This document shows, piece by piece, positions 1-38,579 of a stretch of DNA of 38,579 nucleotides (positions are counted from its first letter, which is position 1; every line of letters begins with the position of its first letter). The notes under the pieces were generated by a model. That model saw nothing but the letters and a program-made list of their open reading frames with translations. It was not told the origin of the DNA and made no database searches. A program made the position numbers and the translations under genes. The DNA lies in IMG/VR virus record IMGVR_UViG_3300005731_000064, positions 1-38,579 of that record. One strand, given 5' to 3'. The DNA is from a virus.

Positions 1-167
1 CCTCCCAATATTGCGTGAAACTAAAAAAGGATCGCGTCTATGACGGTGTCGATGTCGAAAGCCCTAGGTAGCTATCGGCGGACAGAATTTGTCCCGTACT
101 CTGATCGCGGTGACACGCCGCCGGTGCTGGGGTAGGATGAACCTGCCCCTGAAAAAACGAGGTCTGA
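1..167. other. Left-end leader upstream of the terminase genes
   Basis: No protein gene is convincing here. It contains a short dyad (GGACA at 80-84 and TGTCC at 90-94, five-base centre) and one isolated GTGACA at 110-115 that lacks the partner repeats and spacing found elsewhere. No clear -35/-10 pair was recognised. The promoter for the late operon is presumably here or across the window end. Confidence 0.4.
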
Positions 168-662
168 TTGAGCAACGACAACGGCAAGCGCGGGCCCTAC
201 TTGCTGGACCCAGGACGCGAGGCGATCTTGATCGAGGCGGCGCGCTCGTTCCTGCCGTGGGCGGATCAAGCCGCGGTCGCTGGCGTGTCCGATCGGACCT
301 ACCGCTATTGGCGGTCGGCGGCGAAGCGCGGTGAGGAGCCCTATGCGACGCTGATGGGCAAGGTCTTTGCGGCCCAGGCGGCGGGCAAGGGGCGGATCCT
401 GCGCCGAATGCATGAGCAGTCAGAGGAAAACTGGGTCGTCGGCGCGTGGCTGCTTGAGCGGCGTGATCCGGCGAATTTCTCGCTTGTCGCTGCACTGCGG
501 CCTGAGGCCAAAGAAGACGAGTCGTCGACCAGTCACGAGGCGCGGAAGGCCAAGATCCTCGAGGACTACGCGGCCACGGGCGGTAGAGCTCGACACGAGG
601 CCCGGCGGCGCGCGATGGAGCAGATCAGAGCTGAGATCGCCACCGAGGGGGGTGACGAGTGA
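168..662 (+). CDS. terS: Terminase small subunit (DNA-recognition)
   Basis: This 164-aa protein probably recognises phage DNA and delivers it to the large terminase for packaging. An N-terminal helix-turn-helix is visible at about residues 24-50 (WADQAAVAGVSDRTYRYW). It is followed by a helical stretch and the WVVGAWLLERRDPANF block, which is typical of the small-terminase family in which a helical core ends in a W-x-LERR-x-P motif. The start is a TTG preceded by GAGG; no in-frame ATG gives the full domain. Its stop overlaps the GTG start of the large terminase by four bases, so the two are translationally coupled. Position at the head of the late operon supports the call. Family assignment is by motif only. 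Confidence 0.8.
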   Translation: MSNDNGKRGPYLLDPGREAILIEAARSFLPWADQAAVAGVSDRTYRYWRSAAKRGEEPYATLMGKVFAAQAAGKGRILRRMHEQSEENWVVGAWLLERRDPANFSLVAALRPEAKEDESSTSHEARKAKILEDYAATGGRARHEARRRAMEQIRAEIATEGGDE

Positions 663-2356
663 TCGGTCTTGCGCGTTCGAGCGTCGACCCGCTGCTGTTG
701 GCGCTGCCCTTTGACGTGCTGGTGCAGAGCTACCTAGCCGGTGCGACGCCTGCCGAGTTTGACGCTGTGATGTGGTATCGGTGCCGCTACGACCTCGAGG
801 CGTTCTGTATCGTGTACCTGTCCGATCGGTTCAGCTCGCCGTTCTCCGGCCTGCACCAGAACATGTTCGACGAGGACAAGCGGGCGTGGACGGAGCGCAC
901 GGAGCCCGAAAAGACGGCCGAGGCTGCCCCGCGTGGGTCGGCCAAGAGCACGATCAGGAGCTTCGCCAGCCGCATCCACGATCTGGTTTACGGGCTGGAG
1001 ATCTTCATCGGCCTGATCTCAACATCGTTCGACCTGTCTGAATCGCTGGTCAAGGACCTGTATGATGTGGTCAAGGACGCGGACGGCTATCCAGAGCTCC
1101 ACGCGCAATATGGCCCGTTCAAGATCACCGGCACTAAGACCGATTTTGTGTTCCGGTGCCCGTCCTCGCCAGTGCGCCAGGGCACGCGGGTTAAAGCGTA
1201 CTCGATGGGCGGCGCGGTTCGTGGCCACAAGCACGCCGGCAAGCGGTTTTCGTTGTGGGTCCTCGATGACGCCGAGCGGTCTGATCGGGTCATGAACCCA
1301 CGCCAGCGCGACAAGGACGAATCATTCATCGACGCGGACATCGTCAAGAGCGGCGACGCCTACACTCAGGTCCGCTTCGTGGGCACGATGCTGCACCCTG
1401 ACTCAGTCTTGGCGCGCAAGATGGATCCTGAGAGGTCGCCCGACTGGGACGGCACGACCTACCAGGCGATCGTCGAGTGGCCTGACGCGCTGGAAACGGG
1501 GTGGGAGCAGATCCGCGCCATCTGGGCGGACCTCACGCTAGGCGGCGCCCGTAAGCGCAAGCGGCTGGCACGTGAGGCGTACGAAGCCCGACGCGCAGAG
1601 CTGGACGCCGGCGCGGTGCTGCTGTGGCCAGATCACCCGGCGTTCTCGTTGTTCGACCTGATGTGCGAATACTGGGCCGATTCGCGCTCGTTCTTCAACG
1701 AAAAGCAGAACGAACCCGGAAAGTCGGACGATCTGACCTTCAACGTTGACCGCTTCAAGTGGGTGGTGTTGACGGACGCCAACACCATCGAGACGCACGA
1801 CGACAAGACGGTAGACCTCACGCCGGCGCGTACGGTGGTCTGGTGGGACCCGAAGCCCTACAACGCCAAGGCAACCGGCAAGGACTCCGGCGCGTTCGCC
1901 GTGGTTCACAAGGGCCTCAACGGCGGCAAGTACGTGCGCGAGGTCAAGCTGGTGAAGGGCTCGCCACAGGATCAGTGGGACGTGCTGTTTGACCTCATGC
2001 GGCGATTCCCGTTCGCCGAGTATCACTACGAGAACAACACCGGCACGGTCGAGGAGGATGCCGAATTCCTGCGCCAGTTCGCAGCCGAGCAGCGACGTAA
2101 CCCGCGGCTGCGGATCACCGGCCACAAGACCACCGGCGACAAAACGAACCGGATCGCGCAGAGTCAACCGGGCCTGGAGAACGGGTTTGTGATGCTCGTG
2201 CGCGGCGGCGTGCCTAGCGCTGTGATCGAGCAATACAGGCACTTCCCGGGCGGCCGGAATGATGACGGGATCGACGCTGTAGAGCGCGCCCTGTGGGTGC
2301 TTGATAAGGTAGCAGCACCCATGGTCAAGGTGCGCAGCGCCGCCCGTTTCTTCTAG
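659..2356 (+). CDS. terL: Terminase large subunit (packaging ATPase/nuclease)
   Basis: This 565-aa protein is the packaging motor that pumps DNA into proheads and cuts concatemers. A Walker A motif lies at residues 90-98 (APRGSAKST) and a Walker B at 199-206 (LWVLDDAE). The C-terminal RNase H-like nuclease shows acidic residues D397 (WWDPK), E458 (HYENN) and the NDDGIDA cluster at 534-540. Length is normal for the family. The usual glycine before the Walker A lysine is alanine here (GSAKS rather than GSGKS), which is tolerated in some terminases. The GTG start overlaps terS by four bases. The portal gene follows 8 bp downstream behind an AGGAGA ribosome-binding site. Confidence 0.95.
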   Translation: MIGLARSSVDPLLLALPFDVLVQSYLAGATPAEFDAVMWYRCRYDLEAFCIVYLSDRFSSPFSGLHQNMFDEDKRAWTERTEPEKTAEAAPRGSAKSTIRSFASRIHDLVYGLEIFIGLISTSFDLSESLVKDLYDVVKDADGYPELHAQYGPFKITGTKTDFVFRCPSSPVRQGTRVKAYSMGGAVRGHKHAGKRFSLWVLDDAERSDRVMNPRQRDKDESFIDADIVKSGDAYTQVRFVGTMLHPDSVLARKMDPERSPDWDGTTYQAIVEWPDALETGWEQIRAIWADLTLGGARKRKRLAREAYEARRAELDAGAVLLWPDHPAFSLFDLMCEYWADSRSFFNEKQNEPGKSDDLTFNVDRFKWVVLTDANTIETHDDKTVDLTPARTVVWWDPKPYNAKATGKDSGAFAVVHKGLNGGKYVREVKLVKGSPQDQWDVLFDLMRRFPFAEYHYENNTGTVEEDAEFLRQFAAEQRRNPRLRITGHKTTGDKTNRIAQSQPGLENGFVMLVRGGVPSAVIEQYRHFPGGRNDDGIDAVERALWVLDKVAAPMVKVRSAARFF

Positions 2357-2364
2357 GAGATCTG

Positions 2365-3954
2365 ATGTCTCTGCTCTCGTTCCTGCGGTCAGGCTCCAGC
2401 ACGATCGACCCCGACCCGATCAAGCCCACCACGCGGGGCGCGTCTGACGTCCACTGGCGCTGGCAGGCTCACAACCCGCTACCCAGCACCGAGCAAGGTT
2501 GGCGCGAGCGGTACAATTGGCTCTTTGACTGGTACGCGGGGCAGCCGTACACAAATGACGACGTCAAGGATCTGCGGTTGTTCAAGGCCGTTGACACCGA
2601 CGGGAAGATCCTAGCGATGGCCCAGCGCCTGAACCGGGACGCACAGTTTGTGGTCGACACCGACACCTATGCGCTCAGCGGCGGTAGGTGGTCGCTGGAG
2701 ACGTTCGCCGGCGTCGACAGTTCTACACTACGGGCCGGTCAACAGGTGTGGCAGCGGTCGGGTCTACAGGCGCACAAGGCGGCCTGGATCCGAGCGGCGG
2801 CAAAAATGGGCGACTGCTGGCTTGAGGCGGTGCGGTTCGACGGCGGATCTCGGCTCGTGGCCTACGACCCTCGCCACTGCACGCCGGAATATATGCCCGA
2901 CGGCATCACGCTGGAAACGCTGACGGTGCAGATCGAATACTTCGGCGAGCCTGACGCGAACGGCGATCGAGCGCTCCACGTCTACAAGCGGGTAATCACC
3001 GCGAACGAGATCATCGTGACCGAGATGGGCAGCGACGGCGTGCCCGTTGAAATCACCGGGGAAAGCGGCAAGCACGGGCTAGGCGTGCCTCCGGTGGGTC
3101 ACCTGCGCATGACGGAGATCGTGGGGTGTCCAGAGCATAGCCTATGGGCCGGGCACGGGCTTGACCTGCCCATGGCCGCTATGGACTCGATGGTTGCGCA
3201 CATGCGGGCGATCTCCGAACGCTACGCGCACCCACACATTGTGGCCAAGGGTGCGCGCCTCGGTGGCGACGGTTTCGAGCAGTTGGGACGGGCCTTCATG
3301 CTGCCAGAGAAGGGCGAACTGTCCTACCTTGAGCCGGCACTAGCCGGCATTCAGCCGCTGTGGGAGATGACTCAAGGCTACCTACAGGACGTGCGGGGGA
3401 CCGTCCCTGAGTTCATCTTGTCGGGCACGGGCGCCAACACGAGCGGTAGAGCTCTGGAGTTCCGTGCGGATCAATTCCGGCGCAAGATGATCGACGCCCA
3501 GACCCGTGTAAACGCGGTGATCGCCCAGGTGACCGGCTACGCGGTGATGCTGGACGCCGAGGTCAAGGCGGGCGGGTCTGACCCCTTCCGCATCATGGCG
3601 CCGCCTCCGCTGCCGATCGACCGCGCCCAACACGTCACGCACGTAAGCACGGCGGTGCGTGAGGGGTTGATGTTGCGCGAGGACGGCGTCAGGCAGATGC
3701 AGGCGATCGGCCTCATCGACGAAGAGATCGACGCAGTGCAATACGCGGCACGGCTGCAAGAAGAGGCAGCAGGCGGCGGCGGTGGCGACGTGTTGGGCAA
3801 GCTCCCGCTAGCAGCTCAGCAGCTCGCACTAGCGCGTGAGAGGGCGGTCACCGCGGGCGACGCCGCACTAGCGGCAAGGCTTGGTGAGATCGGCGAGCAA
3901 ATGGCCGTCGTCCTCGCCGAGTCGTTGCAGCCTCAGGGGGTTGCAGGAGAGTAG
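2365..3954 (+). CDS. Portal protein
   Basis: This 529-aa protein is the predicted dodecameric portal through which DNA enters and leaves the capsid. It follows the large terminase directly. It shows the usual portal plan: a mixed N-terminal wing (residues about 30-290), then a stem/crown region with long helices. The segment GTVPEFILSGTGANTSGRALEFR (about 353-375) resembles the conserved stem region in which a glycine/serine-rich loop precedes long helices. The C-terminus is Ala/Gln-rich and helical, like a crown. The ATG is preceded by AGGAGA. The exact portal subfamily (SPP1-, HK97- or Mu-like) is not resolved from the sequence alone. Confidence 0.85.
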   Translation: MSLLSFLRSGSSTIDPDPIKPTTRGASDVHWRWQAHNPLPSTEQGWRERYNWLFDWYAGQPYTNDDVKDLRLFKAVDTDGKILAMAQRLNRDAQFVVDTDTYALSGGRWSLETFAGVDSSTLRAGQQVWQRSGLQAHKAAWIRAAAKMGDCWLEAVRFDGGSRLVAYDPRHCTPEYMPDGITLETLTVQIEYFGEPDANGDRALHVYKRVITANEIIVTEMGSDGVPVEITGESGKHGLGVPPVGHLRMTEIVGCPEHSLWAGHGLDLPMAAMDSMVAHMRAISERYAHPHIVAKGARLGGDGFEQLGRAFMLPEKGELSYLEPALAGIQPLWEMTQGYLQDVRGTVPEFILSGTGANTSGRALEFRADQFRRKMIDAQTRVNAVIAQVTGYAVMLDAEVKAGGSDPFRIMAPPPLPIDRAQHVTHVSTAVREGLMLREDGVRQMQAIGLIDEEIDAVQYAARLQEEAAGGGGGDVLGKLPLAAQQLALARERAVTAGDAALAARLGEIGEQMAVVLAESLQPQGVAGE

Positions 3955-3984
3955 TACTTGCAGTACAACAGAGATGCACCCAAA

Positions 3985-4003
3985 AGGGCCGCCGTCGGGC
4001 CCT
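3985..4003 (+). promoter_or_regulatory. Short hairpin between portal and scaffold genes
   Basis: AGGGCC (3985-3990) and GGCCCT (3998-4003) form a 6-bp stem with a 7-base loop in the 115-bp gap between portal and scaffold. No T-run follows, so it is not a classic terminator. It could tune expression or mRNA stability of the scaffold gene. Confidence 0.35.
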
Positions 4004-4069
4004 CAAGCTGCCTAGCAGCATCGGACGCAACACGGGCCGCCGCCGTTTCACGGGCGAGGGAGCATCACG

Positions 4070-4696
4070 ATGGAAGAGAACGAAGGCACCACCACGGGGC
4101 AAGAAAACGCGGATGATCAGGGCAGCGACCAAGGCAACGCAGGCGACAGCGGCAAGACGGTGTCAGTTGCAGCCGTGCAAGACGAGCGACGCAAGCGACA
4201 AGCCGCTGAGCGTGAACTCGAGGCGTACCGCAGCAAGGAAGCCGAACGCGAGCGCGCGGACCTTGAGAAGCGCGGCGAATTCGAGACGCTTCTTGCGCAA
4301 GAACGCGCTGAGCGTGCTGCCATTGACGCGCGGGCGGCAAAGCTTGAACGTGACGTCATTCTCGCGCGCCGTGGGCTTACGGCCGACGACGCGGCGGGGT
4401 TCGCGCACTACGTCTACGAGTCAACGCCAGCCGACGATCGCCCTGAGTTTGCGGCGTTCCTTGACTCGGAGCTGGCGGAAGGCGGACGGCTGCATCGGTT
4501 CGTCGCCGTCGAAGAGCGCCCCAAGGGCACCCGGTCGAAGCAAGAGCGGCACGGCGTCGATGTCCCTGCATGGATTGCAGCGGAGGCGGATCGACGCAAG
4601 CGCGACGGCGGAGCTCTGTACAAGGACGTCCCCGACGGCGAAATGCGCCGGAAATGGTTCAACGACCGCTATGGCGGCAAGGACCCACGCAAGTAA
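4070..4696 (+). CDS. Capsid scaffolding protein
   Basis: This 208-aa protein is predicted to guide prohead assembly and then leave or be degraded. The N-terminal 30 residues are acidic, Gly/Gln/Asp-rich and disordered. Residues about 35-100 form a highly charged coiled coil (ERRKRQAAERELEAYRSKE and following). The C-terminus is basic, as expected for a capsid-binding tail. Position between portal and major capsid is the standard place for a scaffold. The ATG follows GAGGGAG at suitable spacing. No protease motif is seen in the gene or nearby, so removal of the scaffold may be non-proteolytic. Confidence 0.8.
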   Translation: MEENEGTTTGQENADDQGSDQGNAGDSGKTVSVAAVQDERRKRQAAERELEAYRSKEAERERADLEKRGEFETLLAQERAERAAIDARAAKLERDVILARRGLTADDAAGFAHYVYESTPADDRPEFAAFLDSELAEGGRLHRFVAVEERPKGTRSKQERHGVDVPAWIAAEADRRKRDGGALYKDVPDGEMRRKWFNDRYGGKDPRK

Positions 4697-4735
4697 CCGC
4701 GGCGCCTCGGTGCCGCTTACCACGAGAGGCACCCA

Positions 4736-5137
4736 ATGAGCTTTGAGTACCGCCGTGGGGTGCGAAACCCCACTCTGGTTCCGCTTGACTCGACGTCCGC
4801 GGACATCGAGGTTGGCGACGCAATCACGATGTCCGGTGGCACCACTGGATACGCCAAGGAAGTCGACGCCGCCGCCGAGGCTGTGATCGGCTTCGCCATG
4901 CAGGCGGTGTCGAGCCCTAGCGCCGACGGTGAGGCGTCCGTTCTCGTCGACGTCAGCAAGGACAGCGTCTATGAGGTCGGCCCCGATGCGGGCTCGGTCA
5001 CGCAGGCGCTGAACTTCACGGCGCTTGACGTCGGTGCGGACGCGCGTTCGGTCGACATCGACGGCACCACGACGGCGGATCTGCTCGTCGTCCAGTGCGA
5101 AGTCGACGATAACAAGATCTACATCAAGCGCGCCTAG
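4736..5137 (+). CDS. Head decoration protein (predicted)
   Basis: This small 133-aa beta-rich protein sits immediately upstream of the major capsid gene. It has a repetitive beta pattern with the segment VGDAITMSGGTTGYAKEVD and a terminal DNKIYIKRA strand. This resembles capsid-stabilising decoration proteins (lambda gpD position, DUF2190-like beta fold) that read x-GDai-x-l near the N-terminus. It probably binds the outer capsid surface. The start is an ATG behind GAGAGG. The gene ends 9 bp before the capsid start, and the pair should be co-expressed at high level. Function is inferred from position and size. Confidence 0.65.
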   Translation: MSFEYRRGVRNPTLVPLDSTSADIEVGDAITMSGGTTGYAKEVDAAAEAVIGFAMQAVSSPSADGEASVLVDVSKDSVYEVGPDAGSVTQALNFTALDVGADARSVDIDGTTTADLLVVQCEVDDNKIYIKRA

Positions 5138-5146
5138 GAGGCCATC

Positions 5147-6130
5147 GTGGATATCACCCAAGTTCCGGCGCTGATCGCAAACGACGCCAAGGCCGAAACC
5201 GTCATGCTCGAGCAGTACGACGCTCAGCCCAAGATGTACCAGACCCTCTGCGACGTGCGCCCGGTCAGTGAGACCAACCTGTACGGCAAGAACGGCACCG
5301 TGATCCAAGGCGCGGGCCGCTTCAAGAAGCGCGAGGACGGCGCGGAGATCGAGGCCGACAACCCTGAGCAGGGCCCGACGTGGTACTGCAAGATCCAGCC
5401 CTACGGCCGACGCCTTGACCTGCCCGATCGGCTTGTTGAGGGGTCCAGCGCCGGGCAGATCGCCAACATGATCCGCGAATTCGCGATGGACTTCGGCGAA
5501 TCGGCGGGGCTCGACAAGGATGATCACGTCGCTGGCATGTGGCAAAAGGGCAGCCTGACCGCGGGCTCGCTGGAATACTTCGACGGCCGGTGGGTCAACG
5601 GTGCGGATCCGCACCCTAAGTACGTCTATGACGGCCTCCCATGGTTCGACACCGCGCACACGCTGACCGGCTCGAGCACGACCATGAGCAACCACGCTGT
5701 CTCGCGTGCGTTGACCTCGGCGAATCTTCAGACGACCCTAACGGAGATCCGCACCGGCCTGTCGCTGGACGAGCGCGGCCAGCGGATCCGACTGCGCCCC
5801 GACACGCTGATCGTTCCGCCTGAGCTGGAGTTCACCGCGCGCACCGTGCTGGAGTCTGTGCTCTTGCCCGGCGGCCAGAACAACGACGCCAACGTCGTGC
5901 GCGGCGCGCTCGATCTGGTTGTGTGGGATGCCCTGACCGATACCGCGTCTGCCGCGGCTTGGTGGGTGTCGCAGCGTGGTCGCGGTGTGGTCTGCTTCGA
6001 TGAGGCGCCCCGGATCAAGCTCGTGCGCGATGACCTCAAGGGCCAGTGGCAGTTGCTTGCCGAGTTCAACTTCGGCGCCGCGGTCAAGAACGTGCGGTAC
6101 GACTTCTGCAACAACAAGGCCGCCAGCTAG
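5147..6130 (+). CDS. Major capsid protein
   Basis: This 327-aa protein is the predicted HK97-fold capsid subunit. The C-terminal half contains a block typical of Mu gpT-like and related capsid proteins: LIVPPELEFTARTVLES (about 220-236), then NDANVVRGALDLVVWDALTD, then the WWVSQRGRGVV and LVRDDLKGQW strands. The GTG start follows a perfect TAGGAGG ribosome-binding site, consistent with high expression. A stem-loop lies 10 bp after the stop. No N-terminal delta-domain is obvious, which fits a separate scaffold gene upstream. Confidence 0.9.
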   Translation: MDITQVPALIANDAKAETVMLEQYDAQPKMYQTLCDVRPVSETNLYGKNGTVIQGAGRFKKREDGAEIEADNPEQGPTWYCKIQPYGRRLDLPDRLVEGSSAGQIANMIREFAMDFGESAGLDKDDHVAGMWQKGSLTAGSLEYFDGRWVNGADPHPKYVYDGLPWFDTAHTLTGSSTTMSNHAVSRALTSANLQTTLTEIRTGLSLDERGQRIRLRPDTLIVPPELEFTARTVLESVLLPGGQNNDANVVRGALDLVVWDALTDTASAAAWWVSQRGRGVVCFDEAPRIKLVRDDLKGQWQLLAEFNFGAAVKNVRYDFCNNKAAS

Positions 6131-6140
6131 GTGGTAGCCT

Positions 6141-6165
6141 GAGCGGCGGGCGCGTCTCGCCGCTC
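6141..6165 (+). terminator. Stem-loop after the major capsid gene
   Basis: GAGCGGCG (6141-6148) and CGCCGCTC (6158-6165) form a perfect 8-bp stem with a 9-base loop, starting 10 bp after the capsid stop. No U-tract follows, so it is either a partial/Rho-type terminator or a 3' stabiliser that raises capsid mRNA over downstream connector genes. Confidence 0.55.
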
Positions 6166-6181
6166 ATCCCAAGGGGTCTTC

Positions 6182-6544
6182 ATGTCGTCATTCACCTACG
6201 AGCCGAGCACCGACCGCGGGCGCGTACGCTTGATCCTTGCGGACACACGCAAGAAGACGGCGCACTTTGACGACGATGAGATCGACGCGGCACTGTCGAC
6301 GCAAGGCAGCGTTGAGGGTGCTTGCTATGAATTGGCCGTGGGCATGGTGGCCCACGTCGCCCGCCACGGGTCCAGCCGGACCGAATCTGGACAGGGCAAG
6401 TCTCGATCGATCGACGACACCAAGGCCGGCGACTTCTGGCAGGCCATCGCGGACCGATATGCGCCGTACGCCACGACGGCCCGGCTGCCTTCGATCACTG
6501 TGATCAGCAGCCGCACCCCCAGCGCCGATGGATGGACTGAATGA
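6182..6544 (+). CDS. Head-tail connector / head completion protein
   Basis: This 120-aa protein has the signature of gp6/gp15-like head completion proteins. It starts with TDRGRVRLILADT, then FDDDEIDAALS, followed by an amphipathic helix with small residues (ACYELAVGMVAHVARHG). These proteins form a ring below the portal that seals the filled head and joins the tail. Its position directly after the major capsid is normal. It overlaps the next gene by ATGA (6541-6544). Confidence 0.75.
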   Translation: MSSFTYEPSTDRGRVRLILADTRKKTAHFDDDEIDAALSTQGSVEGACYELAVGMVAHVARHGSSRTESGQGKSRSIDDTKAGDFWQAIADRYAPYATTARLPSITVISSRTPSADGWTE

Positions 6545-6747
6545 ACGACCCGACCTTGCTTGAACGGACCCCCGAGACGACGGCGGAACGCTACGACCGG
6601 CAGATCCTCGAGGCGCTATTGCGCATCGAAGCGCTGTTGACCCCTGCACCCGAGGCCAAGCCGGCCGCGGCGCCGATGCCTGCCCCCGTCAAGCCTGCCG
6701 CTGCGGTCAAGGCCAAGCCGGCGCGCAAGCGGGCGCGCAAGAAGTGA
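6541..6747 (+). CDS. Small basic-tailed protein in head-tail connector cluster
   Basis: This 68-aa protein of unknown function has a short helical N-terminus (YDRQILEALLRIEALL). The rest is a low-complexity Pro/Ala/Lys tail ending in KRARKK. The basic tail suggests contact with DNA or an acidic partner. It overlaps both neighbours by four bases (ATGA upstream, GTGA downstream), so it is clearly translated as part of the connector operon. It could be a minor head protein or an assembly factor; no family was recognised. Confidence 0.65.
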   Translation: MNDPTLLERTPETTAERYDRQILEALLRIEALLTPAPEAKPAAAPMPAPVKPAAAVKAKPARKRARKK

Positions 6748-7469
6748 CGTACCTAGCACCGGATCCGCTGCCCCACGACCTGTTCAAGGGGATCGACGCG
6801 GCGGTAACACAGCGCTTTCTAGTCGCTGCGGATGAGTCTGCCCCGACGGTCACTGCAACAGAGGTCAAGGTCTACCACGGGTCGACCTTGATCGGCACCT
6901 ACACCGGCGCGTGGGATGCCCCGACGGCGACCGCATCGGCAACCGTACTCGGCGCTGGCACCTCATCGGCCGCGCTGGATGACGTGCCATGGTACGCGGT
7001 GTGGCGACTGACGATCGGCGGCGTGGTCGTCGAGTCTGTACGCGCCGTGCGATTCCAGGCCCGCGCAGTCTACTGCCCCGCGACGACGGCTGAGGTCCTG
7101 CTTGACTATCCAGACCTTGAGTCTACGCTAGGCGCCACGAGCTCCGACCGGATCGAAGACTTGGCGGAGGCGTGGGAGCGTCTACAGCGTGAGCTCGAAA
7201 AGCGCGGCGTGAAAGTCAACCGCCTGATGGACCCCGGCCAGCTCGCTGAGCCCGTCAAGACGTGGGCGGCTGCGATCCGCTACATGAAGGCTGGTGAGGC
7301 GGGGATGTCCCAAGAATGGAAGGACGCCGGCGCCGCGTACCTCGAGCAGGTGATGAGCCTACTTGAACGGCCGATGCTGGTCGACGAGGATCAATCGGGC
7401 GCGGTCGACACGTTGCCGGCTGAGGCGAGCGATCAAGACGGCTTCTGGAAACGCGGGCGGCTTTCATGA
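6744..7469 (+). CDS. Putative head-tail joining / neck protein
   Basis: This 241-aa protein lies between the connector and the tail-terminator gene. The first 110 residues are beta-rich and Thr/Val-rich, resembling an immunoglobulin-like or decoration fold. Residues about 115-215 are helical (AEVLLDYPDLE and EDLAEAWERLQRELEKRGV), like an adaptor domain. The two halves may represent a fusion of a decoration-like and a connector-like domain. The GTG start overlaps the preceding stop by four bases. Function is inferred from position. Confidence 0.6.
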   Translation: MTYLAPDPLPHDLFKGIDAAVTQRFLVAADESAPTVTATEVKVYHGSTLIGTYTGAWDAPTATASATVLGAGTSSAALDDVPWYAVWRLTIGGVVVESVRAVRFQARAVYCPATTAEVLLDYPDLESTLGATSSDRIEDLAEAWERLQRELEKRGVKVNRLMDPGQLAEPVKTWAAAIRYMKAGEAGMSQEWKDAGAAYLEQVMSLLERPMLVDEDQSGAVDTLPAEASDQDGFWKRGRLS

Positions 7470-7909
7470 CAACGCCTGTCAACACGGGGATCGAAACCTC
7501 GGTGATCTTGGATGCGATCCGCGCGCGCCTTGAGGCCGAGGTATCGGGGATCACGGTCTATCCCCACGTCGGCGCCCCGATGCCGTCGGCCAGCCTGCAC
7601 AAGTCTGCGGAGGTCGTGCCGGTGTCGACGAGCCCACCCACGGCAGGACGGCAGCGCGAGTACCTGATGGTCGTGCGGGAGTTCTCGATCCGCTGGCGCA
7701 CGTCCGCAGTCGTGTCGCCGTCGACATCCGAGGGTGACGCGCTGGCGTTCGCCGCGCAGATCAGGACCGCGCTGTGTGGCAAACACACGTGGGCGCACAC
7801 CTATCAGATGACTTTTGCCGGTGAGCCCGTAGCCCTCGAACGGGACGGCGGGTACTTCATCGGGGAGATCAACACCATTTCTCGGCGGGCGATGCCCACC
7901 GGATCCTAA
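7466..7909 (+). CDS. Tail terminator / tail completion protein
   Basis: This 147-aa protein has the layout of tail terminators (lambda gpU-like). It has an N-terminal helix (SVILDAIRARLEAEV) leading to the strand ITVYPHVG, then long strands including REYLMVVREFSIRW, and a C-terminal strand. It would cap the tail tube and join it to the head. It starts within the ATGA overlap with the preceding gene. The tail-tube gene follows 12 bp downstream, the standard order. Confidence 0.7.
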   Translation: MTTPVNTGIETSVILDAIRARLEAEVSGITVYPHVGAPMPSASLHKSAEVVPVSTSPPTAGRQREYLMVVREFSIRWRTSAVVSPSTSEGDALAFAAQIRTALCGKHTWAHTYQMTFAGEPVALERDGGYFIGEINTISRRAMPTGS

Positions 7910-7921
7910 TTAGGAGGGACC

Positions 7922-8485
7922 ATGCCGACGCTTCCCGTCGAGACCACCGCATACGACTACAGCGTGCTGACGTTCATTGACGACACGCCCACGACCCCGC
8001 TTGAGTACGAGGTGTACACCCTCACGGGCTCCGTCACGGTGAGCGGCTTCAAGTACTACCTCAACGAGTCGAAGGACCTGCAAGCACGCGGCCGGCACCT
8101 CTCGACCATCCCGGGCCAACGCACCTACGTTGAAGCGACGCTGACGTTCTACGTCGATGGCTCGTACGCCGGATCGGCAAAGGACGGCCTGATCGACTTG
8201 ATCGGCGGCACCTCTGGCGGCTCCTACGCGTCGCGCGTCTTGACCGACGCTAACAGCCCGATCCCCCACCTGCACATGTATCAAGTCGCGACGCTGCCCA
8301 ACGCGGCGACGGCGAAGTTGGCACTGGAGGACTGCGAGGTAACGGCCTTCAACGTGGACGACTCCGAAGGCGACTCGCAGAAGATCAGCCTCACGGTCCG
8401 CTCCAAGGGGCGCACCTTCATGGACGGTGAGTGCGTGGCGGCCGAGTATGGCGCCAGCCGCACCGCGCCGTCGTGGCTGCCCTAG
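7922..8485 (+). CDS. Major tail tube protein
   Basis: This 187-aa beta-rich protein is preceded by the strongest ribosome-binding site in this part of the operon (AGGAGGGACC then ATG), as expected for an abundant structural protein. Its length and alternating polar/hydrophobic strands fit the siphovirus tail-tube fold. It lies between the tail terminator and the tail assembly chaperones, which is the conserved position of the tail tube. It ends before a 137-bp structured intergenic region. Confidence 0.75.
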   Translation: MPTLPVETTAYDYSVLTFIDDTPTTPLEYEVYTLTGSVTVSGFKYYLNESKDLQARGRHLSTIPGQRTYVEATLTFYVDGSYAGSAKDGLIDLIGGTSGGSYASRVLTDANSPIPHLHMYQVATLPNAATAKLALEDCEVTAFNVDDSEGDSQKISLTVRSKGRTFMDGECVAAEYGASRTAPSWLP

Positions 8486-8527
8486 TCCTCTGCTGCGGGC
8501 TCCCGTCTACCCCTCGCGCCTCCTATC

Positions 8528-8604
8528 CCCTGACGCGCGCCACCGGGTAGGCAGGTGTCCGCAGCCCATGCCGGTGCTATGGTGAGGCTACCAGGGCGTC
8601 AGGG
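8528..8604 (+). promoter_or_regulatory. Long-range RNA stem between tail tube and tail chaperone genes
   Basis: In the 137-bp gap after the tail-tube gene, CCCTGACGC (8528-8536) is perfectly complementary to GCGTCAGGG (8596-8604). Inside, CACCGG (8541-8546) can pair with CCGGTG (8571-8576), or GGTAG (8546-8550) with CTACC (8588-8592). The two inner pairings are mutually exclusive. The chaperone ribosome-binding site (CGGAGG, 8612-8617) lies 7 bases beyond the outer stem. The element may lower chaperone translation relative to the tail tube, or hold a promoter. Confidence 0.5.
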
Positions 8605-8622
8605 CTCGGTACGGAGGTGCGT

Positions 8623-8997
8623 ATGGCGACTGTGCAGATCAACGGCAACACGATCAAGCTGGCGATGCCCGCGCGGCATAAGATCATGTGTCTGCGGTAC
8701 GGATCGACAGAGAAGAACGGCGTGGTGATCTGCGCCGCCTACCTCGCCGCGTGTTGGCCGCGCGCAAAGGGGCGGCCCGACCTGCGCGCGAGTGAGTATG
8801 ACGTCACAGCAACCGGCGTGGCGATGCTCAAGGCGCTGCTGGAGGACATGGAACTACCGTACAGCGAAGTGCTCGAGGCGAGCAACGTTGCGTGGGAATT
8901 CGTGACCGGGGGCGCTGAGGTTGACGTCCCTGCCGCAGAGGCCAGCGATGCCGCGGATTTCTCCGAGGCTCAGGGCGAAGCGTCGCCGACGTCCTGA
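8623..8997 (+). CDS. Tail assembly chaperone (G-like)
   Basis: This 124-aa protein occupies the position of lambda gpG, between tail tube and tape measure, and would hold the tape measure during tail assembly. It has the usual acidic Ala/Asp-rich C-terminus. The ATG at 8623 is preferred over the upstream GTG at 8617 because CGGAGG lies five bases before the ATG and overlaps the GTG. The -1 frame is open from 8925 and runs into the next short ORF, so a programmed -1 frameshift to give a GT fusion is possible. A GGATTTC stretch at 8955-8961 is the only weak slip candidate. Confidence 0.7.
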   Translation: MATVQINGNTIKLAMPARHKIMCLRYGSTEKNGVVICAAYLAACWPRAKGRPDLRASEYDVTATGVAMLKALLEDMELPYSEVLEASNVAWEFVTGGAEVDVPAAEASDAADFSEAQGEASPTS

Positions 8998-9017
8998 GCG
9001 TCTGTAAGGAGTGGGGC

Positions 9018-9170
9018 TTGAACGAGGATCCGCTAGCACAATGGGCAGCACTTGAGCACGACGATCGCGTGCTCCGGTTGGCTCATTACTACGCTGAGCG
9101 GGATCCGCGGACAAAGAAAGAGCGTGAGGCAGGACGACCTATCCCACCACGCCCACCGCGGATCGTCTGA
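9018..9170 (+). CDS. Second tail assembly chaperone ORF (T-like, 50 aa)
   Basis: A 50-codon ORF fills the gap between the chaperone and the next tail gene. It starts at TTG with AAGGAG six bases upstream and ends at TGA, overlapping the next ATG by one base. The product (LNEDPLAQWAALEHDDRVLR at its start) resembles the T domain of siphovirus chaperones, which typically reads W-x-L-x-x-x-D-R-x-L. Reading the same frame upstream gives LSVCKEWG before the start, also T-like, so it may be made as a -1 frameshift extension, as a separate protein, or both. Confidence 0.6.
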   Translation: MNEDPLAQWAALEHDDRVLRLAHYYAERDPRTKKEREAGRPIPPRPPRIV

Positions 9171-9547
9171 TGGCGGCCGGGTACAAGGTCGATTCGACGT
9201 TCAAGCGTGCGGCGAAGAACGTCGGCGACGTCGTGCCCGATAGCATCGCCGACGCGGTCGACTCTGCGGCGGCAAGGCTGCGCGCGGAGGCGTACAAGGG
9301 CAAGAACGGCGGGGGCCGATCCGCTGCGGGCTATCACCGCGTTGCAGCCAAGGGCGGCGCGACCTTGTACAATCCGGTTCAGTATGCGGGATACGTGCGC
9401 GAGTGGGACGGAATGCCGCCGATGTTCGTGTTCTCGACGATCATCCTCAGGCAAGAGATGGAAGAGGCGATGCAGCGCGCGCTAGGCGAACTCGGTGTTG
9501 CGACGGTGGCGGAGGTGCTAGAGACACTGGAGGGTCTAGATGGCTGA
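9170..9547 (+). CDS. HK97 gp10-like tail protein (predicted)
   Basis: This 125-aa protein contains a segment resembling HK97 gp10-like tail proteins (YNPVQYAGYVREWDGMPPMF and a helical end with MEEAMQRALGEL). Those proteins usually sit among the head-tail joining genes; here it lies just before the tape measure. It starts at TGATG coupled to the short chaperone ORF. It overlaps the tape-measure start by eight bases. The function is inferred from a short motif and context. Confidence 0.55.
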   Translation: MAAGYKVDSTFKRAAKNVGDVVPDSIADAVDSAAARLRAEAYKGKNGGGRSAAGYHRVAAKGGATLYNPVQYAGYVREWDGMPPMFVFSTIILRQEMEEAMQRALGELGVATVAEVLETLEGLDG

Positions 9548-11372
9548 CGGCGACGGCAGAGTAAAGATCACAGTCACGGCCGACATGCTGCAAGCGCTGG
9601 AGCAGACCCGAAAGCTCAAGCGCGAGACGGCGCGTATGGCCGAGGTCATGGGCGCCACCCGCACCGAGGTGCGTCAGGTCAAGCGCGCTCTAGACAAGGA
9701 GGCCAAGGCGGCGGCGGTCGCTGCGGAGGCGTCACGGCGTGCGGCTGCGGACACTACCGCCTTCACCTCGGCGCTAGGAAAGGTCAGTCCGGCGGCGGCT
9801 AGTGCGTCGTCGGCGTTGTCTGGTGTGGCGTCAAAGCTCGGCGTCACGGGTGTTGCTGCGGCTGCTGCTGCGGCTGCGGTGGTCGGTGTAGGCGTCGCTG
9901 CGGTGGCGGTCGCTAACAAAATGTCGGTATACGTCGATAAGATCGGCCTGCTCTCGGAGGGTACGGGCCTCGCCACGTCCACGGTGGTGGCGCTTGACCA
10001 TGCGCTTGCGGGCGGCGGGTCGAAGATCGAAGCGGTACAAGGCGCACTCGGTGAGTTCGTGCGCCGGATGAAGAGCGTGGAGGGTGAGACTAGATCCGCG
10101 GATCAGATCCTACGCGACACCCTCAAGACGATCGCCGCCATCGAGGACCCTACAGAGCGTGCGGCGGCGAGGCTTCAGGCGTTCGGCACCGAGGCCGGAA
10201 AGGCGTTTGCGGCGGTCGACGCTCAAGCCCTTGAGCGGTCGATCACCCTGACGGCGGAACTCGCAGACGCTGTAGACGCCTCGGCGGGCGCATCGAAGCG
10301 GTGGGATCAAGCGCTGGCGGATCTCTCCACGCAAATGGACACCTTCACCGTCAACACGGGCAGGAACTTCGGTGAGGCGATCCTAGCCCTGACCGATCTG
10401 CTCGGATCCCCGACGGACAAAGACACCTTCATCGGCGCTCTTGCCGAGGCTGCATCGTACGTGCCAACGCTCGCATTCGCGTTCGGGTCCAACGAAACCC
10501 AGCAGGCGTGGGCAGACTGGGCGACGGGTGTAGGTGCCGCGGAGGCCAAAACCAAGGCGCTGCGGGAAGAGCTTGAAAAACTGGCCCCTAAAGTCGGTGT
10601 GGCTGGTCAGTCATCGGTCGACGAGTGGCGGCAGGTGTGGGAGGCGACGCCATCGAGCGCGGCGGCCTCTAAGGGGTCGGCGACCGGTGGCAGGGGGTCA
10701 AGGGCGCCCAAGGTCGACCGGGGTGCGGCAGCGGCGGCACGAACCGACGCGGGCTTGTTGCGGGATCAAGCCTCCGAAGAGGCCAACGCGCGACGGGATC
10801 AGATCGCGGAAGGGATCGCCCTTGCAGCCGAACAGGCAGAGCAAGAGCAGGCGATCGCCGACGCGGCAGAGCAAGCGCGGCAGGATCGGGTGTCGCGCGA
10901 GCTGGCGGACCTAGAAGAACTGAAAGAGGCCCGGATGTCTGCCGCCAACGCGGGGATCGCCGCCGTCGGATCTCTTGCCGCTGCGGCTGGTGCCAGCGCG
11001 GAGCAGATCGCGGCGGCCAAGCTGCTCGAGACGGTGGCCTATCAAGCCGTCGCCGTCGGCCGCGCGTTCGCCGAGGGCGGCCCGTTCGCTGGGCCCATCG
11101 CGGCGGCGAACGCGGTTGCGGCCATCGCACCGCAGATCGCCTCACTCACCAAGGCCATGGGCGGCGGAGGTGGTGACGGTGGTTCGTCGGAGTCCAGCAG
11201 CGGCGGCGGACCCACGCGACGACAGCGGCGGCGGGATCGAAGAGACACCGGCGGCGGGTCCTTCATGATCCAGATCGACAACCGGACCTATGAGGCCGAG
11301 GCATCAAGGTCGCGCAGATACGATAGACTCAACGGCAACCGGCGCGGCAAGGCGCAATCAGTGGGGTCCTAG
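9540..11372 (+). CDS. Tape measure protein
   Basis: This 610-aa protein sets tail length and may form a channel in the host membrane during DNA injection. It is Ala-rich and largely helical with an N-terminal coiled coil (residues about 10-75). A hydrophobic segment of about 25 residues (roughly 102-127, Ala/Val/Gly) could span a membrane. The C-terminus is Gly/Ser-rich followed by an Arg-rich block. It is short for a tape measure, so the tail should be short by siphovirus standards. It lies directly after the chaperones, as expected. Confidence 0.85.
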   Translation: MADGDGRVKITVTADMLQALEQTRKLKRETARMAEVMGATRTEVRQVKRALDKEAKAAAVAAEASRRAAADTTAFTSALGKVSPAAASASSALSGVASKLGVTGVAAAAAAAAVVGVGVAAVAVANKMSVYVDKIGLLSEGTGLATSTVVALDHALAGGGSKIEAVQGALGEFVRRMKSVEGETRSADQILRDTLKTIAAIEDPTERAAARLQAFGTEAGKAFAAVDAQALERSITLTAELADAVDASAGASKRWDQALADLSTQMDTFTVNTGRNFGEAILALTDLLGSPTDKDTFIGALAEAASYVPTLAFAFGSNETQQAWADWATGVGAAEAKTKALREELEKLAPKVGVAGQSSVDEWRQVWEATPSSAAASKGSATGGRGSRAPKVDRGAAAAARTDAGLLRDQASEEANARRDQIAEGIALAAEQAEQEQAIADAAEQARQDRVSRELADLEELKEARMSAANAGIAAVGSLAAAAGASAEQIAAAKLLETVAYQAVAVGRAFAEGGPFAGPIAAANAVAAIAPQIASLTKAMGGGGGDGGSSESSSGGGPTRRQRRRDRRDTGGGSFMIQIDNRTYEAEASRSRRYDRLNGNRRGKAQSVGS

Positions 11373-14300
11373 ATGGCTGGCGAAGAACTCACATGGTCGG
11401 CCGGCGTGGGCCTCGTGCTGCAAGATGACCGCCTGACGCTGGACACGGCGGCGAGCACCTACACCGAGGCCAACGCGTGGCCCGTGGTTACCCCGGTCAA
11501 CGACAGCACGATGCGCGTGCGGAGCTACACCACGGCGCCCACGACGGCGATCAACCTCATGACGCAAGAGGGCGGCCTAGTCGGCGGTGTGTCGCCGGCG
11601 CAGATGGTCTACCGTGAGGGCGGTACGGGCGACTGGTACGGGCATGAGGAGCCCGTGATCAAGGCGCGCAAGGTGCTGGTGAGCGCTGACGGTGTGACCA
11701 CGGACCTAACGAAGCACCCACACGCGCTGACCCGCTCTGACGGCGTGGTTGCTGTGGCCTATCAGCGGGAGCTGTCCGCAGTGAGCCCAGCGCACCGCCT
11801 GACGTGTGGCCTGCTGGACTTGTCCGGCGGCTGGACGGTGGCGGACATCCGGCAGCATAGCCCCAGCGCGGCGCCTGCGGTCGACTACCGGCCGTGCCTG
11901 GTCCGCCTGGATTCCGGGCGACTGCTCTGTTTCTCTTGGGATGCGGACACCGGGCCAGAACTCGCGCAGATCCGAATGGACTACAGCGATGACGGCGGCG
12001 CATCGTGGAGCATGGGCAAGGCGTCGTGTCTGCCTGAGTCGATCTCCTACGCTTCGGGCGACTACTCGATGCGGGCGATCCGTGGCGCGCAAGGTGAGGG
12101 CGGCGTGATGCTCGCTGTTCACCTCGTGGACGGTGGCGACACTCCATCGACGTACCGCGATCAGATCAGGCAATACGCCTCGAGCGACTACGGCTATTCG
12201 TTCAGGGAGGTCGCCCGCACCGACGAGGAAGACACGACCCTAGCCCGACGCGGCGGCGGCGGTGTCGAGGTGACCGTGACACGCGCCGGCACCTTCCTTG
12301 TCTCATGGGTCGCGAGCTCCGACCAGTTCACCTACGCCGCCCGGGTGCAAAACGCCTTCGACGGCTTCACCGACCACGCGCCGGTCACGATCGACGCCAC
12401 CAACGCGCACGCAACCTCCAGCGGCAGCCCATCGACGATCGCCAACTACGATCAAGCGCTGGCCAACGCCCCAGATGGCTCGCTCTACATCAGCAGTCGG
12501 CTACCTACGGGCGCGCTCGACAACTCCCACCAGTTGCACCGGTCAGACGATGATGGCGTGACGTGGTACCCCGTCGGCGTCGGTAGCCTACTCACGGGCG
12601 ACGGCTCAACGTGGTGGCGCTCGGATAACGGCGACATCACCCCGCGGTCTACCGCCCTAGTGGCACAGGACGGCCGGCTTGTGGTCCTGTGCAACCATGA
12701 CAGCCCCTCAGCGCGGTTTGATGACTCGCTGGACGCCCTGGCCCTCGGGGGGCCTAGCAATTGGACCTTGCCCCCGTTCCGGCGGTTTGACGGCAACACG
12801 GCCCAGGTGGCGTGGGGCTATACGCTGGTGCCGTGGGACGACCCTGAAGACTACGGCCTGACGAGCACCACGGGCGCGGGCACGAGCACGCAGAATGATA
12901 CGGACTGGTCTTTCGTCACCACGGCGAACACGATCTACAAGACGGATACCCTGCCGGGGACGTCAACAACGACGGCCACGCGCGGTGCGATCGTAGAGTT
13001 CGAGGTTGAGGAGGTGTCGGGCGGCGTGCTGACGTCCACGGTGATTGGCGGAACGCTCACGGTTGAGGATCTGACGAGTTCCTATGCTGTGGAGATCCGC
13101 ATAGATTCGACGGGCTACCGGGTGTACGACCCGAATGCGGCCGCACAGGTGGGATCGGACGTCACGACGCTCCAAGGCGCGATGGAGATCAGAGTCGCGA
13201 TCGGCGACGGCAAGGTGCGCGTATACCACCGTCCGGCCACGTGGACCGGTCGAGAGGCGTGGGTGCTCGGTCCTGCCGGCGGCCTCACCGATGGCGGCGC
13301 GGGCGCGGGCACTCAAGCCGTCTTCACCTGGGGCAACGTCACGAGCGGCACAGCGTCAAGCAAGTGGTACAGGCGCTGCATGGTGTGGGATAACTACACC
13401 GGTAGCCAACTGCTCGACGCCTACACGAACCCGGATGACTTGCACGGGCGCGCGTGGCCGAGTTCACCAAGCCCGATCGGCTCCGGTGGCACCTTGATTG
13501 CTGCGGACGGAGCGACGGCACGCAGCGACGAGTGGACCGTGACGGCCGAGAGCCCTACCGGCGTGGTGCAACTCTCCAGCGGCGGAACCTCGGCGGGTTT
13601 CATAGCAGAGGACACGGCGGAACTCACATTTACATACGATGCAAACGGCGGCGACGACTCTGCAACCCAGACGGATGTTCTTGTGGTGGCCGGCTTCGAC
13701 TGCAACGTAGGTCACGTGAAAGTCTACGGCGTGCCGGGCACTGGTCCTGACGTGTTGCTTGCAGACGTTGATCTGACGACGGGGCTAAAGGGTCTACCGT
13801 TCACGATCTCCGGCGACACCGTGCGCCCCGACACCGGCGGGTCGGATGGCTCTACACCACTTGCAGAGCTTGGCGAGTATGCAGGCTGGACCTTCACGGC
13901 GTACACGGGCGGCGCGTGGAAGTCGCGTCGGATCCGTCGCAACCGAGGCGGGCGCTGGACGGTTGAGGCTCGTCGGCGGGATGTGCTGTTCCTTGAGGAC
14001 GTGGACGGCACCGAGCCTGCAAGCGGGTCCGACGGCAGGATCATCCCGCGCGACTGGGCGGTGTGCATCGACATGCACGGGCGCGAGTACGAGAAGATCA
14101 AGATCGTATACCCGGCTCCGTCGGCGTCGGTGACTGGACCGGCGGAAGCTGGCTATCAGATCGGCCGTCAAGTCGTCGGCTACCTGATCGCCCACTGGCA
14201 TCAGCCGGAGTGGGGTACGCGTGTCGAGACGTCACGAGTGGGGGAGATTTTCGAGACCCGCGACGCCCAGCGCACCGGAACCCACCTTGGCGACGCGCGA

Positions 14301-14672
14301 CGCGTTGCAACGCTGGCGCTGACGACGGAGCTCAACGGCTACGGGGTCTTCTCGAAGGACGGCGACGCTGACGCCCGGTGGTTCGCCGTCTCCGATCACT
14401 TGAGCGCCGACGGCATGGGCACGCCGGCTTTCGAGCTGCGCAGCCTTGAGGGGATCTTGCGAGCGACCCGCGGCGGGATCGATGAGATGGTGTACCTCGC
14501 CAGCGTGCCGCGGTTCCCGGCCGAGGTGACGTCACTGCTGTTCAACCGGCGCGATGAGCTGTTGTTGTGCTACTTCGACTCTAGCGTACTCAGCGAGTTC
14601 ACGGCGGGTGATGACTTGCTAGACGTGCTCTCGGTGCGTGGGCAGGCGTTCGATCTTGTGGAGGCACGTTGA
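11373..14672 (+). CDS. Large tail-tip/baseplate protein with Asp-box propeller
   Basis: This 1099-aa protein follows the tape measure with no gap, the place normally held by distal tail and hub proteins. Residues about 90-460 contain Asp-box repeats of sialidase-type beta-propellers: YSDDGGASW (204-212), SSDYGYSF (270-277) and RSDDDGVTW (390-398). Catalytic sialidase residues cannot be assigned, so it may bind glycans rather than cleave them. The C-terminal 500 residues are beta-rich and may form the structural tail-tip part. It overlaps the next gene by TTGA. It is a candidate receptor- or polysaccharide-interacting component. Confidence 0.65.
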   Translation: MAGEELTWSAGVGLVLQDDRLTLDTAASTYTEANAWPVVTPVNDSTMRVRSYTTAPTTAINLMTQEGGLVGGVSPAQMVYREGGTGDWYGHEEPVIKARKVLVSADGVTTDLTKHPHALTRSDGVVAVAYQRELSAVSPAHRLTCGLLDLSGGWTVADIRQHSPSAAPAVDYRPCLVRLDSGRLLCFSWDADTGPELAQIRMDYSDDGGASWSMGKASCLPESISYASGDYSMRAIRGAQGEGGVMLAVHLVDGGDTPSTYRDQIRQYASSDYGYSFREVARTDEEDTTLARRGGGGVEVTVTRAGTFLVSWVASSDQFTYAARVQNAFDGFTDHAPVTIDATNAHATSSGSPSTIANYDQALANAPDGSLYISSRLPTGALDNSHQLHRSDDDGVTWYPVGVGSLLTGDGSTWWRSDNGDITPRSTALVAQDGRLVVLCNHDSPSARFDDSLDALALGGPSNWTLPPFRRFDGNTAQVAWGYTLVPWDDPEDYGLTSTTGAGTSTQNDTDWSFVTTANTIYKTDTLPGTSTTTATRGAIVEFEVEEVSGGVLTSTVIGGTLTVEDLTSSYAVEIRIDSTGYRVYDPNAAAQVGSDVTTLQGAMEIRVAIGDGKVRVYHRPATWTGREAWVLGPAGGLTDGGAGAGTQAVFTWGNVTSGTASSKWYRRCMVWDNYTGSQLLDAYTNPDDLHGRAWPSSPSPIGSGGTLIAADGATARSDEWTVTAESPTGVVQLSSGGTSAGFIAEDTAELTFTYDANGGDDSATQTDVLVVAGFDCNVGHVKVYGVPGTGPDVLLADVDLTTGLKGLPFTISGDTVRPDTGGSDGSTPLAELGEYAGWTFTAYTGGAWKSRRIRRNRGGRWTVEARRRDVLFLEDVDGTEPASGSDGRIIPRDWAVCIDMHGREYEKIKIVYPAPSASVTGPAEAGYQIGRQVVGYLIAHWHQPEWGTRVETSRVGEIFETRDAQRTGTHLGDARRVATLALTTELNGYGVFSKDGDADARWFAVSDHLSADGMGTPAFELRSLEGILRATRGGIDEMVYLASVPRFPAEVTSLLFNRRDELLLCYFDSSVLSEFTAGDDLLDVLSVRGQAFDLVEAR

Positions 14673-16774
14673 AGCATTTCCCAGCCCGGTATGAGCCCGA
14701 CTGCGACCGCGTGATCCCCCGAACCACGTTGGCGAGCGGTCCGGCGATCTGGCTCTTGACCATCCAGTGGGCGGGCCGGGTCATGCGCTACAGTAGCCGG
14801 CCGGTCAAGGTCACGTCTGAGTCTAGCGGCGAGGTGTTGGTATTCCGTGGACGCTTGCCGCAGTTGGACGTGTCGCAGGCGATCGACGCCATGGGCCAGG
14901 TGGCGCAGGTGCCGAGTGTTTCGATCTCGCTGCCGCTGTTTGAAGACGCTGCGCAGATCATCAGCCACGGCGCCCGACTCGATGAGGCACAAGCGGAACT
15001 AGCGTGGTGGGTTGAGGGCACCACGTGGGAACGGCGGCAGGTCTTGATCGACGGCCCGCTACAGTTTGGCGGCTACCTCGATGCGGGGGAGCCGATCACC
15101 TTTACGCTAGAGCCGACGATCAAGGGCGGCGGGCGGCACATCCTTGGCGCGCGGTCGGAGGTCAGCGAAGACACGGTAGGCACGGGCTACGTCGAAGAGG
15201 ACGGCGGCGAGCGTTACCCGCTTGTGTTCGGTCAACCCGGGTTCAGGAAGTCGAGGTTTTACCAGGGATCCGGCGGCGCTGCGACGGCCACGCGGGTCTA
15301 CCCGGGCACGCTGGCGCCGCGGTGGAAAGAGGGCGGCGGTGTGGTGACCGACATCCTGATGTGCGCGCGTCACGTCGCCGTAGCTGGCGATGTCGAGGTG
15401 TTCTTCTGGGGCTGCAATGATGCCGGCGACGACGGCCACGCGACATTGGGCGCGGAGTACGTTGAGGTCGGCGAGGACGAGGAAGGGCGGCCGATCACGA
15501 CGCTTGACGTGTCCTCGCTGACGTCGGCTCAGCAGTCGGCGCAATATTGGGCGGTGCAGTGGACGGATTCCGTGGGCGGGGTCAAGTTGCGGGAATCGTC
15601 GACGCGCACGATCGTGTCGTCGCTGACGTTCTCTGACTGGGCGTTCGCAAACACCGCACTCTACGATCTGCGGCCGGGTGACGTGGTGCGCAAGTCGTAC
15701 GTGGTCGTCTCGACGGGCTTCGACGGCGGCGCGACCATCGAGCTAGACGACAGCGTTGCAAGCGCGATCTACATCACCAGTGGCAGCGTGAGCCTCGGCA
15801 CGCCTGGCACCTACTCCACGGCGGGTCGGGTCAACATCCTGTCGTCGTATTTCTCCACCATGCAGATGACGGGCGCGGGTTCACCAACGGTCGGCGCCTG
15901 CAAGGTCTACACGCAGGTGAGGGGCGTGCCGGGGTTTGACGGCGGGGTCAACACGCTGGGCGATCTGGTTGAGTGGCTACTCACGCGCACGAGCAGGGAC
16001 ATCGACCTAGCGCGGTGGTTGACCCTCTCTCGACGCCTACGGGTGCCGGTGGGCGGCGTCCTTGACCCTGATCTGTCCTATTGGGAGAACTTTACCGCGC
16101 TGTGTTTGCCACTGATGCCGGTGAGCCTGTGGAACGGCCCGGCGGGGGTGGCGCCGGTCTGGTGGGACTGGACAGGCGAGCAGGCGCCGGTGTGGCACCT
16201 CGAGGACGGCGTGGATGGGGTGATCCTCCTGCCGGAGATCAGCAGCGCGCGGGGCGATGACCAGATCAACACCGCGGTGCACGTCAACTACGGGTGGGAT
16301 GTCAAGGACAACGTGTACCGGCGTCAGGCCCGCCTAGTCCCTGACCCGAGGATCCGCCCGAGTTCATGGGCGACGCTCGAGGGTGACGCGTCATCGGGTG
16401 ACACGGAGCTCACTGCCCAGCGATACGGTAAGCGCGTGTTGTCCATCGAGTCGAAGATCATCCACACACGGACGGCCGCCGACTGGTGGGCGCGGTGGCA
16501 GATGGCGGCGTGCGGCTGGGCTCATCGGCTGGTCAAGGTCGAGGGTAGTCAGCGCGAGGGGTCGCTAGAACTCGGCGACGTGGTGACGCTGACGGCGCCG
16601 GCGAAGTACCTCACAGCGGTTCGTGGCATGGTGCAAGAGGTCGCACCCACCGACACGGGTCGCGTGCAGGTGACCTTGCTTGTGCAGGACAGGCCATCGG
16701 CTCAGGCGGTGTCGACGGGCCCCAATAGCAACCAAGGCCCAGGGGATCGGGTGGGCGGCGTCATTCCGTCGTAG
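14669..16774 (+). CDS. Tail-tip hub/baseplate protein
   Basis: This 701-aa protein probably forms the central tail hub. The N-terminal region is beta-rich. The C-terminal part contains LELGDVVTLTAPAKYL (about 633-648), resembling the GD-V-x-V-T strand found in hub proteins with a late beta domain. It starts at TTG four bases after GGAGG and overlaps the upstream stop by four bases, so it is coupled to the propeller protein. It ends two bases before a convergent lipoprotein gene. It could alternatively be called a minor tail protein. Confidence 0.6.
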   Translation: MKHFPARYEPDCDRVIPRTTLASGPAIWLLTIQWAGRVMRYSSRPVKVTSESSGEVLVFRGRLPQLDVSQAIDAMGQVAQVPSVSISLPLFEDAAQIISHGARLDEAQAELAWWVEGTTWERRQVLIDGPLQFGGYLDAGEPITFTLEPTIKGGGRHILGARSEVSEDTVGTGYVEEDGGERYPLVFGQPGFRKSRFYQGSGGAATATRVYPGTLAPRWKEGGGVVTDILMCARHVAVAGDVEVFFWGCNDAGDDGHATLGAEYVEVGEDEEGRPITTLDVSSLTSAQQSAQYWAVQWTDSVGGVKLRESSTRTIVSSLTFSDWAFANTALYDLRPGDVVRKSYVVVSTGFDGGATIELDDSVASAIYITSGSVSLGTPGTYSTAGRVNILSSYFSTMQMTGAGSPTVGACKVYTQVRGVPGFDGGVNTLGDLVEWLLTRTSRDIDLARWLTLSRRLRVPVGGVLDPDLSYWENFTALCLPLMPVSLWNGPAGVAPVWWDWTGEQAPVWHLEDGVDGVILLPEISSARGDDQINTAVHVNYGWDVKDNVYRRQARLVPDPRIRPSSWATLEGDASSGDTELTAQRYGKRVLSIESKIIHTRTAADWWARWQMAACGWAHRLVKVEGSQREGSLELGDVVTLTAPAKYLTAVRGMVQEVAPTDTGRVQVTLLVQDRPSAQAVSTGPNSNQGPGDRVGGVIPS

Positions 16775-16775
16775 C

Positions 16776-17105
16776 CTACTCGTGCGTCGCGTGGGCGTCC
16801 CACTCGATGAGGTACGGCGGCGCGTCGATGGTGCCGGACGTCTTGCCGTCGGCCAACTCGAAGTCAACGCCGCGCGCCTCGAAGCGCTCGCCACCGACGC
16901 GGACAATGGAGTAGTCGGCGTTATCGATCTCGGCGAACAGGCCACCGCACTGGACCGTCACTGACGTGCGTCTGTCGCTTTCGCTGTAGGTAACGGCGGA
17001 GGCGCCACACACCCATTCGCGGCCGTCGTCGTGGGTGATCAGAACACCGTCAACGCCACCGCAGGCAGTGAGTAGCAGGGCGGCGATGGTGAGAAATGCG
17101 CGCAT
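16776..17105 (-). CDS. Phage lipoprotein (moron; possible superinfection exclusion)
   Basis: This 109-aa protein begins MRAFLTIAALLLTACGG, a classical lipoprotein signal with lipobox LTAC and predicted lipidation at C15. The mature domain contains two more cysteines (C33 and C53) that could form a disulphide, and is beta-rich. The start is chosen at 17105 because AAGGAGG lies just upstream; a longer frame lacks this site and would hide the signal. It is the only minus-strand gene inside the tail/fibre region and is convergent with the hub gene. Phage lipoproteins such as T5 Llp and phi80 Cor block receptors for later phages; that role is inferred here. Confidence 0.75.
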   Translation of the reverse strand: MRAFLTIAALLLTACGGVDGVLITHDDGREWVCGASAVTYSESDRRTSVTVQCGGLFAEIDNADYSIVRVGGERFEARGVDFELADGKTSGTIDAPPYLIEWDAHATHE

Positions 17106-17165
17106 GGCGCCTCCTTGGTCTGGTCTGTTAGACGGTCGTGGCGTGCGGTGCTTTGGTTCTGTGAC

Positions 17166-17171
17166 TATAAT
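17166..17171 (+). promoter_or_regulatory. Candidate -10 box (TATAAT) for the fibre module
   Basis: A perfect TATAAT lies 23 bp before the ATG of the 104-aa gene, in the 89-bp gap divergent from the lipoprotein gene. No good -35 is at 16-18 bp. A TTGACA overlaps it at 17171-17176 but has no properly placed -10 before the start codon. Confidence 0.45.
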
Positions 17172-17194
17172 TGACATGCATCGGAGGCTGAGTC

Positions 17195-17509
17195 ATGGCT
17201 GTAGATCACTCTGGGACTGACATCCCCGCTTCTTTCCGCGTCCAGCCGGGTACGTCGGCGACTGAATACATCCCGAATTCTGGCGCGAAGATCGCGACGA
17301 TCACGACCGAGGGTGACACCGCGTATGTCGGCTACGCAGCCCCTGACGGCGGCGGCGCGTTCGTTTCCGGGACCGACGACTACACGACGATCCCAGCGGT
17401 GCAGCGGCTTGAGTTCGTGCTGGCAGTCGACGGGCAGATCAACCAAGCGAAACACCTGCACATCGCATCGGCGGGGGCGTCCTCGTACGTCACGATCGAG
17501 TACCGGTAA
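17195..17509 (+). CDS. Small virion-associated protein (first fibre-module gene)
   Basis: This 104-aa beta-rich protein has no recognised family. It carries no signal peptide or membrane segment. A CGGAGG ribosome-binding site precedes the ATG. Its stop overlaps the ATG of the SGNH fibre gene (TAATG), so the two are coupled. Its size and beta pattern suggest a small tail-spike adaptor or decoration protein. It does not carry the GFLYT tag found in the next three genes. Confidence 0.6.
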   Translation: MAVDHSGTDIPASFRVQPGTSATEYIPNSGAKIATITTEGDTAYVGYAAPDGGGAFVSGTDDYTTIPAVQRLEFVLAVDGQINQAKHLHIASAGASSYVTIEYR

Positions 17510-18840
17510 TGCCGGGCGGCTTCCTTTACACGCCGCCACACCGACTGACCGAGCTCCGGTTAGCCGATGCTGCCGCGACGCTTGACCCGAATTCGATCCT
17601 GTCCACGCCGGTCGATGAGGTGGGCAACGGCGCGCTGCGATTCCAGATCAAGACGTCCGTAGGGCCACACACAACCCCGACGGCCGGCGCTGCTGTGGTG
17701 TGGCGCGCTGCCGATCTGCTCGATGGCCAGCCAACCGAGGCGGCGGTCTGGGCCATGGTGTCAGAGATGTACCTGATGGCGCGCCCGTCGTTGTCGTCCG
17801 GCGTCGTTGTTGCGGTGGGCGTCTGTACGTCTGCCGCGCTGGCGCAGTACATCGAAACAGGCTTGTGGGCCGACTCTGGCGCAATGAAGCTGCGTTACAA
17901 CATCGACGCGACAGCAAGCACGAGCACCACGGGGATCAACACCAGCGGCGGTGACTTCGACGTGACCCGTGCGCGGCAGTCGATCGGCATCGGCTACGGT
18001 GGCGCGTACGTGGGGCCGTCAGACCGCGGCGATACTTCGTACTCGCTACGCTGGGGCTCGCACTCCATCGCGCGGAATGATGGCCGGCGCTTTACCGATG
18101 GCGTGTCGACGCTGTCGAAGGAGTATCGACTGAATGACGTTTACGTCTATGTCGCGGTCTCACTCGCGGCGGCTACCACGCAAGCCGAGACGGTCGTGGT
18201 GGCGGCCCGACACGGGGTCATCGCGTCGGACACGAACGCCTGGGAGCCCAGGCTAGATGACGGCCTGCCCGTGCTGTATGTCGGCGACTCCGTGCTGGCC
18301 TACGCTTACGCGTCCTTCGTCCAGAAAGGATCGCGCGGCCTGACGTCGGAGATGTGCGCTGCAAGTGGGCTGCGGATCACACAGGTCGGCGCGTTCCTTG
18401 ATGACATCGGGATCGGCCGCTCGTCTGCCGTGGGCGGCGAGAAAGTAGCCGACGCGCTGTCAAATGCGGCGGCGCGGATCGCGCTTACGGATCGAGCACC
18501 GCGGGCGATCATCCACCTTCTAGGCATCAACGACGCGAGCGCCCCAACGTCGGCCCCGGCGTTCGCAGCGTCGTACCAAGCGCTGATCGACGCCTACGAA
18601 GCTGCATACCCCGGCGTGCCGCAATTCCCTTGCATCCCGCCAGAGCTCGCCAACGCGACACACGACACGACCCTGCAAGGGTACACCGCTTCGATCAACG
18701 CGCTGACGGGCGTTGAGTCTGTGATCGACCTGCGCACCGGCTACGACGTGGCCACGATGTCAGGCGACGGCGTGCACCCCAATGAGGCGGGGAATGTATT
18801 CATCGCGGGCAAGTTCACTACCGCACTGACGGGGCTATAG
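17509..18840 (+). CDS. Tail fibre/spike with SGNH (GDSL) esterase domain
   Basis: This 443-aa protein is a predicted receptor-binding or depolymerising tail protein. The N-terminus carries the GFLYT tag shared with the next two proteins. Residues about 20-245 are beta-rich. From 255 onward there is an SGNH hydrolase: block I YVGDS (G259-S261, nucleophile S261), block III GIND (339-342) and block V SGDGVHPNEAG with D420 and H423. The block II glycine is not assigned. Such domains remove acetyl groups from host surface polysaccharide in other phages; that activity is inferred. Downstream gene starts after a three-base gap. Confidence 0.8.
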   Translation: MPGGFLYTPPHRLTELRLADAAATLDPNSILSTPVDEVGNGALRFQIKTSVGPHTTPTAGAAVVWRAADLLDGQPTEAAVWAMVSEMYLMARPSLSSGVVVAVGVCTSAALAQYIETGLWADSGAMKLRYNIDATASTSTTGINTSGGDFDVTRARQSIGIGYGGAYVGPSDRGDTSYSLRWGSHSIARNDGRRFTDGVSTLSKEYRLNDVYVYVAVSLAAATTQAETVVVAARHGVIASDTNAWEPRLDDGLPVLYVGDSVLAYAYASFVQKGSRGLTSEMCAASGLRITQVGAFLDDIGIGRSSAVGGEKVADALSNAAARIALTDRAPRAIIHLLGINDASAPTSAPAFAASYQALIDAYEAAYPGVPQFPCIPPELANATHDTTLQGYTASINALTGVESVIDLRTGYDVATMSGDGVHPNEAGNVFIAGKFTTALTGL

Positions 18841-18843
18841 CAG

Positions 18844-19581
18844 ATGCCGGGCTTTCTTTACACGGCCGGCGGCGGCTGGACCGAGATGTTTGCAGCGGAA
18901 CTCGCCGGCGCGGGCGGTGTCATCGCGGACGGTGGCACCGTCGAGCTCGATGGCGTTACCTTCACGAAGCGCGGTACCGGTGTCGTGATGACGCAGACCG
19001 CCAACGGGATCGAGCTGACGCGCTCGAGTAGCACCAAAACGACGCTGGGCGCCGCGATCAGCGACATCGACGCCGACTACGACACCCGCGCACAGTACAT
19101 CGTGATGTTTCGAGCCAAAATGCAGTCATGGGGCAGCACGAATACGAACCACGTCACGGCGGGCCTATGGCGCGACGAGGGCAGCGGGCCGCTCGAGATG
19201 TTGCACGGCGGGCCGTTTGAACAGGGGACGACGTTTTCCTGGACAGCTCGGCGCGAGAATGCGGCGGGCGGCTTCGACGACGAGCAACTGGCGACGTCGT
19301 ACAACGGCGGCACGACGCCCGCCTACCTGAGGTGGGGCGCGGTCGTGTGTCCGTTGGTGGGGATCCACTCCATCGCCTCGGCAGACGCGACGGAGATCGC
19401 CCTACCCAACGCGGCGGGGATCGACGCTTTCGGGGCGATCGTTGAGGGCGTGGCGCCGATCCCGCCGGTGATCTCCACGCGGCGCACCTTCGACCCGTTC
19501 ACGGATCTAGGCGTTCAGGCTTACTTTGCTGGCGCATCCACGGTATACCTTGAGTCTATGCGGGTATTCCGCCGGGGGTGA
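18844..19581 (+). CDS. Tail fibre-associated protein with GFLYT N-terminus
   Basis: This 245-aa beta-rich protein begins MPGFLYT, matching its two neighbours. After the tag the sequence diverges. It contains a beta-sandwich-like region, rich in Thr/Gly, without catalytic motifs. It is probably a fibre or adhesin subunit sharing an anchoring point with the SGNH protein. It starts three bases after the previous stop and ends two bases before the next gene. Confidence 0.65.
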   Translation: MPGFLYTAGGGWTEMFAAELAGAGGVIADGGTVELDGVTFTKRGTGVVMTQTANGIELTRSSSTKTTLGAAISDIDADYDTRAQYIVMFRAKMQSWGSTNTNHVTAGLWRDEGSGPLEMLHGGPFEQGTTFSWTARRENAAGGFDDEQLATSYNGGTTPAYLRWGAVVCPLVGIHSIASADATEIALPNAAGIDAFGAIVEGVAPIPPVISTRRTFDPFTDLGVQAYFAGASTVYLESMRVFRRG

Positions 19582-19583
19582 CC

Positions 19584-20762
19584 ATGTCTGGGTTCTTGTA
19601 CACAGGCAATCGGGACTATGACGGCCTCGAACTGGTGGACCGGTTGACCGATCTCCCCGACCCGGTTGGCGGCGTGATCACTCTGGCAGACGATGACGCA
19701 TACCTGATCACGACCACGCTGGACCTTGCGGGCAACCGGATCGTCTGCGGTCGAAACTCTGTCATCCGTGGCACGAGCTCCGAAAACTGCCGGATCCTGT
19801 CAACCGGCCTGGGTGCGCTGCCGATCATCACGTCGGCCTATTCGATCGTCCTGCGTGACATCACGATCGAAGCAACGGGCACGCAGTCGTGCGTCGACCT
19901 TGACGCAAGCGGGACGCCGAACCAGGCCGTTGACTGGATCGGCGTCAACTTTAACGGCACCGTCGGGAAGATCGCCGACTACGGCAACTGCATTTGGTCG
20001 GTGTGCGCACTGCTATCGGCCGACGGGCTGGAGTTCGACGGCACGATCGGCACCGTCGCGTTCTCGAACTCGCTGTTCGACCCGCGCGCTGGCAACACGT
20101 GCGTCACCTTTCCTGCGTCGCTGACCCTGACGCGACGGTTGCGCACCTCTGACTGCGCGTTCATCGTCTTGGCTGGCGAGACGGGGATCAGCGTCGGCGA
20201 CCCCGCGACGTTCCCTGATGACTCGTTCATCCTGCGAGACGTCAATTTCTCGGGCGGCGGCACGTACCTCAGCGGCATCGACTACACCAACAACGAGGCG
20301 TTGATCACCGACTGTATCGGCGTCGTAAACTCGTCGACCTTCGGTGACTATTTCATGGTCGGCAACGCAACCGCCACCGCCGTCTCAGTGGCCGGCACCT
20401 TTTACAAGGTCGCCGGCACGACTACCCCGGGGCTGGCGGTCCAGAAATTTGACACGACGGTATCAAACCGGGCTGAGTATACCGGCGCGCGTGAGGGGTT
20501 TTGCACGGTACGGTCGGTCGTCTCGATGAGCGGCCCGAATAACCGGGTTATCGCGGTGCGGATCGCGGTCAACGGCGCGACGGTAGCGGGGTCGGAGGGG
20601 CGTGCTACGCTGGACGGGTCAGGTAGATCGGAGAACGCCAGCGTACAACACGTCGTGCAACTCAAGCAGGGTGACTACGTGGAGATCTGGCTAGCCAACG
20701 TCTCGGGCACAAACAACGTCACGGTCACCGAGATGTCTACTACCATTGAGCTGACGGGGTGA
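19584..20762 (+). CDS. Tail fibre/spike with beta-helix and C-terminal jelly-roll-like domain
   Basis: This 392-aa protein begins MSGFLYT, the tag of the two previous genes. The ATG at 19584 is chosen over a GTG six bases earlier because it matches the tag exactly and has GGGGG five bases upstream. Residues about 30-280 show irregular beta-helix-like strands (repeated ITDC, IVLRDITIEA and similar). The last 110 residues resemble a C1q/TNF-like trimerisation head found at the end of phage fibres. No pectate lyase or glycosidase catalytic residues were identified. It overlaps the next gene by four bases. Confidence 0.65.
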   Translation: MSGFLYTGNRDYDGLELVDRLTDLPDPVGGVITLADDDAYLITTTLDLAGNRIVCGRNSVIRGTSSENCRILSTGLGALPIITSAYSIVLRDITIEATGTQSCVDLDASGTPNQAVDWIGVNFNGTVGKIADYGNCIWSVCALLSADGLEFDGTIGTVAFSNSLFDPRAGNTCVTFPASLTLTRRLRTSDCAFIVLAGETGISVGDPATFPDDSFILRDVNFSGGGTYLSGIDYTNNEALITDCIGVVNSSTFGDYFMVGNATATAVSVAGTFYKVAGTTTPGLAVQKFDTTVSNRAEYTGAREGFCTVRSVVSMSGPNNRVIAVRIAVNGATVAGSEGRATLDGSGRSENASVQHVVQLKQGDYVEIWLANVSGTNNVTVTEMSTTIELTG

Positions 20763-21034
20763 GCGTTATGGGCACACAGGGACTAATGCGGGGCGCCGTT
20801 GAGGCAGCGCGCGAGGATCGTACGGAGATCCTAGACGCGCTGCTCGAGGCGGGCGAGCGGCACGAGGCGTCGCAGCGCTGGACGATCCGCCTAGTCGGTG
20901 GCCTGCTAGCGGTGTCCGTGGTGGCGAACATTGCGCTAGTGGCGCTGGTGTTGTCCGGCACGCTGTCGGTGTCAGGCTTCGGGGTCGAAGTCGGCGTAGG
21001 CGCTGGTGAGGCGCCTGCCGAGGGTGGGCCCTAG
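20759..21034 (+). CDS. Single-span membrane protein after the fibre module
   Basis: This 91-aa protein has a charged helical N-terminus, one strong membrane helix (residues about 44-69, ending in ALVALVLSG) and a Gly-rich tail. It may be a holin or holin-like lysis protein, but a tail-associated role cannot be excluded. The GTG at 20759 is coupled to the fibre stop (GTGA); an ATG at 20768 is an alternative. It ends convergent with a short minus-strand gene, overlapping by four bases. Confidence 0.55.
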   Translation: MSVMGTQGLMRGAVEAAREDRTEILDALLEAGERHEASQRWTIRLVGGLLAVSVVANIALVALVLSGTLSVSGFGVEVGVGAGEAPAEGGP

Positions 21035-21225
21035 TAGCAATCCACCATTACACCGGCCTCGGCTTCGGCAACGCGCACCTCCGACAACATGCCGTCGCTG
21101 TGCTCCTCTTGCAGCAGCACTTCGGCGAGGTTGATCACGTCGGCGGCGTCGGCGTCGTCTGCGATCACCATGGTGGTGTAGGCGTCGGTGATGATGGCGC
21201 GGGCATTGGTGAGGGCCATGGTCAT
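21031..21225 (-). CDS. Small acidic protein of unknown function
   Basis: This 64-aa acidic protein has helical segments (AADVINLAEVLLQEEH) and ends in DCY. No family is recognised. The start at 21225 is chosen because it follows the leader that is almost identical to that of the gene starting at 22557 (CAACCGAGAGACAG); an ATG at 21219 is an alternative. The gene is driven by a TGTCAC-box promoter with a 5' hairpin. Its regulation matches two other small-protein units in this genome. Confidence 0.5.
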   Translation of the reverse strand: MTMALTNARAIITDAYTTMVIADDADAADVINLAEVLLQEEHSDGMLSEVRVAEAEAGVMVDCY

Positions 21226-21246
21226 TGTTCTGTCTCTCGGTTGTTC

Positions 21247-21264
21247 GCCGGCGACGCTGCCGAC
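21247..21264 (-). promoter_or_regulatory. 5' leader hairpin of the 21225 gene
   Basis: In minus orientation GTCGGC and GCCGGC form a 6-bp stem (one G-U pair) with a six-base loop AGCGTC. It begins eight bases after the -10 box, near the predicted transcription start. The same placement is seen upstream of the genes at 22557 and 25969. Confidence 0.6.
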
Positions 21265-21272
21265 ACCCACTG

Positions 21273-21330
21273 AGTATCGCTCCCAGACGACCAAGGTGGC
21301 CGTGATGACAGCGCGTGACATCCCGTGACA
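21273..21330 (-). promoter_or_regulatory. TGTCAC-box promoter A
   Basis: In minus orientation TGTCAC boxes lie at 21330-21325 and 21320-21315, with TGTCAT at 21310-21305, at an exact 10-bp period. The -10 box GATACT (21278-21273) follows after 26 bases. No -35 is present at 16-18 bp, so an activator bound at the boxes is likely. The boxes also lie just upstream of the plus-strand gene at 21350. Confidence 0.65.
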
Positions 21331-21349
21331 TACTCGCCGAGGAGGCCTC

Positions 21350-21676
21350 ATGACTATCTCCGAATACCTCGCCATCGCTGCGATCGTGCTTGCGATCGGA
21401 TGGTGTGTCGCGCTGTTTCACCCGCTCACCCGCGGGCCAGCGCTTGGGATCGCCAAGTTCGTCGGACCTGTCTTCGCTGTGGTCGCTGGTGCCCTTGGCC
21501 TGGCGTACCTGACGCGACGCAAGCCCGACGACGAACCCGAGGCGCCTCGGGATGTCCTGTCGCCACGGGAGCACGCCCTAGACGACGAAGACACGCTAGC
21601 CGAGGCGCAACACGCTGCCGACGTGCTGGCGATCGAGGTCGATACAGACCTGCTCAGCCTGCATCGGAAGGGGTGA
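21350..21676 (+). CDS. Two-span membrane protein (candidate holin)
   Basis: This 108-aa protein has two hydrophobic helices (residues about 5-25 and 36-54) joined by a short loop, followed by a charged cytoplasmic tail with acidic and His residues. Size and topology fit class II holins, and the endolysin gene lies about 2 kb downstream on the same strand. A perfect AGGAGG precedes the ATG. The 3' end overlaps the convergent methyltransferase gene by 81 bp. Confidence 0.55.
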   Translation: MTISEYLAIAAIVLAIGWCVALFHPLTRGPALGIAKFVGPVFAVVAGALGLAYLTRRKPDDEPEAPRDVLSPREHALDDEDTLAEAQHAADVLAIEVDTDLLSLHRKG

Positions 21677-22360
21677 AACCCACACGGCCTCGTTGGACCG
21701 GTGATTCTTCCTTGTTGTCTTCACGGTGCGGATCGGCTCAAACGGCAGCCAGTCGGCTGAGGCATCCTCGCACACGATGACCTGTCCGCGTCTAGTCCGG
21801 CACCACGCGGCCAGCTCTGTATAGTCGATGCCTGCGCTCCCGTGCCTGTAGTGCCTGCCTGCGCGCTGGTATGGTGGGTCAACGAACCACGTCGCGGCGC
21901 AGTTGGGCGCGTGTCGCCAGTCGCATAGGCTAGCCCGCCAGTGTCGGATCCCGTCAACCTGCGAGGCGATCCGTTGCCTCACCCGTTGACCCCAAAACGA
22001 CCCGGGCCGTATGCCGCTGCGCATCCAACTGGAGGGCGTCTTCCGCGGCGTGGCTGCGCCGCGGTTCAGCCAAAAGCCGATCAGCCAGCGCGCCTCCTGA
22101 TGAATATCCAGATCGTCAACCGAACCGGCGCCCACGTCAGGTAGCGACAGGATCTCAGCGCTCGTTGCGCGGATCAGATATTGCCATACGCCGATCACTG
22201 CTTCATCGACATCAAACAGCGTCACATCGCGATCGTGGTAGCGCAGCGCATAGCCTGCCGATCCGGCGAACGGTTCAATGATCGCGCCATGGATCGGCGG
22301 CGGGTAGTTGCGCGGCGCGTCGCGCCACTTGCCCCCGTAGTAACTGAAGAACGGGCGCAT
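21596..22360 (-). CDS. D12-class N6-adenine DNA methyltransferase (Dam-like)
   Basis: This 254-aa enzyme is predicted to methylate adenine in duplex DNA using S-adenosylmethionine. It has the D12 signature: FFSYYGGKWR (4-13), motif I EPFAGSAGYAL (29-39), catalytic motif IV DPPY (161-164), and CEDASADWLPF near 197-207. D12 enzymes include Dam and DpnII methylases that act on GATC, but target specificity cannot be read directly. The start at 22360 overlaps the preceding stop by one base (TGATG), so the pair is coupled. It has no adjacent restriction enzyme, so it probably protects phage DNA or regulates expression. The 3' end overlaps a convergent gene by 81 bp. Confidence 0.9.
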   Translation of the reverse strand: MRPFFSYYGGKWRDAPRNYPPPIHGAIIEPFAGSAGYALRYHDRDVTLFDVDEAVIGVWQYLIRATSAEILSLPDVGAGSVDDLDIHQEARWLIGFWLNRGAATPRKTPSSWMRSGIRPGSFWGQRVRQRIASQVDGIRHWRASLCDWRHAPNCAATWFVDPPYQRAGRHYRHGSAGIDYTELAAWCRTRRGQVIVCEDASADWLPFEPIRTVKTTRKNHRSNEAVWVSPLPMQAEQVCIDLDRQHVGSVLRLG

Positions 22361-22557
22361 CAAGCGAACCGCACGCACTCAGGAGCACACGACCGGTAAA
22401 CCCTGCCGTCGCGCGCCTGCACAACAAGGAAGCGCGCGCCGCTCAACTGGACCCCGACGCTCGTGCCGATGAACGTCGCGGACACCCAACGTGCACGCCC
22501 GTTCCGCTCAACTTGTACTTGAACCTTCGTTCCTGGGGCGTAGTCATGATGCGTCAT
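22360..22557 (-). CDS. Small basic protein coupled to the methyltransferase
   Basis: This 65-aa protein has a beta-rich, SH3-like pattern (TKVQVQVERNGRARWVSATF, then VQLSGARFLVV). No family is recognised. It is the first gene of the methyltransferase unit and is expressed from a TGTCAC-box promoter with a 5' hairpin leader. The ribosome-binding region is weak (GAGAGACAG), almost identical to that of the gene at 21225. It might be a small DNA- or RNA-binding regulator. Confidence 0.5.
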   Translation of the reverse strand: MTHHDYAPGTKVQVQVERNGRARWVSATFIGTSVGVQLSGARFLVVQARDGRVYRSCAPECVRFA

Positions 22558-22578
22558 CAGTCTGTCTCTCGGTTGTTG

Positions 22579-22596
22579 GCCGGCGACGTTGCCGGC
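22579..22596 (-). promoter_or_regulatory. 5' leader hairpin of the 22557 gene
   Basis: Two GCCGGC arms pair over six bases around a six-base loop AACGTC. It begins eight bases after the -10 box, exactly as in the leader at 21247-21264, with the wobble pair there replaced by a Watson-Crick pair. Confidence 0.65.
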
Positions 22597-22604
22597 ACTC
22601 CGTG

Positions 22605-22662
22605 ATTATCGCGGCTCGATGACCCGGGAGGCGCTAGAGACATTCGGTGACATTCGGTGACA
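22605..22662 (-). promoter_or_regulatory. TGTCAC-box promoter B
   Basis: In minus orientation TGTCAC boxes lie at 22662-22657 and 22652-22647, with TGTCTC at 22642-22637. After 26 bases comes the -10 box GATAAT (22610-22605). Layout and spacing are identical to promoter A. The plus-strand gene at 22682 begins 20 bp from the outer box. Confidence 0.7.
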
Positions 22663-22681
22663 TACTGACCAAGGAGGCCCG

Positions 22682-23026
22682 ATGATCGTCCTGCTGCTCT
22701 CCGTCCTCGCATTCGCTGACCCGCCGCCGTGCGAGTGGCCCGACGGCCGCCCTGGTCTGTGCTACGACCGGCCACTGCTCGAGGCGCGCGCACTGACCCG
22801 CGCTGACCTCACACGGTGCGAGGCAAGGCGCGAGACGGACACACAGCGGGCCGTGCTGGCTGCACAGGCTGCCGTCGATGCCAGGACCGCCGAGGCTGCC
22901 GCGCTGGCCAAGGTGGACAGCATGAAGCGCCGACGGTGGCAAGCCGTGGCGCTAGGCGCTGCCGCTGGTGTCGCGGTGTCGGCTGGGGTTGTCTGGACTG
23001 GTGTTCAGGTCACACGCCAAAAGTAG
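22682..23026 (+). CDS. Secreted/anchored coiled-coil protein (spanin-like candidate)
   Basis: This 114-aa protein has a short signal-like start (MIVLLLSVLAFADPPP), a charged helical middle (residues about 30-80, Ala/Arg/Glu-rich) and a C-terminal membrane helix (about 86-108). This two-ended topology between a candidate holin and the endolysin suggests a role in envelope disruption, like a spanin, but no known family was recognised. AAGGAGG precedes the ATG. The last 17 bases overlap a convergent repeat gene. Confidence 0.5.
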   Translation: MIVLLLSVLAFADPPPCEWPDGRPGLCYDRPLLEARALTRADLTRCEARRETDTQRAVLAAQAAVDARTAEAAALAKVDSMKRRRWQAVALGAAAGVAVSAGVVWTGVQVTRQK

Positions 23027-23252
23027 ACCCGTGCTGGCCTTGGCCGCTGTCGCCGTAGCCGTAGCCGTCGCCGTAGCCGTCGCCGTAGCCGTAGCCGTAG
23101 CCGGAGCCGTCGCCGTAGCCGTCGCCGTGGCCGTAGCCGTAGCCGTAGCCGTCGCCGTAGCCGTGGCCGTAGCCGTAGCCGTAGCCGGAGCCGTCGCCGT
23201 AGCCGTAGCCGTAGCCGTCGCCGGAGCCGTCGCCGTAGCCATGCCTAGACAC
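23010..23252 (-). CDS. (Gly-X)n low-complexity protein from hexanucleotide repeat
   Basis: This 80-aa ORF is built from Gly-X dipeptides with X limited to Tyr, Asp, Ser or His. All codons are GGC plus TAC, GAC, TCC or CAC, and so end in C. That matches GC-rich codon use, whereas the opposite frame would need many rare GTA codons. The GTG start overlaps the stop of the upstream gene, suggesting coupling, although the ribosome-binding site is weak. Repeat copy number could change by slippage. Such Gly/Tyr-rich sequences are often disordered or self-associating. Expression is not proven. Confidence 0.45.
   Translation of the reverse strand: MSRHGYGDGSGDGYGYGYGDGSGYGYGYGHGYGDGYGYGYGHGDGYGDGSGYGYGYGDGYGDGYGYGDSGQGQHGSTFGV
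23052..23237. repeat. Hexanucleotide tandem repeat, 31 copies
   Basis: Thirty-one consecutive six-base units of the form GCCGTA, GCCGTC, GCCGTG or GCCGGA (plus strand) cover 186 bp without a break. Only the last two bases of the unit vary. On the minus strand the units read GGC followed by TAC, GAC, CAC or TCC. It is a simple microsatellite rather than a CRISPR array, since there are no spacers. Confidence 0.95.
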
Positions 23253-23586
23253 CGTACACCGGCCACGCCTCGATCTTTGCTGCCGTCTTTGGCGACACCG
23301 GCATCAGCGACTGCGCGCACGCGTCATGGACCTCGGCGACGGTCTTGCTCAGGCGCGTATCAGCGACGGGCCCAGACTCTGCAAAGCCGGTGATCGCGCC
23401 GCACTTTGCATCCCAGCGGATCACCATGCGTGCGCGCCTGAGGGTGATGGGCGCGCCTGCTGCGGGGTCGATGGCGTATCCATACAGGACGGTCCTGCCG
23501 CCATGCCCGCAGACGACGACGTACGGGCGCTCTGCGCTAGTGTCGACGCGTCGATAGGTCTCTCCGTTGATCTCGATCGTATCCAT
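23245..23586 (-). CDS. Phage conserved protein resembling DUF6948
   Basis: This 113-aa protein has a beta-rich N-terminus (TIEINGETYRRV), then YVVVCGHGGRTVLYGYAI and ITLRRARMVIRWDAKCGA. It resembles a small phage family (DUF6948-like, by memory of its L-x-x-AR-x-x-x-W pattern) of unknown function, often in small accessory clusters. A TTGGAGG precedes the ATG. It is upstream of, and overlaps, the Gly-X repeat ORF. Confidence 0.55.
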   Translation of the reverse strand: MDTIEINGETYRRVDTSAERPYVVVCGHGGRTVLYGYAIDPAAGAPITLRRARMVIRWDAKCGAITGFAESGPVADTRLSKTVAEVHDACAQSLMPVSPKTAAKIEAWPVYGV

Positions 23587-23610
23587 GTTGCCTCCAATGG
23601 CTGTCACGGA

Positions 23611-23659
23611 TGTATCGCGGGTGACGCGTGCTAGGCTGGAGTCGTGACAAGTGGAGACA
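23611..23659 (-). promoter_or_regulatory. TGTCAC-box promoter G (two boxes)
   Basis: In minus orientation TGTCTC (23659-23654) and TGTCAC (23649-23644) lie 10 bp apart. After 27 bases a GATACA (23616-23611) may act as -10. It has one box fewer and one base more than promoters A to C, so it is a weaker member. It lies between the minus-strand gene at 23586 and the plus-strand endolysin gene at 23662. Confidence 0.45.
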
Positions 23660-23661
23660 CA

Positions 23662-24069
23662 ATGAAGCCCGCCAGCCTCGACGGACTTGACCCCGAATTC
23701 CGACGCCGTCTTGAGTTGGTGTTGTCCGAGCTCCATGCGATGGACTACCGGCCGATCGTATACGAGACGCTGAGAACCATGGAGCGTCAACGCGAGCTAG
23801 TAGACGCTGGCGTGTCGTGGACGATGGATAGCCGGCACCTGACGGGACACGCGGCGGACATCATCGACGGGCGCGAACACCCAAGCCGCGCCGGGATGGT
23901 CAACGGCTGGGGGTCGTGGGAAGGTGGCACGCTCGATGCTGAGGCGAACCTACGTGCGGCCCGGTTCTTCGAGGCGCTGGGGATCGTCGCGCAGCATCAC
24001 GGCCTGACGTGGGGGGGCGCCTGGCAGGGCACACGCCGCGACACGCCACACGTCGAGCTGCCCCGGTGA
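23662..24069 (+). CDS. Endolysin, M15-type peptidase
   Basis: This 135-aa protein is predicted to cut peptide cross-links in peptidoglycan and release progeny. It has the zinc motif S-x-H-x(3)-GHAADI (SRHLTGHAADI, H59 and D66) and the C-terminal TPHVEL (H130), the usual ligands in L-alanyl-D-glutamate or D-Ala-D-Ala M15 peptidases. WGGAW (117-121) also matches the family. It lacks a signal peptide, so a holin is needed. The ATG at 23662 is preferred over an upstream GTG because GGAG is correctly placed. It is a single-domain enzyme with no wall-binding part. Confidence 0.9.
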   Translation: MKPASLDGLDPEFRRRLELVLSELHAMDYRPIVYETLRTMERQRELVDAGVSWTMDSRHLTGHAADIIDGREHPSRAGMVNGWGSWEGGTLDAEANLRAARFFEALGIVAQHHGLTWGGAWQGTRRDTPHVELPR

Positions 24070-24108
24070 CAGCCGCTTACAGCGTGCTACTATGGCGTCG
24101 GAGGCTGC

Positions 24109-24245
24109 ATGCGCTACCGCGACACCGACGACGATGGCCCGCGCTGGGGCGGTGGTGCGATAGGCAGTACCGGTGTACTATGTCCCACGAGAGGTGCGCT
24201 TGTCGTGGGACCCCGAAGCAGTGCTACCCGAGGACCACACTCTAG
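24109..24245 (+). other. Small ORF with strong RBS, possibly frameshifted Cys-rich protein
   Basis: GGAGG (24100-24104) precedes an ATG at 24109 that opens MRYRDTDDDGPRWGG. The frame overlaps the next gene for a long way with shadow-like composition. A -1 shift near 24145-24155 would instead give RWCDRQYRCTMSHERCACR and end at 24245, with five cysteines suggesting a zinc knuckle. Whether this is a real frameshift, a sequencing error or coincidence cannot be decided here. Confidence 0.3.
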
Positions 24246-24514
24246 TCGAGAGTTTGGCCGTGCACGGGGTTTCAGCACTCCAAGAGTCGGCGACACGGTA
24301 CGAGGCACTCGAAGAACAGATGCAGCGGGTGGAGCTCCAGCTAGCGGCGGCAGCACGACGGCCGACGGTGGCGGACGCGCTAATGTGCATCGCTCGCAGC
24401 CACGCGGGGTCCATCGCATCGACGGCGGTAGCACAGGCGATGGCGTGGCTGTTGATGATCGTGACGGCGTGGGCCAGCGGTCTACTGCACGTGCCGGGAA
24501 TGTGGGCGCCATGA
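24200..24514 (+). CDS. Coiled-coil, C-terminally anchored membrane protein
   Basis: This protein of about 104 aa has an acidic start (SWDPEAVLPEDHTL), a coiled-coil stretch (RYEALEEQMQRVELQLAAAA) and one C-terminal membrane helix (around STAVAQAMAWLLMIVTAWA). It may be part of the lysis set, for example a spanin-like or antiholin protein, but no family is recognised. The TTG at 24200 is chosen because GAGG lies five bases upstream; a GTG at 24173 would add nine residues but has no good ribosome-binding site. It overlaps the next ATG by four bases. Confidence 0.55.
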   Translation: MSWDPEAVLPEDHTLVESLAVHGVSALQESATRYEALEEQMQRVELQLAAAARRPTVADALMCIARSHAGSIASTAVAQAMAWLLMIVTAWASGLLHVPGMWAP

Positions 24515-24651
24515 TGGCCAAAACCGACACACCCACACAGACGCCAGCGGCTCGGCTACTGCGCCCGTCCGTGGCCGAGGTGGTGGCGCGTGAGGTTGCG
24601 CGCTACGAACGACAGCAGGCCCAACGACGGGCGCAACGAGAGGTGCAGTAA
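24511..24651 (+). CDS. Small basic helical protein
   Basis: This 46-aa protein starts in the ATGA overlap with the membrane-protein gene and ends in a TAATG overlap with the next gene. It has a Thr/Pro-rich N-terminus and an amphipathic Arg/Gln-rich helix (SVAEVVAREVARYERQQAQR). No family is recognised. Its tight coupling on both sides supports translation despite the small size. Confidence 0.5.
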   Translation: MMAKTDTPTQTPAARLLRPSVAEVVAREVARYERQQAQRRAQREVQ

Positions 24652-24923
24652 TGGGTGTCACAAAAGTCAACGGCGGCGCGGGTCTGGTCATCGAGGACGG
24701 TGCAGCCGTCTGGCAACTGTGGGTAGGCCAGGGTTCTGCCGGCCTGCACGATTGCGTCACCCTGACCGAGTCGGAATACAATCAAGCCCGCCTCGAGGTG
24801 CGCGCGGGCCTGCAAGTCACGGGCGTGGCTGGTCAGTGGCTGACGTCGGCGCCGATCCTGCCGTACGCGGCGAACATCACGGCGGCGTTGTCCGTGGTGC
24901 CGCACTCTAGCGCCTGGGGCTAG
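24651..24923 (+). CDS. Small protein of unknown function, end of plus-strand lysis cluster
   Basis: This 90-aa protein is beta-rich with moderate hydrophobicity but no clear membrane helix. It starts in the TAATG overlap with the preceding gene, with GAGAGG upstream. It ends 17 bases inside the convergent minus-strand gene. It may be a minor virion or lysis accessory protein. Confidence 0.5.
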   Translation: MGVTKVNGGAGLVIEDGAAVWQLWVGQGSAGLHDCVTLTESEYNQARLEVRAGLQVTGVAGQWLTSAPILPYAANITAALSVVPHSSAWG

Positions 24924-25281
24924 ACCACGTCCCCAGCACCTTGACCGAGTCGTCATAGGGGTCGATGCCGATCCACGTGACGGACACCGCGCCGGCTTCA
25001 AGCAGCTTGCCGGCCACCGCGTCGCGCGTTCTCTCATTCGGGGCACACCATGCGGTATTGAAGTCCCACGCGCTAACTACGGTGTCGCCAGGTAAGCACA
25101 CCGTCACGTCGGAGTCGTACGCTTCCCACTTGGTGCCCCAGTGCAACCGCTGGGTGGCGCCGTCCGGCACCGGCGAGGCGCTTCCAAGGATTCCGCTGGA
25201 ACTCATGGCGAGTAGCGCCTGAATGTTTGGCTGGTCGTCGTTCCAGATGATGATCAGGTGGTTGGTGTAGTTGTTCGGCAT
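24907..25281 (-). CDS. Api92-like protein with ferredoxin-type fold (predicted)
   Basis: This 124-aa protein begins MPNNYTNHLIIIW and contains WGTKWEAYD (about 48-56), the hallmark of the Api92/YubB-type phage and plasmid family, whose members usually read MPNW-C-x-N-x-L near the start and WGTKW in the middle. The function of that family is not known. It is the last gene of the minus-strand early cluster. An AGGGGGG precedes the ATG. Confidence 0.7.
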   Translation of the reverse strand: MPNNYTNHLIIIWNDDQPNIQALLAMSSSGILGSASPVPDGATQRLHWGTKWEAYDSDVTVCLPGDTVVSAWDFNTAWCAPNERTRDAVAGKLLEAGAVSVTWIGIDPYDDSVKVLGTWSSPRR

Positions 25282-25314
25282 CGGTTCCCCCCTAGAAAGG
25301 CCACTGTACGCCGC

Positions 25315-25440
25315 TCACGCTACAGCCACGTACGCGGCAAGCATGAGCAGGATGAGACAGAGCACGGCCGCGGCGTCTTGGGCGGCGGCCTTCGGGCTGC
25401 CGATCTCACCCTCTCGCAGCAGTTCGATCAAGCGTTGCAC
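25315..25440 (-). CDS. Tiny single-span membrane protein
   Basis: This 41-codon ORF starts at GTG with GGAGG upstream and overlaps the preceding gene by 13 bases. It has a charged helix (QRLIELLREGEIGS) followed by one strong membrane helix (AAAVLCLILLMLAAYVAVA). Such tiny early membrane proteins often disturb host processes; the role here is unknown. Confidence 0.6.
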   Translation of the reverse strand: MQRLIELLREGEIGSPKAAAQDAAAVLCLILLMLAAYVAVA

Positions 25441-25640
25441 GGTGCCTCCCACGCCTCATCGCGGAGACGGGCAGCACGCCAGCGGCGGTGATCGAACAAC
25501 TCCGCGGCGGCCTCGGCTGGGTCAAGGCCTTGCGCGGCGCTGCTGTACAGGTGCGCGCAACTGCTCAACTCGTCGGCGATCTCATCGTCGGCGCCGTGTG
25601 CCTTGAGGGCTGCGACGTATGCGGCTCGGTATTCGGTCAT
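25428..25640 (-). CDS. Small acidic helical protein
   Basis: This 70-aa protein begins MTEYRAAYVAALKAHGADDE and is helical and acidic. No family is recognised. The start is chosen at 25640 behind GAGGA; a longer frame upstream has unlikely composition. It is coupled to the tiny membrane protein downstream. The 128-bp gap upstream holds a small palindrome (CTGTC at 25683-25687, GACAG at 25691-25695). Confidence 0.55.
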   Translation of the reverse strand: MTEYRAAYVAALKAHGADDEIADELSSCAHLYSSAAQGLDPAEAAAELFDHRRWRAARLRDEAWEAPCNA

Positions 25641-25768
25641 GGTGTCCTCACGGTAGAAAAGACCCGGGTAGACCGCGGCAAACTGTCTCGGACAGAACAA
25701 ACCGAAGCGGTGGGGTTGAGCAGCGCTGCGTGCTGCCCGAGTCTTTACGGCCGTGCGGGCCGGGCGAC

Positions 25769-25969
25769 CTACCAGAGGTCTGCCTCTTCGTTGCGGGTCA
25801 GACCCCCGTCGCTGTAGCCTGCGAGGTACGCCGCGCTGGGGTTGTCGGCCTTGGGGCGGCCGTTGTAGCCGTCCGCCCAACCGGCGTCCCACTCCAAGCC
25901 CCAACCCGAACCGTCGGGGATGCTCTTGCCGTCAACGATGATGTCCGAATCGGTGAGGATCGTGCTCAT
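25769..25969 (-). CDS. Small protein with Gly-Trp-rich repeats
   Basis: This 66-aa protein is rich in Gly, Asp and Trp (SGWGLEWDAGWADGYNGRPK). The GW-AG-Y-x-G pattern is seen in small phage proteins of unknown function. The ATG follows AAGGAC within a leader of the TGTCAC-box promoter type. It is the first gene after the DUF927-type gene and may be made from its own promoter. Confidence 0.55.
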   Translation of the reverse strand: MSTILTDSDIIVDGKSIPDGSGWGLEWDAGWADGYNGRPKADNPSAAYLAGYSDGGLTRNEEADLW

Positions 25970-25989
25970 TTGTTCCGTCCTTGGTTGGC

Positions 25990-26009
25990 GGCGGGCCTCG
26001 TTGCCCGCC
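25990..26009 (-). promoter_or_regulatory. 5' leader hairpin of the 25969 gene
   Basis: In minus orientation GGCGGGC and GCCCGCC form a 7-bp stem with a six-base loop AACGAG. The stem differs in sequence from the hairpins at 21247-21264 and 22579-22596, but the position after the -10 box and the loop length are kept. Confidence 0.65.
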
Positions 26010-26016
26010 CACTTGG

Positions 26017-26074
26017 ATTAGCGCGCTCGAGGGTCACGTGATGCGCTGGTGACATCCCGTGACATTCCGTGACA
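26017..26074 (-). promoter_or_regulatory. TGTCAC-box promoter C
   Basis: Three perfect TGTCAC boxes (minus orientation, 26074-26069, 26064-26059, 26054-26049) stand at an exact 10-bp period. After 26 bases comes GCTAAT (26022-26017) as -10. The outermost box starts right after the stop codon of the DUF927-type gene. Confidence 0.7.
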
Positions 26075-26076
26075 AC

Positions 26077-27855
26077 TCACTCGCCACCGCCCGGCGACGC
26101 CGCTGTGTGCACGATGCAGTAAAGGCGCCGGCCTCCGATGCTGACCCGCGCCAGCCTGCCCCCTGCCGACGTGCCGACCCATCCACGGTCCCGCCACTCG
26201 GCGATCATGGCGCCGGGCACAAGACCAGCAGCGGCTAGCCACGTGCGTACGTGCTCGGCGGGTACGGGCTGCTCGGCGGGCCAACGATTCGCGGCGATCT
26301 CACCAGCTCGGCGGGCCTGATAGACATCCCACGCGCGTGCCGCTTGATCCGATGCGCTGGCGTGGTCGTCGATGTGAGACCAAACCCAGGCCCACACGTC
26401 AACCGTCGGCTCCGGGAGCCCGACTCTGTGGGCATTGGCGGCAGCGAACCGAAGCAAGGCCACGATCTTAGCCGCGCGAGCATGCCCGGGATGCTGGGCC
26501 TGGATGCGCCTCACCCGATCCCGATACCACGTCCTGAGCTTCTGCTGTGGGCGCGTCTGGAGGCGCTCGATCACACGCGGGCCAAGGTGCCCGTAGTGCT
26601 CATCGATGCCGTGTTCGACGTCCTGGGCAGCCGAGGCGCTAGGCATAGGGTCCCCGGTCACCTCGATGGTACGTGACGCTGCGCCTTCTTGCCCGCCGTA
26701 CGACCTCAACGGCGCCTCACCGGTCGACATGGCCACGACACGCCACGACCTCGCGCGCTCTGTGCCGCGTCCGCGTCCGCCGCCGTTGGCGAGGGTGTAG
26801 ATCATCTGTGGCACCGTGTCAGCGTGCTGTGCCCTCACGCGGGACGTCTCATCGAGCATGAGGCCCACGTCACACGACAGCGCGGCGGCTTGCTCGATGT
26901 GGTAGGCGGTCGAATCCCACGACCGGATGAGTCCACCCACCTCTGACGGCTTGCCCCACACGCTGGCGCCAACCTTGAGGACGGTACTCTTGCCGGTCTG
27001 GCGCCTGCCTACGACCGACACGACCGCGCCCACGTCCACGCCGCACGGGTGCATGCAGCACGACGCGAGGGCCGTATAGATGGCGAGGTAGACGTGAGGC
27101 AGGTGTGACACTGCGCGGATCGTCTCACACCAGCCCTCCCAAGACCCGGCGACGTGTACGGAGTCGGCGAGGGGTGCGACGGCGTCCTCTGGCATCATGG
27201 CCAGCGCCGCGCCTCCGATCGTCAGGTGCCCGGCTTGGTAGCTGTCGCCGTGCCAGCCACAGCGCGACGTCGAGCGCAGGACGGGGAGTCCTGAACAGTG
27301 CTCTTGCTCGGCGAGGAAGATCGCCAGAGCTGAACTGGTAGAGCTCACGACGGGCGCGCCTTGCCCGGCCAGCTTGACCAGACTGCGACCGTCCGCGACG
27401 ACTTCGCGCGGCACCAGCGTGGACGTCCACGCGCCATCTTCCGACCAACCGATGCGGACCGAGGCGTGCCCTGTGTCCGTGTCCCGATAGCGACCGGTGA
27501 TCGCAATTGGCCGACGCGCGACGAGTAGCGGGCCATCCTCGGTGAGCCTCCAGACGCCATCGACCGAGTAGCTGTAGCCGGCCGGTGTTGGCAGGTCAGG
27601 GGCATCGGTAGCGGTGTCGGCTAGGGGGCACTGCTGAGGGGCCTCGCCTTGCTTGACCTCCTCCGGCTTGGCTGGCCTCGCCTTGCGTCGGAGTGAGGCG
27701 GCGGTGTCTCGTGACACCAGCGTGGACACCTCGAGGAGCACGGCTTCCCGGTCGTCGGATGTCGAGAGGGCTCGCATCGCGGATTGATCGCGCATCCACT
27801 TGGCGATCATGAGCGGCCGGTCTTTGCGTTCGGCCTTGCGTAGTGCGTCGATCAC
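26077..27855 (-). CDS. DUF927-type ATPase (replication helicase-like)
   Basis: This 592-aa protein is the largest early gene product and probably acts in replication initiation or as a helicase. The central domain has Walker A GRRQTGKST (283-291) and Walker B LMLDE (332-336), and fits the DUF927 superfamily found in mobile elements. The SWDST and ANGGGRGRG segments are typical of that family. N-terminal residues 1-90 are charged and may bind DNA or a partner. No primase domain was seen. It starts at GTG overlapping the previous stop (GTGA). Since no DNA polymerase is present, it probably recruits host enzymes. Confidence 0.75.
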   Translation of the reverse strand: MIDALRKAERKDRPLMIAKWMRDQSAMRALSTSDDREAVLLEVSTLVSRDTAASLRRKARPAKPEEVKQGEAPQQCPLADTATDAPDLPTPAGYSYSVDGVWRLTEDGPLLVARRPIAITGRYRDTDTGHASVRIGWSEDGAWTSTLVPREVVADGRSLVKLAGQGAPVVSSTSSALAIFLAEQEHCSGLPVLRSTSRCGWHGDSYQAGHLTIGGAALAMMPEDAVAPLADSVHVAGSWEGWCETIRAVSHLPHVYLAIYTALASCCMHPCGVDVGAVVSVVGRRQTGKSTVLKVGASVWGKPSEVGGLIRSWDSTAYHIEQAAALSCDVGLMLDETSRVRAQHADTVPQMIYTLANGGGRGRGTERARSWRVVAMSTGEAPLRSYGGQEGAASRTIEVTGDPMPSASAAQDVEHGIDEHYGHLGPRVIERLQTRPQQKLRTWYRDRVRRIQAQHPGHARAAKIVALLRFAAANAHRVGLPEPTVDVWAWVWSHIDDHASASDQAARAWDVYQARRAGEIAANRWPAEQPVPAEHVRTWLAAAGLVPGAMIAEWRDRGWVGTSAGGRLARVSIGGRRLYCIVHTAASPGGGE

Positions 27856-28082
27856 CGGCGCTCCTCCAGAATCCGAGCCTTGACCGCTTCGACCGCGCCG
27901 ATCAACTCGAACCGACCACCCTCAGCGGTGTCGTGCGCGTGGTAGATCGTGCCGCCTGCGCAGGTGCCGCACACGATAGCGGATCTGACTTCGCCGCTCT
28001 TGGCTCGTCGTAGAAGGTCCTCGAACATGTCGACGACAGACGCCACGGGCTCAGAGCGCGCTACGGATAGGTCGATGCTCAT
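27852..28082 (-). CDS. Small protein upstream of the DUF927-type gene
   Basis: This 76-aa protein contains a helical N-terminal part (VASVVDMFEDLLRRA) and a CGTC motif (in IVCGTCAGG). The start at 28082 follows GAGGAGA. It overlaps the preceding gene by four bases and the next by four. The function is unknown; a replication accessory role is possible from position only. Confidence 0.55.
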   Translation of the reverse strand: MSIDLSVARSEPVASVVDMFEDLLRRAKSGEVRSAIVCGTCAGGTIYHAHDTAEGGRFELIGAVEAVKARILEERR

Positions 28083-28345
28083 GCTGTCTCCTCGTTCCAC
28101 ACTGAAAGCGCAACCATCGCATCATGGATCGCCCGCATCCTTTCTGGGATCCCTGCGCTGCTAGGCAGGTCGATCGAGATCTCAACGTTAGTTGTCGCCA
28201 ACAGAACATCGCCCCACGGCTCAACTACCCAGGTTTTTTCGCCCCGCCCGTTCATCCATCCCTCATGATCGTTTGGAAGCGGCTCCCACTCATCAACGGG
28301 GGCGATGTCCGATACCTCAAGCATCCACGGTTCAGGATCGTTCAT
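28079..28345 (-). CDS. Small acidic Trp-rich protein
   Basis: This 88-aa protein is acidic with many Trp residues (WMLEV, DEWEPL, WMNGR, WVVEPWG). No family is recognised. It overlaps both neighbours by ATGA. It belongs to the helicase/ATPase part of the early operon. Confidence 0.55.
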   Translation of the reverse strand: MNDPEPWMLEVSDIAPVDEWEPLPNDHEGWMNGRGEKTWVVEPWGDVLLATTNVEISIDLPSSAGIPERMRAIHDAMVALSVWNEETA

Positions 28346-29814
28346 GCTGTCTCCATCTCAAGTGTGAGTGTCCACGCCCGCCGATGCAAGCGCGCATCCT
28401 TGCCCCCGTCGGCGGCTGCGACTGCCAGTGTAAGCAGATCCGCGGCACAGCCGGCCGTCAAGTCGTCATGTTTCGTCAGCGCCCGCCACGGCTTGCGGTA
28501 GGGCTCGGGTAGGTGGCGGGTTGCCCAGCTCATCCGACCGAGTGCAGCCCGCTGCTTCGGCGTCGCGGGGCGGCGCGACCAACGACCGCGCGAGATCCCC
28601 GGCTCGATAAGTCCAGCCATCTCGAGCCCCGCCGCGAGTTCTCGCCAGCGCCGCTCAGCGTCCGAAGCCCTGACCTTGACTAGCCGCCCATCGAGCAGGA
28701 TCGGAACCGTGGGACCGGTCGGCTCGCTGGACCTCGGATCCGCCTCTTGGAGCGCGCCCGCGGCACCTAGCGACGCGGAATGCACGAGCCCAACCGACGA
28801 GCAGATCCCGTGTGGGTCGATGATCGTGCCTACGGTCTTGGTCGGGTCGTCGCGGTCGATCCTGACCACGCGTCCAACGGTCTGCACGAGCGCCACACGG
28901 CTAGACAGCGGGCGACGCAGCGCGACCCACCACAGCCAGGGAAAGTCAACACCCTCAGACAGCATCGAGACGTGCACGAGCATATCCAACTCGCCCGTGC
29001 GAAGGGCCTCCACGCGTGCGGCGACGTCGGCCTTGCTCACCTGGTAGTGGACCGCGGCAGCTCGCCACCCGTCGGCCTGTAGGCGCTGGGTGTATGCCTC
29101 GGCGTCATCGACACCCTGAGAGCTCACCACGCCGGGCCGGATACGTCCTGTGTCCGGTCGCGTCGGGAGTGTGTGGTAGGTCATCTCAAGCGCGTCATCT
29201 ACCAGCGTCGGCGGGTGCTCTGGTACGTCGGGCTCGATGACCCGGATCGGCACGAGCACACCGTCTCGGATGGCGTCAGCGGTGCCGTACTCGTAGCAGA
29301 TGTCAGTCCACAGACTCAGCGCCTCAGCCTCATCGGCTCGGTAGGGTGTCGCGGTAACCCCGACCATCCACCGGGCCTCGGTCGCCTCGATGTCTGCGCG
29401 TCGGGTTTCGGCTTCCGACCCGTGGCACTCGTCGGCAATGAGGAGGTCGATCGTGCGGTCCTCTTCGGCTAGGCGGATCAAGAGGGTTGACAGCGACGGA
29501 TAGCAACACACGATCGTGTCGCCAATCTCCTTGTGCGTGCCGTACCAGCGCGCAACACCCCACTCACCGCGTAGACGTAGGGTGGCGGCGGACTGCTCGA
29601 CTAGCGCCTGAGTGGGCACGACGAGCACCGACAGACGGCCGCGGGAGTGAGCGAGCCAGCAGAGTTCAGCCGTAAAGACCGATTTGCCGGCACCGGTGCA
29701 CGCCCTGACGATGGGCTTTCGACCCTCGCCCAGAGCTCGCAGCACGACGGGTAGCGCCTCGCGCTGCCACCGACGCGGGGGGAATGCGGCGCCTTTCCAG
29801 GGGATCAGCGCCAC
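28342..29814 (-). CDS. SF2 DEAD/DECH-box helicase
   Basis: This 490-aa protein is a predicted ATP-dependent DNA helicase. Motif I is CTGAGKS (39-45), motif II DECH (128-131), motif III TATPYR (154-159), and motif VI QTVGRVVR. The RecA-like pair covers about residues 15-360. The final 100 residues are basic and may bind DNA. The GTG at 29814 is chosen; a GTG nine bases upstream is equally possible. It overlaps the methyltransferase gene by 10 bases. It resembles phage replication or recombination helicases of the UvsW/ComFA type, but the precise role is not resolved. Confidence 0.85.
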   Translation of the reverse strand: MALIPWKGAAFPPRRWQREALPVVLRALGEGRKPIVRACTGAGKSVFTAELCWLAHSRGRLSVLVVPTQALVEQSAATLRLRGEWGVARWYGTHKEIGDTIVCCYPSLSTLLIRLAEEDRTIDLLIADECHGSEAETRRADIEATEARWMVGVTATPYRADEAEALSLWTDICYEYGTADAIRDGVLVPIRVIEPDVPEHPPTLVDDALEMTYHTLPTRPDTGRIRPGVVSSQGVDDAEAYTQRLQADGWRAAAVHYQVSKADVAARVEALRTGELDMLVHVSMLSEGVDFPWLWWVALRRPLSSRVALVQTVGRVVRIDRDDPTKTVGTIIDPHGICSSVGLVHSASLGAAGALQEADPRSSEPTGPTVPILLDGRLVKVRASDAERRWRELAAGLEMAGLIEPGISRGRWSRRPATPKQRAALGRMSWATRHLPEPYRKPWRALTKHDDLTAGCAADLLTLAVAAADGGKDARLHRRAWTLTLEMETA

Positions 29815-30353
29815 GAGAGCCACCGGAGGGCGGTCGGGCCCTCGTGCGGCTCCCACACAAAGAACCCGTAGGCGGCCGAATCGGTGCCGCCACCGGTGAA
29901 CGAGGGGCGTTGCTGGAGCACGTGGACCACGGCCGGCGGATGGTCTACCCACAGCGGCGCGCGCTTCGTCGACTCCAGCACTCCGAGGCGCAGGAGGAAG
30001 GCGACGCGGTCACAGCAGGTCAGCGCGTGCCGGATGTGCTCCTCGGCCTGTCGATAGGGTGGGTTCCCGATGATCCAGTCGGGCGCCCACTTGAGGTCGA
30101 CGAAATCGGCGACGGCCGCGGCTCGTGGCTGCAAATCCATCGCTGCGGCAACGCTTGTGTCGTGGACGTCGCTAATGTAGAGCGATGCGCCGGCGTCTCG
30201 TGCTGCGCTGGCGAACGCGCCACCACCAACGTGAGGTTCCCACACGGTCAGGCCATCCACGTCGAGCAGGCCGACAAGCGCAGACGCAAGCGCGTCGGGA
30301 GTGTAGTAAGCGTCGCGGGCGCGGCGCTTGGCTTCAGGTAGTGCTCGGCTCAT
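29805..30353 (-). CDS. N6-adenine DNA methyltransferase (NPPY type)
   Basis: This 182-aa protein has motif X-like YYTPDALASAL (16-26), motif I WEPHVGGGAF (38-47) and catalytic NPPY (97-100), the signature of N6-adenine methyltransferases of the Eco57I/type I group. It is short and lacks an obvious target-recognition domain, so it may be a minimal or partner-dependent enzyme. It overlaps the RuvC-like gene by ATGA and the helicase by 10 bases. With the D12 enzyme, this phage encodes two different adenine methylases. Confidence 0.85.
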   Translation of the reverse strand: MSRALPEAKRRARDAYYTPDALASALVGLLDVDGLTVWEPHVGGGAFASAARDAGASLYISDVHDTSVAAAMDLQPRAAAVADFVDLKWAPDWIIGNPPYRQAEEHIRHALTCCDRVAFLLRLGVLESTKRAPLWVDHPPAVVHVLQQRPSFTGGGTDSAAYGFFVWEPHEGPTALRWLSWR

Positions 30354-30856
30354 CGTCCACTCCTCGCCAGCATGATCGCCTCAGCCACGTCCGCGCGGAC
30401 GCCGAGCCCGTACAGTTTCAACACCTCGTCGCACGCCCACCGTTTGGCGTCTTGGGATCTGGTGCTGCTCGGGATCCCCACCTTCGGCCGCCACTGTCGG
30501 ACGGTCAGGTAGGAAACGTGATCCTCACCCAGCAGGTCGACGACTGGCCCCGACACCTGACCCGCGTACCTAGCGAGGGCTAGAATCGACTGCGTGCCCG
30601 ATGCCCGCGTGGTGTGCTGCCCCTCACACACACACCGCGTCACCTCGGCAGACTGCGACACGAGGATCTGCCCGACGCCGCATAGGGACCTCTCCCACGT
30701 GTGGGTGGGTTCTAGGGTGTCCGACCACATCGAGACGTTATACCCGCCGTCCTTGCCGCGCGACGGTCGCCAGTAGCAACGCCACACGACGGACTGTCCA
30801 GACTCGGTGATGATGGCTCCGGCGCCTGTGCGCCCGGGGTCGATGCCGAGGATCAT
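30350..30856 (-). CDS. RuvC-like nuclease (Holliday junction resolvase)
   Basis: This 168-aa protein begins MILGIDPGRTGAGAII, a RuvC-type RNase H fold start with D6. Further acidic residues are E78 (CVCEGQ) and D156/E159 (RADVAEAIMLA). It probably resolves branched replication intermediates before packaging. The start at 30856 is used because the extra upstream residues of the longer frame lack conservation and the ATGA overlap with the preceding gene fits this start. Confidence 0.8.
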   Translation of the reverse strand: MILGIDPGRTGAGAIITESGQSVVWRCYWRPSRGKDGGYNVSMWSDTLEPTHTWERSLCGVGQILVSQSAEVTRCVCEGQHTTRASGTQSILALARYAGQVSGPVVDLLGEDHVSYLTVRQWRPKVGIPSSTRSQDAKRWACDEVLKLYGLGVRADVAEAIMLARSGR

Positions 30857-31134
30857 TGTCCGGTCCCCTCGGCGAACGCCTTCATGCGCTCCCACTCGCC
30901 CTTGACGCCGAATTGGCGACGGATGCCGACAAGCGCGTAGACGGCGGCAAAGCCGGCCAGCAGGCCGATCGTGTAGAGCGGGGGCAGGAAGCGGAGCGGG
31001 GTTCCCCCTCCTCGCGTAGGCCCGAGCGCAATGTACCCACGGCTGATGCTCCAGCTGAGGTACCTCCCAATCCAGTAGCCGCGCAGAATCGCCAAGCCGT
31101 TGAGAGCCAGAATTGCCCAGAATGCAAACGCCAT
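30853..31134 (-). CDS. Two-span membrane protein in the early operon
   Basis: This 93-aa protein has an N-terminal membrane helix (about 1-20) and a second one (about 51-72), with a basic loop containing RGYWIGRYLSWSISRGY. No family is recognised. AAAGGAGG precedes the ATG, directly behind a strong hairpin. It is not in a lysis context, so a role at the membrane during early infection is more likely than a holin. Confidence 0.6.
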   Translation of the reverse strand: MAFAFWAILALNGLAILRGYWIGRYLSWSISRGYIALGPTRGGGTPLRFLPPLYTIGLLAGFAAVYALVGIRRQFGVKGEWERMKAFAEGTGQ

Positions 31135-31146
31135 TCGGCCTCCTTT

Positions 31147-31173
31147 CCCCACACCTATCGGGCAGGTGTGGGG
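31147..31173 (-). promoter_or_regulatory. Strong hairpin before the 31134 gene
   Basis: CCCCACACCT and AGGTGTGGGG form a perfect 10-bp stem with a 7-base loop, ending immediately before the AAAGGAGG ribosome-binding site. In minus orientation no T-run follows, so it is more likely an attenuator or mRNA stabiliser than a terminator. Confidence 0.6.
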
Positions 31174-31180
31174 CGGGTTG

Positions 31181-31438
31181 TCACGTGTTGTCAGCGAGCC
31201 CCAGACGAGCGCGCACGGTCTTGGCGCGCTGTCGGGCTGCGGTGTCTCGAGCAGCCTGCATCGCGTCGTCGGACAACGGAATCGAAGCGCGGCGGTATTG
31301 CTCGGCGCGGCGTTCGATCTCCTCGCGGATCGCGTGCATGCTGTCGGATAGCTCCGCGTCAGTCATCCCCACCACGCGCTGGCGTAGCTTGGTCCTGTAC
31401 TCGGCGCGGGCAAGCGTGGCGTCAGATAGGCGGGTCAT
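31181..31438 (-). CDS. Small charged coiled-coil protein
   Basis: This 85-aa protein is helical and highly charged (ELSDSMHAIREEIERRAEQY). No family is recognised. AGGAGG precedes the ATG. It follows the SSB gene by nine bases and may be a partner of it, but this is only inferred. Confidence 0.55.
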   Translation of the reverse strand: MTRLSDATLARAEYRTKLRQRVVGMTDAELSDSMHAIREEIERRAEQYRRASIPLSDDAMQAARDTAARQRAKTVRARLGLADNT

Positions 31439-31447
31439 GACTGCCTC

Positions 31448-31843
31448 CTAGAACGGAATGTCTTCGTCGGCGGGCGCACCGGGCGCCGCGTAGGGCTTGC
31501 CGGTCTGCTGTGCAGTGGCTTGTGTCGGGCGCTGGTAGTCGCCGCCGTTGGACTGCTTCGGGCCAAGGTCGAGGTTCAGAACCTCCAATTTTGGGTAGAC
31601 CTTGCCGTTGTACTCGTGCATGTCCATGGTGCCGCTGACCACGACGTACGCGCCTTTACGCAGGAATCGCGCCACGGATTCGCCGCGCTTGCCCCAGATC
31701 GAGCAGTCGATCCAGACGGTGTGCTTGCGTTCGCCGTACCCGACGTCAGTGGCGAGGCTGAACCCCGTCACGGTCGACGATCCGGCGCTTCGGGTCTCTG
31801 CGTCCTTGCCGATGCGGCCGGCGATCGTTGCGTTGATGCTCAC
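31448..31843 (-). CDS. ssb: Single-stranded DNA-binding protein
   Basis: This 131-aa protein has an OB-fold typical of bacterial SSB: GRIGKDAETR near the start, VWIDCSIWGKRGESVARFLRKG, and YVVVSGTMDMHEYNGKVYP. The C-terminus is a disordered Gln/Pro-rich linker ending in the acidic tip DEDIPF, which recruits repair and replication proteins. It overlaps the next upstream gene by ATGA. It would coat ssDNA made by the RecE-like exonuclease and helicase. Confidence 0.95.
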   Translation of the reverse strand: MSINATIAGRIGKDAETRSAGSSTVTGFSLATDVGYGERKHTVWIDCSIWGKRGESVARFLRKGAYVVVSGTMDMHEYNGKVYPKLEVLNLDLGPKQSNGGDYQRPTQATAQQTGKPYAAPGAPADEDIPF

Positions 31844-32094
31844 TGGGTCTTCTCCTTGGTTGTTGTCGTCGCGACCACTGCGCGGCGCAGCGATCGCAGG
31901 GATTTAACGGCGGATTCAGTGCCCGCCGGGTGCGCTGCTAGGTGTGCGTATGCGGACAGGATCGCGCGTGCGTGGTACCGCTGCGGGTGCGGGATGCTTT
32001 CGATCGCGTCGTACAGGTCTTGCCCTGCAAGCGCTGGCCAGGCGGTGCCGTCGTCGAGGAGTAGCGATCGGCCCACCTGACGAGGCCGGATCAT
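31840..32094 (-). CDS. Small basic protein upstream of SSB
   Basis: This 84-aa protein is helical (YDAIESIPHPQRYHARAILSAY) with a Thr/Lys-rich tail. No family is recognised. It overlaps SSB and the preceding gene by four bases each, so it is coupled. A DNA-binding role is possible from its charge. Confidence 0.55.
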   Translation of the reverse strand: MIRPRQVGRSLLLDDGTAWPALAGQDLYDAIESIPHPQRYHARAILSAYAHLAAHPAGTESAVKSLRSLRRAVVATTTTKEKTQ

Positions 32095-32330
32095 CGAACA
32101 CCGCCCATGTAAAGCGGATCGAGGCTCAGCACGTCGGCGGCAGCGTCACCGGACCACGCGACCCATGCAGGCCCATCGTCGCGGTGCAGCGTCACGAGGT
32201 CATCGTGACGGCCTTCGGTGTTGCGCGCGATGAACCGGTCAGCGGCGGCAAAGGTCGCGAAATTCGTACCCATCCAGCGCGTGCGGCCGGTGGGATCCTT
32301 GATCGTGACGAGTAGGGTGTGCGGGTTCAT
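32091..32330 (-). CDS. Small protein of unknown function
   Basis: This 79-aa protein begins MNPHTLLVTIKDPTGRTRW and is mixed alpha/beta. The start at 32330 is supported by the ATGA overlap with the previous gene; the longer frame upstream has unlikely composition. No family is recognised. Confidence 0.5.
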   Translation of the reverse strand: MNPHTLLVTIKDPTGRTRWMGTNFATFAAADRFIARNTEGRHDDLVTLHRDDGPAWVAWSGDAAADVLSLDPLYMGGVR

Positions 32331-32779
32331 TGGGTCTCCTTGTGAAGTGCTTCCCTCATCGCCGCCCAGCCCGCGCAGCGACACGCGGGCGTCCCGTCGG
32401 CCTTGTATGGCACCCCGTCGACGATCGGCGGTTGGTAGTCGAGGTACTGCCCCGGGTGCTCGTAGTAGGCCCCGTCGGGGTGTCGCCAGCCGGTGATTCG
32501 TCGCATGCCTTGATGGCACGCAAACTCACCAGACACCGCAATGTCGATCAGGTCTCCCATGTCCGCTCCGGCGTCCTCGTGGTCAGACTGCTCTGGGCTA
32601 TCTGTGCGGTAGGCACAGCCGGGGCACATCACACGCCGGGTCTGCTGCTCCAGATCGGTCCGCGGCGCCTGTTGCTTGTGGCTATAGACCGGCTCCCAGC
32701 AGGTGCAGCTATCGACGACGGCGGCGCCCATGCAGCAAACGCGCTCGTCATCTCCAGGGAACACAGCCCACCTACTCAT
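32327..32779 (-). CDS. Cys-rich putative zinc-binding protein
   Basis: This 150-aa protein has many cysteines, including CTCWEPVY, MCPGCAYR and CRCAGW, which suggest one or two zinc ribbons. Between them is an acidic segment. No family is recognised. It overlaps both neighbours by ATGA. It may be a regulator or nuclease accessory. Confidence 0.55.
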   Translation of the reverse strand: MSRWAVFPGDDERVCCMGAAVVDSCTCWEPVYSHKQQAPRTDLEQQTRRVMCPGCAYRTDSPEQSDHEDAGADMGDLIDIAVSGEFACHQGMRRITGWRHPDGAYYEHPGQYLDYQPPIVDGVPYKADGTPACRCAGWAAMREALHKETQ

Positions 32780-33165
32780 GTCGTCTCCTTGAGTGCGCGC
32801 AGGGCGGCTACGATGGCTTCGGGGCGGGTCCTGGCTTCCTCGAACCAGTCAGGCCACTCGATGCGCCAGAAGCCGCAGTCAAAACAGATGTCGAGAGAAT
32901 CCCCCGCCAACTCCCGCAGCACGCCCAGACAGGCCCCCTCGGTCGCGGGGTCGGAGAGGTCGGGCCACGCACCCTCCTGGAGATCGCGGACGACACCCAA
33001 GACGGTAACGACCTGCGGAATATCTCCCGGGTCGGCGTCCAGGATCCGGCAGTCGTCCCAGCCAAAGGTGATAGCGGGCGGGATAGCCCATCCCGGGGCA
33101 AGCATCCCCGGTGCCCACCCGCCACCAAGGGCCAGCCATTCACGGCCGAGTTCATCAAGCGTCAT
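32776..33165 (-). CDS. Acidic protein of unknown function
   Basis: This 129-aa protein is acidic with Trp/Gly-rich segments (WLALGGGWAPGMLAPGW) and a cysteine pair (DICFDCGFW). The ATG at 33165 behind GAGGAG is preferred to the adjacent GTG. The start overlaps the previous stop region. No family is recognised. Confidence 0.5.
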   Translation of the reverse strand: MTLDELGREWLALGGGWAPGMLAPGWAIPPAITFGWDDCRILDADPGDIPQVVTVLGVVRDLQEGAWPDLSDPATEGACLGVLRELAGDSLDICFDCGFWRIEWPDWFEEARTRPEAIVAALRALKETT

Positions 33166-33376
33166 CACTCCTCCTCACCAGCTTGCATCGGTTGATCACC
33201 ACTTCCGGCATCTGTCCAGACTCGGCGATGTGGTAGTGCCTGACCGAATCCCCGCGCATGGCGAGCAGGTAGGCAGTGTATCCGTCAAGGCGTGGAGATC
33301 GCAGGTCGCGGGCTGCCTCTCGGACGTGGTCTAGCGGGATGGTCTCGAGCCAGTCTGCGAAGGTCAGGTCACGCAT
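33155..33376 (-). CDS. Small basic protein of unknown function
   Basis: This 73-aa protein begins MRDLTFADWLETIPLDHVR, with a helical N-terminus and a basic C-terminus. The start at 33376 follows GGAGG and overlaps the preceding gene by eight bases. No family is recognised. Confidence 0.5.
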   Translation of the reverse strand: MRDLTFADWLETIPLDHVREAARDLRSPRLDGYTAYLLAMRGDSVRHYHIAESGQMPEVVINRCKLVRRSDDA

Positions 33377-33677
33377 CTTCAACCTCCACTTCGTACTCTT
33401 GCCAGTGGTCAGGCTCGCCAACGTCCCGATCGCCCTTGATCCAGACGGTGCCGGATACGCGGGCGATGAGGCGGGTCACGGCAGCGTAGTCGACTAGATC
33501 GCCGTCCTCGTAGACCGGATCGACGTACACAGCGCACTCAACGCGGGCGCCGTGCTCATGCTGGCCGTCGTTGGCTTCTTGGCAGAGCCGCGCCTCGATC
33601 AGTTCGATCGCCGCGTCGGGGTTGGGTGCGGTCCCGATCAACTCGTCGCCGATCTCCGCTGCGTATACGTCGCTCAT
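33369..33677 (-). CDS. Small acidic protein of unknown function
   Basis: This 102-aa protein is acidic, alternating helix and strand (DAAIELIEARLCQEA, then VECAVYVDPVYEDG). It overlaps the previous gene by ATGA. No family is recognised; high acidity could mean DNA mimicry or a protein-interaction role, but this is only inferred. Confidence 0.5.
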   Translation of the reverse strand: MSDVYAAEIGDELIGTAPNPDAAIELIEARLCQEANDGQHEHGARVECAVYVDPVYEDGDLVDYAAVTRLIARVSGTVWIKGDRDVGEPDHWQEYEVEVEDA

Positions 33678-33853
33678 CGTCCGTATCCCTTGAGCGCTAC
33701 CCGGCCGTCTTGGTCGACGCGAGCAAAGCCGCGGTCAATGAGGGCGCGCGCGCCACGATGGACGGTGCGGGACAGCTGCGAAGGCGCGACAACACCACCA
33801 CGGCTGAGGATGTGTCGGTGCGCGGTGAGCATGGCGATGAATGGGCCGGTCAT
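33674..33853 (-). CDS. Small winged-helix-like DNA-binding protein (predicted)
   Basis: This 59-aa protein has helices followed by a short wing: VVAPSQLSRTVHRGARALID then RGFARVDQDGRVAL. This resembles minimal winged helix-turn-helix regulators. The ATG at 33853 follows AAGGAGG and overlaps the previous stop by ATGA. It is a candidate regulator for the TGTCAC-box promoters, but no direct link is visible. Confidence 0.5.
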   Translation of the reverse strand: MTGPFIAMLTAHRHILSRGGVVAPSQLSRTVHRGARALIDRGFARVDQDGRVALKGYGR

Positions 33854-34191
33854 TGTCGGGCCTCCTTGATGGTGTCGGCGAGGTGTTGCCATTCTTGGGC
33901 TTGGGCAGCGGTGAGCTGGCTGCACCACATGTTGACTGTGAAGCCCTCAGCGTCGGGGAGGGTTGCCACCACGATGGAACGGGAAACCCCAGGGGCGACG
34001 GAGACGGAGACGGGTTCACCCTCTTCGATGGCCCTAACCGCGAACCGGCGCCACCCGTGGAAGGCGAGGGCGGACATTCTGAGGATGACCCTGCCATCAA
34101 CGAAAGACAGGTCTTCGACCCCCTCAACTGGGATCTGCAAGTCCTCGATGGCGCCACGAATGCGGCCGATGATGTCGTCTAGACTCTTCAC
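33850..34191 (-). CDS. Protein of unknown function, first gene after promoter D
   Basis: This 113-aa protein begins MKSLDDIIGRIRGAIEDLQ. It is mixed alpha/beta with a central strand region (VDGRVILRMSALAF). The GTG at 34191 is chosen because AAAGGAGG lies just upstream; a longer frame crosses the intergenic region and its repeats. No family is recognised. Confidence 0.55.
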   Translation of the reverse strand: MKSLDDIIGRIRGAIEDLQIPVEGVEDLSFVDGRVILRMSALAFHGWRRFAVRAIEEGEPVSVSVAPGVSRSIVVATLPDAEGFTVNMWCSQLTAAQAQEWQHLADTIKEARQ

Positions 34192-34258
34192 GCTGCCCTC
34201 CTTTGACTCCGTCCACGTACACTCGCCGAGCAATCCAAGGCCACGCGTCGCGCCGGTT

Positions 34259-34274
34259 GTGACGTTTCGTGACA
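34259..34274 (-). promoter_or_regulatory. TGTCAC-box pair D
   Basis: In minus orientation TGTCAC (34274-34269) and CGTCAC (34264-34259) lie 10 bp apart, right after the stop codon of the 34847 gene. A third box is not conserved and no good -10 is visible at the expected distance. It is a weak or degenerate member of the family. Confidence 0.4.
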
Positions 34275-34847
34275 TTACGGCGCGTCGTCGTCGGCGGTCA
34301 TGTCCTCGAGGTGGCCCGGGTTTCTCGTCAGGAACTGCGCCAGCTTGACCACATCGGCGTCGCTGAGCTCTGTGAACGGCGGGCGACCCTTGCTGCTCAG
34401 CCACGCGTCGAGCTCCGGCAGACCCACGCCAGCGAACGACAGAACCTCAACCAACGTGGGCTGGGCGGTCTCGAGCCGTTCGATCCGGCGCTTGACCTTC
34501 TTCCCGCGGCTCTTGGCGAGCGACACGGAGAAAGGTGTATCCACGTGGGACAGGGCGCGGATCCGAATGCCTCCGACCTCGACACCTGCCCACGTCACGG
34601 TGGGGTCGCGGTAGAGCTGCACCGTGCGGCCGACCCACTGGTCAGTGTCGACGCCCCAGGCAAGGGCAAGGACGCGGCGAGACGTCTTCGAGGGCCGCCA
34701 CGGTCGATGGCCCTCGATGTGCACGTTGACAGGCTGTTCTGCGCTGCCCTCGGTCACGGCGGTGATCGTCGCCTGGATGTCTCCGCCCACGAGGTCGTCG
34801 GCGTTGAGCTGGTCTGACTTGGCTGCAATGTGTTCGGTGATGTCCAT
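34275..34847 (-). CDS. Conserved phage protein next to RecE-like exonuclease
   Basis: This 190-aa protein contains RRVLALAWGVDTDQWVGRTV and LYRDPTVTWAGVEVGGIRI (about 57-97). It resembles a widespread but functionally unknown phage family that reads W-G-x-D-x(4)-WVGR-x(4)-LYRDP and GGIRIS-x-x-SH. It is usually found near replication and recombination genes, as here. AAAGGAGG precedes the ATG. Confidence 0.65.
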   Translation of the reverse strand: MDITEHIAAKSDQLNADDLVGGDIQATITAVTEGSAEQPVNVHIEGHRPWRPSKTSRRVLALAWGVDTDQWVGRTVQLYRDPTVTWAGVEVGGIRIRALSHVDTPFSVSLAKSRGKKVKRRIERLETAQPTLVEVLSFAGVGLPELDAWLSSKGRPPFTELSDADVVKLAQFLTRNPGHLEDMTADDDAP

Positions 34848-34848
34848 G

Positions 34849-35256
34849 CTAGGCCTCCTTTGGGTCGGTGAAGTGCCTCAGCGCGTTGGCGAGGCATCGG
34901 ATAGTTTTCGCGACGTCGCTGCCAACGACGTCGGTAACGAGCCGGACCGATCCGGCTTCGACCTCGATCGAGTAGGCTTCACCCTCGTCCTCATCTACGG
35001 TCCATGCCTCATATGAGCCGTCGTACAGGCCATCGTGGGTCTCGACCATCACCCCGAAGATGTGGCCGTATCTCTCATCGAGCTTCCATTTGGAATGGTC
35101 TACGATCTCTGCGACGTCGGGCATCCAGTCGCGTAGGGGGCGGACCTGCTGCCGCTTGTGAAGGTGTCGATGCGAGCGACAGTAGGCCGTACCGATCGCT
35201 CGATCTTCGGTGCAATGAGCCGCAAGGCAGCGCAAGGGGGGCTCAATCTTCGCCAT
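34849..35256 (-). CDS. Protein with N-terminal zinc-knuckle-like cysteines
   Basis: This 135-aa protein starts with a Cys/His group (CLAAHC, then YCRSHRHLH) that may bind zinc. The rest is acidic and beta-rich (YGHIFGVMVETHDGLYDGSY). No family is recognised. Its start lies within a 29-bp direct repeat shared with the neighbouring gene start at 35641. Confidence 0.5.
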   Translation of the reverse strand: MAKIEPPLRCLAAHCTEDRAIGTAYCRSHRHLHKRQQVRPLRDWMPDVAEIVDHSKWKLDERYGHIFGVMVETHDGLYDGSYEAWTVDEDEGEAYSIEVEAGSVRLVTDVVGSDVAKTIRCLANALRHFTDPKEA

Positions 35257-35641
35257 CGTCGCCCCCTAGCGCCTTGTCGGTGGCGTTCAAGGGTCGGCCC
35301 CCGATGAGGATCTCCAGAGAGAACCGCAGACGCTGCTCGGTGTTGAACTTCGACGGGTCGCCGTAGCGGGTCAGCTCGCGGCGCAACTCCGCCTCGAACG
35401 GGATGGCCTCGTATTTCTCGGGGTACGCCCGCTGCGTGTCCTTGGCCTCCTTCTCGGTGTACAGGCCCGCACGCCATACGCTGTTGGTGTAGTTGCTGTG
35501 CATCGGGCGCTCGTAGCGGCCACGGCCGTTCCGGCACGTCGCGTGCAGCTTGATGACCCAGGCGTCGTACACGGGGATCTGCACGGGCTTCTGGGTGAAG
35601 TCGCAGGCGTCGACGATGAGGCTTTCCAGGCGCTCAGCCAT
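35243..35641 (-). CDS. Protein with basic helical core
   Basis: This 132-aa protein has a basic helical region (YTEKEAKDTQRAYPEKYEA) and ends in DKALGGDDGED. No family is recognised. Its last residues match the end of the upstream protein because both junctions carry the same 29-bp repeat. Its start codon also lies in that repeat. Confidence 0.5.
   Translation of the reverse strand: MAERLESLIVDACDFTQKPVQIPVYDAWVIKLHATCRNGRGRYERPMHSNYTNSVWRAGLYTEKEAKDTQRAYPEKYEAIPFEAELRRELTRYGDPSKFNTEQRLRFSLEILIGGRPLNATDKALGGDDGED
35252..35280. repeat. 29-bp direct repeat, copy 1
   Basis: This copy begins with GCCATCGTCGCCCC and ends with CTTGTCGG on the plus strand, and is identical to positions 35637-35665. 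It spans the end of the 35243-35641 gene and the start of the 34849-35256 gene. Confidence 0.9.
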
Positions 35642-36101
35642 CGTCGCCCCCTAGCGCCTTGTCGGCCGCTTCCATTGCTTCGTGGAAGGACTCGCACCCC
35701 GAGACCCAAACGTCTGTGGTGTGGTCGTCGTGGTAGCGCACGATCCCCATGTAGGGCCCGGCCTCGTCGGTGTCGTCCCTCCATGCCATTAGGCACACGT
35801 TCCCGGACCGCCTCTCCCACGTGGTCCCGTCGTAGCGCCACCCCTCCGGCACGGTTCGGCCGCGGCCTACGCTCGGGTCCCACAAGCCGCGGAGGCGATC
35901 GCGTTCGGCGCGGAGCCGCCCAACGCCTGCGCGTAAGGCGTGGTTCTCGGCCTCCAGCTGCCGGCACCCCGCCACCGCCTTGAGTTCGTCGACGGCCTCA
36001 ACATAGGCCCGCGTCATCGCATCGAATGACACGCCGTCAAGAGCCGCGGAGTCGCCGTCGAGCCATGCCCGGGCGGCTTCGGGGGTGATGTCACTCGCCA
36101 T
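35634..36101 (-). CDS. Coiled-coil protein next to exonuclease
   Basis: This 155-aa protein has a helical N-terminus and a coiled-coil (LEAENHALRAGVGRLRAERD). Its C-terminus ends in DKALGGDDG. No family is recognised. A GAGG precedes the ATG. It overlaps the exonuclease gene by 11 bases. Confidence 0.5.
   Translation of the reverse strand: MASDITPEAARAWLDGDSAALDGVSFDAMTRAYVEAVDELKAVAGCRQLEAENHALRAGVGRLRAERDRLRGLWDPSVGRGRTVPEGWRYDGTTWERRSGNVCLMAWRDDTDEAGPYMGIVRYHDDHTTDVWVSGCESFHEAMEAADKALGGDDG
35637..35665. repeat. 29-bp direct repeat, copy 2
   Basis: This copy is identical to 35252-35280 and lies 385 bp away. It spans the end of the 35634-36101 gene and the start of the 35243-35641 gene. 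Confidence 0.9.
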
Positions 36102-36927
36102 CGGTCACCTCGAAGTTAAGCTCTTCCTCGACCCCGTCCGCCCACGCTGGCAAGTCGAGGTCATGCACGCCGGGCCACATGCCCGGCCACTCATCGGACG
36201 CCTCGCACTCGTCGAGTAGGCTCAGCAGCCCCTGACGGTAGACCGCACCAGCGCGGCGGGCCTCGGCATCGAGGCGGAACACGCCCGCGTCGTACGGCGC
36301 CACGTTGTGCACAGCGATGATCGCAACCGCGTCAACGGGTCGGCCGAGGCGATACTCAGCGCCCTTGGCATAGTGCGCGAGTTGGCCGTGGTAGCCGTAC
36401 TTCGCAGCCTCGCGACCGAAGCCGGCCAGGTTGTTTGTCATCTTGAGTTCGACCACCACGCATGCCCCAGGCTCGACCTCGAGCAACGCGGCTTGCTCCT
36501 CGGTGGCGGACTCAATGAGCCAATCGGATTTGGCCTTGCATTTGCGCCCGCCTTCGACCCACTGCATGACCAACTCAGGCGAGCCTGACGACAGGATCAC
36601 AGCGGCGGCAGGGTGGGCGGCTACAGCGGTGGCCATGTCGATGGCGTGGGCGACCTCACCCGGCTTAACGGGCACCTTGCCTAGGTGGGCGTCGAGGAAG
36701 GTTTGATACGCCTTGTGCCGCTTGTTGCGCACGCCGTCGTAGGTGATGAACTCGTCGGCGAACGTGTCAGGCTCCAAGACCAAGCGATGCACCATGCGGC
36801 CGAGCTGGAACGTCGGCGAGTCACCGCGGGGATGGGTGAGGGCGTGCCGGTATGCCTTGGGGCTCGTCGCGATGATCTTGAGCGAGCTCCAGTTGGTGCC
36901 GGGTAGGGCGAAGTAGGGGTCAGCCAT
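36091..36927 (-). CDS. RecE-like exonuclease (PD-(D/E)XK)
   Basis: This 278-aa protein is predicted to chew DNA ends for recombination or concatemer formation. It shows the RecE/exonuclease VIII pattern: LGRMVHRLVLEP (42-53), GRKCKAKSDWL with D135, VVELK with E160 and K162, and QLAHY with Q182 and Y186. No RecT-like annealing protein was recognised, but SSB and a RuvC-like nuclease are in the same operon. It is the first gene after promoter E and the origin region, so it is likely early. AAGGAGG precedes the ATG. Confidence 0.8.
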   Translation of the reverse strand: MADPYFALPGTNWSSLKIIATSPKAYRHALTHPRGDSPTFQLGRMVHRLVLEPDTFADEFITYDGVRNKRHKAYQTFLDAHLGKVPVKPGEVAHAIDMATAVAAHPAAAVILSSGSPELVMQWVEGGRKCKAKSDWLIESATEEQAALLEVEPGACVVVELKMTNNLAGFGREAAKYGYHGQLAHYAKGAEYRLGRPVDAVAIIAVHNVAPYDAGVFRLDAEARRAGAVYRQGLLSLLDECEASDEWPGMWPGVHDLDLPAWADGVEEELNFEVTDGE

Positions 36928-36955
36928 TTGCGGCCTCCTTGGTTGACCCGCTCAG

Positions 36956-37013
36956 CCTATCGGCCAGCCTGACCCAGCGAGGCCACACAAGTCAGTCGTG
37001 ACAAGTCGTGACA
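36956..37013 (-). promoter_or_regulatory. TGTCAC-box promoter E (RecE-like operon)
   Basis: In minus orientation two perfect TGTCAC boxes (37013-37008 and 37003-36998) and a degenerate third (36993-36988) keep the 10-bp period. After 26 bases comes GATAGG (36961-36956) as -10. The leader then reads CAACCAAGGAGG before the ATG of the exonuclease; no hairpin is present. Confidence 0.6.
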
Positions 37014-37033
37014 AGCGCCAAGCGCCAAGCGCC
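37013..37033. repeat. Three tandem AAGCGCC units
   Basis: Three perfect seven-base copies follow promoter E directly, with a partial fourth (AAGCGG). They may be a replication or regulator binding site. Confidence 0.7.
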
Positions 37034-37257
37034 AAGCGGCTCGGCCTCGAGCACTCGCCAGAACCGCCCGCCTGCAACGCATTGTAGCATCAAACCTGGC
37101 ACGGACCTTGCAGAGTGCAGACGGCGTGCCAAGTAGGGCTGAAGGGGTCAGTACTCGAAATCCGCGATTCTTATGCAAACTGCGTGCCAACACGCCATTT
37201 TCGACGAAAGGCACGGGCAAGCCTTGCGAATGGGCGAAAATCAGGCCGAAAACAGCT

Positions 37258-37538
37258 TGAGCCATTGAGCCAGCTTGAGCCAGGGTTTGAGCCAGGTATT
37301 TGAGCCAGGTCGATTGCGTGGTAGCCGAATCCATAGCCAATAACTAACTAAATGGTTCAAAAATATATATATAGAGAGGGTTCGTAAAGGGAGCGAAAAT
37401 GCAGTGTTGGCAAGTATCCATGAATTTTTGATCTCATTTACAGGGGGTCTATGTGGTGAACCAGTGAGCCAGTTGGTCGTACTCACCGATAGCAGCGGGC
37501 TAAAAGCTGGCGCAAGGGGTTGAGCCAGGATTGAGCCA
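37258..37538. repeat. TGAGCCA iteron cluster (candidate origin)
   Basis: Eight perfect TGAGCCA copies start at 37258, 37266, 37276, 37288, 37301, 37465, 37521 and 37532, all in one orientation. TGAACCA variants occur at 37457 and 37576. The AT-rich stretch around 37335-37375 lies between the two groups. Iterons beside an AT-rich region fit a replication origin. Expected initiator is unknown; the DUF927-type protein is one candidate. Confidence 0.55.
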
Positions 37539-37667
37539 GGGCGACGATCTGTCCGTGGTAGACGACGAGAAGTGTTGAACCACTTTCGTGTACTGGGTTT
37601 CGTGGCATCTGGTGACCCGCTCGAGGTGGTGGGCTGGGTAGGTTGTGGGGGTCAGGGAGGTGTCTGA

Positions 37668-37715
37668 ATGGCTCGCTTGCTTGTGATCGACGACGACGTG
37701 CGGTGGCTGCTGTGA
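37668..37715 (+). CDS. Fifteen-residue ORF resembling a response-regulator start
   Basis: An ATG behind GGGAGG opens MARLLVIDDDVRWLL and stops. The sequence matches the first strand and acidic pocket of receiver domains (I-L-V-V-D-D-D pattern). The stop overlaps the GTG of the next gene. It is either a leader peptide that couples translation or a truncated relic. Confidence 0.4.
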   Translation: MARLLVIDDDVRWLL

Positions 37716-37882
37716 CCAAGCCCGACTGGCCTACGCTGCTCATGCGGTGCGAGGATGCCGGCGCCCATCTGTCCAGAGCTGCGAGCGCTCGAGACGACAG
37801 CAGGCGGGCCGAAGAACTGGAACTCGCGAGGGGCTATCTGAGGAAGCTCTGGCGGGATCTAAAGAGGCTGGCCGATGCCTAG
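37712..37882 (+). CDS. Small charged helical protein
   Basis: This 56-aa protein is helical and charged (RAEELELARGYLRKLWRDLK). It is coupled to the 15-codon ORF upstream by a four-base overlap, and overlaps the ImmA-like gene by eight bases. No family is recognised. It could be a partner of the ImmA-like protein, but this is inferred from coupling only. Confidence 0.5.
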   Translation: MTKPDWPTLLMRCEDAGAHLSRAASARDDSRRAEELELARGYLRKLWRDLKRLADA

Positions 37883-38375
37883 CCGATACCAGCGCAGGGC
37901 CATGGCAGAGCGTCTAGGCACGCAGGACGGATGCCTAGCAGACGCCATGGCCACACACGGCGTCAGGCTCGTTGCCCTCGATATGCCACCAGAGAAGGTC
38001 GGCGGCCTACTGGAGAGCGACGGCCCCACCATCGTGGTCAACGCCAAGCTCAGCGATGGGGCGCGAACGTGGTGGACAGCTATGCTCATGGGCGCCTACC
38101 GCATGGGCCCTCACTGGATGCCGGTGTCCGCCTGGCGATGCGAACGCGTGTTCGATCGAGGCGAGATACCTAGCGATGAGGCCAAGCACTACGCCGGGGC
38201 GCTGCTGATGCCCGTTAGCCTTATCGATCAGATCGAGGCCGACGTATTCACGAGACTAGATGAGCCCGCGTGCATCGTGTCGGAGCTCTCAAGGCGCGCC
38301 GAGGTGCACACGATGGCCGCTGCGTGGTGGGTCGCCAACTGCCGAGCGCTCAAGGGGCATAGCTGGGTCTGGTAG
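37875..38375 (+). CDS. ImmA/IrrE-like protein lacking the HExxH zinc motif
   Basis: This 166-aa protein follows the ImmA/IrrE (M78) plan: an N-terminal helix, TIVVNAKLSDGARTWW (52-67), the active-site helix, DEAKHYAGALLMP (101-113), and a C-terminal Leu/Ala-rich helical part. In the active-site helix the family usually reads A-H-E-L-G-H-Y; here it reads A-M-L-M-G-A-Y (69-75), so both zinc histidines and the catalytic glutamate are gone. It is probably a catalytically dead ImmA, acting by binding a partner. No repressor gene was found nearby. AGAGG precedes the ATG. Confidence 0.7.
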   Translation: MPSRYQRRAMAERLGTQDGCLADAMATHGVRLVALDMPPEKVGGLLESDGPTIVVNAKLSDGARTWWTAMLMGAYRMGPHWMPVSAWRCERVFDRGEIPSDEAKHYAGALLMPVSLIDQIEADVFTRLDEPACIVSELSRRAEVHTMAAAWWVANCRALKGHSWVW

Positions 38376-38398
38376 CGCACCCAACCACCACCAACTGA

Positions 38399-38426
38399 CC
38401 CACGCCATACCCGGCGTGGGTTTTTT
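38399..38426 (+). terminator. Rho-independent terminator
   Basis: CCCACGCC and GGCGTGGG form an 8-bp GC-rich stem with a six-base loop, followed by six Ts and, shortly after, another run of six. It ends the right-end cassette 23 bp after the ImmA-like stop. Confidence 0.9.
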
Positions 38427-38501
38427 CGTGTTTTTTCAGATCGACCCCTTGCCGCCATTATCAGCCGGTCGGGGTTGGATGGTACCGGGAGAGGCCAGGA
38501 G

Positions 38502-38559
38502 GGTACCCCAAAAGCGGGGTCCTCTACTATTGCGTCAGTGACGGGATAGTAGGGGTACC
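38502..38559. repeat. Nested inverted repeats at the right end
   Basis: GGTACCCC (38502-38509) and GGGGTACC (38552-38559) are inverted. Between them, CTACTAT (38524-38530) and ATAGTAG (38546-38552) flank CGTCA-G-TGACG (38533-38543), giving a 29-base palindrome with two mismatched pairs. It could be an operator, a recombination site or part of a packaging signal. Confidence 0.7.
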
Positions 38560-38579
38560 ACCCTCCATACCCGGGGGTG

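Follow-up and report, generated by a model that had tools for sequence, protein, structure and literature searches.

What might a phage do with a member of a protease family that appears to have lost the means to cut? In many induction switches of phages, conjugative elements and defense systems, the part that cuts is an M78 (ImmA/IrrE) protease, and these enzymes act by cutting XRE repressors. The question is raised by a gene close to the right end of a tailed phage genome from environmental DNA (IMG/VR virus record IMGVR_UViG_3300005731_000064), all 38,579 bases of which were analyzed and are referred to here as the window. A first-pass annotation of the same DNA had described the product of this gene, from its sequence, as a catalytically dead ImmA/IrrE-like protein and had proposed that it may act as a decoy for host or rival regulators. 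We refer to it as the pseudo-M78 protein.

Genome Layout and the Pseudo-M78 Operon

The packaging, head and tail genes of the phage are found in the left two thirds of the record, and the right third encodes, on the minus strand, a helicase, a DNA methyltransferase and a single-stranded DNA-binding protein (SSB) in addition to the two minus-strand genes listed here.

168-2356, terminase (left two thirds)
2365-3954, portal (left two thirds)
5147-6130, major head protein (left two thirds)
26077-27855, minus strand, primase/helicase (right third)
36091-36927, minus strand, exonuclease VIII-like gene (right third)

A quick profile search detected neither a phage integrase (PF00589) nor an HTH_3 domain (PF01381) in the record and matched 14 of 14 control genomes, yet its sensitivity is limited, given that PF06114 run by the same route missed the pseudo-M78 gene. 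This fits the earlier remark that the phage lacks a recognizable repressor.

Several other features of the genome deserve mention. A protein encoded in the tail region (17509-18840) contains a GDSL-like lipase/acylhydrolase domain (E 1.1e-10) and is possibly a receptor- or surface-modifying enzyme. The minus-strand gene at 34275-34847 encodes a conserved phage protein of unassigned function (phrog_11517, E 8.8e-55) that has relatives in 186 phage records, the best of them in Rhodococcus, Gordonia and Aeromonas phages. No near DNA match to the first 25 kb of the window was detected among phage records. The non-coding right end (38425-38579), 3' of the terminator listed below, carries a CTACTAT ... 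ATAGTAG inverted repeat and GGGTACC motifs and, given the terminase at the left end, may lie near a packaging (cos-like) site; the record contains no exact terminal repeat of 10-200 bases.

The pseudo-M78 gene lies on the plus strand, downstream of a divergent intergenic region, with the following features.

37257-37582, plus strand, TTGARCCA/TGARCCAG repeat array around an AT-rich core (from sequence)
37668-37715, plus strand, putative 15-codon mini-ORF, MARLLVIDDDVRWLL (from sequence)
37712-37882, plus strand, ORF of 56 aa with a GTG start and a charged product (from sequence; codon score 0.067)
37861-37867, plus strand, AAAGAGG, ribosome-binding-site-like (Shine-Dalgarno-like), 7 nt 5' of the pseudo-M78 ATG (from sequence)
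37875-38375, plus strand, pseudo-M78 (ImmA/IrrE-like) gene, 166 aa, label P0001 (from ORF, profile, alignment and fold model)
38397-38422, plus strand, intrinsic terminator, a 10-bp stem followed by a T run, about 20 nt past the pseudo-M78 stop

The open reading frame annotated at first pass was recovered exactly. It scores 0.168 bits per codon, like other genes of the phage, versus -0.39 to -0.04 for three other frames scored across the gene, and because of this score, the ribosome site and the terminator we consider it an intact coding gene. Its start overlaps the 56-aa ORF by 8 nt, and the GTG of the latter is in turn overlapped by the TGA stop of the mini-ORF, which is served by a Shine-Dalgarno-like AGGGAGG (37654-37660) and whose product presumably resembles the very start of a response-regulator receiver domain. 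The three overlapping ORFs, with pseudo-M78 last before the terminator, run divergently from the early replication/recombination genes, and their arrangement looks like one translationally coupled operon, the members of which would be co-expressed. The 56-aa protein, which is probably helical, had no family in Pfam, PHROGs (queried within a 79-aa ORF) or local phmmer searches and is a candidate partner of the pseudo-M78 protein. No XRE/HTH repressor gene was found beside pseudo-M78 in the HTH_3 search of the record, with its limited sensitivity, and a crude HTH regular expression gave 0 matches in the window, a weak test that recognized just 1 of the 45 ORFs lying upstream of viral M78 genes.

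The intergenic repeat array is concentrated, with all 8 TGARCCAG sites of the 38.6-kb window falling within 37266-37539, on one strand and on both sides of the AT-rich core (around 37300-37449; GC 0.41 versus about 0.65), whereas shuffles predict 2.33 sites in the window. Situated between divergent operons, the array looks like replication-origin iterons or a multi-site operator.

Remote Homology to M78 Peptidases

Profile comparisons establish the pseudo-M78 protein as a remote M78 homologue (15-23% overall identity to M78 relatives). The Pfam model PF06114 (Peptidase_M78) matches residues 27-149 with E=0.0025 and 18.1 bits, which does not reach the gathering score of 22 bits. Comparison by hhalign with a profile of 80 M78 proteins (79 of 80 collected loci, L183 being dropped as a duplicate of L182, plus L088) gave a probability of 95.2, a P of 2.5e-8 and a score of 50.4 over residues 26-155. 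The best of 300 shuffled sequences scored 22.7, the reversed sequence 14.7 and the next best of 376 frames from the window 26.7. With HMMER, the protein scored 14.4 bits against the M78 profile, compared to 6.7 for the best of 2000 shuffles. The sole PDB sequence match up to E=10 was IrrE (E=0.29), and NCBIfam, PHROGs and PADLOC returned no match up to E=10.

Loss of Catalytic and Conserved Polar Residues

Conservation was assessed in an alignment of 35 of these 80 M78 proteins. The HExxH positions fall without gaps on M70-L71-M72-G73-A74, which confirms the M-L-x-x-A replacement noted at first pass. The two His residues, the Glu between them and a later Glu are present in 35/35 of the aligned relatives, whereas the phage protein has M70, L71, A74 and S100. 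The motif provides both metal and catalytic residues in PprI, where it comprises His92, Glu93 and His96 as described in PMC10904395, and the zinc ligands given for VapB52 in PMC13273310 are H216, H220 and E245. The family column of the third ligand, a Glu, corresponds to S100, a loss that the first-pass annotation had missed. No HExxH is present anywhere else in the 166-aa protein. If the alignment is right, the protein cannot cut by the M78 mechanism, and it is very probably a dead M78 homologue.

The replacements extend beyond the active site. At least 90% of the 35 relatives agree in 25 columns, of which the pseudo-M78 protein keeps 10, and these comprise 10/13 of the non-polar columns versus 0/12 of the polar ones (Fisher P 1.1e-4, for a polar/non-polar split chosen after the data were seen). 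The lost polar columns include the two His and the Glu of HExxH, the later Glu and the R-Q-R-F-T stretch described below. G73 and the A-x-x-x-A-x-x-x-L-M-P motif (A103, A107, L111, M112 and P113) are retained, as reported at first pass, and E102, the retained Glu of the reported "EA," is not at the ligand position. The reported Thr-Ala pair holds in part, as A69 is the family Ala and the family Thr column is occupied by W67. A zinc ligand retained as E102 in EAKHYA was considered and dropped, the ligand column being the one that aligns with S100.

The family R-Q-R-F-T stretch that precedes HExxH reads A-R-T-W-W in the pseudo-M78 protein. The first Arg of this stretch and the first His are 7 residues apart, as are Arg85 and His92 of PprI, and Arg85 is described in PMC10904395 as a sulfate and ssDNA-pocket residue. 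Because the lost Arg sits at this pocket position, DNA sensing of the PprI type may have been lost too. We do not claim Cys89 as the equivalent of the CapP cysteine switch; its MAFFT column is mostly Asp, Cys-Asp/Glu occurs in that loop in 3/80 relatives, and the hhalign pairing with one relative places Cys-Glu-Arg against Cys-Asp-Lys there.

Predicted Fold

AlphaFold was uninformative with the single sequence (pLDDT 38.2). With 35 homologues it gave a model with pLDDT 80.5 and pTM 0.75 (residues 82-88 and 162-166 at low confidence), which is partly circular in that M78 homologues were supplied and the fold was partly imposed. The best Foldseek PDB matches of this model were IrrE (E 5.1e-4), PprI and then PrpR, and its TM-scores to the top entries were modest (0.42 to 0.52, normalized by query length). 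Near the top of the viral models were proteins annotated "IrrE," and the best TM-score there (0.63) belonged to an unnamed entry. In VIA-align the highest Z was obtained with CapP (7t5t, 11.3 over 139 residues), ahead of PprI (8.5), IrrE (7.8), PrpR chains (6.6 to 6.8) and remaining matches at 5.2 and below. As far as a partly circular model built on the homologue alignment can indicate, the fold is IrrE/CapP-like, in line with the family assignment made at first pass.

Distribution of Relatives and of the Dead Site

No close relative of the pseudo-M78 protein was detected in phage records, plasmids, IMG/VR or GTDB genomes. A tblastn search of phage records returned 43 weak matches (best E 1e-2, 28% over residues 8-89), which we attribute to chance because all of the best 40 of the 43 are on the minus strand of Propionibacterium/Cutibacterium phage records, at genes for tail assembly chaperones or at genes without a name. 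In IMG/VR, peptide patterns of the protein itself matched 3 stretches and patterns from its alignment with four M78 proteins matched 313, with 0 confirmed in either case. GTDB genome contigs yielded 36 matches, 0 of them confirmed as relatives, and whole genomes of three phyla contained none (0/396, 0/199 and 0/398). These pattern searches detect close relatives only and were also blank for three other proteins of the phage, so the absence of relatives is weak evidence.

The HExxH motif was intact in 80/80 proteins of the M78 profile set (79 genomic, one viral) and in 80/80 viral M78 proteins, although both sets are biased toward intact sites, as the motif is partly included in the patterns used to find them. 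In the viral set, 68/80 carry the RQRFTIAH pattern, and the other 12, which were found by a second pattern alone, were likewise intact (12/12). A search with the Pfam M78 model recovered 30 genomic loci, and all of these except L222 and L227 could be aligned to the profile, which left 28. HExxH was missing in 6/28 of these, and all six are long, HTH-fused frames of 473-729 aa with assorted residues at the HExxH positions (L204, L206, L209, L211, L224 and L225). We read these frames, from their sequences, as PrpR type, a group in which the motif is lost throughout as sampled here (six loci). Thus, the substitutions are not shared by the homologues examined: the aligned ImmA-type relatives are all intact, and dead sites were seen only in HTH-fused, PrpR-type proteins. 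No published report of a phage-encoded dead ImmA was found in the open-access literature searched.

Comparison With Known Systems

In predicted fold, order of secondary structure, conserved glycines, the Ala-x-x-x-Ala and L-M-P core positions and the size of stand-alone members, the pseudo-M78 protein resembles ImmA/IrrE proteins (PF06114, COG2856), such as ImmA of ICEBs1 and IrrE/PprI of Deinococcus. It differs from them in the replacement of HExxH, of the third-ligand Glu and of R-Q-R-F-T, and in that no XRE repressor gene was found adjacent, whereas M78 genes are described as commonly located beside XRE repressors (PMC2701414). CapP of the CBASS CapH/CapP pair, the best structural match to the model, is an active, ssDNA-activated zinc peptidase with an additional C-terminal GAF-like domain; the pseudo-M78 protein lacks the zinc ligands and, at 166 aa, has no space for such a domain. 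According to PMC10904395, PMC13273310 and PMC10233336, CapP cuts the repressor CapH upon exposure to ssDNA, which turns on CBASS anti-phage defense.

The closest functional parallel may be Rir of the Streptococcus thermophilus phage TP-J34, also a phage-encoded stand-alone M78 protein. Rir is reported to bind the repressor Crh and to block its oligomerization without cleavage, even though it bears HEXXH (PMC7907104). It differs from the pseudo-M78 protein in keeping this motif, in the HTH gene that adjoins the corresponding gene of phage Sfi21 and in sequence (about 18% identity). Orf122 of Sfi21 matches, at 100% identity, a TP-J34 protein annotated "putative metallo-proteinase," which we infer to be Rir.

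An M78-like domain without HExxH is also found in the PrpR/RamB (ScfR-type) transcription factors, in which an HTH, an M78-like and a C-terminal domain are fused, unlike the single 166-aa domain studied here. The domain of Mycobacterium tuberculosis PrpR is described as lacking HEXXH and as part of a CoA-binding cavity (PMC6765138). By contrast, PMC13273310 speaks of homologues including PrpR as having the motif, with which the six sequences examined here disagree. The pseudo-M78 protein scored 30.1 against a PrpR-type profile and 31.6 to 49.8 against 8/8 random ImmA sets of equal size. For this reason we rejected an origin of the protein within the PrpR type, where the site is already dead, and since the protein is nearer to the ImmA type, its site seems to have been lost independently of that in PrpR-type proteins.

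Possible Functions

The explanation that we put forward is a pseudo-protease that holds a protein partner without proteolysis and is made from a compact operon, for which we see the balance of belief and doubt as even. A stand-alone M78 protein in which, by the alignment, the hydrophobic fold core persists whereas the catalytic Glu and every zinc ligand are gone would be translated from this operon, opposite to the early replication/recombination genes and presumably together with its neighbors. It would then hold a partner, which could be the 56-aa protein of the same operon or an XRE-type regulator encoded by the host or by the phage, and would alter the DNA binding or oligomerization of that partner, by analogy with the reported action of Rir on Crh. 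The more general reading as a non-proteolytic protein-binding regulator, to which we give slightly less than even weight, is favored because catalysis is impossible if the alignment is right and because Rir offers a precedent without cutting; PrpR, with its M78-like domain devoid of HEXXH, is a second precedent. Against the full explanation, none of the relatives shares the substitutions. The uninformative single-sequence model, the partly imposed fold of the other model, the modest TM-scores, the lost R-Q-R-F-T stretch, the HTH repressor sought and not found beside the gene and the 56-aa protein without a recognizable family also count against it.

The decoy proposed at first pass is a possible special case of such a binding regulator. 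The protein would bind XRE-type repressors of the host or of rivals (ImmR-like or CapH-like) and displace them, or shield them from an active protease, changing prophage induction or the expression of defense genes. The dead site within a retained fold core is in keeping with this, as is the fact that the closest solved structure to the predicted model is that of CapP, described as the cutter of CapH for CBASS; the PADLOC defense library gave no match at E up to 10, however, and the conserved residues on the substrate side have changed too, and we consider the decoy unlikely. A more specific version appears improbable: a purpose-made decoy of DNA-damage-sensing M78 proteases that would occupy CapH-like or ImmR-like repressors uncut, such that, while the phage infects, host defense operons or rival prophages that depend on proteolytic derepression would be kept off, or else be released with the repressor uncut. 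Also unlikely is that the gene is a decaying, functionless relic of a repressor-ImmA lysogeny module, in which the HTH repressor would have shrunk to the 56-aa remnant and the protease lost its site. The gene order, in which the M78 gene is preceded and overlapped by a small gene, is like that of repressor-ImmA operons, and neither integrase nor HTH_3 was found in the record. Yet the ORF is intact, with codon bias, a ribosome site and a terminator, and a neutral relic is hard to reconcile with a non-polar core kept at 10/13 positions despite such low overall identity.

Two further readings strike us as very improbable. The pocket of an M78-type pseudo-enzyme could bind a small molecule, as in PrpR/RamB, and both the CoA-binding cavity described for PrpR and the presence of PrpR chains among the structural matches to the model would agree with a ligand sensor; nevertheless, the protein fits ImmA-type profiles better than the PrpR type, has no N-terminal HTH and leaves no room for a C-terminal domain. 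It is comparably doubtful that this is an orphan phage protein outside M78 that resembles the family by chance. The sub-threshold Pfam score, the blank NCBIfam, PHROGs and PADLOC searches and the uninformative single-sequence model speak for chance, but the whole-domain hhalign score is more than twice that of the best of 300 shuffles and IrrE was the only PDB sequence match. Overall, the observation made at first pass stands and is extended by a fourth lost residue, and its interpretation is partly supported.

Implications

The pseudo-M78 protein is a real, unusual, orphan pseudo-protease in a family in which domains without HExxH are already known from PrpR-type regulators. Were it only a relic, it would matter little. 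If CapH-like repressors are shielded by it, this would be a new kind of counter-defense, in which a pseudo-protease is set against protease-switched control of defense. It also provides a clean, naturally "dead" protein with which the claim that Rir disarms a repressor without cutting could be tested. More broadly, a stand-alone M78 protein of a phage, with the whole site replaced and the core kept, would show that in this family selection can act on binding by itself.
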